Of a DNA stretch of 52,625 nucleotides, positions 1 through 52,625 are shown one piece after another (the first letter of the stretch is position 1; each line of letters starts with the position of its first letter). The notes below the pieces were generated by a model that worked only from the letters and a program-made list of their open reading frames with translations, did not search any database and was not told where the DNA came from. The position numbers and the translations under genes were made by a program. Where the stretch lies: NCBI GenBank assembly GCA_018333535.1, contig JAGXTA010000171.1, positions 1 to 52,625 on the forward strand, given 5' to 3'. Origin of the DNA: Deltaproteobacteria bacterium. GTDB lineage: Bacteria > Desulfobacterota > BSN033 > UBA1163.

Positions 1-544
1 CCTCCAAAATCTCCCCTCTCCTCGTGGGAGGGGATTAAGGGGAGGGGGGAAGTGGCTGAAATTATTAATAAAGTTTGTAACATTCTCACCCCCACCCTCA
101 CCCTCCCCCATCGAAGGGGGAGAGGAATTTGCTTGGGACCGGAGTTGCTTTGAGTGGTTTATTGAAATGCCTCACCTTTTGAACGTTACCAAGAAATTGA
201 CAACTTATCTGAGCCGGCACATTCGTCACGCTGGCTTATCCAAAAAAATCGGCAATTTATAAACAGACTCTAAATAGAAAAAAGGCAGGACTGAAGCGGA
301 TTAGTAACGCGAAAAATATTCACTCTTCATTGCTGCGAATCCCAAATCCCGATATAGAAAAAATAGACATAACTAACCTTGAGGATTAAGAGAGGATTTT
401 CTTAAAGTAAGAATTCATGATTCTTCAAATCGTCTCTTTATCCCGTATCACTGTCTGAACGCCCCAACAGGGCATAGCCCTTTCTCAGCTTTTGAGCAAA
501 CTACCCCCTTGACCTTTCTCTTTCCGCTGTATTTGTCCCTGTTT
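1..544. other. Gene-free flank with repeats and a solo MITE end
   Basis: I see no gene here. Positions 1-125 hold G/C-rich purine-pyrimidine repeats (runs such as CCCCCACCCTCACCCTCCCC) that resemble the spacer at 38160-38200. At 256-274 lies TTTATAAACAGACTCTAAA, which matches the inverted-repeat end of the MITE-like element at 20695-20839; no partner end is visible upstream, so it is a solo or truncated copy. The segment from about 440 to 544 probably contains the transposase-distal end of the IS1380-type element, but I could not find a matching terminal inverted repeat. Confidence 0.5.
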
Positions 545-1870
545 TTAACCATCTGGGCATAAACTTAACTCGAAAGATTTCCGCCTGATCCCTTTAAAGA
601 ATTCCAACTTTTCCAGATCCGTCATCAGCTTCAGAACGGTCTTGCCGGCGTGTTTCACGATCCGACCCGCCACCTGCACGATTTTCCAACGAAACGTAGC
701 AATCGTATGTCTCATCCATGATTCTGGACAAGAAAGCCGTTTGAATCCAATAAAGAGATTGTAAGCAATGACTCCAATCCTGAAAAAAACAGCATTGGCA
801 TAGGTCTGCCCACAGGGCATCCGCTCCATCCCAAAACCAATCTTTATCTCCTTATTAAAGTTTTCTGCCTGCCCCCTCTGGTTATGCCACTTGAGCACTG
901 CTGCCGTATCCTTCTGTTCCTCTAACCAATTCGTCGCCACTGCATGATAAAAATAAGGAGCCCCTTTGACCTCAAAAAGCTCCCCCTGTCTCCGGATCTC
1001 TCGCTTTACCACCAAACGAAAAGCCTTCTTCGTTTCATTCATGCAATGGACCGTCTCTGCCAACTCATACCCACACCCCCTCACCGGTTCCTTCCATTCC
1101 CCTTCCTTTATCAAACCAATCAATGCCTTCACCGCTTTGTCCTGATCCGCTGTAATCCCATACTTCACTCCATCCTCCTCTAACTGATTGAAAAGACCCG
1201 CTTGATACGAGGCGCTGTCCGCTCGATAGTTCCCTATTCGCTTCCCTACCGGCATCCGCTTCTTGCACTGAAGGTAAAACTCCTTCTGCCCAAAGGCCGG
1301 AGCTACATTGCCCTCCCGAAATTCGTCATACAAACATACCGGAGTCTCATATAAAAACCCTGCCACCGGCATATACCCCTTATTCCAATTATAGGTGAAC
1401 AAGGCATCCGCCTTCTCCCCTATAATCTCCGTCGCATCCGCATCCAACGTGTATTCCTTTATTCCGTCTCTTCTCAAAATCCTCTCATTGATCTTCCCCC
1501 TCACCCGATCCAATCCCTCTAATCCCGGCTCCCCTCTTTTTGGATCTCCCATCCTCCTTAGCCAATCCCCTACGGTATCAGGCTCTGGAATCTCATCACG
1601 ACCAATCAGCTTCATTAAGCCTTCCTCATTTTTTAGCTCCCTTAAATCCTCTAGACTTCTCCCTCCCCCTTGCAACATTAAAACCACTGCATCCACAATC
1701 ACCGAAGGATCAAAACCCCGATTGCTCCCCGGACCCGGAAGATATTGATCCGTCAGATCTCTCAGCCCAATTCCATGATTGAATTCCGCCATCAACGCCA
1801 GACCTCCGTGGGCCGTTAGTCTCTCCTTCGCCATTTCTATCTTGAATGGGAAGACTGTTTGCTGTATCAT
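545..1870 (-). CDS. IS1380-family DDE transposase
   Basis: Transposase of about 441 residues, the usual size for IS1380 family members. Counting from the upstream in-frame ATG at 1876, candidate DDE residues are D145/D147 in LDADATE, D220 in YRADSAS and E338 in RGQAENFNKE; this last block is typical of the family. A C-terminal arginine/lysine-rich region follows. The reading frame opens at ATG 1876, but the strong Shine-Dalgarno AAGGAGG (1880-1886) is only 3 nt from it and 9 nt from the ATG at 1870, so I prefer 1870. The gene appears intact and points away from gyrA. The element's terminal inverted repeats could not be resolved by eye. Confidence 0.9.
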   Translation of the reverse strand: MIQQTVFPFKIEMAKERLTAHGGLALMAEFNHGIGLRDLTDQYLPGPGSNRGFDPSVIVDAVVLMLQGGGRSLEDLRELKNEEGLMKLIGRDEIPEPDTVGDWLRRMGDPKRGEPGLEGLDRVRGKINERILRRDGIKEYTLDADATEIIGEKADALFTYNWNKGYMPVAGFLYETPVCLYDEFREGNVAPAFGQKEFYLQCKKRMPVGKRIGNYRADSASYQAGLFNQLEEDGVKYGITADQDKAVKALIGLIKEGEWKEPVRGCGYELAETVHCMNETKKAFRLVVKREIRRQGELFEVKGAPYFYHAVATNWLEEQKDTAAVLKWHNQRGQAENFNKEIKIGFGMERMPCGQTYANAVFFRIGVIAYNLFIGFKRLSCPESWMRHTIATFRWKIVQVAGRIVKHAGKTVLKLMTDLEKLEFFKGIRRKSFELSLCPDG

Positions 1871-1882
1871 TACCATTAACCT

Positions 1883-1949
1883 CCTTTTGGTCTTTTGGTT
1901 TCACCCTACAGGTGATATTCTATATCACCGAAACCTCTTGACCAAAAGG
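1883..1949. promoter_or_regulatory. Large stem-loop covering the transposase RBS
   Basis: Three nested complementary pairs form a long hairpin: CCTTTTGGTC (1883-1892) with GACCAAAAGG (1940-1949), GGTTTC (1897-1902) with GAAACC (1930-1935), and GGTGATA (1911-1917) with TATCACC (1923-1929). On the + strand it is followed by a T-run (1951-1957), so it could terminate transcription toward gyrA. On the - strand it contains the AAGGAGG of the transposase. A transcript entering from outside the element would fold the RBS away, whereas one starting inside the hairpin would not. Confidence 0.6.
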
Positions 1950-2065
1950 GGTTTTTTTATTTTTTTGAATTCCTATATCTTTTTTAGGGCGAATTTCTGT
2001 TGACAGATGAGGTCCAATTATATTAAGTTTTTCAATAAAATGCGTTGATTATTTCTGAGGCAACC

Positions 2066-4492
2066 ATGAACGAATATCAGTTAGCCATCCCCGTCAATAT
2101 CGAAGACGAGATGAAGAAGTCCTATATGGACTATGCGATGAGCGTCATCATCGGCAGGGCCCTTCCGGATGTCCGGGACGGCCTCAAGCCTGTCCACCGG
2201 CGCATCCTTTACTCGATGAACGAATTGAATAACGACTGGGATAAGCCCTACAAGAAGTCGGCACGAATCGTCGGCGATGTGATCGGAAAATACCATCCTC
2301 ACGGAGATATGGCTGTTTATGACTCCATTGTCCGGATGGCGCAGGACTTCTCGCTCCGTTATACCCTGATCGATGGACAGGGAAACTTCGGCTCGGTTGA
2401 CGGCGATCCTCCGGCAGCCATGCGTTATACCGAAATCCGCATGGCCAAATTAGCGGGTGAACTGTTGGCCGACATTGACAAGGAGACTGTCGATGTTGTT
2501 CCAAATTACGATGAATCCCTGTTCGAACCCTCTGTCCTTCCTTCCAAATTCCCAAATCTCCTTGTGAACGGCTCTTCCGGTATCGCAGTGGGAATGGCCA
2601 CCAATATTCCTCCCCATAATCTGACCGAAACGATTAACGGACTGATCGCCCTCATCGACAACCCGGACATCTCTTCCGGCGAGTTGATGTCGCACATCCC
2701 CGGGCCGGACTTTCCCACCGGCGGTTTTATCTACGGCCAGGAAGGCATCCGGTCAGCCTATGAGACAGGGAAGGGCGTCATCCAACTTCGGGCCAGGGCC
2801 ATCATCGAGAGGGACAGAAAGGGGGAGAGGGAGAGCATCGTCGTCACCGAACTACCCTATCAAACGAATAAGGCGAAACTGATCGAGAAGATCGCAGAGC
2901 TGGCTCAGGAGAAGGTGATCGAAGGCATCTCCGCTGTTCGGGACGAATCGGACCGCGAGGGCATGAGGGTGGTCATCGAACTGAAACGCAATGAGGTCCC
3001 TGAGGTCATCCTCAACCAGCTCTATAAGCATACACAGATGCAGACTTCTTTTGGCATCATCCTCCTTGCCATCCATCAGAATCAGCCGAAGCTCCTCCCC
3101 CTTAAAGAGATGCTTCATCTCTTCCTCCAGCACCGGAGAGAGGTGGTGACCCGAAGGTCGCTCTTCGAGTTGAAGAAGGCGGAGGCAAGGGCTCATATTC
3201 TTGAAGGCCTCAAAAAGGCGATCGACCAGATCGACGCCATCATCGCCACGATCAAGGCCTCCAAGACTCCAAAGGAGGCCAGGGAGAGGTTGATGGATCG
3301 GTTTGACCTCTCCGAAGAGCAGGCCCAGGCCATTCTCGAGATGAGGCTCCAGCGCCTCACCAATCTGGAGCAGCGGAAGATCGTCGAAGAGTATGAGGAG
3401 ACGATCAAACTGATCAATCGCCTCAAGGACATTCTCGCCAGTGAGCGGTTGATGCTGAACGTGATCAAGGAGGAACTCGTTTCGATCCGGGACGCTTATG
3501 GAGACGAGAGACATACTGAAATCGTGGACGTCGCTCCGGAGATTAAGATCGAAGACCTCATCGCTGAAGAGGATATGGTCGTGACGATCACCCATACGGG
3601 ATATATCAAGAGAAATCCCATTAGCCTCTACCGGAGTCAGCATCGCGGCGGGAAGGGGAAGATGGGGATCAACGTGAAGGAGGAGGATTTTGTCGAAGAT
3701 CTCTTCATCGCATCCACCCATGACTACCTCCTTTTCTTCACCGACGCCGGGAAGATCTTCTGGAAGAAGGTCCATGAGGTCCCTCAGGCCGGACGCATCA
3801 CCCGTGGAAAAGCTATCATCAACCTCCTCAATCTCAGCCCCGAGGAGAAGGTGACCGCCATTCTCTCCCTCAAAGATTTTTCACCCGGTAAGTTCATCAC
3901 CTTCATCACGAAAAAGGGGACGATCAAGAAGACCGCACTCGAAGCCTACAGTAACCCCAGGGCAGGGGGCATCATCGCTCTCGGCCTCGATGAAGGGGAT
4001 GAACTCATCTCCACAAAATTGACTGATGGCGAGCGCTACCTTTTCATCGGGACGAAGATGGGGAAGGCCATCCATTTCTCCGAAAATCAGATCAGGGAGA
4101 TGGGCCGCACCGCCCGTGGCATCCGTGGGATCCGGCTCTCGAAAGGGGATGAGGTCGTGGGCATGGAGGTCGTCCTTCCACATACCCCCCTGTTGACGGT
4201 CACAGAACACGGTTACGGGAAGAGGTCTCAGGCATCGGAATACCGGACCCAAAACAGGGGAGGATCGGGCATCTTTACCGTGAAGAGGACGAAGAAGACA
4301 GGCGATGTGGTGGGCGTAAAGTCCATCATGGATGAGGACGAATTGATGATCATCTCGAATAAGGGAAAGATCATCCGTTTGAGAGCCGCCGATATCCCGG
4401 TCCAGGGAAGGAGCACACAGGGGGTTAGGCTGATCACGATCGAGGAAGGGGAACGGGTTGTGGCTGTGGCCAAGCTGGCCGAGAAGGAGTGA
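2066..4492 (+). CDS. gyrA: DNA gyrase subunit A
   Basis: GyrA, 808 residues, the breakage-reunion subunit of DNA gyrase (A2B2 with GyrB), which introduces negative supercoils. The catalytic tyrosine is Y121 in AAMRYTEIR. The winged-helix region [19 protein letters not shown] is the quinolone-resistance-determining region; the position equivalent to E. coli Ser83 is Met82, while the Asp87 equivalent (D86) is kept. The C-terminal domain starts with a GyrA box, QHRGGKG, which marks gyrase rather than topoisomerase IV. The frame opens at a TTG (2045), but ATG 2066 has TGAGG upstream and gives the standard N-terminus. It lies just upstream of the probable origin. Confidence 0.97.
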
Positions 4493-4619
4493 GTGGGGTA
4501 GGGGTTGCATTGTGATTTGATAAGGCAAACCTGCGCAGTTCAACGGATAAAGGTTTCGCTTCAGGGTTTTTCCAGAAGAATCTCCCGACCCTTTTCTGAC
4601 TCTTTTAACGAGGAGTAAT

Positions 4620-4760
4620 CTTCATCAAAAAAATACTTGAATTTTTTTTAAAATGGGGTTATTGGTATTGAGGTTTGATAATAAAAGTTTAATCCGCAAG
4701 TCATTTCCCCTCAATCTCTTTTAAATTCATTTATCCACAATTGTGGAAACATTGTGAAAA
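4620..4760. other. Putative replication origin (oriC), dnaA-proximal
   Basis: The spacer between gyrA and dnaA has an AT-rich tract (about 4620-4700, long A and T runs) that could be the unwinding element. It is followed by a consensus DnaA box TTATCCACA at 4731-4739, an inverted box-like TGTGGAAAC at 4742-4750 and a weaker TGTGAAAAG at 4753-4761. Clustered boxes directly upstream of dnaA, beside gyrA, dnaN and gyrB, are the usual setting of bacterial origins. GC-skew inversion could not be computed here. Confidence 0.55.
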
Positions 4761-4866
4761 GAGCTTGATAACCTATTAAAAATGAAGAAGTTTTTCTTTC
4801 GTGGTCTGGTCTGTCCATTCCATAAATTATCTTCGTGTTATGCCTGCTGTTCTCAAGGTTGAGTCC

Positions 4867-6216
4867 ATGGACGATCTTTGGTCTAAGGTGACCGACACTC
4901 TAAAAGAGAGGATTGGCCCGCAGAATTTCGATATCTGGATCAAGCCCATTCAACTCCTATTGATGGACAATGACAGAGTGGAGATGGAAGTGCCAAACCG
5001 TTTCTTCCGGGAATGGATCCAGGAACATTACTTGGGCCATATGAAAGAGGTCTTCACACATCTGACCCAGAGGTCCTTTCATCTTCAATTCAGAATCAAG
5101 AATGACCCCGCGGGAAAAGGGGGGGAGGGAAGGGGGGCAACGTCTTCTCCTCAGGAAAATCATGTCCCTCAGGTTCCTCGCACCCTTAAGGCTCCTTTTA
5201 ATCCCAAATATTCCTTCGATAACTTCGTGGTGGGAGCGAGCAATCAGTTCGCCAATGCCGCCTGTATGGCTGTGGCCAATCTGCCGGCCAAGAATTACAA
5301 TCCTCTCTTTATTTACGGAGGCGTGGGGTTGGGAAAGACTCATCTCCTCCATGCGATCGGAAACCATATCTTTCAGCACAGAATCATTCCCGATGCGAAG
5401 AAGATCTGTTACACCTCGGCCGAGGAATTCACCAATGAGATGATCAATTCGATCCGCTTTGAGAAGATGGAGGAGTTCAGAAATAAATATCGGCGGATGG
5501 ACATTCTCCTGATCGACGACATCCAGTTCATTGCCGGAAAAGAGAGAACACAGGCGGAATTTTTCTATACCTTCAACTCTCTTTATGAGGCGAGAAAACA
5601 GATTGTCGTCACGAGCGACAAATTTCCAAAAGATATTCCTAATTTTGAGGAGCGTCTCCGGTCCCGTTTTGAGTGGGGACTCATCGCTGACATCCAGCCG
5701 CCGGATATTGAGACGAAGGTGGCCATTCTCAGAAAGAAAGCGGAGAACGAGAAGATTCATCTTCCGAACGATGTGGCCTTTTTTTTAGCCTCTCAAATCG
5801 ACTCCAATATCCGAATGCTGGAAGGATGTCTCATCCGCATTGGCGCTTTCGCCTCCCTCTCAAAAACGGCCATTGACCTCAATTCGGCCAAAGAGGTTTT
5901 AAAAAATATAATCAAACCGAAGGATGAATTGATCTCCACCGAAGTCGTTCAAAAGGTGGTCGCCAATTATTTTAATATTAAAATTTCCGACTTTAAGGTA
6001 AAAAGGAAGAACAAGGGGTTTGTGGCGCCCCGTCAGGTCGCCATCTATCTCTCGCGAAAATTGACAGGTTCATCGCTGATTGAAATCGGAGAAAAATTCG
6101 GCGGCAAAGACCACTCAACGGTCCTCCACTCCATTAAAAAAGTGGAAGAGAAGATGGCCAATGACCCTTCTTTTAAAGAAATGATAGATTATTTAAGGGG
6201 TAGAATTAAGTCATAA
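4867..6216 (+). CDS. dnaA: Chromosomal replication initiator DnaA
   Basis: DnaA, 449 residues, the AAA+ initiator that binds DnaA boxes and opens oriC. An N-terminal domain (about 1-80, QNFDIWIKP) is followed by a glycine-rich linker, Walker A GGVGLGKT (about 151-158), Walker B ILLIDD, and the C-terminal DNA-binding signature RQVAIYLSRKLTGSSLIEIG...KDHSTVLHS near 380-420. The frame opens at a GTG at 4801, but ATG 4867 gives the family-typical start MDDLWSKV, with a weak AAGG upstream; the 22 extra residues look non-native. It is flanked on both sides by DnaA-box-containing spacers. Confidence 0.97.
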   Translation: MDDLWSKVTDTLKERIGPQNFDIWIKPIQLLLMDNDRVEMEVPNRFFREWIQEHYLGHMKEVFTHLTQRSFHLQFRIKNDPAGKGGEGRGATSSPQENHVPQVPRTLKAPFNPKYSFDNFVVGASNQFANAACMAVANLPAKNYNPLFIYGGVGLGKTHLLHAIGNHIFQHRIIPDAKKICYTSAEEFTNEMINSIRFEKMEEFRNKYRRMDILLIDDIQFIAGKERTQAEFFYTFNSLYEARKQIVVTSDKFPKDIPNFEERLRSRFEWGLIADIQPPDIETKVAILRKKAENEKIHLPNDVAFFLASQIDSNIRMLEGCLIRIGAFASLSKTAIDLNSAKEVLKNIIKPKDELISTEVVQKVVANYFNIKISDFKVKRKNKGFVAPRQVAIYLSRKLTGSSLIEIGEKFGGKDHSTVLHSIKKVEEKMANDPSFKEMIDYLRGRIKS

Positions 6217-6426
6217 ATCGAGTGGAAGGATTGTTTAAAAAATAGGAGGAGAAGAAAAATGCTTCATTCGGTATGAATTCCTTTTCTTTTTTTTATGGAT
6301 TTATACATTCAATCCTCTATTCTTTTTTATCACTTACATTCTTTTTCTTCATTTCCACAGGAATAGATGATGACGGTGATAAATTATATTAAATGATACT
6401 ACATAGAAGGCACAGAGGAGGAAAAG
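6217..6426. other. dnaA-dnaN spacer with a DnaA-box-like site
   Basis: This AT-rich spacer contains pyrimidine runs (6276-6345) and TTTCCACAG at 6352-6360, a near-consensus DnaA box. With the cluster upstream of dnaA it could form a bipartite origin or serve dnaN autoregulation. A strong Shine-Dalgarno (GAGGAGG, about 6415-6421) for dnaN closes it. Confidence 0.4.
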
Positions 6427-7560
6427 ATGACACACCTTGAAATTGAGAAGAAGGAGCTTCTAAAGGGATTAGGTTTAATGCAAGGCATTGCAGGCAGAAA
6501 AACAACCCTTCCTGTTCTTTCCCATATTTATATGGAATGGAAAAAGAGTTCCCTCTTCCTTACCGGAACCGATCTACAGACAGGCATTCAAGAAGAGTTA
6601 AAAGCAACGGTTCATGAAGAGGGAAAAGCTTCTGTCTCCTCAAAAAAATTATTTGAAATTATAAAGGAATTACCCGAACAGACGATTCATATTCATAAAA
6701 AAGAGAATCACTGGATTCATCTTAAGTGTGGCAAATCCGTTTTTAATATAGCAGGACTGGATCCCGAAGAATTTCCATCTCTTCCCGCCTGGCAGGAAAA
6801 ATCATTCTCAACCCTTTCAACTAAAATTATCAGAGAGATGATTGAAAAGACAGTGTTTGCCGCATCCAACGAAGAGTCAAGATATCATCTCAATGGAATT
6901 TTATTTACCCAGCAGAAGGCAGGAGGAAAAGAATTCCTTCGAATGGTAGCAACGGATGGACACCGCCTCTCCCTGATTGACCGGGAAGGGCAGGTGATTC
7001 AAGGGGCAGAAAAAGGAATGATTATTCCCAAAAAAGGGGTTCTGGAGATAAGGAAAATTGTGGGGGAAAAAGACGATAAGGCAGAGGAAATGGGGGTCTG
7101 TTTTGACAACACTCATGCCTTCTTTAAAATGGGAACGTCTTTAATGGTCATCCGTCTGATTGAGGGCGAATTCCCCGAATATGACCAGGTCATTCCTAAA
7201 AATAATGACAGGAAATTAATCATGAGGAAAGAGATGGTCTACGGGTCTCTAAGAAGGGTTTCTACTATGGCGAGCGAAAGAGCCGAGGGAATCAAATTCT
7301 CCTTTAAGAAAAATTTAATGGAACTGTCTTCTTATCATCAGGATTTTGGAGATGCAAAGGAGGAGGTTGATATTCAGTATGATGGTCCTCCGATTGAGAT
7401 CGGGTTCAACGCAAGATACATGATGGAAGCCCTCCAGGCATTTGATACCGATGACATTCTTATGGAACTGAAAGATGATGGAAGCCCGGGGATCATTCGG
7501 CCGCATACCCCCCAGACCCCATCCCATCAACTCTATATTATTATGCCGATGAGGATTTGA
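6427..7560 (+). CDS. dnaN: DNA polymerase III beta sliding clamp
   Basis: Beta clamp, 377 residues, close to the usual 366-380. The dimeric ring tethers DNA polymerase III and other DNA enzymes. Recognisable blocks are the N-terminal KTTLPVLSHIYMEW, the central RMVATDGHRLSLIDRE, and the C-terminal motif ending YIIMPMRI (canonical MPMR). The start is set by GAGGAGGAAAAG-ATG. The gene is visibly more AT-rich than gyrA and gyrB. No recF follows: gyrB begins 101 bp downstream after a spacer with short GTCCGTTGTCC-type repeats. Confidence 0.97.
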   Translation: MTHLEIEKKELLKGLGLMQGIAGRKTTLPVLSHIYMEWKKSSLFLTGTDLQTGIQEELKATVHEEGKASVSSKKLFEIIKELPEQTIHIHKKENHWIHLKCGKSVFNIAGLDPEEFPSLPAWQEKSFSTLSTKIIREMIEKTVFAASNEESRYHLNGILFTQQKAGGKEFLRMVATDGHRLSLIDREGQVIQGAEKGMIIPKKGVLEIRKIVGEKDDKAEEMGVCFDNTHAFFKMGTSLMVIRLIEGEFPEYDQVIPKNNDRKLIMRKEMVYGSLRRVSTMASERAEGIKFSFKKNLMELSSYHQDFGDAKEEVDIQYDGPPIEIGFNARYMMEALQAFDTDDILMELKDDGSPGIIRPHTPQTPSHQLYIIMPMRI

Positions 7561-7661
7561 ATCATAAGTCCGTTGTCCTTGGTCCGTCGTCCGTTGTTGA
7601 TATGATGCAGCGCTAAGGACAAATGACCATCGATCACTGACGATTTAACGAAGGAGAATGA

Positions 7662-10058
<2,397 letters not shown>

Positions 10059-10065
10059 TCAGAAA

Positions 10066-10140
10066 GGTTAAGGTTAAGCTTCGCAGGTTTAGGTTGAGGT
10101 TGAGGTTGAGGTTTAGAAAACCTTTACCTTAGCCTCAGCC
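10066..10140. repeat. Degenerate GGTTRA hexamer repeat
   Basis: The gyrB-coaE spacer contains tandem AGGTTA/AGGTTG units (10066-10112) followed by the complementary ACCTTTACCTTAGCCTCAGCC. Together they form an imperfect inverted repeat that might fold as a weak terminator. Related AACCTTAACC strings occur near 17155 and 19195. Confidence 0.5.
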
Positions 10141-10180
10141 TTCTCCTTTTTTACCTGAATCTGATTTTTAGAGAGAGGGA

Positions 10181-10813
10181 ATGCTCATCGTTGGAGTGAC
10201 GGGAGGGGTGGCCAGCGGCAAGACAACGGTCTCCAGGATATTCGAGGAGGAGGGGGCCTACCTCATCGATGCAGACCAGATCGCCAGGGAGCTGGTTCAG
10301 CCCAATCGCCCCGCTTGGAAAGAAATCACCCGGGCCTTCGGAAAAGAGATCCTTGAAAAAGATGGAACCATCGACCGGAAACGATTGGCTGACATCGCTT
10401 TTTCCGATTCCGGGCGGAGAAGAATATTGAACAAGATCCTTCATCCCCGGATCAAAAAAGAGATGGGGAAGAGGGCAAGAGAGATTGGACGGAAAGACCC
10501 GGGTGCCATTGTCATCTTCGATGTTCCCCTGCTGGTGGAGACAGGGTTTCATCAGGAGGTGGACAGGGTCGTAGTCGTCGCCTCGAAGGAGATACAACAG
10601 ATAGAAAGGCTGAAGAAGAGGGCAGGGGTGAGCGAGGAGGAGACGCGAAGGATCATCTCCTCCCAGATGAAGATCGAGGAGAAGGTGAAAGCGGCGGACT
10701 TCGTCATTCGAAATGAGGGGTCCATCGAGACGACCCGGACAAGAGCCAGGGAGGTATTTCAAAAATTGAGGAGGATCACCCTTCAGAAGAGAAGGGGACC
10801 GACCGATAAGTAA
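10181..10813 (+). CDS. coaE: Dephospho-CoA kinase
   Basis: Dephospho-CoA kinase, 210 residues, catalysing the last step of coenzyme A synthesis (ATP-dependent 3'-phosphorylation of dephospho-CoA). The P-loop is GGVASGKTT (residues 8-16). The family motifs LIDADQIARELVQP, the LHPRI block and FDVPLLVETG are present. The start is supported by GAGAGAGGGA immediately upstream. It lies between gyrB and rho with its own spacers, probably in the same leading-strand cluster. Confidence 0.95.
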   Translation: MLIVGVTGGVASGKTTVSRIFEEEGAYLIDADQIARELVQPNRPAWKEITRAFGKEILEKDGTIDRKRLADIAFSDSGRRRILNKILHPRIKKEMGKRAREIGRKDPGAIVIFDVPLLVETGFHQEVDRVVVVASKEIQQIERLKKRAGVSEEETRRIISSQMKIEEKVKAADFVIRNEGSIETTRTRAREVFQKLRRITLQKRRGPTDK

Positions 10814-10830
10814 ACCTAACCATTGCATCA

Positions 10831-11008
10831 ACGGCCATGGGTAAATCCCGCAAAGGGCGGGGCTTCGGATGGCGGTTGAATTGACATGTTAAGGGAATGA
10901 GAGGACTTCTCTAAAGAGGAAACTTATCAGGTGTCGGAAACGTGGGTGCCCATACCATTAAAGGTTCGCCCCGAACTCCCGCCTTCGGCGGGATTCACCC
11001 ATGGCCGT
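10831..11008. repeat. 178-bp inverted-repeat element upstream of rho
   Basis: The two ends (10831-10851 and 10988-11008) are 21-nt inverted repeats with one mismatch, beginning ACGGCCATGGGT. The complementarity continues inward imperfectly for about 45 bp on each side. The right arm also contains a self-hairpin, CCCGCCTTCGGCGGG. It could be a MITE-like insertion or a structured rho leader. No function can be assigned from the sequence alone. Confidence 0.6.
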
Positions 11009-11058
11009 ATAACAAAATTTTTACAACGTTAAGGTAGAGGAGGATAAAAGGGAGGACT

Positions 11059-12312
11059 ATGAACATCAAGGACTTGAAGAAGAAGAAGATCAATGAACTG
11101 ACAAAGATTGCAAGGGAACTCAACGTCGAAGGAGCGACCGGGATGAGGAAACAGGACCTCATCTTCGCCATCCTTCAGGCCCAGACAGAGAAGAACGGCC
11201 TGATCTTCGGGGAAGGGGTGCTCGAAATCCTGCCCGATGGCTTCGGATTCCTGAGGGCGCCCGATTACAACTATCTGCCCGGTCCGGACGACATCTACAT
11301 CTCGCCTTCACAGATCAGGCGGTTTAACCTCCGAACCGGCGACACGGTCTCCGGCCAGATCCGGCCCCCCAAAGACACGGAAAGATATTTTGCCATGCTG
11401 AAGGTGGAGATGGTCAATTACGAAGACCCGGAGGTGGCGCGGGATAAAATTCTCTTCGACAACCTGACCCCTCTTTACCCTCAGGAAAAGATTTCTCTGG
11501 AAATGGACGGAGAGAGAAACAACTACTCGGCCCGGGTGATGGACCTGCTCACCCCCATAGGAAAAGGACAGAGGGGTCTCATCGTTGCCGCTCCCCGAAC
11601 AGGCAAGACCATGCTTCTTCAGGCGATCGCCCACAGTATCACGAAGAATCACAAAGAGATTACCCTCATCGTTCTCCTCATCGATGAACGCCCAGAGGAG
11701 GTAACCGACATGGAGCGCTCCGTCGATGGTGAGGTGATCAGTTCCACGTTTGACGAGCCGGCCCAGCGCCATGTTCAGGTGGCGGAGATGGTGATCGAGA
11801 AGGCGAAGAGATTGGTGGAGCATCAAAGGGATGTGGTGATCCTTCTCGACAGCATCACCCGTCTGGCGAGGGCCTACAATACGGTCGTCCCGCCCAGCGG
11901 GAAAATTCTCTCCGGCGGGGTCGATGCCAATGCCTTACAGAAACCCAAACGATTTTTCGGCGCCGCGAGAAATATTGAAGAAGGCGGCAGCCTCACGATC
12001 ATCGGCACAGCTCTCATCGATACGGGAAGCCGGATGGATGAAGTGATCTTTGAGGAGTTCAAAGGCACGGGAAATATGGAGATCAACCTGGACCGGCGAC
12101 TGGTGGACCGGAGGGTCTTTCCCTCCATCGACATCCAGCGATCCGGCACACGGAAAGAGGAACTCCTCCTGGCCCCCGGTGACCTCAACCGTATCTGGCT
12201 CCTGAGAAAGGTGCTCCAGCCGATGAACTCGGTCGACAGCATGGAATTCCTTCTCGACAAGATGCACGCCACCAAAAGCAACCGGGACTTTCTCGATTCG
12301 ATGAATCAATGA
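11059..12312 (+). CDS. rho: Transcription termination factor Rho
   Basis: Rho, 417 residues, the hexameric RNA helicase that terminates transcription. The N-terminal helix bundle ([15 protein letters not shown]) is followed by the cold-shock-like RNA-binding domain ([22 protein letters not shown] broken by standard loops, residues about 60-85). The ATPase domain has [14 protein letters not shown] (P-loop, about 172-185), [12 protein letters not shown] and [13 protein letters not shown]. Length equals the standard 417-420. The Shine-Dalgarno is GGGAGG. rpmE follows 77 bp downstream. Confidence 0.97.
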
Positions 12313-12389
12313 ACACCATCACTCTCACCCTCACCAGGGGAGTTGAAAATCTTCACAAAATCAGTTAAATAGATTTGGAGGTTATGGAG

Positions 12390-12605
12390 ATGAAAAAGGA
12401 TATCCACCCCAAGCTTTTTGATACGGTGATCAAATGCGCCTGTGGAGCGACCCTCGAGACACAGAGCGCGCAGAAGGAAATCCATGTGGAAATCTGTTCG
12501 AGCTGTCATCCCTTCTACACCGGCAAACAGAAATTTGTGGACTCCGCAGGCAGGATCGAACGGTTTAAGAAGAAATACGGAGAGACGATTGAAAAGAAAG
12601 ATTGA
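12390..12605 (+). CDS. rpmE: Ribosomal protein bL31 (zinc-binding type)
   Basis: bL31, 71 residues. It starts [11 protein letters not shown], with zinc-ligand cysteines C16, C18, C36 and C39 (KCACGAT and [14 protein letters not shown]), so it is the zinc-containing form. The frame opens earlier (TTG 12375, ATG 12384), but GGAGG at 12377-12381 is best spaced for ATG 12390. It follows rho as in many proteobacteria. The downstream genes normally found there (prfA/prmC) are not in this window; instead a foreign gene begins within 200 bp. Confidence 0.95.
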
Positions 12606-12799
12606 TCTCTTCAACTTTCTATCCGGTTTTCTACGAAGAATCTCAGATCCCGGGTCGAGGTGTACCCGGACAAGCCTTAGACCGATTCCCGCCCAACCCT
12701 TATTCCAAACAGCCATTCAGCATTAGTTTATTCGGAGGATGAAGATGTCTTTAGTCTCTAAGTCATAATATTCGTGCACGATCTGGCAGAACTTTTGGT

Positions 12800-14314
12800 T
12801 CAAACGATTGCAGGGTTTGCCAGTTGCGGTACGATAAAGAGCTCTTTGAGTTTAAGGGCAGTAACGATCACACGGCGGCCGATTTCCGTGAGGTAGTATT
12901 TGTAGGTTCGCCCGACACGTTTGACCAGGCCATGGACACGGAGGTTTTTGAGACGACGGGAGATCTGTCCAGGGGTAAAGTTGCGCAGATGATGTCGGAG
13001 ATCTTTGTTTCTCAGTCCATTGATCGCATACTCTCCGCGGATGATAATTTCGCAGAGTTGCTGGTCATTCATGGCGAAGAAGTTGAATCCTTTGTATGTT
13101 CGTCCATGGAGCTCTTTGGGTTCCGTGACCTGATGAAGGAGTTTCCGGCCCGCTGAGGGATCATCAATCTCCGAGATAAAGGCAAGATAGCGTTTATTGG
13201 CGGAGATCAGCAGTAAGCGCAAATCGTTGAGGCTGTAGATGGACTTCTTGAGATTGGCCAGCTTGAAGATTTTCTGCCCGTTTTTCTGTTCCACCCAGCG
13301 GTGGTGCTTGAAAAAGGAGGGATCATTGACAGTGGTCTCGATGCGGAGAACAAGACCAAACTTGTCATACATCTTGATGGACACCGGCCCCATGTGATGC
13401 TTGATGCAGGTTCCTTCTATACGGGTGCTGAAGTTGTTGCCCAGTTCATCCTGATAATGACCGGTGAGCTTCCGTCCAAGGAATGTGGCGATCTTGTCGG
13501 GTTTCACGGTGTGTATGGCCGTTCTGGTGATGGCTTCATAGACGGCCCTCAGATCAGCCTGTCGTTTGAACACCACATCCGTGGCATACTCGACCTGCAT
13601 GAGGCTCCAGTGATAGGTAATGTCCAGTTGTTTGATTACCGGGCAATAGAGCCCGGCATATTCATCAAGACGATGATGAAGTTTGGTAATATCCAGGCCG
13701 TCCGATAGCGTCTGAGCCTTTTCGAAATCTTCGATGTCCGTGAAGGCGTTATCAAGGAGATGAAAGGAGATGCCGTTTTGAGTGAGCTGATGGGCAAGCC
13801 TTTGATGGCCGTTGAAGTAAAACTGGAGACGGAAGGGACACCAGGTCGGCACCCGGACATAACAAAGCCCCAGTTCCTGGTCAATAAAGTAGAAATAGTA
13901 GTGCAGGCACTTTCCCGTGTCCGGTTTCAAGAAGGTTTTACCGGTTGTTTTGTTGTGCCACGGTTTATAGGATTGACATGCCTCCATGGCAGACAGAATA
14001 TGAACAAGACCCGGATGGCTGCCACGGTGCTCCAGAGCTTTGGCAATGATGTCTTCCTTGCGGATATGGGTCTTACGGATGAACTCGATTTCAATCCCGT
14101 TCTCTTGAGCCAATCGTTCCGCATTGGCGCGAATGGCGTCGCGCAGGGGTTCTGCAAAACGAGGATAATCGAAGATGCGAATCTGATGGGCGTAGAGATA
14201 ACCCGTCATCCCTTCTGCAAAGCAGAAACCGGGGAGAATCCCTTGGATGACGATTCGGTCATAGCAGGAAATGACCCCTCGAATCTTGTCGGCATATCGC
14301 TCAATAAGAGACAT
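12800..14314 (-). CDS. Large protein with C-terminal MarR-like winged helix, probably mobile
   Basis: About 504 residues from ATG 14314, which has GAGAGG 7 nt upstream; an ATG at 14347 adds 11 residues but has no RBS. The C-terminal part (last 75 residues: LRHHLRNFTPGQISRRLKNL...YYLTEIGRRV) is a winged helix-turn-helix of MarR/ArsR type. The N-terminal 400 residues, with YLYAHQIRIFDYPRF, CLHYYFYFIDQELG, RVPTWCPFRLQFYFNGH and IKHHMGPVSIKMYDKFG, match no characterised domain I can name. Proteins of this type are, from memory, annotated only as MarR regulators and occur in multiple copies. It is oriented against rpmE and adjoins a truncated transposase, which suggests insertion. Confidence 0.7.
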   Translation of the reverse strand: MSLIERYADKIRGVISCYDRIVIQGILPGFCFAEGMTGYLYAHQIRIFDYPRFAEPLRDAIRANAERLAQENGIEIEFIRKTHIRKEDIIAKALEHRGSHPGLVHILSAMEACQSYKPWHNKTTGKTFLKPDTGKCLHYYFYFIDQELGLCYVRVPTWCPFRLQFYFNGHQRLAHQLTQNGISFHLLDNAFTDIEDFEKAQTLSDGLDITKLHHRLDEYAGLYCPVIKQLDITYHWSLMQVEYATDVVFKRQADLRAVYEAITRTAIHTVKPDKIATFLGRKLTGHYQDELGNNFSTRIEGTCIKHHMGPVSIKMYDKFGLVLRIETTVNDPSFFKHHRWVEQKNGQKIFKLANLKKSIYSLNDLRLLLISANKRYLAFISEIDDPSAGRKLLHQVTEPKELHGRTYKGFNFFAMNDQQLCEIIIRGEYAINGLRNKDLRHHLRNFTPGQISRRLKNLRVHGLVKRVGRTYKYYLTEIGRRVIVTALKLKELFIVPQLANPAIV

Positions 14315-14440
14315 GGCAGCATACCTCTCAAAGTTGTATGTCGTCATACTGTAAACAAAATCGGCTGTCTTGCCAAGGATATTGTGCTGTCATGAACGCG
14401 GTCGTTTTAACCTGTTTGGTTCCGGCTATGCCGGGTTAGG

Positions 14441-14704
14441 TTGGAGCGGAAGGTGCCTGATTTAGTGACGTTGGCAAAGGGGGTTGTTGGGGGAGAGGGA
14501 GTGGAGGAAACAGAATTACGTTCGGGGATACGAAAGAGAAGAGTGGTGAGGGCAAGAAAACTGTTTTGTCAGTTGGCGGTTGGAAGGATGGGTTATCCTG
14601 GTGCTGAAGTTGCCCGTTTCCTTGGAGTGACAACTTCTGCGGTTAATCGGTTAGTTACCTCTGGGGAAGTATCAAATTTAACGAAATATATTAAGTTGTT
14701 TTAG
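14441..14704 (+). pseudogene. 3' remnant of a REP-associated (Y1/IS200-like) transposase
   Basis: An open frame of 87 codons with no credible start encodes GGEGVEETELRSGIRKRRVV...FCQLAVGRMGYPGAEVARFLGVTTSAVNRL. This matches the C-terminal helix-turn-helix extension (DnaA-C-like) of REP-associated tyrosine transposases. The catalytic HUH domain with its HxH and tyrosine motifs is missing. The truncation begins about 130 bp from the start of the neighbouring winged-helix gene, suggesting that this element's insertion removed the 5' part. Confidence 0.7.
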
Positions 14705-14977
14705 AACCTACGTCCCTTCCGACGTCCCTTCCGACTGAATTCAGCCAATCGCCGTCTCCCAGCCGAGCATGCTGGTAGAACAGGAACACGTCACCGGGCT
14801 TCATTGCCCGTAGTACTTCTTGAATTTCTTGGTGGGTGACGTGTTCGTAACCATAAGTTTCGGGAGCAATCCCTGTGTCGGGATCTAAGAACACGATAAG
14901 TGGTTCGCTGTACTGCTTAATCCTGTTTGTGACATCGCCGAAGTGGTTTCTGAAAAAGTCCAGAAATCTCTGGAATC
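14691..14977 (-). pseudogene. Truncated hypothetical gene (FLDPDTG family)
   Basis: An open frame without a proper start (after a TGA near 14979) reads FQRFLDFFRNHFGDVTNR then VFLDPDTGIAP...YGYEHVTHQEIQEVLRAMKPGDVFLFYQHARLGDGDW. The FLDPDTG and YQH motifs recall small conserved proteins found near phage and restriction genes, but I cannot name a family. The C-terminus runs into a tandem 12-bp repeat (CGTCCCTTCCGA, 14709-14732), giving an artificial GRDVGRDVG tail. It is probably a 5'-truncated, decaying gene. Confidence 0.5.
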
Positions 14978-15143
14978 ATTTTTTAAAATCTGCGTAATCA
15001 GAGAGCGAAATGTAGTTTTTCAGAGCTCTCCAAATATCTGTTTGGATATCCGCCATAAGGCAGAGGAGAGAAGCTGGGGATGATTAAAACTCAATTGCCT
15101 GTTGGCGGCTGTTAAATATTCGGGGTCCGGTTTCTCACTGTTT

Positions 15144-15842
15144 ATGGGTCTCTACGAAAAAACACTTTATTTGTTGATGGGCGACCGGGGACTTCTTCTT
15201 GAATTCGGGGATGAAATCAGCCACGAAGTCAACGAGCGGGTCAGAAGGATGGCCCTTGCCATTGAGGCAGAGGCCATTGAAGGAATCATTGAGACCGTTC
15301 TCACTTACGGGTCTTTGCTCATCATCTACAATCCCCTGACCCTGCCGATCGACTCATTAAAGAAAAAGTTGCAAGAGATAGAGAAAGAACTGCAGGAGAC
15401 TCCGTTTCCCGAGGCGAAATTGACACGAATTCCCGCGGTCTATGGAGGCGCTTATGGACCGGATTTGGAGGGTGTGGCCAAACATTGTGGCATCTCCACG
15501 GAGGAAGTGATTCGCCTCCATTGCAGCAAGCCCTATTTCATCTATATGATCGGTTTTATGCCGGGCTATCCCTACATGGGAGAACTTCCCGAAGCCTTAA
15601 TCATGCCGCGGCTAAAAACACCGAGGCTTTCCGTTCCCAAAGGTTCTGTGGCGATTGCCCAGAAACAGACCGGTATCTATTCGATGGAGAGCCCCGGAGG
15701 CTGGCAGATCATCGGCCGGACTCCTGTCGAATTATTCAGCCCCGAGGGAAAACCTCCGGCCCTCCTTCAGATGGGAGACCTCGTGCAGTTTTATCCGATC
15801 AGTGAAGAAGAATTTAAGGAATGGCAAAATAGAAAAAATTGA
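15144..15842 (+). CDS. pxpB: 5-oxoprolinase subunit PxpB
   Basis: PxpB (KipI/allophanate hydrolase subunit 1 fold), 232 residues. With PxpA and PxpC it forms the prokaryotic 5-oxoprolinase that hydrolyses 5-oxoproline to glutamate at the expense of ATP. The N-terminal GDRGLLLEFGDEI and the central FMPGYPYMGELPE, PRLSVPKGSVAIA, QTGIYSMESPGGWQIIGRTP are family signatures. The frame is open from a TTG at 15102; ATG 15144 gives the usual distance to GDRG but has no clear Shine-Dalgarno, so the start is uncertain. pxpC follows after a repeat-filled spacer; pxpA is not in the window. Confidence 0.9.
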   Translation: MGLYEKTLYLLMGDRGLLLEFGDEISHEVNERVRRMALAIEAEAIEGIIETVLTYGSLLIIYNPLTLPIDSLKKKLQEIEKELQETPFPEAKLTRIPAVYGGAYGPDLEGVAKHCGISTEEVIRLHCSKPYFIYMIGFMPGYPYMGELPEALIMPRLKTPRLSVPKGSVAIAQKQTGIYSMESPGGWQIIGRTPVELFSPEGKPPALLQMGDLVQFYPISEEEFKEWQNRKN

Positions 15843-15889
15843 CTAAGTGGCTGCGTACAAATAACTTGAACAAGTGCATTTGCCAATGA

Positions 15890-16003
15890 CCGTTCGTGGT
15901 GAGCCTTTCCTTCGACTTTGCTCAGGACATTCGGAAAAAAAACCGTTCGTCCTGAGGCTCTCGAAGGATGAACGGCGCCCTTCGACAGGCTCAGGGTGAA
16001 CGG
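15890..16003. repeat. REP-like palindromes between pxpB and pxpC
   Basis: Two imperfect units of the type CCTTCGAC...GCTCAGGA (15908-15930) and CCCTTCGACAGGCTCAGGG (15979-15997) alternate with an inverted copy, GTCCTGAGGCTCTCGAAGGA (15951-15970), and with CCGTTCGT/GAACGG strings. The same palindrome family occurs at 25498-25517 inside the cobalamin riboswitch. It looks like a cluster of REP-type repeats inserted between two genes that are usually adjacent. Confidence 0.65.
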
Positions 16004-16023
16004 ATTGGTTGTTCATGTTATTC

Positions 16024-17010
16024 ATGCGCAGACTCCAAGGAGTTCCCAAGATCGAAAAGATTGCAGCCTTTGAAGTCATTGAACCTGGAATTCTGACGAC
16101 GATTCAGGATGCCGGTCGGTTTGGTTTCAGTCAATTCGGGGTTCCTCCTTCCGGAGCCCTGGATCCCTTCTCCTTCAGGGTTGCCAACCTGCTGGCCAAC
16201 AACCAGGGAAATGAAGCCTGCCTGGAAACCACCCTCGCAGGGCTAAAATTAAAAGCCCTCAATGAATCCGTTATCGCCATCACTGGTGGAAACCTCTTGA
16301 CCACCCTCAATGGCGAACCTCTTGAGCTGTGGAGAACCCATCTTCTGATTGAGAGCGATGTCATTGCCTTCAAAAAAGTCCGATCAGGATGTCGTGCCTA
16401 TCTCTCTGTGAGTGGAGGGTTCATTGTCCCAGTAGTGATGGGAAGCAGATCGACTTATCTCTCCGGAAGGTTCGGTGGCCTGGAGGGAAGACCCCTGAGA
16501 AAGGGAGATATCCTTTATAGACTTGATTCGCCATCCCCACTCAACCGGTTGGGACTTCGTTTTCCGGAAGAGTGGATTCCGATCTTTGAAAAGGAAATAA
16601 ACATCAGAATGATTCCCGGTCCCCAGGATCACCACTTCACTGAGGAAGGTTTCCAGACCTTCTGTTCTTCGGCCTATGAGGTATCCCCTCAATGTGACCG
16701 GATGGGGATTCGGCTCAATGGTCCCAGAATTGAGAGAAGAGTCGATGTGGGGGAATCGATCATCTCCGAAGGCTTTCTCTCCGGGGCCATTCAGGTCCCT
16801 GGTGATGGAAAGCCGATTATCATCCTGACCGAACTGGTCACCGGTGGTTATACGAAGATCGCCACCATCATCTCTACTGATTTAACAAAGGTGGCACAAC
16901 TGAAACCAGGCGATCGCGTCCGGTTCAAACCCATCTCCATCGAAGAAGCCCACCAGCTCCTCAAAGAACAGGAAGACCGCCTTCAGGGTTTTGGAAATCC
17001 CCTGAATTGA
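16024..17010 (+). CDS. pxpC: 5-oxoprolinase subunit PxpC
   Basis: PxpC (KipA/allophanate hydrolase subunit 2 fold, biotin-dependent carboxyltransferase-like), about 328 residues. Signatures are IEPGILTTIQDAGRFGFSQFGVPPSGALDPFS (broken here across residues about 18-48), ITGGNL, VSGGF, GPQDHHF, SPQCDRMGIRLNGP and ISEGFLSGAIQVPGDG. The frame is open from TTG 16009; ATG 16024 is the first ATG. An AAGGAG lies downstream at 16037-16042, before the conserved start of the domain but with no standard start codon after it. The native start may have been altered by the repeats inserted upstream. Confidence 0.9.
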   Translation: MRRLQGVPKIEKIAAFEVIEPGILTTIQDAGRFGFSQFGVPPSGALDPFSFRVANLLANNQGNEACLETTLAGLKLKALNESVIAITGGNLLTTLNGEPLELWRTHLLIESDVIAFKKVRSGCRAYLSVSGGFIVPVVMGSRSTYLSGRFGGLEGRPLRKGDILYRLDSPSPLNRLGLRFPEEWIPIFEKEINIRMIPGPQDHHFTEEGFQTFCSSAYEVSPQCDRMGIRLNGPRIERRVDVGESIISEGFLSGAIQVPGDGKPIIILTELVTGGYTKIATIISTDLTKVAQLKPGDRVRFKPISIEEAHQLLKEQEDRLQGFGNPLN

Positions 17011-17019
17011 AATTGACGT

Positions 17020-17112
17020 TTATCGTTGTCGAAACTCGTTTCGAGGCTCGTATGTGGATGCTGGATACTCGAGATTCGAGTTTCGAGCCTCGAGCTTCGA
17101 TACGAGCATCGT
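17020..17112. repeat. Imperfect CTCGA palindrome cluster
   Basis: The spacer after pxpC holds repeated TTTCGAG/CTCGAAA motifs: CGAAACTCGTTTCGAGGCTCG near 17030 (shown as two adjoining halves) and CGAGATTCGAGTTTCGAG near 17070-17090. Together they form a long imperfect inverted repeat. It lies between convergent genes (pxpC and the beta-propeller gene), so it could act as a bidirectional terminator, though no clear T-run follows. Confidence 0.4.
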
Positions 17113-17225
17113 CACCCATAACCATTTGATTATCAAACCAAAAGGGGTTCGTAACCTTAACCTTTACCTAACCCACAGACCATTTTCATGTTTCGAGGGC
17201 AGCCAATGGGACCATGGGGGATTCG

Positions 17226-19079
17226 TTAAGGGTTGGAAGGAATCTCAAACTCGTAGAGATTTGCATGCGAACCGAAATAAACCTCTCTGCCCAAAATGGC
17301 CATGCCCGAGGTGATCGGCACAGGAGGCTTTGCCATCGGAAAAACTTCGTCTTTCCCCGGTTTAATAAAATAAATCATCTCCTGAGTAAGCCCATAGAGT
17401 AATCCATCCGGCCCCATCTGAAGGGAGACTTCGACTGGTCTTTTCAATCCGAGATCAAAAACCTTTCTCACCTCTCTCTTGTCAGGATCGAAGACAAAGA
17501 CCTTCTCATTATCTGTAACTCCATAAACCAGACCATCCAAAGTGGCGGCAAGGGAGAGAATGGTTCTCGCTTCAGGGACAGGGACAATCTCGAAGACCTT
17601 CTTCTCCTCTTTGGGCTCCCAGAGGATGAGCTTTGCTTCCTTTTCGACGGCCCGCGTCCCGCCTCCGCCCCGGACCGAACTTCCTGCGGCAATGAGATCT
17701 AACTTCTCAATGTAAGCGAGGGAGGCAATGCTCTGATCCTTAATGATATGGCGATAAACCCTCCTCTCATTCTTCTTCGGGTCATAGACGCTGATCGCGC
17801 CGCCATGAAGGCCATAATCGGGATAACTCCCTATGTAGAGCCTTCCGTGAGGGCCTGCGATCATTGCCCTCGGACGGTCCTGACCTTCTCCCAGGGCTCC
17901 AAGGTCTCTTGGATTGGCATCCTCTCCGTCGCCGAATTTTAGTGGCTTCTTCGGATCATAGACCGAAAGCCGGGCAGACGGATAAGAGCAGAGATAGAGC
18001 TTGCCCTCATAAGATCCCATCGAATAGACCTGCCCGCCAGTGTGTGCGGCTTTCCCCAGATTGGTGAGAGATTGATCTACCGGATCATAAACAAAGAGCC
18101 TCAGGGGAAGCATACTGCTTCCGTAGATCCGGCCATCCGGCCCCGAACCCACAACAAAGAGAAAAGCCCCGGAAGCCTCATGCCTGAGAGGAATCTCCTT
18201 CTCCTCTTTCGTGGCCGGATTTTGTATTTTGAGAGTATTAGTATCAACGAGATGGAACTGCCGTCCGTCCGGAAGGCCTCTTTTCGAAAAGGGAATCTCC
18301 GACTCCATTACCTCGAGAAGATTCTTTCCATCTTCGATGCGAAACCATCTGCCGGATGGAAATTTCGCATAGACCTTCCCATTCTCTCCCCTGGTCAGGC
18401 TGAGCCAGCCCGACCGTCTTTCCTCAAATGGGATGAGGGATGTCTTGGTCTCCTTCACCGGGTCGAAGACGACAATATCTGTCTTCTCAAACCGGATTGC
18501 ACAATAAATCAGCCCATCGCTGCCCGCAGTCGGATAACAGTAGAACTGTTTATCATCCATCCGGCCAAAATCCTTTGTCTCGCCTGTCTTTGGATCGAAA
18601 GAGAAGAGTTTGGCAGACGGAAAGGTCCCACCCCAGATTTTTCCGTCGGGCGCGGTTGTGAGCGAACAGATGAAGGACTCGCTTTCTCCTCCGGGTCGTC
18701 CTAAATCATCCCACTTCTCTGTCTTCGGATCAAAACGGAGCAGGTGAGCATTGTAATAAGTTCCAAGGTAGATCCGGTTTTCCTGATCGATCGTGAATCC
18801 CCAGGAACCCATCTCATTGGGAAGGGGACCATTATATTGACGAATTTCGCCGGTATCGGGATGGACGGCTAAAAGGGCGATTGATTCCTTATACCGGCCG
18901 AGAACGATGTAGATCGTATCTATCTTGCCGGTTTTTCCAGGACCAGCATAACTTCCCCAGGAAATTCCCTCCTTTACCGGCACGCCGAGATTACGAAAGG
19001 CAAAAGTGAGCTCAGTCTGGAAATTTAGTGAAATGAAAAGGATAGTAGGAAAGACATATCTTAAGAGTTGTTTATTCAT
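17226..19079 (-). CDS. Secreted beta-propeller protein of unknown function
   Basis: About 617 residues. ATG 19079 gives an N-terminal signal peptide (MNKQLLRYVFPTILFISLNF), while 47 further upstream in-frame residues look like non-coding repeat DNA. The rest is repeats of about 45-50 residues built on blades such as DGKIWGGTFPSAKLFSFDPKTGET, DGLIYCAIRFEKTDIVVFDP and DGRIYGSSMLPLRLFVYDP (each block shown as a fragment). This is the pattern of 7-8-bladed propellers (NHL/Vgb/YVTN-like). No catalytic residues could be identified. It probably acts in the periplasm or at the cell surface. It is monocistronic by position, convergent with pxpC. Confidence 0.75.
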   Translation of the reverse strand: MNKQLLRYVFPTILFISLNFQTELTFAFRNLGVPVKEGISWGSYAGPGKTGKIDTIYIVLGRYKESIALLAVHPDTGEIRQYNGPLPNEMGSWGFTIDQENRIYLGTYYNAHLLRFDPKTEKWDDLGRPGGESESFICSLTTAPDGKIWGGTFPSAKLFSFDPKTGETKDFGRMDDKQFYCYPTAGSDGLIYCAIRFEKTDIVVFDPVKETKTSLIPFEERRSGWLSLTRGENGKVYAKFPSGRWFRIEDGKNLLEVMESEIPFSKRGLPDGRQFHLVDTNTLKIQNPATKEEKEIPLRHEASGAFLFVVGSGPDGRIYGSSMLPLRLFVYDPVDQSLTNLGKAAHTGGQVYSMGSYEGKLYLCSYPSARLSVYDPKKPLKFGDGEDANPRDLGALGEGQDRPRAMIAGPHGRLYIGSYPDYGLHGGAISVYDPKKNERRVYRHIIKDQSIASLAYIEKLDLIAAGSSVRGGGGTRAVEKEAKLILWEPKEEKKVFEIVPVPEARTILSLAATLDGLVYGVTDNEKVFVFDPDKREVRKVFDLGLKRPVEVSLQMGPDGLLYGLTQEMIYFIKPGKDEVFPMAKPPVPITSGMAILGREVYFGSHANLYEFEIPSNP

Positions 19080-19231
19080 CAGGACGGCGTTACTACTGAT
19101 AAGGGTAAGGCTCTTTAGGTGTGATCTATTTATTTTATTGACGATGAGACTATCTGACGATAAGACTAACAGACTATCGTAACGGGCCTCTTGTACCCTA
19201 ACCTTCAGACCCTTACCCATTGATCTACATT

Positions 19232-20170
19232 CTATGAAACTGGTTCTGTCTCCTGGGCACTGGGGGCATCGGCAACAGATTGAGTTGTTTCAGACGTTGC
19301 TTGCGCAGTCTGGGGTTTTGGCTTCCTCGGCCTGGGACGCCAGCGTGGTTTGGTGGTCTTCCGTTCCTTGAGAGGCTTCAACTCCTTCAATTCCTCCGGT
19401 AGCCCCTTTCTCTGCTCTTTTCCAAAACCGACGACGACATAGGTGCCGCTTCGGGCATCGGTTCGGAGCCGGATGATCCCTTCCTTTTCAGCATCCTCGA
19501 GGAGATCGCTGAAGGTCCGGTAGCCGTGGTAGGATTCATTGAAGGAGGGTTTCTTTCGTTTGATCGTCTCTTTCACCATGGAGGACCACAGGACCTCCTT
19601 ATTCTCACGGACCAGGGCGACCACAGAATCGACCAGAAGCTGAAAGGCCTCTCTCTTCTTCTCTGGCAGATCCTGCTCAATCTTGGGAGGGGTCCCGATG
19701 GGCCGCTCCAAATCTTCATAGTAGATGAATTCATCGCAGTTGCCGATCAAAAGATTGGAACTCGACTCCTTCATCCCCAGGCCAATCGCCCGCTTTCCAT
19801 TCTCCTTCAGCTTGGAGACGAGGGGCGAGAAGTCGCTGTCGCCGGAGACGATGACAAAGGTGTCGATATGTTCCTTCGAATAGCAGAGATCGATGGCATC
19901 CACGCAGAGGCGGATGTCCGCTGAATTCTTTCCGGTCATCGCCCGCTTCGGAATCTCGATCAATTCGATGGCCGCTTCGTGAAGGGGTTTCTTGTACTCC
20001 GCATAATCGGCCCAATCGGCATAGGCCTTCTTCACGATGATCTTCCCCTTTTCGACCAGTCGTTCGAGGACTTTCTGAATATCGAAGCGCTTATCCTTCT
20101 TCCCCCTGAATCCGAGGGCAAGGTTCTCAAAATCGATAAAAACCGCCAGGGTATGTTCTGCTTCAGCCAT
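19232..20170 (-). CDS. NYN-domain (LabA-like) protein with OST-HTH domain
   Basis: 312 residues from ATG 20170, which is preceded by GGAAAGGAGG. The N-terminal NYN/PIN-like nuclease fold has acidic residues in AVFIDFENLALG, NSADIRLCVDAIDL and IVSGDSDFSPLVSKL. The C-terminal half contains an OST-HTH/LOTUS module (LWSSMVKETIKRKKPSFNES...YRTFSDLLEDAEKEGIIRLR), an RNA-binding domain. A basic, Pro/Lys-rich disordered tail follows (KPRWRPRPRKPKP). By family this is an RNA-acting nuclease or regulator; the substrate is unknown. Confidence 0.85.
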   Translation of the reverse strand: MAEAEHTLAVFIDFENLALGFRGKKDKRFDIQKVLERLVEKGKIIVKKAYADWADYAEYKKPLHEAAIELIEIPKRAMTGKNSADIRLCVDAIDLCYSKEHIDTFVIVSGDSDFSPLVSKLKENGKRAIGLGMKESSSNLLIGNCDEFIYYEDLERPIGTPPKIEQDLPEKKREAFQLLVDSVVALVRENKEVLWSSMVKETIKRKKPSFNESYHGYRTFSDLLEDAEKEGIIRLRTDARSGTYVVVGFGKEQRKGLPEELKELKPLKERKTTKPRWRPRPRKPKPQTAQATSETTQSVADAPSAQETEPVS

Positions 20171-20300
20171 TTTCCCTCCTTTCCATGAAAACATCCTACA
20201 ACCAAACAAAGAATTTGTAAACCCCGTGTATCGTAATATGAAAAAACCGACTTTTAGAACAAGTAATCCTTCAGCACAAACCCGAACTTTCGTAAGCCAC

Positions 20301-20345
20301 CTAGAATAAGATATTCGCATCAAGAAAGATACGGTCAACAATCAT
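20301..20345 (-). pseudogene. VapC-type PIN toxin reduced to its first 14 codons
   Basis: An ATG overlapping the antitoxin stop (ATGA) opens the frame MIVDRIFLDANILF and then a TAG. Asp followed by ANILF is the beginning of a PIN-domain VapC toxin (the first catalytic aspartate). Everything after codon 14 is replaced by sequence resembling the MITE-like arm near 23965 (ATGAAAAAACCGACTTTT at about 20238-20255). The toxin is therefore gone. Confidence 0.65.
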
Positions 20346-20638
20346 CGACGCCTTGGTTTCTTATGGGAGATGCTTTTGGGATCGACTCCTAATTTCTTAA
20401 CCTCCTTAAGGGCCCACGCATAGTCTTCGGAAGTGACCGCATTATTTAAGAGGAATTCGGCTTTTCTTTCAGGGGTATATCTTTTCAAGGGCAAAGTCAC
20501 AGCACGTCTTAAGAGGATACCTTCCTCGTGTGCCTCTGCAATGACGAGGACCCCTTCCATGAACCCGTATTTGCGTCTAAGGCCTGCTGGAATAACCACC
20601 TCCCCGCGTCTGCCGATTTTCGTCGTCTCCACGCTCAT
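20342..20638 (-). CDS. AbrB/MazE-type antitoxin (VapB-like), orphan
   Basis: 98 residues. The N-terminal swapped-hairpin AbrB domain reads TTKIGRRGEVVIPAGLRRKYGF, in two adjoining halves with the V-I-P-A core, and a C-terminal toxin-neutralising tail follows. It would bind its own promoter and neutralise a PIN ribonuclease, but its partner is a 14-codon stump overlapping its stop. It starts at ATG 20638 with AAAGGTGATTC upstream. Confidence 0.8.
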   Translation of the reverse strand: MSVETTKIGRRGEVVIPAGLRRKYGFMEGVLVIAEAHEEGILLRRAVTLPLKRYTPERKAEFLLNNAVTSEDYAWALKEVKKLGVDPKSISHKKPRRR

Positions 20639-20694
20639 TCTGAATCACCTTTCCTTTTCAGATCATCAGATATTCAGATTTATGTCAAGATTTC

Positions 20695-20839
20695 TAATTA
20701 GAGTCTGTTTATAAACTAAAGGCTTTCAAAAAGGTCGTCATTCCGGCGAAGGCCGGAATCCAGTAATTTCAAAACCTTCTGGATGCCGGATCAAGTCCGG
20801 CATGACGGGGAAAGGGCATTTATAAACAGGCTCTAATTA
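20695..20839. mobile_element. MITE-like element, 145 bp, family A
   Basis: The ends are 21-nt inverted repeats with one mismatch (20695-20715 and 20819-20839) containing GAG(T/C)CTGTTTATAAA. The outermost TAATTA is present at both ends and could be a target-site duplication. The interior carries the palindromes GTCATTCCGGCGAAGGCCGG (about 20737-20756) and GGATGCCGGATCAAGTCCGG (20781-20800). It has no coding capacity. It separates a threonine dehydratase fragment from the vapB gene. A solo end of the same type is at 256-274. Confidence 0.8.
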
Positions 20840-21014
20840 ACCAGGCGGCTGAAGAAGGTATCCCTTCTCTTTCAACCCTTTGGAGGTTCTCCAGCTTGAG
20901 GAAGATTTCCTTGCCGGTCAGCTTTGAAAGAGTGTCCGAGTAGATGATCGGTGTTCGAAGGATCACCTTCCCAATCTCATCCCCTGCTCGTTCAATCTCT
21001 TTCCAGAGTTTCAA
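20820..21014 (-). pseudogene. Threonine dehydratase N-terminal fragment
   Basis: Starting at TTG 21014 behind GGGAGG, the frame encodes IGKVILRTPIIYSDTLSKL and GKEIFLKLENLQ, the N-terminal signature of PLP-dependent threonine dehydratase (IlvA/TdcB) just before the catalytic-lysine motif GSFKIRGA. That motif is absent; the frame diverges (RVEREGIPSSAAW) and runs into the MITE at 20839. No remainder of the gene is visible beyond the element. Confidence 0.7.
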
Positions 21015-21118
21015 TGGAACCCTCCCCGTACTCTTTTAACTTTTTGCTTATTGATAGCCATATAGTCTTATCATCGTTTGACTAACCGACTATCCGACAA
21101 ATGACTATCGGACTATTA

Positions 21119-21901
21119 TTACCGCTCCCCTTTCTTCAAAAGGGTGATTCTCGGCATCCCTGAGATGGGATTCTCATCGACCCACACCTTACAACCATAG
21201 ACCTCTTCGATGTTCTCGCGAGTGATCACTTCGCGGGGAGGCCCCATCTTATAAATCCTTCCTCCCTTGAGAAGGATGAGCCGGTCGCAATATTCGGAGG
21301 CGATGTTCAGGTCGTGGGAGGCCATGACGATCGTCAGTCCCTTCTCACGGTTAAGGTTCAGGACGAGATTGAGAAAATCGACCTGGTGATGGATGTCCAG
21401 GTTTGCCGTGGGTTCATCCAGCAAAATAATTTCAGGCTCCTGCGCCAAGGCCCTCGCAATGAAGACCCTTTTCCGCTCTCCGCCTGAGAGTTCATCGATA
21501 AATCTCTCGCTGATCGAAAGGGTCTCCGTCCAGTCCATCGCCTTCTTTGCGATCTCCAAATCCCTCACCCCTTCGAACATGAGATGGCCAAGGTAAGGTG
21601 ATCTCCCCATCAAAACAATCTCTACCACACGGAAGGGAAAGAGGGAGTAGGCTTCCTGGGGCACAACAGCGATCTTCCTCGCAATCTCCCTCTGGCTCAT
21701 CTCACTTAAGGAAGTGATCTCCAGGAGAATTTCTCCCTTTTGAGGGGAGAGGAGGCGGCAGAGGATTTTTAGAAGCGTGCTTTTCCCGGAGCCATTGGGA
21801 CCGATCACGCCAATGAATTCGCCTCTTTCGATCCGCAAAGAGATATCCTGAAGAACCCAGTCCTGGCGGTAGCGGAAAGAGACCGAACGAAGATCGATCA
21901 T
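21119..21901 (-). CDS. btuD: Vitamin B12 / iron-siderophore-type ABC transporter ATPase
   Basis: 260 residues, FecE/BtuD class. Walker A is GPNGSGKSTLLK (about 36-47), signature LSGGERKRVFIARALA, Walker B IILLDEPTANLD. It energises import through the BtuC permease. The start codon overlaps the btuC stop (ATGA, 21898-21901), so translation is coupled. It is the last gene of the operon downstream of a cobalamin riboswitch, which supports B12 or another corrinoid rather than heme or siderophore. Confidence 0.9.
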   Translation of the reverse strand: MIDLRSVSFRYRQDWVLQDISLRIERGEFIGVIGPNGSGKSTLLKILCRLLSPQKGEILLEITSLSEMSQREIARKIAVVPQEAYSLFPFRVVEIVLMGRSPYLGHLMFEGVRDLEIAKKAMDWTETLSISERFIDELSGGERKRVFIARALAQEPEIILLDEPTANLDIHHQVDFLNLVLNLNREKGLTIVMASHDLNIASEYCDRLILLKGGRIYKMGPPREVITRENIEEVYGCKVWVDENPISGMPRITLLKKGER

Positions 21902-22929
21902 AGTGTCTTCACCACCTTTCTCTTCCTCAGAAGGTAGATGAAGAAGGGCCCTCCGAAGGCCGCCGTGATCACGCCGACAGGAAGCTCCACCGGCGCCAGA
22001 ATCGTTCTGGCAAAGGTGTCGGAGGCGATGAGAAAAGAGGCGCCGATCAGGGCGGAGGCAGGAAGAAGGAGCCGGTGATCAGGCCCGAAGAGGAGTCGGG
22101 CGGAATGGGGAATGATCAGGCCCACGAAACCGATCAGGCCGCACAGTGAGACAGAGGCCGCTGTGATCAGAGAAGCACAGAGATAGGAGACGATCTTCAA
22201 TCGCTCCACATCCACGCCCAATTGCAGGGCGCTCTCCTCGCCCGAAAGGATCAGATTTAAGTGGGGCGATTTCCAGTAGAGAATCAAAAAGCCTGCCACA
22301 ATATAAGGAAGGATGATGCCGATTGCCCGTGGATTCGCAAAACTGAAATCTCCCATCAACCAGAAGATAATCGTATGGAGCTCCTCCTTCTGGGAGATGG
22401 AGAGGAAGAACATGATGATGGCGGAGAGAAAGGACCCTGTGATGACCCCGGCAAGAAGCAGGATATTGGGATGAATCTTGCCCTCCTGTTTTCCGAAATA
22501 AAAGACCAGTCCAATGGTTATCAGCGCGCCTGCAAATGAGGCAAGAGGAAGGCCGAAGGAGAGGGCGCTCAACCCCAGGAAGATCGCAATGATCGCTCCC
22601 ACGGCTGAGCCGCTGGAGACGCCGAGGATATAGGGATCGGCCAGAGGATTTCTCAAAAGGGCCTGGAAGATGACGCCTGAGACAGAGAGCCCTGCTCCGA
22701 CCAGCCCTGCCAGCAAAGCCCTGGGAAACCGGAGCGAGAGAATGATCGTTCGTTCCATTTCAGTTTCGGTCCCCGTCAGGCCCAGAAGCGACTGGAGGAG
22801 GATGGAGATGGAACGGACGGGATCAACCCTCACGCTACCCACCATCACCGAAAACAGAGTCACAAATATCAGGAGTAGGGTGAGGAGAAGGGTAACAGTA
22901 AGGACCTTTTTAAGGGTAAGGATCTTCAT
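21898..22929 (-). CDS. btuC: Vitamin B12-type ABC transporter permease (FecCD family)
   Basis: 343 residues, about ten predicted membrane helices. FecCD-family signatures include RFPRALLAGLVGAGLSVSG, FQALLRNPLADPYILGVSSG, GLIGFVGLIIPHSARLLFGP (gate/coupling region) and the ending PFFIYLLRKRK. It lies in the cytoplasmic membrane and pairs with the ATPase that overlaps its stop codon. A 75-bp spacer with short TGCTAATTTTG inverted repeats separates it from btuF. Confidence 0.93.
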   Translation of the reverse strand: MKILTLKKVLTVTLLLTLLLIFVTLFSVMVGSVRVDPVRSISILLQSLLGLTGTETEMERTIILSLRFPRALLAGLVGAGLSVSGVIFQALLRNPLADPYILGVSSGSAVGAIIAIFLGLSALSFGLPLASFAGALITIGLVFYFGKQEGKIHPNILLLAGVITGSFLSAIIMFFLSISQKEELHTIIFWLMGDFSFANPRAIGIILPYIVAGFLILYWKSPHLNLILSGEESALQLGVDVERLKIVSYLCASLITAASVSLCGLIGFVGLIIPHSARLLFGPDHRLLLPASALIGASFLIASDTFARTILAPVELPVGVITAAFGGPFFIYLLRKRKVVKTL

Positions 22930-23004
22930 TTGAGTTCCATTGCAAATTGCAAAATTAGCAATTAGCAGTTTAAATTTCTATTTTGCAATGCTAATTTTGA
23001 AATG

Positions 23005-23949
23005 CTAATTTTGCACTGGTTTTTTATACCGCCCCGGATGAATCAGCGTTGCCATCTCCTCCAGTCCTTCGATGATCCTGGGCGAGGGGCGATCGATCAG
23101 GTCTGAGTCGATGAGGTGAATCCTGCCCTGTTTTACAGCAGGGATCATCTTCCAGCGCTCCCATTCACGTAAAATCCTTTCATAATCCCCTTTTGGGTTC
23201 ATGGAGCTGATGAGGATCACCTCCGGCGATCTCTTTAAAATTTCCTCCATTCCCAATCGAGGATACATCTCTTTATCCTTTCCCGCAACATTTTCTCCTC
23301 CTGCCAGACGGATGAGATCGTCTCCAAAGCTTCCTTTTCCGACTGTCACGATGGGCGATTCTCCGATCTGGAGAAAGACTTTCGGACGGTAAAGGGTTTT
23401 AGTCCGTTCGGCCACCTTCTCTTTCCTTCTCTGCATCGACTCGATGATCGAGAGAGCCTCTCTCTCCTTTGCCGACACCCGACCGAGGTGACGAATGCTT
23501 TGAAGGACATCTTCAAATCTTTTCGGAAAAATTACAAAAGATGGAAACCCCAATCTCTCCAGACGCTCCACCATCTCCCTTGGATTTCCGGCCCCGGTCG
23601 CAATGATCAAGTCGGGCTTGAGGGAGATGACCCTTTCAAAGTCAATGCTAATATAACTTCCGACCCTCACCCTGGACTTCGCCTTTTCAGGGTAGTTGCA
23701 ATGGATGGAGACGCCCACTACCTCCTCATCAAGGCCAAGGCTGAAGAGGATTTCGGTGATGTTGGGAGCCAGGGAAACAATCCGCTTCGGAGGAAAAGAA
23801 AACGTCACTTCCCTCCCGACTTCATCTTTTAACTTTAAAGTGCCCGCATCGGACACCAAGGGAGTTAAAAAGATGAACATGCAAAGGATCAAAAAAAATC
23901 TCCATCTCTTTCTCCCTTGATGGGAAAAAACTGTCTTTCCCCTCCCCAT
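23005..23949 (-). CDS. btuF: Cobalamin-type periplasmic binding protein
   Basis: About 314 residues, a TroA/BtuF-like binding protein. A hydrophobic signal segment (RFFLILCMFIFLTPLVSDAG) precedes VTFSFPPKRIVSLAPNITEI, LGLDEEVVGVSIHCNYP, LKPDLIIA and GGENVAGKDKEMYPRLGMEE. It would deliver B12 to BtuCD. The first ATG after the adjacent MITE is at 23949 but lacks a Shine-Dalgarno; 53 upstream in-frame codons lie inside the MITE and are not native. An AAGGGAG occurs at about 23917-23923 without an obvious start after it, so the true start is unclear. Confidence 0.85.
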   Translation of the reverse strand: MGRGKTVFSHQGRKRWRFFLILCMFIFLTPLVSDAGTLKLKDEVGREVTFSFPPKRIVSLAPNITEILFSLGLDEEVVGVSIHCNYPEKAKSRVRVGSYISIDFERVISLKPDLIIATGAGNPREMVERLERLGFPSFVIFPKRFEDVLQSIRHLGRVSAKEREALSIIESMQRRKEKVAERTKTLYRPKVFLQIGESPIVTVGKGSFGDDLIRLAGGENVAGKDKEMYPRLGMEEILKRSPEVILISSMNPKGDYERILREWERWKMIPAVKQGRIHLIDSDLIDRPSPRIIEGLEEMATLIHPGRYKKPVQN

Positions 23950-23951
23950 CG

Positions 23952-24204
23952 AGAGACTGTGTCGTATTATGAATAAACCGACTTTTTGAAAAGGGGGAGA
24001 GGCGGTCGGGTGGAAAAGATTTAGAGCAGTAACCTTTAGCCGTTCGGATTCTGGCATGCTATGTGTATGAAAACATCCAAATTGATACAAGTGACCGTTC
24101 CCAATCATCTAAAAGACCCGCATTCTAAAGCTTTGCCCTCCTGCCGGCGGGCAGGGAACCTGACTGCCTTTCCCCCTTTTCATTCCGATTACGACACAGT
24201 CTCT
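23952..24204. mobile_element. MITE-like element, 253 bp, family D
   Basis: Perfect 15-bp terminal inverted repeats, AGAGACTGTGTCGTA (23952-23966) and its complement (24190-24204). Similarity continues inward: GAAAAGGGGGAGAGGC on the left and the complement of GAAAAGGGGGAAAGGC on the right. An inner inverted pair (AAAGATTTAGAGCAG about 24015-24029; CGCATTCTAAAGCTTTG about 24119-24135) is shared with the element at 25173-25348. It is non-coding. It lies between btuF and tonB and touches the btuF start. Confidence 0.75.
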
Positions 24205-24256
24205 GTCGGGAGAGGGGCAGGGCGAGGGTGAAAATATTTTTTCTGCATCGAATCAA

Positions 24257-25144
24257 TCATCGAAGTTGGAAAGCAACAGGGATATTGACCCATCCAGGAA
24301 CCGGGGTTTCACCCTTTTTCGCAGGGACAAATTTCCACTGCTTCACAGCGGAAATGGCAGAACCGTCCAAAACCTCATGACCCGAAGAACGCCTCACCTC
24401 AATCTCTCCCACCCGGCCATTGGATAAGACTTCAACCCTGAGTAAAACCTCTCCTTCGTATCCTTTTTTCCTCGCCTCCCGGGGATAGAGGGGTTTGGGA
24501 TTTTCAGCATATCGGGGTTGAGCAAAGATGACTTCACCTTCGGAGAGGGAAGGACTCTTTATCGCCACACGAGACGTTTCAGAGGAACTGGTTTGAGGAA
24601 AGGGATTTCCAAGCGATGCGATGACAACCCTTTCTTCCTGCTTATTTTCTATGACTTTCTTCTCGCTTTGTAATAGAGATAATTTGGGTTCGCTGACCGA
24701 TATGACCTTCGCTTCGTTCTGAACAGGCGCGGTGGCTATGGGTTCCTGCTCCTTTTTAGGGAGAGTGACCTCTACTTCCTCAACCCGAGAAACCTTCCTC
24801 TCCTCATGGGTTTTCACGGGTGCGTGTGCTTCGGTCTTTATCTCAACCTCTTCACTCCGAACTCCCTCCGGGCCGTAGGCCCTTATGGGCTGAACTCCGA
24901 ACTCCCCGCCTGCCGAAGAAGTGGCTTGGCGGGCAGGCGAACTCCGAACTTTTGTCCTGTCTTCCACCTTTCTCAACGGCTCCCTTTTCTCCTTGATGAT
25001 GGGAAGAAGAGAGACTTCAATGTTCAAACGCGGAAGTTGTGTGATCTTAAAATCCGGCAGGAGGATGGAAAGAAGGGAAAAGACAAAGAAGTGGAGTCCC
25101 AACGAGATGGATATAAAGAGTTTAAAATTCCAGGTTCCGTTCAT
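24257..25144 (-). CDS. tonB: TonB-like energy-transducing protein
   Basis: 295 residues. One N-terminal membrane helix (LFISISLGLHFFVFSLLSIL), a long charged periplasmic linker, and a C-terminal TonB domain (YPREARKKGYEGEVLLRVEV...GRVGEIEVRRSSGHEVLD, ending AVKQWKFVPAKK). It couples proton-motive force via ExbB/ExbD to an outer-membrane receptor, here presumably a BtuB-like one, though none is in the window. It is the first gene after the cobalamin riboswitch. ATG 25144 has no Shine-Dalgarno, and a MITE ends 28 bp upstream. Residues about 62-100 are encoded by palindromic repeat DNA. Confidence 0.88.
   Translation of the reverse strand: MNGTWNFKLFISISLGLHFFVFSLLSILLPDFKITQLPRLNIEVSLLPIIKEKREPLRKVEDRTKVRSSPARQATSSAGGEFGVQPIRAYGPEGVRSEEVEIKTEAHAPVKTHEERKVSRVEEVEVTLPKKEQEPIATAPVQNEAKVISVSEPKLSLLQSEKKVIENKQEERVVIASLGNPFPQTSSSETSRVAIKSPSLSEGEVIFAQPRYAENPKPLYPREARKKGYEGEVLLRVEVLSNGRVGEIEVRRSSGHEVLDGSAISAVKQWKFVPAKKGETPVPGWVNIPVAFQLR
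24853..24956. repeat. Palindromic repeat inside the tonB linker
   Basis: Three copies of ACTCCGAACT (about 24856, 24894 and 24941) flank two palindromes: GGGCCGTAGGCCC (24871-24883) and CCCGCCTGCCGAAG...GGCGGGCAGGCG (24905-24940). Such palindromes otherwise occur in spacers of this window. Here they are read in frame, adding about 33 residues (GGEFGVQPIRAYGPEG and neighbours) to the disordered TonB linker. Confidence 0.65.
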
Positions 25145-25172
25145 TTTGATATATTTAAAAAATATATTTCAG

Positions 25173-25348
25173 CTCTATGGGACATCGGTCAGGGATGTTG
25201 AAAAAGTTTTAGAGCGGAAACCTTCAAATAATCAATGCGTCAGATCGCCGGTATAGTTAACGATTATAAAAACAACAGGGCTTTAGGACTACATTAAAAA
25301 ACCGCATTCTAAAACTTTGAAAACATCTTTGGCCGATGTCCCATAGAG
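25173..25348. mobile_element. MITE-like element, 176 bp, family C
   Basis: Terminal inverted repeats of about 45 bp. The outer 16 bp, CTCTATGGGACATCGG, are identical, followed by GATGTT and AAAGTTTTAGA blocks on both arms (25173-25218 and 25303-25348). The inner part (AAAGTTTTAGAGCGG and its complement) is the same module found in the element at 23952-24204. It is non-coding. It sits between the riboswitch terminator and tonB. Confidence 0.8.
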
Positions 25349-25352
25349 TGAC

Positions 25353-25385
25353 AAAAAACCCGCTCTTCGGGAGAAAGAGCGGGTT
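25353..25385 (-). terminator. Rho-independent terminator of the cobalamin riboswitch
   Basis: Read on the - strand, an 11-bp stem (AACCCGCTCTT at 25375-25385 read as its complement, pairing with 25357-25367) with loop TCTCCCG is followed by six U residues (25353-25358). It lies about 50 nt downstream of the riboswitch core and before tonB. It is the expected expression platform: a transcriptional off-switch when cobalamin is bound. Confidence 0.85.
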
Positions 25386-25435
25386 CTTTTCAACGTCACC
25401 CTTCACAGCCTTCCACCGAAGACCTAATCGTGAAG

Positions 25436-25615
25436 CGTATTCAGGCAGGTTTTCTGGCTTACGGATCATCCTAATCCCTGCCCCTTCCCACCCTTTGACC
25501 CTTCGACAAGCTCAGGGCTTTGGGCAGTGGTTACTGGCAGGTTTCGTCCCCGATTACAGCGGCGTGGCCGTCCCCGATTCTCACGGGGTTCCCTTTTGAG
25601 GCATCAAGCCACCTG
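25436..25615 (-). promoter_or_regulatory. Cobalamin (AdoCbl) riboswitch
   Basis: On the - strand the conserved elements occur in order: GGTGGCTTGATGCC and AAAAGGGAACCCCGTG (5' side), GAATCGGGGACGGCCACG, CCGCTGTAATCGGGGACG, CCACTGCCC, GGGTGGGAAGGGGCAGGG, and the 3' GATGATCCGTAAGCCAGAA followed by ACCTGCC. These are the core of the cobalamin aptamer. The variable hairpin between CCACTG and GGGAAGG contains the dispersed palindrome CCCTGAGCTTGTCGAAGGG. It controls the downstream tonB-btuF-btuC-btuD genes through the terminator at 25353-25385. Confidence 0.9.
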
Positions 25616-25690
25616 AACACCTATTCAATTTTAACTCTTTATATCATAAGCATCGAAAGAGTGTCAAATATTATCACCCTGAAGCCGCCC

Positions 25691-25719
25691 TTGACATATC
25701 CGTGTAATTATGCTATTAA
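25691..25719 (+). promoter_or_regulatory. Sigma-70-type promoter for the DUF4143 ATPase
   Basis: TTGACA (25691-25696) and TATTAA (25714-25719) separated by 17 bp. The start codon of the ATPase lies 36 bp downstream of the -10 box. Confidence 0.6.
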
Positions 25720-25754
25720 AATGCATTATCACACGAAAATAACGGTGAGAAACT

Positions 25755-26978
25755 ATGGTTCCTAACTACATTGAAAGGGGCATCGAACGGGTTTTGAAAA
25801 AGGCCGTCAAGGAATTTCCTGCCATTGTCCTCACAGGACCCCGGCAGTCTGGTAAAACCACTACGTTAAAACACCTGTTCGGTAAAGATTGCCAATATAT
25901 CTCCCTTGATCCTCCAGATGTTCGAGCGTCAGCCAACGCTGATCCGAGGGGGTTCCTGAATCAATGCGCTCCGCCCGTCATCATCGACGAGATTCAACAT
26001 GCTCCTGATCTCCTGCCCTATATCAAGGAACGCATTGATGAACACCGTCGAGAACGAGGTCAGTATATTCTCACCGGATCTCAGAATTTGCTTCTCATCA
26101 GAAGTGTCTCAGAGTCTCTGGCTGGACGAGCCGCGATATTGAAATTACTTCCTCTGTCCTATCGAGAAATAGCGGGCGATCCAAACGGTCCTCTTCCCTG
26201 GGAGCAAGGCGGAATCGAAAGAGATTTGCATGGGCTTTCGCATCTCGAACTCTGGAAGGGTTTCCTGTGTGGAACTTATCCTGAATTGATTGCAGAAAGT
26301 GATCGTGATTTCTGGCTTTGGCACGCCAGTTATGTCCAGACCTATCTCGAACGCGATGTGCGGGGGCTTCAACAAATCGGAGACCTTACCCTATTTCAAA
26401 ATTTCCTCCGGACGATTGCGGCCCGAAGCGGCCAGCTTCTCAATCTTGCCGATATTGGACGCGATCTTGGAATTGCTCTCAATACGGTGAAGCGGTGGAT
26501 AGCCATTCTTGAAGCCACCTTCCAGATTATTATTCTGAGGCCCTATTTTGAAAACATCGGGAAGAGGCTTGTAAAAACGCCAAAAGTTTATTTCACCGAC
26601 ACGGGCACCTTGTGTTATCTCGCCGGCTTAAAAGACGCCGAACATGCAATCTCAGGGCCTCTGGGAGGAGTAATTTTCGAAACAGGAGTTCTCGCTGAGA
26701 TCGTGAAGAGGTTTGTCCATGCTGGACAGGACCCGCATCTCTATTTCTGGAGAACAAGTCATGGCTCGGAGGTCGATATCGTTGTTGAACGGGGAGGGAA
26801 ACTGATCCCGATTGAGGTCAAGCCTTCAGGAACTCCTCGGCCAACCATGGCACACGGAATATTGGCCTTCAGAAAAGATTTCCCCAAAAAGGCCGAAAGG
26901 GGATATGTGATCCATCCAGGGGATATAAAACTTTCCATTGCCCCTAACGTATTAGCGTTGCCCTTTGCAGGGCTATGA
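25755..26978 (+). CDS. AAA_14/DUF4143 ATPase
   Basis: 407 residues. The N-terminal P-loop domain has VLTGPRQSGKTTTLKHL (about 25-41), Walker B PPVIIDEIQHAPDLL and sensor YILTGSQNLLL. The middle has DUF4143-type YVQTYLERDVRGLQQIGDL. The C-terminus has a PD-(D/E)xK-like FWRTSHGSEVDIVVERGGKLIPIEVKPSG (D, E and K residues in this order). The family is common and poorly characterised. It is monocistronic with its own promoter. Its 3' end abuts a truncated THEP1 gene on the other strand, so it may be an insertion. Confidence 0.88.
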   Translation: MVPNYIERGIERVLKKAVKEFPAIVLTGPRQSGKTTTLKHLFGKDCQYISLDPPDVRASANADPRGFLNQCAPPVIIDEIQHAPDLLPYIKERIDEHRRERGQYILTGSQNLLLIRSVSESLAGRAAILKLLPLSYREIAGDPNGPLPWEQGGIERDLHGLSHLELWKGFLCGTYPELIAESDRDFWLWHASYVQTYLERDVRGLQQIGDLTLFQNFLRTIAARSGQLLNLADIGRDLGIALNTVKRWIAILEATFQIIILRPYFENIGKRLVKTPKVYFTDTGTLCYLAGLKDAEHAISGPLGGVIFETGVLAEIVKRFVHAGQDPHLYFWRTSHGSEVDIVVERGGKLIPIEVKPSGTPRPTMAHGILAFRKDFPKKAERGYVIHPGDIKLSIAPNVLALPFAGL

Positions 26979-26993
26979 TTTTTCGACCCTCAC

Positions 26994-27167
26994 TTAAAGA
27001 TCCTTCCGTCCCAGTTTACCCCCTAGATGTATGTCTTCCCTTCTTTTGATCTCGGCGGTATAGAAGCCAATGGATGAAAAGGAGCCGAGCGCCTCGGAAA
27101 GGTGCTTGATCAAAGTAGTCTTGCCAATGCCGGGTGGGCCTGTGATGAGGATGTTCTTAATCTTCAC
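26994..27167 (-). pseudogene. Truncated THEP1-family NTPase
   Basis: A GTG start overlaps the stop of the upstream MBL-fold gene (GTGA). The 57-residue frame begins MKIKNILITGPPGIGKTTLI and continues SIGFYTAEI, the P-loop and following strand of THEP1 nucleoside-triphosphatases (normally about 170-180 residues). The frame then ends in unrelated codons (LGGKLGRKDL, TAA). Walker B and the rest are missing. The truncation point is 16 bp from the end of the convergent ATPase gene. Confidence 0.7.
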
Positions 27168-27799
27168 CCCCGGACAAAGGGATTGTGTCGCTTCTCGTAT
27201 TGGATCGTTGAGGTCGGTGTGGAACCGTAGTTATGGCCGGGGAAGACGATCGTGTCGCCGGGCAGTGTGTAGAGTTTCTTCTGGATGGAACCTTCCATCA
27301 CATCCCAGGAACTTCCAGGGAAGTCCGTCCTTCCCACCGAGCCCACAAAAAGGGTGTCGCCGGTAAAGACCATCCCATCCATATAGAGGGACATTCCGCC
27401 CGGAGAGTGGCCGGGCGTGTGGAGGACTTTAAGTGCGACTTTCCCCGCCTTGATCAGATCGCCCTCTTTGACCAGAATGTCGGCAGGAGGAGATTGGGTG
27501 GCGCTGAACATCATGAGAAGATCGGGAGGGGTGCGTGTGAGGTGGGCGGCCTCCTCTTCATGGATGACGATCTTGGCCCCGCTCTTTTTTTTCATCTCGG
27601 CATTGCCCATGACATGGTCCACATGGCAATGGGTATTGACGATATACTTGATCTTACTGATACCATGAGATTTCGCTTCGGATAAGAGTCTTTCCGCATC
27701 ATCCGAAGGGTCGATGAACAGCCCCTCTTTCGTCTCTTCATCCCCGATCAGGTAACAGAAGACAGAAAAATTCCCAACCTCATATTGTTTGACGATCAT
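27164..27799 (-). CDS. MBL-fold metallo-hydrolase (glyoxalase II-like)
   Basis: 211 residues from ATG 27799, preceded by GGAGGAGAGTA. Zinc ligands are in the motif THCHVDH (HxHxDH), HTPGHSPGG, FTGDTLFVGSVGRTD and FPGHN. This is the hydroxyacylglutathione-hydrolase-like group that hydrolyses thioesters; the exact substrate is not evident. It is translationally coupled to the THEP1 stump that overlaps its stop codon. Confidence 0.88.
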   Translation of the reverse strand: MIVKQYEVGNFSVFCYLIGDEETKEGLFIDPSDDAERLLSEAKSHGISKIKYIVNTHCHVDHVMGNAEMKKKSGAKIVIHEEEAAHLTRTPPDLLMMFSATQSPPADILVKEGDLIKAGKVALKVLHTPGHSPGGMSLYMDGMVFTGDTLFVGSVGRTDFPGSSWDVMEGSIQKKLYTLPGDTIVFPGHNYGSTPTSTIQYEKRHNPFVRG

Positions 27800-27972
27800 T
27801 ACTCTCCTCCTCTTTCCCGCCTGTTTTCTTATAATATAAAGGATGGCTCTTAGAAACTTCAACTTTTTCTTGACAAATGGGTCTCAAATGTATAATTGGC
27901 TATCGTGGCTTTTTAAGACGGATACCGCTTCGGGAGTCGATGAACAGGAAGAAGTTCGCTGAAGGAGAAAAA

Positions 27973-29121
27973 ATGGATTTCGAGTTGACGAACCGACAAA
28001 AACAGATTTGCATGGCGGCACGGGAGTTTGCCGAAGGGGAATTTCCGGGGATTGCCCGTGAATATGATCGCCGGGAAGAATTCCCCGGAGAACTCTGGAA
28101 GAAGGCATGCGGCCTGGGTTTTATCGGACTCTTTATCAAAAAAGAGTATGGAGGACTTGGATTAGGTTTTCTTGAATTTGCCATGGTGATGGAGGAATTC
28201 TGGAGGGTGGATCCGGGATGCGGAAATATTTTGTTGACGACCTTCGGCGCCGAGATCATTCAACTCTATGGCACCGAGGAACAGAAAAAGAAATACCTCC
28301 CTCCCCTCACGAATGGAAAGGCGATCATGGGAACAGCCATCACAGAGCCTGATGCGGGAAGCGACATCCTATCCATCCTGACCCAGGCGAGGAGAGAGGG
28401 CGATCATTATGTGATCAATGGGGCAAAGCAGTTCATCACCAATGGAAGCATTGCCAATTACCTCACAGTGCTTTGCGTGACTCATCCTGATGCAGACTCA
28501 AGGCTGAAGAGATTTGGGGTTGTGATTGTAGAGACAGACCGTCCGGGGTTTGGTGCCATTAAAATTACCGGAAAGCTGGGCATCCGGGCTTCCGATACAG
28601 CAGAACTCCGGTTCAGCGATGTGGGGGTTCCGAAAGAAAACCTGATTGGCGATAAAGGGGGGGAAGGCTTTTCTCAGATCATGCAGCTCTTCAATTTTAA
28701 CCGGGTGATCGCTGCGGCCCAGGGCGTGGGCGTGGCTCAAGGCGCGCTCGATAAAGCCATCCAGTATGTCAAGAAGCGGAAACAATTCGGTCAACCTCTC
28801 GGGGCCTTTCAGGCCATCCAATTCAAAATTGCTGAGATGGCCACCTGGGTCGAGGCGGCACGAACGCTCACCTATAAGGCAGGATGGATGATCGATCACG
28901 GGAAAGTGGATCCTAAACTCATCTCCATCGCCAAATATATCGCGGGGGAAGTGGGCGTCAAGGTGACCAATGATGCGCTCCAACTCCACGGCGGGTATGG
29001 TTATATCGCCGAATATGATATGGAACGATTTTACCGGGACGCAAAGATCGTTGAGATCTATGAAGGGGCGAAGGAGATCGAGAAAAATACCATTGCGAGG
29101 GAACTGCTGGGAAAATTGTAG
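27973..29121 (+). CDS. Acyl-CoA dehydrogenase (first of a tandem pair)
   Basis: 382 residues, an FAD-dependent enzyme oxidising acyl-CoA to trans-2-enoyl-CoA. Signatures are MGTAITEPDAGSD (FAD/substrate binding), QFITNGSIANYL, RKQFGQPLGAFQAIQFKIAE and the C-terminal LHGGYGYIAEYDMERFYRD followed by IVEIYEGAKEIEK, whose Glu in YEGA is the usual catalytic base. ATG 27973 follows GAAGGAG; the 32 in-frame codons upstream are not family-like. A second, similar gene follows 138 bp downstream; electron-transfer flavoprotein genes are not seen. Confidence 0.93.
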   Translation: MDFELTNRQKQICMAAREFAEGEFPGIAREYDRREEFPGELWKKACGLGFIGLFIKKEYGGLGLGFLEFAMVMEEFWRVDPGCGNILLTTFGAEIIQLYGTEEQKKKYLPPLTNGKAIMGTAITEPDAGSDILSILTQARREGDHYVINGAKQFITNGSIANYLTVLCVTHPDADSRLKRFGVVIVETDRPGFGAIKITGKLGIRASDTAELRFSDVGVPKENLIGDKGGEGFSQIMQLFNFNRVIAAAQGVGVAQGALDKAIQYVKKRKQFGQPLGAFQAIQFKIAEMATWVEAARTLTYKAGWMIDHGKVDPKLISIAKYIAGEVGVKVTNDALQLHGGYGYIAEYDMERFYRDAKIVEIYEGAKEIEKNTIARELLGKL

Positions 29122-29196
29122 TTTTAATGCCGTTTTTGTTTTCACCCTGAACCAACCCCTAAATTCAAGTTCAGGGTCTACGATTTCAGGGTCTCA

Positions 29197-29224
29197 CGAG
29201 ATGCCGAAACAAGTTCGGCATGAC
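29197..29224. repeat. REP-like hairpin between the acyl-CoA dehydrogenase genes
   Basis: GATGCCGAA...TTCGGCATGAC forms a 9-bp stem in the spacer between the paired genes. It resembles the GGATGCCGGA...TCCGGCATGAC palindrome inside the MITE at 20695-20839. Confidence 0.5.
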
Positions 29225-29259
29225 ATTCTTATCGCTGGATTAAGGTAAGGAGCTTGAAT

Positions 29260-30405
29260 ATGGATTTCGAATTGACGGATGAACAGAAGGATATTCAGAA
29301 AGCCGCACGGGAATTCGCGGAAAAGACGTTTCCTGAGGTCGCTGAAGAGTGCGACCTCAACGAGACTTTTCCGATGGAGTTATGGAAGAAGGCATGCGAA
29401 CTTGGGTTTGTAGGCGTCTTTATCGACGAAGCCTATGGAGGCCCGGGCCTGGGTTTTTTGGAACATGCCCTCATTACCGAGGAGTTCTCAAGGGTGGATG
29501 CCGGGTGCGGGGCAATTCTCACCACCACCTTAGGCTCGGAATTTATTCACTTCTTCGGAAGGGAAGAGCAGAAGAAGAAATATCTTCCCCTTCTGCCCAA
29601 AGGAGAGGCCATCATGGGAATGGCAATTACCGAACCCGATGCCGGAAGCGATGTGGCTTCCGTCTCAACCGTAGCCCGAAAAGGAAATGGCCATTATGTG
29701 ATCAATGGAAGCAAGATGTTCATCACCAATGGAAGCATTGGCGACTATATCGTCGCCCTCTGCGTCACCAATGAAGAGGAGAAGGTAAAGTCAAAACGCC
29801 ACAGCCCAATTCTCATTGAGACGAATCGGGAAGGGTTCGAGGCCAACAAATTGAAGAGAAAACTTGGAATGCGGGCTTCGGATACCGCGGAGATCAATTT
29901 TTCAGAGGTGAAGGTTCCCCTGGAGAATTTAGTGGGAGAGACAGAGGGAGATGGATTTTATCAACTCATGACGGTTTTCAACCATACCCGCGTTGCCGTG
30001 GCCATCTCAGGAGTGGGAATCGCTCAGGGTGGACTGGAGAAGGCAATCCAGTATGCGAAACAGAGAAAGCAGTTTGGAAGTCCTCTTGGCAGTTTCCAGG
30101 GGATTCAATTCAAGCTGGCGGAGATGGCCAGCCTGATCGAGGCGGCAAGAGCGCTCTGTTATCAAGCGGCCTGGATGGTCGATCATGGAAGGATTGATCC
30201 CAAACTCATCTCCATGGCCAAGTGGTTCGGAGGAGAGGTAGGGGTCAAGGTGATCGATGAGGTGGTGCAGATTCACGGCGGATATGGTTATCTGGGTGAA
30301 TATGGGATTGAGCGCCTCTATCGGGATGCCAAGCTCGTGGAGATCGTGGAAGGAACCAAGGAGATCGAGAAGTTGATCATTGCCAGAGAACTTCTTGGCC
30401 GGTAG
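29260..30405 (+). CDS. Acyl-CoA dehydrogenase (second of a tandem pair)
   Basis: 381 residues, same architecture as its upstream neighbour: MGMAITEPDAGSDVASV, MFITNGSIGDYIVAL, RKQFGSPLGSFQGIQFKLAE, IHGGYGYLGEYGIERLYRD and VEIVEGTKEIEKLIIARELL with the catalytic Glu in VEGT. ATG 29260 follows TAAGGAG at 29246-29252. The pair probably arose by tandem duplication and may differ in acyl-chain preference; the substrate cannot be read from the sequence. Confidence 0.93.
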   Translation: MDFELTDEQKDIQKAAREFAEKTFPEVAEECDLNETFPMELWKKACELGFVGVFIDEAYGGPGLGFLEHALITEEFSRVDAGCGAILTTTLGSEFIHFFGREEQKKKYLPLLPKGEAIMGMAITEPDAGSDVASVSTVARKGNGHYVINGSKMFITNGSIGDYIVALCVTNEEEKVKSKRHSPILIETNREGFEANKLKRKLGMRASDTAEINFSEVKVPLENLVGETEGDGFYQLMTVFNHTRVAVAISGVGIAQGGLEKAIQYAKQRKQFGSPLGSFQGIQFKLAEMASLIEAARALCYQAAWMVDHGRIDPKLISMAKWFGGEVGVKVIDEVVQIHGGYGYLGEYGIERLYRDAKLVEIVEGTKEIEKLIIARELLGR

Positions 30406-30460
30406 TGAAAATAGAGATTGTCTTTACTGTATGCGTAGTCTCCAAATTATTCCGTATATC

Positions 30461-30889
30461 TTACGCCGGTGCCAGTTTTGGAATCAAGAAGGAAAAGAAT
30501 CCTTCTTTCTCATTCTCCCTCTCGATCTTCTCAAAGGCACACTGCACGGCCGAGCGGATCTCTTCCATGTCAACGGGCTTCATCGCCTGATAGAAAATGC
30601 CCGCCCCCCGGAGCCTTCTCACCGGTCCCAGGGATTCCTCCGAAGAGATCATAATGACCTGAATCTTAGAATTGACTTTCTTTAACACTGAGACAACATC
30701 ACAGGCTTTCAACCCCTCGATCTCATCATCGAGAAGAAGAACCTGATGCTGGCCGTTGCGGACTTTCTTGATCATCTCGCTCAGAGCTTTGACCGACTCC
30801 ACCCGGTATCCCTGCCCGTGAAAATAGGTGGTCAGCGATCTGACCCATAAATCATCCTGATAGGCTATGAGTATTTTCTTGTTTTGCAT
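30461..30889 (-). CDS. Stand-alone response-regulator receiver domain
   Basis: 142 residues with a single CheY-like receiver. The acidic pair is D12/D13, the phosphoacceptor D54 or D55 (VLLLDDEIEGL), the switch residue S82/S83 (VIMISSEES) and the lysine K104 (AMKPVD). There is no output domain; a short basic/aromatic tail follows. The start is set by GAGGAGG upstream. It is the third gene behind a sigma-54-type promoter, with two small membrane proteins. No histidine kinase is adjacent. Confidence 0.85.
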   Translation of the reverse strand: MQNKKILIAYQDDLWVRSLTTYFHGQGYRVESVKALSEMIKKVRNGQHQVLLLDDEIEGLKACDVVSVLKKVNSKIQVIMISSEESLGPVRRLRGAGIFYQAMKPVDMEEIRSAVQCAFEKIERENEKEGFFSFLIPKLAPA

Positions 30890-30908
30890 GGCTGCCCCTC
30901 CTCTTATC

Positions 30909-31163
30909 TTATGTCGCTCGGATGGGTATTTCTGACTCTCGATACGGGGTGAAAACCGCTCTAATAAGAGAGCTCATGAGAATCCCCGCAGGTATCACCT
31001 GTGCCAGGACGACGATGACTCCGAAGGTCAAAAAGAACCAGACCCCAAGAAGTCCTATCCCCCTGATCCCACCCGCATAGGCAATCCCCAGAGAACCCAA
31101 TGCGACTGCCAGAATCAGGGCCAGACTCAGAATAATTAGGATTTTCTTCATGCTCTTAGACAT
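30909..31163 (-). CDS. Small membrane protein 1 (QVIPAGIL motif)
   Basis: 84 residues. An N-terminal hydrophobic segment, which may be a signal peptide (ILIILSLALILAVALGSLGI), is followed by a second membrane helix containing VLAQVIPAGILMSSLIRAVF and a short polar tail. GAGGTGA precedes the ATG. It resembles its upstream neighbour in layout and in the Q-x-IPA-x-IL motif, so the two look like diverged duplicates. No family recognised. Confidence 0.65.
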   Translation of the reverse strand: MSKSMKKILIILSLALILAVALGSLGIAYAGGIRGIGLLGVWFFLTFGVIVVLAQVIPAGILMSSLIRAVFTPYRESEIPIRAT

Positions 31164-31195
31164 TGGATTTCACCTCTTCTTGTTTGTTCATCGGG

Positions 31196-31480
31196 CTACT
31201 TTTTTACCGTCACAGGCTTTACCCCAGGAAGCATCACTTCTTCCTCAACCTTCTTCTCTTTCTTCAATGCCATGGTCGTGGCCGTTCCGATGAAGCTGAA
31301 GAAAAGAATCGCTGCCGGGATCAGTTGAAGAAGGATGATGATGGCTCCGATAATAACAAAGACCCAGAGGGCCGGCCCTGCGTCCTTCAGGCTGATCGAC
31401 CTCGCAAATGCAGGAGAAGCTGCCAGACTCATTAACCCTACCATCAACCCAATTTTTAATCCTTTTGCCATTTTTTCCAT
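31196..31480 (-). CDS. Small membrane protein 2 (QLIPAAIL motif)
   Basis: 94 residues. Cleavable signal peptide (GLMVGLMSLAASPAFA), then a membrane helix with VIIGAIIILLQLIPAAILFF and a charged tail (KKEKKVEEEV). A strong AGGAGG lies 8 nt before ATG 31480. First gene of the three-gene unit. The shared Q-[VL]-IPA-[AG]-IL core with the next gene suggests paired subunits in one membrane complex. Function unknown. Confidence 0.7.
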   Translation of the reverse strand: MEKMAKGLKIGLMVGLMSLAASPAFARSISLKDAGPALWVFVIIGAIIILLQLIPAAILFFSFIGTATTMALKKEKKVEEEVMLPGVKPVTVKK

Positions 31481-31517
31481 CTTCGTTTCCTCCTCTCTTT
31501 GATTTTCAACCTATATA

Positions 31518-31535
31518 TAGCATTTCTTATGCCAA
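31518..31535 (-). promoter_or_regulatory. Sigma-54 (-24/-12) promoter
   Basis: On the - strand, TTGGCATAAGAAATGCTA has GG and GC exactly 10 nt apart, matching the -24/-12 consensus (TGGCAY-N5-TTGCW) except for one base. It lies 38 bp upstream of the first small membrane-protein gene. The AT-rich upstream DNA (31540-31740) could hold IHF and enhancer sites, but none is obvious. Confidence 0.55.
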
Positions 31536-31843
31536 ATTTAACATTTATTGTAACTTATCGTTATAATTACATTTTTCTTTTTTACTATTTTTATAAAGTC
31601 CTGTTTTCCATTAAAATGAACGTTTTTATTATACTATTATTACACCCAATTTGCCAAAACGTTTTCTAACTACTTAAATAAATAGTAATTTTTTAGAAAT
31701 ATAGGTTTTATACACAAAGTCAATGGAAAAATAAAAACAATATACTATTTGAAGTTAAGGGGCTTAATCTCTTTAATCTTTAGGGAGCCTCGAATAATGT
31801 CATAAGGTTTGCGAAACCAGGAATCCATAACATTCTGACATTA
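31536..31843. other. AT-rich gene-free upstream region
   Basis: No gene is seen. The stretch 31540-31750 is very AT-rich (runs such as TAAATAAATAGTAATTTTTTAG near 31674, shown as part) and lies upstream of the sigma-54-type site, where bent DNA or an activator site would be expected. Confidence 0.4.
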
Positions 31844-31984
31844 GATGGTCTCGTAAAAAGTCGTCTCACCGGTCCTGCGGCAGGAACCGGTGTCCAGTGT
31901 TTTCATAAGTGTTTGAGATTACTGGATTCCGGCTTTCGCCGGAATGACGATCGTTAGGGTTTTTCGACTTTTTACGAGACCATC
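31844..31984. mobile_element. MITE-like element, 141 bp, family B
   Basis: Perfect 20-bp terminal inverted repeats, GATGGTCTCGTAAAAAGTCG at 31844-31863 and its complement at 31965-31984, flanked by a 4-bp direct repeat ATTA (31840-31843 and 31985-31988). The interior carries CTGGATTCCGG...CCGGAATGACGA (31922-31950), the same palindrome that occupies the interior of the element at 20695-20839. It is non-coding. Confidence 0.88.
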
Positions 31985-32120
31985 ATTACTGGACTCCTGC
32001 CGGAGTTTATCCTGTACTTAATACGGGACGGGAGTGACAAAATGGGAATTATTAGAGGTAGCCTTTTAAAAAGGCTATTTATAGGCAGGGAATAACCATG
32101 GAAGTTAATGAGGGTCGGGG

Positions 32121-33098
32121 TTATGCAAGATGGCAGGCGACCCAGTGGCCTTCTTCGATCTCGCGAGGGGATGGAATCTCTTTCTGGCAAATTTCCACAC
32201 CGATGGGACATCGAGGATGAAAATTGCACCCCGGCGGTAGGGCAATCGGACTGGGAATCTCTCCCCTGAGGATAATCCGCTCCCGAGAGGCTTCCACGAT
32301 CGGGTCCGGAATCGGCACGGCAGAAAGGAGCGCTATGGTATAGGGATGTTTGGCCACCCGGTAAAGGGCATCTCGATTTGCCACTTCAACAATCTTTCCG
32401 AGATACATGACTGCAACCCGGTGGCTGATGTGGCGGACTACGGAGAGGTCATGGGCGATAAAGAGATACGTGAGATCAAACTCTCCCTGAAGGTCTTCGA
32501 GGAGGTTGATGATCTGTGCCTGGATCGAGACATCGAGCGCAGAGATGGGTTCGTCGCAGACGATAAAACTGGGCCGGATGGCAAGGGCGCGGGCGATCCC
32601 GAGCCTCTGACGCTGACCTCCGCTGAATTGATGAGGATAGCGGTCTTTCATGGAAGGGTCCAGTCCCACGATCTTCAATAGCTCAGCGATCTTCTCCCTC
32701 AACTCTCTGCCTCTGATCCGGGTATGGACCCGCAGAGGTTCGGCCACGATTTCTCCGGCTGTCATCCTTGGGTCCAGGGAGTCGAAGGGGTCCTGAAAGA
32801 TGATCTGCATTCTCTGCCGGATCGACCGGAGATGGTCAGATGCCATTGTGCACAGGTCCACCCCTTCGAAATAGACCTCTCCTGAAGTGGGACGGATCAA
32901 TTGGAGGAGGCATCTTCCCAGGGTGGTCTTACCACAACCGCTTTCACCCACGAGGCCGAGGGTTTCCCCCTTTCGAATAAAAAAATTGACGCCATCTACA
33001 GCCTTGACCTCAGCGATCTTCTGCTGGCGGATGATCCCCTTGGTCATGGGAAAATACATAGAGAGGTTTTTAATTTCAATTAGGATATCGTTTGCCAT
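32121..33098 (-). CDS. dppF: Oligo/dipeptide ABC transporter ATPase (second)
   Basis: About 325 residues, OppF/DppF type. Walker [16 protein letters not shown], signature [16 protein letters not shown], Walker [15 protein letters not shown], and the C-terminal oligopeptide-binding extension with cysteines ([15 protein letters not shown]...HWVACH). Such tails may hold an iron-sulfur cluster in some family members. An in-frame TTG at 33119 is possible; ATG 33098 gives the standard N-terminus. Last gene of the dpp operon. Confidence 0.92.
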
Positions 33099-33125
33099 CT
33101 CTAATAACCACGACCTCAACCTTTT

Positions 33126-34100
33126 CTATCTTTCCATATTGGCCCAGCAGGCAGTGAAGTGGCCATCCCCCACGGGCCTGAGCTCCGGCCTCTCCTTAGA
33201 ACATATCTCCATACGATACGAACATCTCGGCATAAAAGAACATCCCGGAGGAAGGAGGATCAGATTCGGCGGTTGACCGTCAATCGGCACCAGTCTCTCC
33301 TTCCTGGGCTTATCGAGCCTCGGCACAGAAGCAAGCAACCCAATGGTATAGGGATGCTGCGGATGAGCGTAGACTTCAGCCGCCGGACCTTGCTCAACGA
33401 TTCTCCCCGCATACATGACTGCCATACGGTTGACATGCCGTGCCACCACACCTAAGTTATGGGTGATGAGCATGACAGCGGTTCCAAGCCTTGAGGTAAG
33501 CTCCTTGACCACTTCGAGGAGCTGCGCCTGGATCGTCACATCCACCGCAGTCGTGGGTTCATCAGCAATAAGAAGTTTCGGGTTACAGCTCAAAGCCATG
33601 GCGATCATCACCCTCTGACGCATGCCTCCGCTGAACTGGTGAGGGTAGTCGCCAATCCGCCTTTCGGGATCCGGAATCCCCACCATCCTCAAGAGCCTTA
33701 GAATCTCCTCCCTGGCTTCCTTCTTATTCATGTTTCTGTGGAGCTCAAGGGCCTCTCCGATCTGTAGCCCGATGGTGAGAACAGGATTGAGGGAGGTCAT
33801 CGGCTCCTGAAAGATCATGGCAATGTGGTTTCCACGGATGTTACGGATCTCCTTCTCGGAGATCTTCAGGAGGTCCTTCCCCTCAAAGAATATCTCCCCG
33901 CCAACGATCTTTCCCGGGGGATTGGCGATCAGACGGAGGATAGAAAGGGCGCTGACACTTTTTCCGCAGCCGCTTTCGCCCACAAGCCCCAGGGTCTCTC
34001 CTTCCTTCAGATCGTAGGAAACCCCGTCCACGGCCTTGACCACGCCGGCATCCGTGTAGAAATAAGTTTTTAAATCCCTGACCTGAAGCAGAATTCCCAT
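33126..34100 (-). CDS. dppD: Oligo/dipeptide ABC transporter ATPase (first)
   Basis: 324 residues, OppD/DppD type. Walker [17 protein letters not shown]-loop [13 protein letters not shown], signature [16 protein letters not shown], Walker [15 protein letters not shown], and the cysteine-containing C-terminal extension ([15 protein letters not shown]). It pairs with DppF to energise the DppB/DppC permease. About 104 bp of spacer separates it from dppC. Confidence 0.93.
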
Positions 34101-34204
34101 GTTTAATTAGTGTAAGGGCTATGGTAAAGAGACCCGTTTCGTTTATCGGTTAGGTATTTCGTCTTAATAATTTTTCTCCTCCGAACTCCAGTCTCCGAAC
34201 TATT

Positions 34205-35095
34205 TCACGTCTTCAACCTCGGGTCCAGGGCATCCCTCAATCCATCCCCTAAAAGATTAAACCCCAGCACCGTAACAAAAATCATCAGCCCTGGAAAGGT
34301 GGCGACATGATAGGCCACTCGAATATAGAGCCTTCCTCCGTTGAGCATGGCTCCCCATTCAGCCGTTGGCGGGCTTACTCCTAAACCCAAAAATCCAAGC
34401 CCTGCAGCCCAGAGAATGGCCGTGGCCATGTGGAGGGTGGACTGGACAATGATGGGAGAGAGGCTGTTGGGAATGAGATGCTGGAGGATGATTCTCAGAT
34501 GGCTCGAACCGATAGAGCGCGCCGCCTCAACAAACTGTCTCGACTTGATGGCAAGTACGGAACTCCTTGCCAGCCGCGCATAAATCGGAATCGTTGAGAT
34601 CCCGACCGCAATCATCACATTGTGAAGCCCCACGCCAAGCATCGCAATGAGCAAGAGGGCGAGCAGAATTCCAGGAAAGGCCAACATGGTATCGACAAAC
34701 CGCTGGACGATGAAATCGACCTTTCCGCCAAAATAGGCGGAGACAACACCGATAGGAACGCCCACGAAAATGCCGATCGAGATGACGATGAGTCCGATGA
34801 GAAGGGAGATGCGTGCGCCGTAGATGATCCGGCTGAGGATGCATCTGCCCAGCTCATCCCTTCCCAGGGGATAGTCCCAGGAGGGAGTAGCGAGCTTATC
34901 GGCCAGGCTATGTTCATAGGGATCATGAGGTGCAAGAAGAGGGGCAAAGAGGGCCGAGAGAAGGAAGACCACCACGATAACCAGTCCCATCATGGCCGTT
35001 ATCCTTTTGGAGAGACGCCGGAACACATCCCAAACCGGACCCCTCTCTTTTCTCTCCGGTTTTTCAATCTGCAATCTGCTATCTGCCATCTGCAA
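34205..35095 (-). CDS. dppC: Oligo/dipeptide ABC transporter permease DppC
   Basis: 296 residues, about six membrane helices. An N-terminal OppC segment (RRLSKRITAMMGLVIVVVFL) and the permease EAA-type loop EAARSIGSSHLRIILQHLIPN are present. The first codons (MQMADSRLQIEKPERK) are encoded by short near-repeats (TGCAGAT units at 35060-35095), so the native N-terminus may start a little later. The gene follows dppB by 7 bp. Confidence 0.9.
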   Translation of the reverse strand: MQMADSRLQIEKPERKERGPVWDVFRRLSKRITAMMGLVIVVVFLLSALFAPLLAPHDPYEHSLADKLATPSWDYPLGRDELGRCILSRIIYGARISLLIGLIVISIGIFVGVPIGVVSAYFGGKVDFIVQRFVDTMLAFPGILLALLLIAMLGVGLHNVMIAVGISTIPIYARLARSSVLAIKSRQFVEAARSIGSSHLRIILQHLIPNSLSPIIVQSTLHMATAILWAAGLGFLGLGVSPPTAEWGAMLNGGRLYIRVAYHVATFPGLMIFVTVLGFNLLGDGLRDALDPRLKT

Positions 35096-35102
35096 TCCCG
35101 AT

Positions 35103-36026
35103 TTAATGGTACCTTATCCTCGGATCCAGATACGAATAGAGGATATCCACGATCAGATTGACGAAAATAAACATCGTCGCCACAACCAGGACTACACCCT
35201 GAACTATTGGGTAGTCGCGCGAAAGAATCGCCTCCACCAGAAGCCTTCCGATTCCTGGCCAGGCAAAAACTATTTCCGTCAGCACGGCGCCGCCAAGAAG
35301 CGTGCCGGTCTGAAGTCCGATCACCGTCACCACCGGAATGAGGGCGTTTTTCAGGGCATGGCGGGAGATCACCACTTTTTCTGAAAGCCCTTTTGCCCTT
35401 GCTGTTCGAATATAGTCGAGCCGGATCACCTCGAGCATGCTTGACCGGGTCATCCGGGCAATGATTGCTGTCGAATTGGCGCCAAGGGTGATCGCCGGAA
35501 GGACGAGATGTTTGAAACTCTCCGCTCCCACTGATGGGAACCAGCCGAGCTTGATCGAGAAAAGAAGCATGAGCATCAAGCCCAGCCAGAAGACCGGCAT
35601 CGAAAGTCCGAAGAGGGCGACGAGCATACTCAGATAATCAAATTTGGAATTCTGTTTCACCCCTGCGATGATTCCGGTCGTCACTCCCAAAACCGTTGCG
35701 ACCAGAATGCTTGCAAAGGCAAGTATAAGGGTATTCGGAAGCCTCGCCATGATCTCTTTCGTAACAGGAAGTCCTGTCCGGTTAGAGGTGCCGAGATCTC
35801 CTTTGAAAATATTTCCAATAAAGAGAAGGTATTGTTTCACTGGATGTTTATCCAGCCCGAGTTGAACCCTGACCTGATCGACCACATCTTTTGTGGCATG
35901 GGGGCCTGCTAACACAACGGCCGGATCACCGGGGATCACCCGGACGATGGTGAAGATGATCAGGGAGATCCCAAGGAGAACCGGGATCATGATGAGAAGT
36001 CTTCGGATGATGTACTGACCGGACAT
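35103..36026 (-). CDS. dppB: Oligo/dipeptide ABC transporter permease DppB
   Basis: 307 residues. The family N-terminus is YIIRRLLIMIPVLLGISLII, followed by VIPGDPAVVLAG and the loop TARAKGLSEKVVISRHALKN (EAA motif). It forms the heterodimeric membrane channel with DppC. A terminator-like hairpin lies between it and the upstream binding-protein gene. Confidence 0.93.
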   Translation of the reverse strand: MSGQYIIRRLLIMIPVLLGISLIIFTIVRVIPGDPAVVLAGPHATKDVVDQVRVQLGLDKHPVKQYLLFIGNIFKGDLGTSNRTGLPVTKEIMARLPNTLILAFASILVATVLGVTTGIIAGVKQNSKFDYLSMLVALFGLSMPVFWLGLMLMLLFSIKLGWFPSVGAESFKHLVLPAITLGANSTAIIARMTRSSMLEVIRLDYIRTARAKGLSEKVVISRHALKNALIPVVTVIGLQTGTLLGGAVLTEIVFAWPGIGRLLVEAILSRDYPIVQGVVLVVATMFIFVNLIVDILYSYLDPRIRYH

Positions 36027-36050
36027 ATCTGTGATTAAATACCTTTTATC

Positions 36051-36106
36051 AAAAAAAGGGGCTGACCTTTTCCTTAACAGATTTTGAAGAAAAAATCAGC
36101 CCCTTC
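36051..36106 (-). terminator. Intra-operon terminator between dppA and dppB
   Basis: On the - strand GAAGGGGCTGA (36096-36106) pairs with TCAGCCCCTT (36055-36064), with a loop of about 31 nt and a following U-run (36051-36057). It lies 18 bp after the dppA stop. Partial termination here would keep the binding protein in excess over the membrane subunits. Confidence 0.65.
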
Positions 36107-36124
36107 TATCACAAGATTTCGTGG

Positions 36125-37786
36125 TTATTCGATCCAGGCTTCTTTAGCAATGACCCTCTCGGTTGGGTGAACAATGATGCCCTTCACATTGGCTCTGGTG
36201 CCCACCATCTGGACTTCGCTATGGAGGAAGAGCCAGGGGGCTTCCTCGTTGATCAGGGTCAAGGCTTCTTTGTAAAGTTTCTTCCGTTCTTCTGGATTGG
36301 CTGTGCTTCGTGCCCCATCCAGCAATTGATCAAGCTTTTCGTTTTTAAAGAAAGAGGCATTCATCCCTTTCTTTGGCCATTCTCCGGAGTGGAAAAGCGT
36401 GTAAAGGCCATAGTCCGCATCGCCTGTGACGCATCCCCAGCCAAGCATATAGATCTTGTGCTCCACCTGATCTTTCTCGCGGAGGATGGAGGGAAGATAG
36501 GTTCCCCATTCCATCATCTTGATATCTGCCTTGATGCCGACTTTGAGAAGGTCTGCGGCTACTGCCGTGCAAACAGAGGCATCCATATAATATCGCCCGA
36601 CGGCTGGATGGAGTGTGGTCTCAAACCCTTTGGGAAAACCTGCTTCGGCCAGAAGAGCCTTTGCCTTCTCGATGTTATATTCATAGGTCTTAATGGGTGC
36701 ATAGCCGAAGATGCCCGGGCTGATTGCAGCATCGGAAACACGTCCCACTCCGCCAAGCACATGCTTTACGATGGCCTCTTTGTTGACGGCAAAGTTGATG
36801 GCCTGCCTGACCCGCTTATCCTGAAAAGGTTCTTTCAAAGCGTTAAACCCGAGATAGATGGTTCTGACACTTGCGGCGCTCAGGACGACAAGGTTTTTAT
36901 CGGCTTTTAATCGCGGGATATCGAAAGGTGGAATGCGTACGGCTACCTGTACTTCACCCGTCTCCAGAGCAACCACTCTCGAGGCTTCATCCGGAATGAC
37001 ACGCCATGTCACTTCCTCGAGAAGCGGTTTCTTTCCCCAATAGTTGTCATTCCGAGCCATGACAAACTTGTTGCCCGGAACCCATTCTTTAAACATGAAG
37101 ACACCCGTCCCAACCGGCTTTGCTACGGCTTTATCCCAGGATGCCTTGAGTGATGCGGGGCTCTGGATTCCGGTTGCCTGATGGGTCAGGTTGCTCACCA
37201 GTGCGGCAAAAGGCATTTTTGTCTTCATCTTCACGGTGTAATCATCCACAACCGTCACCGTGGAGATGGGCGCCACTAAAAATCTGTAGCGGATGGCAAC
37301 CTTGGGATCGAGAAGGCGATCAAAAGTAACCTTCACCGCCTCTGCATTAAAGGGTGTGCCATCGTGAAAATTAATCCCCTTTCTCAACTTCAGCGTAAAT
37401 TCTGTCGCATCAGATGAAACCTCCCATTTCTCAGCCAGCCTCGGCACAATCTCGCCCTTTGGGGTGAGTTCGAGAAGCGACTCCACCATATGGTCAAGAA
37501 TGGTAAAGGTTGGGGCATCCAAGGCGAAGTGTGTATCCATGGTAAGTGCATCTGTTCCCGAAGCGACGATCAATTTCTGTGGAACCTTTGGCTTGGGCTT
37601 GGCTACCACAGGTTTGGGTTTTTCTGCGGGTTTGGCTTTCACCTCCGCCGGCTTAACTTTCTCCGCAGCCGGTTTTGTCTGGGCAAATGAACTCTCCATC
37701 AGCCCCATGGTGAGGTAAAAGAAGAAACCCAGGGCAAGTAAAACGACAAATCCTGAAATGCTCTTTCTTCTGATTTCCTTCATCAT
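36125..37786 (-). CDS. dppA: Extracellular oligo/dipeptide-binding protein (SBP family 5)
   Basis: About 553 residues. Signal peptide (VVLLALGFFFYLTMGLMESSFAQ), then a Lys/Pro/Ala-rich linker (residues about 38-72, AEKPKPVVAKPKPKV), then an SBP_bac_5 domain: RLAEKWEVSSDATEFTLKLR, FHDGTPFNAEAVKVTFDRL, KRVRQAINFAVNKEAIV. The linker is unusual for this family. ATG 37792 is only 1 nt from GGAGG, so ATG 37786 (7 nt) is preferred. It has its own promoter and is followed by an attenuating terminator. Confidence 0.9.
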   Translation of the reverse strand: MMKEIRRKSISGFVVLLALGFFFYLTMGLMESSFAQTKPAAEKVKPAEVKAKPAEKPKPVVAKPKPKVPQKLIVASGTDALTMDTHFALDAPTFTILDHMVESLLELTPKGEIVPRLAEKWEVSSDATEFTLKLRKGINFHDGTPFNAEAVKVTFDRLLDPKVAIRYRFLVAPISTVTVVDDYTVKMKTKMPFAALVSNLTHQATGIQSPASLKASWDKAVAKPVGTGVFMFKEWVPGNKFVMARNDNYWGKKPLLEEVTWRVIPDEASRVVALETGEVQVAVRIPPFDIPRLKADKNLVVLSAASVRTIYLGFNALKEPFQDKRVRQAINFAVNKEAIVKHVLGGVGRVSDAAISPGIFGYAPIKTYEYNIEKAKALLAEAGFPKGFETTLHPAVGRYYMDASVCTAVAADLLKVGIKADIKMMEWGTYLPSILREKDQVEHKIYMLGWGCVTGDADYGLYTLFHSGEWPKKGMNASFFKNEKLDQLLDGARSTANPEERKKLYKEALTLINEEAPWLFLHSEVQMVGTRANVKGIIVHPTERVIAKEAWIE

Positions 37787-37922
37787 CTCCATTCCTCCTC
37801 TCAGAATCTAAATAATTGTCTTAATTCGAAACTCTTCACTCTCAACTATTATCTTTTCACCCCCTCTCTTTAATAATTCCTATCTTTAGGATCGTCCAAT
37901 GATAAAAGGCCAAACGACCCAA

Positions 37923-37951
37923 AATTTACACGAATTCCCTTTTAAAGTCAA
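37923..37951 (-). promoter_or_regulatory. Sigma-70-type promoter for the dpp operon
   Basis: On the - strand TTGACT (37946-37951) and TAAATT (37923-37928) are separated by 17 bp. The transcript would have a leader of about 130 nt before dppA. Confidence 0.55.
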
Positions 37952-37954
37952 ATC

Positions 37955-38271
37955 ATTTTATTGAGATTTCTGATGAAAAAGTATCGAAATCTCTGATTAC
38001 CCAGATTACGACCGATTACACTGAAGCGAAATGCATTGAAATTAGTGCCGGCTGAAGCCGGTAGCTTTGATTTCGGCTGGAAGCCGATTAAAGTCAAACA
38101 CTTCTTACCCCCTCAACCTGTCCCTCTCCCCTGAAGCTGTGAAAAAATTGCATGAATCACCCCCACCCTCCTTCGACGGGAGGAGGCGGGGGGGAGGGTG
38201 AGCAAAATGCAAGCCACCAATTCACCTAAAGGTGAGGGTTTTTCTCCCATTCCCCGAGGGGGATAATAAAG
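37955..38271. repeat. Repeat-filled spacer
   Basis: No gene is seen. Two small palindromes, GCCGGCTGAAGCCGG (38048-38062) and TCGGCTGGAAGCCGA (38075-38089), are followed by G/C-rich CCCCCACCCTCC...GGAGGCGGGGGGGAGGGTG strings (38160-38201) of the kind found at 90-125. These look like REP-type repeats between dppA and the convergently placed peptidase operon end. Confidence 0.45.
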
Positions 38272-38958
38272 TTAAAACCTTAATCGACGCCCATTCTCTT
38301 TTAACCACAGTCTTTGTCTCCTGTAATCGGGGAGGATCGACTCTAAGTAGCTCCAGAATCTTCCGGAATGATTTTTTTCTTTGATATGCGCCAGTTCGTG
38401 AATCAGTATATAATCGATGACGGTCAGCGGCGCCATGACCATTCTCCAACTGAAAGATAATCGATTATCTCGTGAACAGGAGCCCCAGCGGGATTTGGCG
38501 CTTGTTATCCTGATCTCTTTTGGAAAGAGATGCAGCCTATTGCTGTAATAGTCCACTCTTCCAGCGATTATCTCTTTAGCCTCTCTCTTATACCACAGAA
38601 TAAAAAGATCCCTTGCCTTCTCGATATGGTCCAGATCAAGGATGAATTTCCCAAAAGATAATTTTAGGGGAGGTCCCTGATGGTCGGACTCCCGGATTTC
38701 CAATGGATACGATTCTCCTAAATATAAAAATTTCTCCCCGGGAATAAATGCCTTTTCGGTTTCTTTGATCGATCTTTCTTTTTCTGAAATCTTTTTAATG
38801 ACCCATGACTCTTTTTCCTTAATAAATCCCTCTATCTCCCCCTTTGGCGTATGATAAGGGACGTAGAGGACAATTCTCCCATCTTCTTTAATGCGGAGAG
38901 AGAGCGTTTTTCTCCTCTTCTTGCTTCTGATCAAATGAACGTTAAGATGATGCTCCAT
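38272..38958 (-). CDS. YgjP-like zinc metallopeptidase (DUF45)
   Basis: 228 residues. The HELAH motif (YILIHELAHIKEKNHSGRFW), with the third histidine in NHSGRFW, defines a gluzincin-like zinc site. The preceding SAKSRWGSCSRDNRLSFSWRM block is the YgjP/DUF45 signature. It is probably a cytoplasmic peptidase; the family is often encoded near restriction or repair genes, but its substrate is unknown. The start overlaps the 3' end of the upstream amidohydrolase by 17 bp. Confidence 0.88.
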   Translation of the reverse strand: MEHHLNVHLIRSKKRRKTLSLRIKEDGRIVLYVPYHTPKGEIEGFIKEKESWVIKKISEKERSIKETEKAFIPGEKFLYLGESYPLEIRESDHQGPPLKLSFGKFILDLDHIEKARDLFILWYKREAKEIIAGRVDYYSNRLHLFPKEIRITSAKSRWGSCSRDNRLSFSWRMVMAPLTVIDYILIHELAHIKEKNHSGRFWSYLESILPDYRRQRLWLKENGRRLRF

Positions 38959-39793
38959 GGGCCATGTAATTCATGTAATTCTTATTCACTAATTTATGGA
39001 ATATTTCCATGTCTTCCAGAAATCGATTTATAAATTCAAGCGTCGATTGGACCATTTCCGGCTGACCAATCACTGCATCGCTGCCAAAAAGGACCCGATC
39101 CTGGTTCTGTTGGATAAAGCTCTTATAGGAGGCCGGCTCTTTTTCCATAAACGATGTCAAAGAAGACATATCCGTGTAACAATTTGAATACTTATCTAAC
39201 AGCAAGGACATGGCCCTTCTGGAAAATCCGAAATGAGGGATATTAAAATGTGTTCCCGGGTAACTCCTGACCATTTCTTCAACAAAGTCTCCATATCTTC
39301 TCAAATCAACATGCATCAGAATCGGCATCCCCTGAGAGGATGCCTCTCCGATGATCAATGATGTAATTTTCTCCGACTCCTTGCATGTTCGGCCAAACGT
39401 CTTTTCCATGCCGCCGATGCAAAGGGTTGTATCTTCTTTTGGAACATAAAGCAGTTTAAGGCCCTTAAAACCCTTCTGTTTGTACATTTTAATTTTATCT
39501 TCAATATGATTCTCCATAAAGCGAGCGTCTAAAAAGGGGACGATCTTCAGGGGACGGGGTAAGTTCATCACCGCAAATGGATCCTTTTGATTTTCAAGAG
39601 CCTCCCGTGTAACAAAAGGATGATAGGCTCCGGGTATCATCTTCAGATAAGCATCTATTTCAGCGGGGAATTCGCTTATCACCAGGATATTTATGCCTGC
39701 AAGACCGGTCTTTTCTAAAAGCCCAATTTTTTGCTGGAGTTCGTGTAAAGAACAGTCATAAAAGAAATGAATATGCGCATCATAATATTCCAT
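38942..39793 (-). CDS. Amidohydrolase-2 family protein
   Basis: 283 residues, metal-dependent TIM-barrel hydrolase/decarboxylase type. Metal ligands are likely in DAHIHF (HxH), ILMHVD and the late FGSDAVIG. ATG 39793 is preceded by AAAGGAG at about 10 nt; an in-frame TTG lies 6 nt upstream. The substrate cannot be inferred. It lies between a DUF362 gene and the peptidase gene that it overlaps. Confidence 0.82.
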   Translation of the reverse strand: MEYYDAHIHFFYDCSLHELQQKIGLLEKTGLAGINILVISEFPAEIDAYLKMIPGAYHPFVTREALENQKDPFAVMNLPRPLKIVPFLDARFMENHIEDKIKMYKQKGFKGLKLLYVPKEDTTLCIGGMEKTFGRTCKESEKITSLIIGEASSQGMPILMHVDLRRYGDFVEEMVRSYPGTHFNIPHFGFSRRAMSLLLDKYSNCYTDMSSLTSFMEKEPASYKSFIQQNQDRVLFGSDAVIGQPEMVQSTLEFINRFLEDMEIFHKLVNKNYMNYMAHGASS

Positions 39794-39834
39794 GCTCAAA
39801 AGTCTCCTTTAGGATAAGGAAGGACTCTATATTA

Positions 39835-40824
39835 TCATCCCTTCTTCAATATCTCTAAAACCCGATCCCGGTAGTCCTGGCTATTTTCATCGGCAGGTAT
39901 CACCTCGATCTCTGAGGGAGACGATGCCCCCAAACCAAGCTCCACTGCCCTTGCAATCTGCTCCTGATCAAAGATCTTCGGTTTCATAATACTCTCGTTG
40001 CTTCCGAGAAATTTTAAAATGGCAACTCCGACGGCATCAATAGCCACCCGATCGGTCGAGGCGAGGAAGACCTCCCCTTTGATATGCTTCCCGGTCATTG
40101 GGCCGCCATCTACAAAGGCATCGATTCCGTCAAGGATGACAAGAGCAGGTTTAAAAGGTTCATTGATCTCGGCAATCATCTTTCGTTGATGGAGAGAACT
40201 GTGAAGCTCCCGCATGTAATCGTATCCATGACGGGAGGTAGGAACAGCACCCACATGGAGCTTCAGCGACAGGGTGAAGATTCCTCCATACTGATGCGTC
40301 TTCAGGCAGCAGGTGGAGATGAGGCACTCTGAATCAAGAATGGGCCGCGCAATCCTAAACCCATTCGGCCAGTGGCTCTTCTTGGGTTTGAATAACACCC
40401 AATCCTTCTCCTCAAGATTATCAAAATCAATGACCTTTACATTCAATTTTTCCAGAATGGGCAAAATCCCCTTTTTCTCCATCACCTCACGGGTCAAGGG
40501 ATGGCTTCTCTCTCCGAGGCTGATCGATCTTGCCCCCATTTCCCAGACCTCTTCGACTAAGGCAACTAATGTGTCGTTATGCGTGGAGCCCGGTGTGATA
40601 TCTGCGGTATTGAAATTGGGTTTGATCAAGACATCTTTCCCCTTGACAGGATTAATATTAAGTGTCTTCAAAGATCTCTTTACCCCATTCTTCCTATCAT
40701 CTGTCTTCACCAATGCCACACGACTTGCTGCCTTGGACATAGCAACACCTCCCATTCCCATAAATAGAGCCCCTCCGGCCACTCCGGTATACTTTAAAAA
40801 ATCCCTCCGATTGACTCTCTTCAT
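39835..40824 (-). CDS. Tat-exported DUF362 protein
   Basis: 329 residues. A twin-arginine signal (NRRDFLKYTGVAGGALFMG) is followed by a DUF362 domain: VLIKPNFNTADITPGSTHND, GARSISLGERSHP, ISTCCLKTHQYGGIFTLSLK and VILDGIDAFVDGGP. Many DUF362 proteins carry a ferredoxin module, but none is present here. It is predicted to be exported folded to the periplasm. Function unknown. Confidence 0.85.
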   Translation of the reverse strand: MKRVNRRDFLKYTGVAGGALFMGMGGVAMSKAASRVALVKTDDRKNGVKRSLKTLNINPVKGKDVLIKPNFNTADITPGSTHNDTLVALVEEVWEMGARSISLGERSHPLTREVMEKKGILPILEKLNVKVIDFDNLEEKDWVLFKPKKSHWPNGFRIARPILDSECLISTCCLKTHQYGGIFTLSLKLHVGAVPTSRHGYDYMRELHSSLHQRKMIAEINEPFKPALVILDGIDAFVDGGPMTGKHIKGEVFLASTDRVAIDAVGVAILKFLGSNESIMKPKIFDQEQIARAVELGLGASSPSEIEVIPADENSQDYRDRVLEILKKG

Positions 40825-41086
40825 CGTTTTCTAATAATCAGGTTTTATTATTTGGCTCTCGGTCGTATCTCCCCTGACCCAGACAGAGATAGATATACTT
40901 CTTTTTGGAACCAGCCATTCGTTAGTTCCCCTACCCTTCCCATCTAAGTTTAAAGGGGTAGGAAATTATAAAATATTCTTATTCCGATTAACCAATTATC
41001 TTTGTCAAGGCCAAAATAAATGGAGGGAAGGACTTGCCGGTGAACTTTTAAGGTGAGTGTAATCTCGATTGGAGTGGTTTGGTTAC

Positions 41087-42259
41087 TTACGAATACTCAC
41101 CGTTCCAAAGAGCCTCTAAAAAACCCTTATATGGAAGAACCGTTATATCTTCGACTTTTCTTCTCCGTGGCTCAAGGCTGACGCACAGATACCGCTTCAG
41201 TTTTTTCTCGTCGGAGAGCGCCCGAAGTGGTTTCAAATCAGAGACCGACAAGTTCCCCTTGGCTTTCACCTCCACCGCCGTATGATCCCCAATGATAAAA
41301 TCAACCTCAAACCCGGAGGTTGATCGCCAGTAACTTAAGCTCTCTCCAGACACATAATCGCTGTAACTGATAAGTTCATGCATGAGATATGTTTCGAAAG
41401 CCTCGCCAAATTCAGGCGTGCCAGGACGAAACTTCCGTCCCTGAAGCACAGAGACAACTCCAACATCGAAAAAGTAGTATTTGGAAGAGGCCAAGGGTTT
41501 TCTCTTCTTGGACTTCCGCCACGCAGGAAGTTCATAAAGAATCAGCGTGTCTTTAAGAATTTCAAAATATTCATACACAGTCGTCCGTGCTACCTGGGCA
41601 TCATTGGAGACATTGGTAAAGTTCACGATCTGGCTATTGCAAAGAGCGGCAACTTTTAGAAAACGGCTAAAAGCAGGTAGGTTGCGGGTTGCCCCCTCAG
41701 CAATGATTTCCTGAAGGTACGATCCGGCATAGGCCTGCAAGTCAGCCCGAGGATCATCAGAAAAATAGATCGATGGGAGCAGTCCCCGTTCTATAACGCG
41801 GCTCAGGTCAAATTTGTCGCCCATTTCTTTGTAAGTGAAGGGGTGCAGATATTTTGTCCGCGCCCTTCCTCCTAAAAGATTAACACCACCTCGGCGGAGC
41901 TTACGTGCACTTGAACCCGTGAGCAGGAATCGGATGCCATGCGTCTCGATGAGGCGGTGCACTTCATTTAGGAGAATCGGAAGACGCTGGATTTCGTCAA
42001 TGACCACAATGCGGTCTCCCGCAGTGAGTTCCTGCCCGATCCGACCGGGATTCTGACTTAAGGTCAGATAAATCGAGCTATCGAGGAGATCGTAAACCTT
42101 CACTCTTTTCAGGGTATGATAAATTAAAGAGGTTTTTCCGGTCTGGCGCGGCCCGAAGAGGAAATGGGACTTTTTCTCCATCAAGGCGGGGATGTCCAAT
42201 ATCCTTGGGACATAGGGCAGGTCACTGTTTTTGTTTCCATTTGACGACTTCATCGTCAT
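41087..42259 (-). CDS. AAA_14/DUF4143 ATPase (second copy)
   Basis: 390 residues. Walker A LFGPRQTGKTSLIYHTL (about 34-50), Walker B RIVVIDEIQRLP, sensor RFLLTGSSARKL, DUF4143 region YAGSYLQEIIAEGATRNLPA, and the C-terminal SYWRSTSGFEVDFIIGDHTA followed by VEVKAKG, with D/E/K residues of a PD-(D/E)xK-like fold. It is only distantly similar to the gene at 25755. The upstream DNA (42260-42430) has no clear Shine-Dalgarno; an ATG two codons in is also possible. Confidence 0.88.
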   Translation of the reverse strand: MTMKSSNGNKNSDLPYVPRILDIPALMEKKSHFLFGPRQTGKTSLIYHTLKRVKVYDLLDSSIYLTLSQNPGRIGQELTAGDRIVVIDEIQRLPILLNEVHRLIETHGIRFLLTGSSARKLRRGGVNLLGGRARTKYLHPFTYKEMGDKFDLSRVIERGLLPSIYFSDDPRADLQAYAGSYLQEIIAEGATRNLPAFSRFLKVAALCNSQIVNFTNVSNDAQVARTTVYEYFEILKDTLILYELPAWRKSKKRKPLASSKYYFFDVGVVSVLQGRKFRPGTPEFGEAFETYLMHELISYSDYVSGESLSYWRSTSGFEVDFIIGDHTAVEVKAKGNLSVSDLKPLRALSDEKKLKRYLCVSLEPRRRKVEDITVLPYKGFLEALWNGEYS

Positions 42260-42535
42260 ATATCATGCCAAATGACGATACATATGTCAATATTTTTTCT
42301 ACCGTCTCCCTTTTAGGGGTGGTTTTGGTCTTCCGTGGCGGAGAGGTTTTGGAAAAAGATTGAGAATGTGTAAGCGGAGGCAAGATAAGAGAAAATACCT
42401 TATTATCGATCCCTGACCCCAAACTCATTTGGGATTATACGGCCGCCATCATTGGATGTACCGGCGCAATTCGATGCTTGGTCATGATTACCTCCTCAGT
42501 GATAATCGACAATTTCCACCTGTGCAGTATCTTCT

Positions 42536-42814
42536 TTAGGCCGCCTTTTGAATTTCTTTAGCCTCGTATTCAGGAAACATGATAATAGCAGGGTGGATGT
42601 CAAAAGCTTTTGCTAACTGTTCTACACGCTTTTTGCCAATTTCTACCTTTTCGTTTTCTAAGAGGCTAATATTGGTTGGGCTGATGCCCGAACGCCTGGC
42701 AAGTTCAGCCTGGGTCCAGCCTTTTAACTCACGAAGCATTCGTATGACCTCCCCTGTCGTCAGTTTAGCATGCGCTTTTGCTGGTACAAATTCAGCTTGC
42801 CCACGAGTTCTCAT
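42536..42814 (-). CDS. XRE-type HTH antitoxin (HigA-like)
   Basis: 92 residues with one helix-turn-helix of Cro/C1 type (MLRELKGWTQAELARRSGIS...NISLLENEKVEIGKKRVEQLAKAFDI). It lies directly downstream of a RelE-like frame, in the toxin-first order of HigBA/RelE-Xre modules. AGGAGGAC precedes the ATG. Since the toxin frame is 5'-truncated, it may now be an orphan regulator. Confidence 0.82.
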   Translation of the reverse strand: MRTRGQAEFVPAKAHAKLTTGEVIRMLRELKGWTQAELARRSGISPTNISLLENEKVEIGKKRVEQLAKAFDIHPAIIMFPEYEAKEIQKAA

Positions 42815-42822
42815 AAGTCCTC

Positions 42823-43071
42823 CTAATAGTTGTGTGGTGTAATCTCCAAAACAAAAACCGTAACAATGTCCTGCTCTACGGCATAGATAACCCTGTATTG
42901 TAAGCTCAAACGCGATGACCGCTGTCCCTCGCGCTTTCCCTTTAGTTTTTCGTCATGGAACCCCGGGAACTCCCTTAATTTCTCCGGACCATGCCTGAAC
43001 ACAATGTCCTTCCACACTTCATATTTCTTAACGACCGCCGTTGGAAGCCCGCGGCATGTTTTTTCGATGTC
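42823..43071 (-). pseudogene. RelE/HigB-type toxin, 5'-truncated
   Basis: The frame encodes VWKDIVFRHGPEKLREFPGF, HDEKLKGKREGQRSSRLSLQ and YRVIYAVEQDIVTVFVLEIT, the core of RelE-like mRNA interferases. Upstream it continues in frame as DIEKTCRGLPTAVVKKYE to the brnA stop codon at 43075, with no ATG; only a GTG at 43017 could start a shortened protein. The N-terminal strand seems lost where the two toxin-antitoxin modules join. Confidence 0.65.
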
Positions 43072-43074
43072 GCG

Positions 43075-43314
43075 TTAGGCACTCTTTTGATACTGTGAAG
43101 CATACCAATCTATAATCCGCCTGATCATTTTCTGATACGATGTATGGTGCTTTTGTGCTTCTTTCTTGAAAAATTCCACGCTCGATTTTTTCAAAGAGAT
43201 GGTTATCTTAACGTTTTCTTCTTTAAAGACTAACTGATCTGGTGGGGGGAGAAAATCTTTTACGACTCTCAATTCCCCCATTGGTTCGTCAGTATATTTT
43301 ATTTTGTTCTTCAT
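43075..43314 (-). CDS. brnA: BrnA-like antitoxin
   Basis: 79 residues from ATG 43314, which has GGGAGG upstream; the start lies inside the 3' end of brnT (26-bp overlap). The C-terminal KITISLKKSSVEFFKKEAQK and YQKMIRRIIDWYASQ form a ribbon-helix-helix of BrnA type. It would neutralise BrnT and repress the operon. Confidence 0.85.
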   Translation of the reverse strand: MKNKIKYTDEPMGELRVVKDFLPPPDQLVFKEENVKITISLKKSSVEFFKKEAQKHHTSYQKMIRRIIDWYASQYQKSA

Positions 43315-43576
43315 AGATTTTCCTCCCTCTTCTCCAATACCCCGCGCCATAAATGCGGATGACATTCCCCCTGTATGTGAATCGAACGGTCATTACTCCG
43401 TCTCCGACACGGCCAATACAATAAAATCTTTCCTCCTCACCGCCATGGGTCGTGTCTTCCGCAATCACACGGTGAGGGTCAAGAAAAGCATGTTGGGCTA
43501 TAGCAAAAGAAACACCATGCTTCACTTGATTTTCTTTGTCTTTGTCCTCGTCCCATTCGAAGCGGGTCTTTTGCAC
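43289..43576 (-). CDS. brnT: BrnT-like toxin
   Basis: 95 residues, a BrnT-type RelE-fold ribonuclease. FEWDEDKDKENQVKHGVSF followed by AFLDPHRV, RFYCIGRVGDGVMTVRFTYR and VIRIYGAGYWRRGRKIYEEQ are family signatures. It is preceded by a near-consensus promoter and followed by the overlapping brnA, so the module looks complete and functional. Confidence 0.88.
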   Translation of the reverse strand: MQKTRFEWDEDKDKENQVKHGVSFAIAQHAFLDPHRVIAEDTTHGGEEERFYCIGRVGDGVMTVRFTYRGNVIRIYGAGYWRRGRKIYEEQNKIY

Positions 43577-43582
43577 ATAAGA

Positions 43583-43611
43583 ATTATACTATTTTATAAA
43601 TCATACTGCAA
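43583..43611 (-). promoter_or_regulatory. Sigma-70-type promoter of brnTA
   Basis: On the - strand TTGCAG (43606-43611) and a perfect TATAAT (43583-43588) are separated by 17 bp. The brnT start codon is 7 bp from the -10 box, so the transcript is leaderless or nearly so, or uses a later start codon. Confidence 0.6.
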
Positions 43612-43728
43612 TACAAAAGTATGGCGAAATGTATGGAAGGAGATAAGAGGCAATAAAATGAATTTGCGTCCAACGGTCAAGTCAAGTCGCGGGGAAATAC
43701 TTCCATTGCTTGTTCTGAAATTCCCCAA

Positions 43729-43908
43729 ATGGCTGAAATCCAAATTGAAGGCTTAGCCTCCCGCGATGAAGAATTTTTGAGCCGAAAGGATTTGGAAAAA
43801 GACTTAGAAGAAGTGAGCGGAGATAAGAAAAGAGAAAAAATAGTGATAGTCTATTTGTTAACGAAATCAATAATGGGAACCCGTCCCCGATTACTGTTTT
43901 ATAATTAG
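43729..43908 (+). CDS. Possible small protein, unrecognised
   Basis: 59 codons beginning MAEIQIEGLASRDEEFLSRK with charged helical content, then a tail that looks like random translation. There is no Shine-Dalgarno. A second short frame starts at 43658. The spacer 43620-43935 otherwise holds nothing I recognise; it may contain remnants of a small antitoxin gene. Confidence 0.2.
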   Translation: MAEIQIEGLASRDEEFLSRKDLEKDLEEVSGDKKREKIVIVYLLTKSIMGTRPRLLFYN

Positions 43909-43935
43909 GAATGCCCATTCGCTATCCATCTTTTT

Positions 43936-45516
43936 TCACGCTTCGTTATCATATAGAGCCTCTAATTCCGCCTTCAATTTGTCCCGGAGGTTCATCGGAT
44001 TGTCATACGGAATATACCGGTATGCCGCCAGGTCGAAATGCACCTTGTTGCCGGTTCCAGATTTTCGATCCCACGGAGGTTCATCTGTTCGGTTTCTTTT
44101 GTGGAAGGTGAGTATGAATGGGATACCTTTTGATTTGGCGTATCCAACTTCACAATAGACGTTTGGTTTTTCATCAGTAAGGTCAGCGATGACCAGACGA
44201 CTCTGGTCAATCTCATTAAAAACTCGGGCCGGGATTTCATAGCTGGCCCCTTTCTGTTTATCAACCCGCCGCGGGGCTAATTGTGCATTGGGATGATTCT
44301 CGTTGTATTTATCTATTGCCTCATCTATAGCCTTCCCAATGTCTTCGAGATTACGGTCATCTCTGAACGACATGGCGATAAATACCGATCTTGCCTTTTG
44401 ATCGAAGTCTTTTTTAAAAATTCTCCACAAAATAGTTGGGTCTGATATCGATGGGAATTCCGTTCCCCCAATCCTTTCGAACCACTTTGCAAAGTCACGC
44501 AGCCATCGTTCTACCACAGTTATTCGATAACGGGCAGGATTTACTCCAGCAGCCTTATGAATACGCCATGGATGGCTATATACCTCGGCCGCAATTGGCA
44601 AAAAAGCAGGAGACAAAACGAACTTTTCATGGTCTTCACGTAAACGAATTGCAAGCTCAAAGATTCTATCAAAAAGCTTTCTCGCTTCAGTTTCTATTTC
44701 ATCTTTTGCCTTACCGCCGAACCGGCCTGGTTGTAGCAAGACTCCCGCAGTTGAGTGAAGCCGACTAAGGGGGGTTGTTCCCATTGCTTCAAAGAAGCCC
44801 TGGGGCCAATCTATGACCTTGTCACGGATCCAACGCGTGAGGTAAACACATGGATCTTCATTGAACCGCTCTCCGGGGGATCCGTTGTCACGCATCAGGA
44901 TACATAAGCTATGCTCAGATAAAATGGGCAATGCTTTGCTATTTATCAGATTGAACAGCATAGCTTCATGTAACTCATCACTAGCCGAGTCTTCCGAATC
45001 AAGCACAATGAAACAAAAAGGGGCTTTCTCAAAATCTTTGAAAACAGCGCTGCGTTTTTGTTCCTCGGCAAGACGCCTTGCAGCTTCGAGACGATGGTTG
45101 CCATCAATGCGATGTATTCGGTCAAAGGTGGCTATACGTAAGGCTTTTACGTCTACACTGATCCGGTAAGCATTATCGGACTCAGCTGCACGCCGTTTGG
45201 AATAGGAAACAACCGGATCATCCGGTCCTTTGCTCCGTAGGCTAAGAACAATCTCCGGGAAAAAGCGATATCGGCCTGAGCGGAGGAATTTTTTTAGGTC
45301 CTCGACATGTTGCTCATCCAGAGTGCGCTGGTAACCGGTTCCCTTACCCATCCCGCTCCCCTCATAGGGAATGGCCACAGAGACGTTGGCCAAGTCACGC
45401 AGGTCTGCAAAGCCGCGAATGACATTAAATGTGCCAAGCACATTCTTTTGGAGGAGCCCCTCAAATCTTATCTTCTGTTTCCCTTTACTCACAAGACCCT
45501 TCCCTTCTTGCGTCAC
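43936..45516 (-). CDS. DGQHR/ParB-like domain fused to a nucleoside-deoxyribosyltransferase/TIR-like domain
   Basis: 526 residues. The N-terminal half resembles DGQHR/DndB-like proteins: Q63RTLDEQHVEDLKKFL and the signature RIHRIDGNHRLEAARRL (DGNHR at 138-142). The C-terminal 150 residues are a separate Rossmann-like domain: SVFIAMSFRDD (377-387), RRVDKQKGASYEIPARV, SRLVIADLTDEKPNVYCEVG (439-458), with E456 a candidate catalytic residue, and KSKGIPFILTFHK. This pattern is shared by the nucleoside 2-deoxyribosyltransferase-like/TIR-like group used by some defence effectors. The GTG start overlaps the hsdS stop (GTGA), so the two are translationally coupled. Confidence 0.75.
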   Translation of the reverse strand: MTQEGKGLVSKGKQKIRFEGLLQKNVLGTFNVIRGFADLRDLANVSVAIPYEGSGMGKGTGYQRTLDEQHVEDLKKFLRSGRYRFFPEIVLSLRSKGPDDPVVSYSKRRAAESDNAYRISVDVKALRIATFDRIHRIDGNHRLEAARRLAEEQKRSAVFKDFEKAPFCFIVLDSEDSASDELHEAMLFNLINSKALPILSEHSLCILMRDNGSPGERFNEDPCVYLTRWIRDKVIDWPQGFFEAMGTTPLSRLHSTAGVLLQPGRFGGKAKDEIETEARKLFDRIFELAIRLREDHEKFVLSPAFLPIAAEVYSHPWRIHKAAGVNPARYRITVVERWLRDFAKWFERIGGTEFPSISDPTILWRIFKKDFDQKARSVFIAMSFRDDRNLEDIGKAIDEAIDKYNENHPNAQLAPRRVDKQKGASYEIPARVFNEIDQSRLVIADLTDEKPNVYCEVGYAKSKGIPFILTFHKRNRTDEPPWDRKSGTGNKVHFDLAAYRYIPYDNPMNLRDKLKAELEALYDNEA

Positions 45517-46886
45517 TGTGGAACTGGACGAATCCCAAGAATCATCTCTTCCACTTCGCGGGTGACTTGAGCCTTATTTTCCTCCGCCGCTTTTCGCTCA
45601 TCGGCAATCCTCTGCCGCTGTCGATTGACCATATCTACGATCTCATGTTGGACCTTCATCGGCGGAAGGGGAACTAATGTTTGCTCCAGTTCGGTTTGAA
45701 CAATTGCCGGATACAGACCACCAGTCATCCGCCGTTCCAATTGACGAAGGCCAGCAGAACTCTTGAGAAATAACAAGAGATAATTTTTATCGATGATATC
45801 AGTCTTAAGCCCATCAGCGACTGCAAAACCGCTTGAGCAAACACAACCATCAAATTCAGGTGTAACTGTTGCAAAAGCCCCAAGATAAGGACGCGTTGTT
45901 GCAAGAATTACATCCCCGGTTCGTAAAAGGGTCGTTGCTCTGCTCGGTGCATTGTCAATTCTCACGTTCCGACATCCGATGATTCCATTCTCTTTCGTTA
46001 CAGACGAAATCTCAACGTATCTGAAAGTACCCTCAGGGAAATCATGAGGGCCCCATGGACGCGATACAAAATTCAAGAGATCCCCAAGCCGCATACACTT
46101 GAGTCTCGATAACTGATTTTCTAAATCAGTAAAATCTATTCTATAGAAGAAAGTGTCCCATCTCTCCAAATGACCCCATAATAGGGCAAAAGCTCCTTTC
46201 CTCTCAGTGGGCGGTTTTAAATTAAGTCCAATCTTCTTCAATATTTCATGGTCTATTTCTTCGATTAATCGGTTGTATCGTATACTAATATTAGCAGCAG
46301 CTTTTTGAGCTTTCTGCCAATATTCTACTATCGATCTTTGCATCTGCAAGGGCGGCAGGGGCACTTTGACTTGTTCAAGGTCCAAGGGCTGGACACGTTT
46401 TCTGCCGCTTGCTCCGCTAATCATGCTATTGATTTGTTGGCGGAAAATAGACGTGCGGAAAAGCAACTTTACATGATCCGGCAAAGCAATATCAGGCCTG
46501 ACATGGTAAACGGGATACTCACTGCTTACCGCAATCCTTGGCATACTGGTTGGTACAACGCCAATGGCACCATTACGAACGTCAATCTTCGAGTAGATGA
46601 CTTCTCCATTTTCTGCGAAGAACAACTTCCCTTTGAAAATCGCATTCCTCTGCAGATCTCGGGGAACTATCTCCCCGTCAAAATGGAGCGTGACAAGGCA
46701 CAATTGATCCAACGGAAATCGCTTGCGGTCAACAACTTCATTTTTTCGCTCCAAGGCATCGGATAATGGGCGGATGACCTCTCTTGGCCATTTCCAGCGT
46801 ATGCGAAAGAACGAAGATACGTTCCACCGTTCTAGGTCTTTAAACATGATTGCAAACACTTTGCGGTTGGAAGACGCAACCGTCAT
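45513..46886 (-). CDS. hsdS: Type I restriction-modification specificity subunit
   Basis: 457 residues with two target-recognition domains, each ending in the typical Leu-Pro-Pro-Leu/Met motif followed by a coiled coil: VPLPPLQMQRSIVEYWQKAQ (about 174-193) and VPLPPMKVQHEIVDMVNRQR (about 412-431). HsdS determines the bipartite recognition sequence for the methyltransferase encoded 3 bp upstream. The stop overlaps the start of the DGQHR fusion gene. Confidence 0.9.
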   Translation of the reverse strand: MTVASSNRKVFAIMFKDLERWNVSSFFRIRWKWPREVIRPLSDALERKNEVVDRKRFPLDQLCLVTLHFDGEIVPRDLQRNAIFKGKLFFAENGEVIYSKIDVRNGAIGVVPTSMPRIAVSSEYPVYHVRPDIALPDHVKLLFRTSIFRQQINSMISGASGRKRVQPLDLEQVKVPLPPLQMQRSIVEYWQKAQKAAANISIRYNRLIEEIDHEILKKIGLNLKPPTERKGAFALLWGHLERWDTFFYRIDFTDLENQLSRLKCMRLGDLLNFVSRPWGPHDFPEGTFRYVEISSVTKENGIIGCRNVRIDNAPSRATTLLRTGDVILATTRPYLGAFATVTPEFDGCVCSSGFAVADGLKTDIIDKNYLLLFLKSSAGLRQLERRMTGGLYPAIVQTELEQTLVPLPPMKVQHEIVDMVNRQRQRIADERKAAEENKAQVTREVEEMILGIRPVPQ

Positions 46887-46889
46887 GGC

Positions 46890-49121
46890 CTATGCTCCTT
46901 GTTCCAGGAACGGCTTAGGGTCTTTTAAAAAAGTGCAATACAATTCCAGGCATGTCTTGCCTTCCATGCCTGGGGGCTGGTTCGGATTTGGATACAACTC
47001 ACTTTGGTCGGCTTCACCGGTAGATGTAACACCAACCTTCTCTGCTTCGTAAAGAAAAACTGCATATGAGAAACGTTCTTTCAGCAGTGCCCTGGATTCT
47101 ATTTTGATGCGATCTTCCATTTCCCGTTTGAATCGGCGCAATTCATCCTGGAATTCCTTACGTTGCTTGGTGTCCCGGGCAGTCTTAGCCGCTTCGATCT
47201 CAGCATCCAGGCGAGCCGTTTCTTTTTCGATCCCACACTTGTACTTTGCCCGGGTTTCCTCCTCAGCGGCGACCCATTTTTTGTCGAATTCGGCTTTCTC
47301 TTTCTCTGTGAATTTTTGCATAAAAAGAAGTGAAGCCTTCACGCTGGCACCGATCGAGAAGAAGGTTTCTTGTGGTAAACTTACAACAGCCCTAATATAG
47401 GCGCGATCCTCACAGAATTCCCTAACATATGCAAGAGATGGATTATTGAATATGCCCTCTGGAAGCACGATTCCCATCCTACCGCCTGGTTTCAATAGTG
47501 AAAGACATCGTTCGATAAAAAGGATTTCCGTCTTAGTTTTGCCGATCCGGCCATTGCTATATTTCGGAAGTTCGAAAAGTGATGCTATGGCTTTGCCCCT
47601 CGCCGCCCATACTCTTGCCTGAGCTTCGATATACAATTGACCAAATTCACGACTATAAAGGCGTTGGGCCTCTTCGTCAGTAGTGGTATCCGATTCAAGA
47701 ATTATGTCGGACTCCTCGACGTTGGCACCGAAAGGAGGATTGGTAAGAATGATATCGAAGCGGCCTTCGAAGATACCATTGACGTTTATGAAGCCGTCGT
47801 GGTGATGAACGCCGCCATGGCCATCTCCATGCATGATCATATTCATCTTGCTGGTTCTGGCCATGCGATCATTGGCATCTGTACCATAAATGTATTTGTT
47901 GGCCAGGTTCCAAAGTCGAGATCCGCGTCTTTTGGGATCCAATGTTTCCTGGATCTCATCATATTTCTTGCGGAGCAGTTCCGCTTTTTTCTCTTTGGAT
48001 AGATTTGACTTTGCCTCGACTTGTACCTTGAATTCCTGGTACTGGCGATCAGCATCGGCAAGAATTTGCTGACGCACAATTTCAAAAAACCGGATCAAAA
48101 ACCCACCAGAACCACTCGCGGGATCACAAATAATATCACCTTCCTTCGGATCCACCATGCGAACCATAAATTCAACAATGTTCCGGGGAGTGAAGAATTG
48201 CCCGATTTCTCCTCGGAATGTCCTTCCGAGAAAACGCTCGAAGGCAATTCCTTTAATGTCTTCACTGGTATCTGAAAGATTGTATCTCTCCAGAAGTTTC
48301 ACGATTTCACGGGCGGTGTTGAACTTTAGATTAATAGTTTCATCGGGGTCAAAAATCTTATCTGTTTTGTAGTCATCTTTGGTCTGTTTGAAGAGGACGT
48401 TCATAGGGTCGTCATGTAATTCACTCTGATCATCGAGGAATTCAGCAGTGAAGAGATTCTTTCGGGCTTTGCCTTTGCGAAGGCGGCGCTCGATATCCAC
48501 TTTCACGAACAGTATCTTTGCAATTTCATCGAAGGCAGCGGCCGGATCTTTTTTTTCCCGGTTACGGATGACATTGTGGCATTGATGAAGGAGATCGGCG
48601 AATTCGTCCTCTTTGAATATCTTCAAACGATTCAATAATTCCTGAATTTCCTTATCCGTTGCGTCCGCGTGAGGAATGCCATCGATTTCTTCTATGTTTT
48701 TGGGCATTTTGTCGTGGATGACACGCCAGAACTTCGTCTCTCGATGATTGTGTGTCACAAAAAAAGGGGCGTTTGTTAGACGAGCATAGTTCTCGCCCTG
48801 CTCATAAACCCGCCGGTCAATAGCGACATTATCCGCTTTGCATTCGATTACGATAAGAGGGGTTTTGTCATCATGTCTGTCCTGGACCGTGCGCCATATG
48901 ACAAAGTCTGCCCTTGCCTTTGCAGACCCTCTTCCAGTTACATCTTCCTCTTCTGCAATTTGATCAATGCTGTAACCGTATTCGTCTATAAGCACTCGGA
49001 GAAAGTCCTGGCGGACCTTTTCTTCAGGCGTCAACTGGACCCATATTTTCCTCACAGGACTGAAGATTTGGTTGCCGCGAATTTTTATCTCATCCGATTT
49101 TGGATACTTGGTCTCTTTCAT
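46890..49121 (-). CDS. hsdM: Type I-like N6-adenine DNA methyltransferase with N-terminal PD-(D/E)xK domain
   Basis: 743 residues. The N-terminal part matches the HSDR_N_2 type: ARADFVIW and PLIVIECKAD give D72, E93 and K95, the three residues of a PD-(D/E)xK nuclease fold. It is followed by the helical HsdM N-domain, then EIGQFFTPRNIVEFMVRMVD, SAM motif ICDPASGSGGF (about 331-341) and catalytic NPPF (461-464). A coiled coil is near 610-690. The start ATG 49121 overlaps the radC stop (ATGA). HsdM normally has no nuclease domain; here it may provide cleavage or simply be a vestigial fusion. No HsdR gene is visible. Confidence 0.88.
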   Translation of the reverse strand: MKETKYPKSDEIKIRGNQIFSPVRKIWVQLTPEEKVRQDFLRVLIDEYGYSIDQIAEEEDVTGRGSAKARADFVIWRTVQDRHDDKTPLIVIECKADNVAIDRRVYEQGENYARLTNAPFFVTHNHRETKFWRVIHDKMPKNIEEIDGIPHADATDKEIQELLNRLKIFKEDEFADLLHQCHNVIRNREKKDPAAAFDEIAKILFVKVDIERRLRKGKARKNLFTAEFLDDQSELHDDPMNVLFKQTKDDYKTDKIFDPDETINLKFNTAREIVKLLERYNLSDTSEDIKGIAFERFLGRTFRGEIGQFFTPRNIVEFMVRMVDPKEGDIICDPASGSGGFLIRFFEIVRQQILADADRQYQEFKVQVEAKSNLSKEKKAELLRKKYDEIQETLDPKRRGSRLWNLANKYIYGTDANDRMARTSKMNMIMHGDGHGGVHHHDGFINVNGIFEGRFDIILTNPPFGANVEESDIILESDTTTDEEAQRLYSREFGQLYIEAQARVWAARGKAIASLFELPKYSNGRIGKTKTEILFIERCLSLLKPGGRMGIVLPEGIFNNPSLAYVREFCEDRAYIRAVVSLPQETFFSIGASVKASLLFMQKFTEKEKAEFDKKWVAAEEETRAKYKCGIEKETARLDAEIEAAKTARDTKQRKEFQDELRRFKREMEDRIKIESRALLKERFSYAVFLYEAEKVGVTSTGEADQSELYPNPNQPPGMEGKTCLELYCTFLKDPKPFLEQGA

Positions 49122-49852
49122 GTCAGGATACCCTCGCAATTAGAGATTTCTTGAAGCCTGCCAGAATCCGCATAGCTGTAATGGCCATCTTCCCCGATGA
49201 TAATGTGATCAAGAAACAAAAGACCGATCAGTCGGGCGGCCTGTTCAAGATCACGTGTTGTTTCATCATCCCCTGTCGTGGGTTCTGGGTGACCTGACGG
49301 GTGGTTGTGGACCAGGACAATTGCAGCAGCTGAGACTCTCAATGCTTCCTCAAGAACGCGGCGCACATAAACCGTGGCTTGAGTGGGTGTTCCCTCCGCC
49401 ACAACCTTTTCTTCAATCAATTGGTTTTGGCCATTCAAGAGAATAGCAATCGCAATTTCTTGACGAGCATTAACGAAACGAGGACGAAAGTGGGCTGCAA
49501 CGGCAGAAGAGGACTCAAAAGATATAGATGTTAGGCGTTTGCTCTGGACTCGTTTGCCAAGCTCAAAGGCTGCTTTAATCTGAGCCGCCTTCGCAATACC
49601 GATCCCGGGCACTTTTCGAAGATCTTCAATGTGCGCCCTATCTAATCCTCGTAACCCTTTGAATTCAGTTAGAAGCTCTTTTGCGAAATCAGGCGCATTC
49701 TGTCCAAGGACTCCCTCTTTAAATGTCCCTCGTCCCACACGCAATATGATTGCCAGTAATTCTGCGTCGGTGAGCCGTTCTGCTCCTTCTGCGATCAAGC
49801 GTTCTCTTGGTCTCTCCTTGGATGGCCAGTTCTTAATCCTGCTAGATTTCAT
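49118..49852 (-). CDS. radC: RadC family (JAB/MPN) protein
   Basis: 244 residues. The N-terminal UPF0758 HhH region (SKERPRERLIAEGAERLTDAELLAIILRVG, shown across residues 11-40) with the helix-hairpin-helix VPGIGIAKAAQIKA is followed by the JAB1/MPN zinc motif LVHNHPSGHPEPTTGDDETT. RadC proteins are frequent companions of restriction and mobile islands, and their role remains unclear despite the name. No Shine-Dalgarno precedes ATG 49852. The stop overlaps hsdM, so radC heads the methylase operon. Confidence 0.9.
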   Translation of the reverse strand: MKSSRIKNWPSKERPRERLIAEGAERLTDAELLAIILRVGRGTFKEGVLGQNAPDFAKELLTEFKGLRGLDRAHIEDLRKVPGIGIAKAAQIKAAFELGKRVQSKRLTSISFESSSAVAAHFRPRFVNARQEIAIAILLNGQNQLIEEKVVAEGTPTQATVYVRRVLEEALRVSAAAIVLVHNHPSGHPEPTTGDDETTRDLEQAARLIGLLFLDHIIIGEDGHYSYADSGRLQEISNCEGILT

Positions 49853-49882
49853 ATTTAATACGTGCTGTCAGGCAATTGTAAT

Positions 49883-49912
49883 AAAGTATTTTCTTCTTCC
49901 TTTCTTGGTCAA
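49883..49912 (-). promoter_or_regulatory. Possible promoter of the radC-hsdM-hsdS operon
   Basis: On the - strand TTGACC (49907-49912) and TACTTT (49883-49888) are separated by 18 bp, in the 97-bp gap between the DUF5131 gene and radC. The match is modest. Confidence 0.3.
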
Positions 49913-49949
49913 ATCCAATCATTTTTCTTAAATGCCAGCTTTTACCCTA

Positions 49950-50732
49950 TTACATTTGAAGTGAAATTGGCACTTCATCCCATGTTCTGCCTTCCAGAAC
50001 CCGTCCAGCCGCTTTTTTGCCAACACGTTTTCCTGAGGCATCAAAGGTTCCCCACTGCTTGAAGAAAAATGGGACATGATATTTCTTACATCGATTCTGA
50101 ATCTCACAAACCCATTCAGGTTTCATGGGTCTTGCCCGCGGCCCACTTTCTCCCCCTACAATGACCCATTGAATATCATTAAGAAGGGCTTCATCTAGGG
50201 AGATAGGGCTTAATAAAGGTTCTATGGATATAAATCTTATGTAAGCTGGAGATTCCTGGAGATGTCTAATTCGCCAGGAATAATTTTGATTCTCTAAAGA
50301 CACACCCAGCCAAACATTTTCGGGCCATGCTGCTTTTGTGTCTTTCCTTAATCTACCATAGGAAAAATGTTTCAGTGTCCAGGCCATCATTCGGTCTGAC
50401 CGCTTCGTCAAGACCTGAAAAATATGATGTTTGGCTCGGCACATAGTATCAAAGACTTTTTCTATGAAGTCATCAGGAACATCTTCATGGAAGAGGTCGG
50501 ACATTGAATTAACGAAGATCATTTTCCGTTCTTTCCATGAAAGAGGTAGATCAAGCCGTCCAGGCCAGAGTTTGAGATCGAATCCTTGTTCATAGGGGTG
50601 GTCAGGAACACCACGAAATCTCTTTGCAAATGTTTCAGCATAGCAGTGAGCGCACCCTGCGCTCACTTTCGTGCACCCCGTCACAGGGTTCCAAGTCGCA
50701 TCCGTCCATTCTATTTTTGATTTATCACTCAT
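49950..50732 (-). CDS. DUF5131 (phage Gp37/Gp68) three-cysteine protein
   Basis: 260 residues. The N-terminus IEWTDATWNPVTGCTKVSAG followed by CAHCYAE supplies the three cysteines C20, C27 and C30 (radical-SAM-like arrangement). FVNSMSDLFHEDVP, IFQVLTKRSDRM, WLGVSLENQ and VIVGGESGPRARPM are family motifs, and FFFKQWGTFD is at the C-terminus. This is the three-Cys-motif protein to which TcmP is the partner. The start overlaps the tcmP stop (ATGA). The biochemical reaction is not known to me. Confidence 0.9.
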   Translation of the reverse strand: MSDKSKIEWTDATWNPVTGCTKVSAGCAHCYAETFAKRFRGVPDHPYEQGFDLKLWPGRLDLPLSWKERKMIFVNSMSDLFHEDVPDDFIEKVFDTMCRAKHHIFQVLTKRSDRMMAWTLKHFSYGRLRKDTKAAWPENVWLGVSLENQNYSWRIRHLQESPAYIRFISIEPLLSPISLDEALLNDIQWVIVGGESGPRARPMKPEWVCEIQNRCKKYHVPFFFKQWGTFDASGKRVGKKAAGRVLEGRTWDEVPISLQM

Positions 50733-51568
50733 TGCTTATTCTTTTCATACCTAAGAAAAATTTCTTCGGCAATCTTTTTACCTGTCGCATTGTGTCCGGC
50801 GAAAAGCATGCAATATAAAGGCGTGTTCTTGCTATTCGTCATTAAGATGGGGCTGGAGCAATGACGAAAAATCTCTCCAAGCCTCTTTTTAAATGCGTAC
50901 CCAAACTCCTTTCCAGAATGAGGCTTCTTCACCTTCTCTATACCGAACAAGGTTCGCTCCTCCATGTACAAATCCACCATCCAGTCTTTGGTCCCCCAAA
51001 ACCGATCCAGCCGTCCTCTACTCGCTTTTGAAATCATTTCAGGGTGCTTTCGAAGGACACCGCGGTTAATAGCCATTACCGGGAAATTAAGAATTACTTC
51101 AACCGTTTTTGTCTCAGCCAAATGTTCCATCGTTTCCCACTCAAATTGCATGCCGAAAGGATCAATGAAGGCTATTGCCCTTTTCTTGCTCAAGTAAGAG
51201 AGTTGAGGAAGTATTTGTTCACGGAGGATCTTATTACAATCTCCGGGATAAATAGCGATACCTTGAGATGGAAACTCCCCGCGCAGCTTCTCCAATTTTG
51301 CCACGCGCCAGTCCGCTTGCTCAATAAAATGATACTGGGTGAAGGAAGGCGTTAATCCGAGGGCAATTCGGGGAGACCCGTCAACATACTTTTGTTCGTC
51401 TTTGGTCTTGGGTTCCCCTGTCCCTGCAAATGCGTCGATGTATTCATAGCCCAGACACCACGTTTGGTTTGTCAGGACTGTTAGATAACCAGCCAAATAT
51501 TTACGTAAGAGTTCAAGTTTTTCCAGGGACCACTTTCCGATTATATCTTCCCGTTCTTTAGAGGGCAT
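50729..51568 (-). CDS. tcmP: Three-Cys-motif partner protein TcmP
   Basis: About 279 residues. The N-terminal WSLEKLELLRKYLAGYLTVL, YEYIDAFAGTGE and later AIAFIDPFGMQFEWETMEHL are hallmarks of TcmP, a family always found beside a three-Cys-motif protein. ATG 51568 has GGGGAG 6 nt upstream (ATG 51574 directly abuts it). It is first of the two-gene unit with DUF5131. The FIDPFG motif recalls methyltransferase-like folds, but no activity is established here. Confidence 0.88.
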   Translation of the reverse strand: MPSKEREDIIGKWSLEKLELLRKYLAGYLTVLTNQTWCLGYEYIDAFAGTGEPKTKDEQKYVDGSPRIALGLTPSFTQYHFIEQADWRVAKLEKLRGEFPSQGIAIYPGDCNKILREQILPQLSYLSKKRAIAFIDPFGMQFEWETMEHLAETKTVEVILNFPVMAINRGVLRKHPEMISKASRGRLDRFWGTKDWMVDLYMEERTLFGIEKVKKPHSGKEFGYAFKKRLGEIFRHCSSPILMTNSKNTPLYCMLFAGHNATGKKIAEEIFLRYEKNKQ

Positions 51569-51705
51569 CGGCATCTCCCCTACTCCACTTATTTTTTAGT
51601 CCCTCGGTTTTACAAAGTATTTGCTTGGGTTTACATTAAAAGTTTACCAATTTGTACAAAAACATCAACTGATTTTTTATAAGATTGCTCGTGCTTCTGT
51701 TTTCA

Positions 51706-52034
51706 TCAGGGATAAAATCCCAACTCTTCGACAATTTTATATTTATCGACAAGCCAATGTTGGATTGTATCTCTGATATCTCCGATCATTTGAAGCTTTC
51801 CGCCCACAGGGCGGTGCTTCCCGGCAAGGTATGATCATTCATATTGTGCCCCTTCCTGCCTGCCTGCGGGCAAGGGACCCCGCCAATCCCGCTATTGGCG
51901 GGACGGGGCACATTCCGGCCAATATCCCATTCGATCACTTTTTCTGAAGGAATGAGTCTGTTCACCAAATCAAAGATCTGGTTGTCCACAAAATCCTGGC
52001 GTTTTATTTGTTCATCGCCAAACCCTTGCATCAT
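51706..52034 (-). pseudogene. Small conserved-looking protein interrupted by a palindromic insertion
   Basis: ATG 52034 opens MMQGFGDEQIKRQDFVDNQI continuing FDLVNRLIPSEKVIEWDI, then the frame enters GC-rich palindromes (TGTGCCCC...GGGGCACA around 51843-51912, with CCCGCCAATCCCGCTATTGG inside). After the repeat, a different frame resumes coherent coding at 51789: MIGDIRDTIQHWLVDKYKIV, EELGFYP, stop at 51706. The two halves fit a single protein of about 65 residues split by roughly 110 bp of inserted repeat DNA. Function unknown. Confidence 0.55.
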
Positions 52035-52078
52035 GACCCCTTTCGTATGACCTGCCCTGCCCTGTTAGTGATCACCTT

Positions 52079-52625
52079 CTATCTTCCTCTGTAATTGATC
52101 CAGGCCCTGAAAAAAGGATTCACAAACCTGTATTCGTTATTCCTCTCGAATAAAATATTGAGGGTAATCATCCGTTTAATCGCCCTGCGAACAGAGGATG
52201 GATTATTTACTCCAGCAGATTTCATGAATGAGACGGAAAAAACCCTATTTCCGCCTTCTCTTGCGATTGTCAGAAGGCATCTGATCTGGAAGTCTGTTAG
52301 GAGACCCATGTCGTTTTCATAGGATTTTTGTTCCCTGGCGAAAATTAATTCAAGGGCATCTTTCAGTCTATCTGAACCTATAACGCTATTGCTTGAAGTT
52401 ACTGTCCATAAAGCCTCGCATAATTGCTGAATATCTCCCGGGATGTCATGCGCAATTTCAAAAACTTTTTTCAATACATCATCATTAATCCTCCGTTTTC
52501 CTGTCAAGAATTTATTTTGTAAAAAGTCAGAAAACTCGGTATAGGGTAAGGAATCCACCGTTATGGGAATAGCGGATTTGAAGAAAGGCGAATCAGGATG
52601 GGTAAATATCTCATCCATTTTGTTT
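52079..52625 (-). CDS. AAA ATPase, C-terminal part (gene continues beyond the window)
   Basis: About 182 residues, open at the window edge. It reads MDEIFTHPDSPFFKSAIPIT, PYTEFSDFLQNKF, FEIAHDIPGDIQQLCEALW and a C-terminal winged helix (LLTDFQIRCLLTIAREGGNR...SVRRAIKRMITLNILFER). This is the sensor/lid and wHTH half of an ATPase_2-type (archaeal-type) AAA protein. The P-loop would lie outside the window. The first visible Met is probably internal, since the frame continues upstream. Confidence 0.75.
   Translation of the reverse strand, partial: NKMDEIFTHPDSPFFKSAIPITVDSLPYTEFSDFLQNKFLTGKRRINDDVLKKVFEIAHDIPGDIQQLCEALWTVTSSNSVIGSDRLKDALELIFAREQKSYENDMGLLTDFQIRCLLTIAREGGNRVFSVSFMKSAGVNNPSSVRRAIKRMITLNILFERNNEYRFVNPFFRAWINYRGR

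Follow-up and report, generated by a model that had tools for sequence, protein, structure and literature searches.

Dispersed palindromes in the peripheral hairpin of cobalamin riboswitches

A short palindrome dispersed across a deltaproteobacterial genome is present at the tip of a peripheral hairpin of a cobalamin (B12) riboswitch, and it recurs in orthologous and paralogous riboswitches, turning over among near-identical orthologues while the aptamer core is conserved. This is not a single event, as the repeat recurs at this one hairpin. We consider it probable that a tolerant peripheral hairpin has repeatedly been entered by dispersed palindromes (the tips of REP elements), and that selection has held the core of the RNA. 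The riboswitch lies in a 52,625-nt stretch of DNA, referred to here in its entirety as the window, which belongs to a genome of 4.39 Mb in 192 contigs.

The riboswitch and its repeat in the window

The riboswitch belongs to Rfam family RF00174, which it matches over the full model and above the gathering score (31.5 bits), and it lies upstream of B12 transport genes (tonB-btuFCD-like). The original prediction had placed it at 25436–25615; its location was right, but the Rfam element is slightly longer at both ends. The features to which we refer below are as follows.

25427–25631, minus strand: cobalamin (B12) riboswitch aptamer, RF00174 (106.3 bits, E 1.1e-25, model positions 1–189 of 189)
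25525–25530, minus strand: CCACTG, the conserved segment bordering the hairpin on its 5′ side (Rfam alignment)
25518–25524, minus strand: CCCAAAG, the left outer arm, probably derived by decay from an outer REP arm (CCCTGAG), from arm comparison
25499–25517, minus strand: tip of the hairpin, occupied by the REP core CCCTGAGCTTGTCGAAGGG, by sequence match (its 17-nt core has 143 genomic copies)
25491–25498, minus strand: TCAAAGGG, the right outer arm, probably derived by decay from an outer REP arm (TCGAAGGG), from arm comparison
25483–25489, minus strand: GGGAAGG, the conserved segment bordering the hairpin on its 3′ side (Rfam alignment)
25353–25389, minus strand: probable intrinsic terminator serving as expression platform (GC-rich inverted repeat, then a T-run)
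24257–25144, minus strand: TonB-family protein (PF03544)
23005–24108, minus strand: periplasmic binding protein, BtuF-like (PF01497)
21898–22929, minus strand: FecCD permease, BtuC-like (PF01032)
21119–21901, minus strand: ABC ATPase, BtuD-like (PF00005)
15978–15996, minus strand: second copy of the palindrome, with one mismatch, in a cluster of three in the pxpB–pxpC spacer

Alignment to the covariance model, which had been proposed as a check, assigns the repeat to a 25-nt insert (Infernal) between the conserved CCACUG and GGGAAGG, just where the palindrome had been predicted to lie, and the full-length match bears out the further claim that the conserved aptamer core is intact around it. 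The candidate terminator has 15-nt arms (93%) and its sequence is kept in orthologues; it is not among the terminators listed by a simple terminator scanner. Between this terminator and tonB sits a 41-nt inverted repeat (25173–25348; arms 85% complementary, separated by 94 nt) that resembles a miniature transposon, and related sequence occupies the same place in one orthologous region (G006) and is absent from three others (G007a, G002a, G004a).

Of the 15 letters in the outer arms of the window hairpin, 12 agree with the REP arms CCCTGAG and TCGAAGGG, as do six of the nine that are left when the CCC/GGG needed for pairing are set aside (binomial p 0.01). Judged by this likeness, the arm may be a repeat-in-repeat that has decayed; clear nests of this kind are present in the orthologues G009a and G007a. 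Computed folds of the window aptamer carrying each of five natural hairpins retain the outer stem and the neighbouring hairpin, although such folds ignore tertiary contacts and are weak evidence on how regulation would be affected. The idea that the REP is unusually stable as RNA was dropped, free-energy z-scores being unremarkable (−1.6 to +0.3).

Within the window, CCCTGAGCTTGTCGAAGGG has two matches at up to three mismatches, against a mean of 0.06 in shuffled sequences, none of 100 of which reached two. Across the genome it occurs at 80 places within two mismatches, and its 17-nt core CCTGAGNNNNTCGAAGG has 143 exact matches; the reversed-pattern control gave 0 in both cases. The other copy in the window is indeed, as had been noted, in the pxpB–pxpC spacer, flanked by PxpB-type (CT_C_D, ORF 15102–15842) and PxpC-type (CT_A_B, ORF from 16009) genes. 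The spacer contains, at 15903–15996, three related palindromes in alternating orientation, which resemble a BIME cluster.

Genomic copies of the repeat are about 33 nt long. In 32 distinct copies that we sampled, the core lies between arms such as CCGTTCGY and RYGAACGG; these outer arms pair at five or more of eight positions in 23 of the 32. The genomic repeat thus has the size and dispersal of a REP (a palindrome of 20–40 bp in many dispersed copies), whereas riboswitch copies hold the inner 17–19 nt only: the left flank starts with CCG in 31 of the 32 sampled genomic copies and in none of the riboswitch copies, and the copy in the window riboswitch is an inner core rather than a complete element with its outer arms. 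The original prediction, that the repeat had inserted into the riboswitch and been accepted as a peripheral stem, therefore stands insofar as a dispersed palindrome makes up the hairpin and the core around it is intact, but simple insertion of a whole element is not established, because riboswitch copies retain only the inner 19 nt of the ~33-nt repeat.

Inspected by eye, the 8-nt flanks of the 32 distinct copies contained no GTAG tetranucleotide at the foot of the stem, which does not fit the GTAG REP superfamily as described in the excerpted text of PMC3733652. The CGTC superfamily of the same excerpt (a CGTC tag, then a stem starting with AT) is likewise a poor fit by eye, since here the position of the tag is variable and the stem starts with CT. 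The genome has 25 matches to Y1_Tnp, and among 10 of these loci that were inspected one has a core about 0.9 kb away and none is convincing as a repeat-linked transposase. Neither a target-site duplication nor an exact empty site was found for the riboswitch repeats. Among 20 repeat loci examined for other structured RNAs, only one had an aptamer nearby, a TPP aptamer with the repeat pair outside it; at this locus (L131, 1501–1788) the TPP riboswitch and its terminator are followed by an inverted pair of window-type repeats just before the next gene.

Occupancy of the hairpin in relatives and in other phyla

The sample of the class comprised 23 genomes, in which a family search gave 39 riboswitch matches at E up to 0.001, including a weak contig-end piece in G017. 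Thirty-eight were extracted, 37 had a parsable hairpin, delimited by CCACTR and GGGAAGG, and 36 were scored, by a strict regular expression, for the repeat; one riboswitch without CCACTR (G018) was left out before the tree was built and one whose hairpin reads N (G014a) before the counts were made. A repeat hairpin is present in 13 of the 36 scorable riboswitches (11 forward, nests included, and two reverse, in G001 and G006), and both B12 riboswitches of the window genome carry it. Seven further hairpins (G012, G013a, G013b, G016, G017, G019a, G021a) look decayed by eye and were scored as non-repeat. A tree built without the hairpin implies a minimum of eight changes of presence and 11 of type, a rough minimum since 18 of its 34 inner branches are poorly supported. 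Separately, G002a has an extra hairpin of ~31 nt after GGGAAGG, and a similar extra stem is seen by eye in G001 and G016 (riboswitches L045, L044, L062); it is not the window repeat.

Turnover is clearest in four orthologues (G000a, G004a, G006 and G007a) that form a clade supported 98/89 and all precede the same tonB-btuF-btuC genes. They differ from one another by 1–7 substitutions in 107 positions to the left of the hairpin and 0–4 in 63 to its right, yet their hairpins differ in kind: G000a has a decayed nest, G004a a plain stem, G006 a reverse repeat and G007a a triple nest. Comparison with related genomes, suggested at the outset, has thus found the same hairpin empty, reversed or nested. 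Repeat-in-repeat arrangements with zero mismatches number four in the 23 genomes, and all four are in B12 riboswitches; six two-mismatch nests, in which another 19-nt repeat sits in the loop, lie elsewhere in these genomes, and the two of them that were read in context are within longer genomic repeats. An unrelated palindrome, TCCCGCCNNNGGCGGGA, forms the hairpin of the other B12 riboswitch of G007, so the dispersed palindromes that this arm takes up are of more than one kind; TCCCGCCNNNGGCGGGA occurs at four places in G007 and at 1–17 in the nine genomes searched.

A wider scan of genomes, with a pattern allowing either orientation of the repeat and also perfectly paired stems, gave 43 matches in 42 stretches. 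All 21 matches inside Rfam-called riboswitches are of the repeat type (20 forward, one reverse) and none is Watson–Crick-perfect; they are found in Syntrophales-like genomes, Nitrospirota (among them a Nitrospira japonica bin) and Sphingomonadales. Of the 22 outside, two are riboswitch-like by eye: L113, which lies at the end of a contig, and L120, which falls short of the cut-off. Four of the 42 stretches (L103, L107, L123, L124), left out of the Rfam scans, share the Peribacteria context of L093, for which the Rfam scan returned no match. These counts bear on whether the likeness is merely that of one GC-rich stem to another, as homologous riboswitches with unrelated stems of the same length would have suggested. 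One such riboswitch was found, G004a, with a plain stem about as long; plain hairpins vary widely, and among very many riboswitches a degenerate pattern could turn up by chance. Yet the absence of any Watson–Crick-perfect stem among the 21 matches refutes chance for the set as a whole, and with the repeat in both riboswitches of the window genome and with the nests, we regard chance as a very remote explanation.

Repeat-type hairpins are sparse in the other groups. The hairpin is matched in 85 of 118 Sphingomonadales genomes, of which only G314, the search centre, is repeat-type by eye; in 134 of 198 Nitrospirota genomes, with one degenerate case (G499) by eye among the matches listed; and in 232 of 297 genomes of the window genome's own phylum, where outside the class only G213 is repeat-type by eye among the matches listed. 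Since repeat-type hairpins are rare in Sphingomonadales, in Nitrospirota and in the rest of the phylum, high occupancy appears to be special to the class.

Such a distribution might also be sought in one or two ancient insertions, inherited vertically and followed by decay, inversion or loss. Some sharing of this kind is seen, as the outer arms TCCGAAG/GCAGGA are common to G000b, G004b and G014b, and the hairpin TCCTGAGTTCATCGAAGGA to the g5 genomes. Nevertheless, descent from so few events has to accommodate reverse, triple-nested and plain hairpins on near-identical cores, a hairpin formed at this site by an unrelated second palindrome, and repeat hairpins in other phyla, and we judge it quite unlikely.

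Copy number, selection and possible routes of entry

In the family of the window genome, the repeat is present in eight of 13 riboswitches where the genome has 10 cores or more, against one of 15 where it has fewer than 10 (Fisher p 0.0036, relatedness not corrected), while only ~0.11 repeat hairpins would be expected among the 13 if the cores were placed randomly in 10% of the genome. Across the whole class the contrast is eight of 13 against five of 23 (p 0.03), weakened by REP-poor genomes: G017 and G020–G022, with 1–3 cores each, have the repeat in four of six scorable riboswitches, and G020 has just two cores genome-wide, one in each of its two riboswitches. Also against a tie to copy number, G003 has 94 cores yet a plain hairpin. 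A genome from the wider scan (G309, L097) also has 94 cores, in 1.8 Mb, the highest number per megabase among the 38 genomes in which cores were counted; one of its B12 riboswitches carries a minimal repeat hairpin.

We read the REP-poor cases as fossils retained as part of the RNA; the alternative is selection for the hairpin itself. Put more generally, a tandem G.A hairpin (UGAG/CGAA) could be favoured in this arm at the RNA level, by convergence or purifying selection, and its likeness to the genomic repeat would then be secondary. The hairpins of G020b, G021b and G022 are identical at 20 of 20 positions despite 18–25 substitutions in the left part of the riboswitch, the hairpin is found in genomes with almost no other copies, and the wider scan is skewed 20 to one towards the forward orientation, all of which would fit such selection. 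Against it, the reverse copies in G001 and G006 give U.C rather than G.A mismatches in the RNA, nests have repeat arms, the match to the dispersed repeat is exact over 17 nt, and occupancy correlates with copy number in the family; we think it improbable that RNA-level selection explains the pattern.

Repeated entry of dispersed palindromes, which we prefer, might proceed as follows. The peripheral hairpin would tolerate any stable stem, and palindromes active in the genome would take its place or insert into its loop, whichever way round and at times nested within one another, with the aptamer core and terminator kept constant by selection. Entry may be by single-strand (lagging-strand) hairpin transposition or by template switching between hairpins; for the former a Y1 enzyme is a candidate, as in the IS200/IS605 and TnpA-REP systems treated in the excerpt of PMC6006769. 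With the repeat stem presumably stacked on the short conserved helix, the ligand response would be unchanged.

The existence of core-only copies and of loop-in-loop nests suggests that it is the tip, rather than the complete element, that moves. It is possible, though we offer the idea tentatively, that the 19-nt REP tip moves as a unit of its own and enters the loops of hairpins, the peripheral hairpin of the B12 riboswitch being a landing pad on which arms grow as stacks of repeat-in-repeat and outlive the repeat family elsewhere as fossils. This suggestion stems from the core-only copies, the location of all four perfect nests in riboswitches, the six two-mismatch nests with a core in the loop, and the occurrence of both cores of G020 in riboswitches.

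Comparison with known systems

The repeat resembles the REP/REPIN elements mobilized by RAYT (TnpA-REP) in being a short, imperfect, dispersed palindrome with more than 100 copies and inverted pairs; it differs in that the sampled flanks are without the GTAG tag, no convincing linked RAYT was found at the loci inspected and the riboswitch copy is an inner tip. The core-only and nested copies nonetheless bear on the question of how REP elements move. Palindromes inside structured RNA genes have a precedent in the Rickettsia palindromic elements of the tmRNA and RNase P RNA genes (PMC2229807, citing Ogata 2002). As given in the excerpt of that source, those elements are 105–146 bp long and lie in two RNA genes, whereas here a 19-nt tip recurs in one riboswitch hairpin, with nests and in both orientations. 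We found no account of REP elements within a riboswitch in the open-access literature, judged from titles and abstract openings and with most subscription papers outside its scope.

Near-identical orthologues here are a case of an RNA regulator that swaps a whole structural arm while its core stays fixed, and since hairpins of forward, reverse, nested and plain form occur naturally on a single core, they offer a panel for testing how far peripheral structure can vary before ligand sensing is altered. According to the excerpted part of Barrick and Breaker 2007 (PMC2258182), riboswitches tolerate nonconserved stem-loop insertions at set sites, and the AdoCbl aptamer has an optional P8–P10–P11 domain, of which we infer the repeat hairpin to be the end. 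The stem-loops tolerated there and here are alike; no source for them is given in that excerpt, while here the source is a dispersed repeat, so that a concrete origin can be named for the ‘variable insertions’ of riboswitches.
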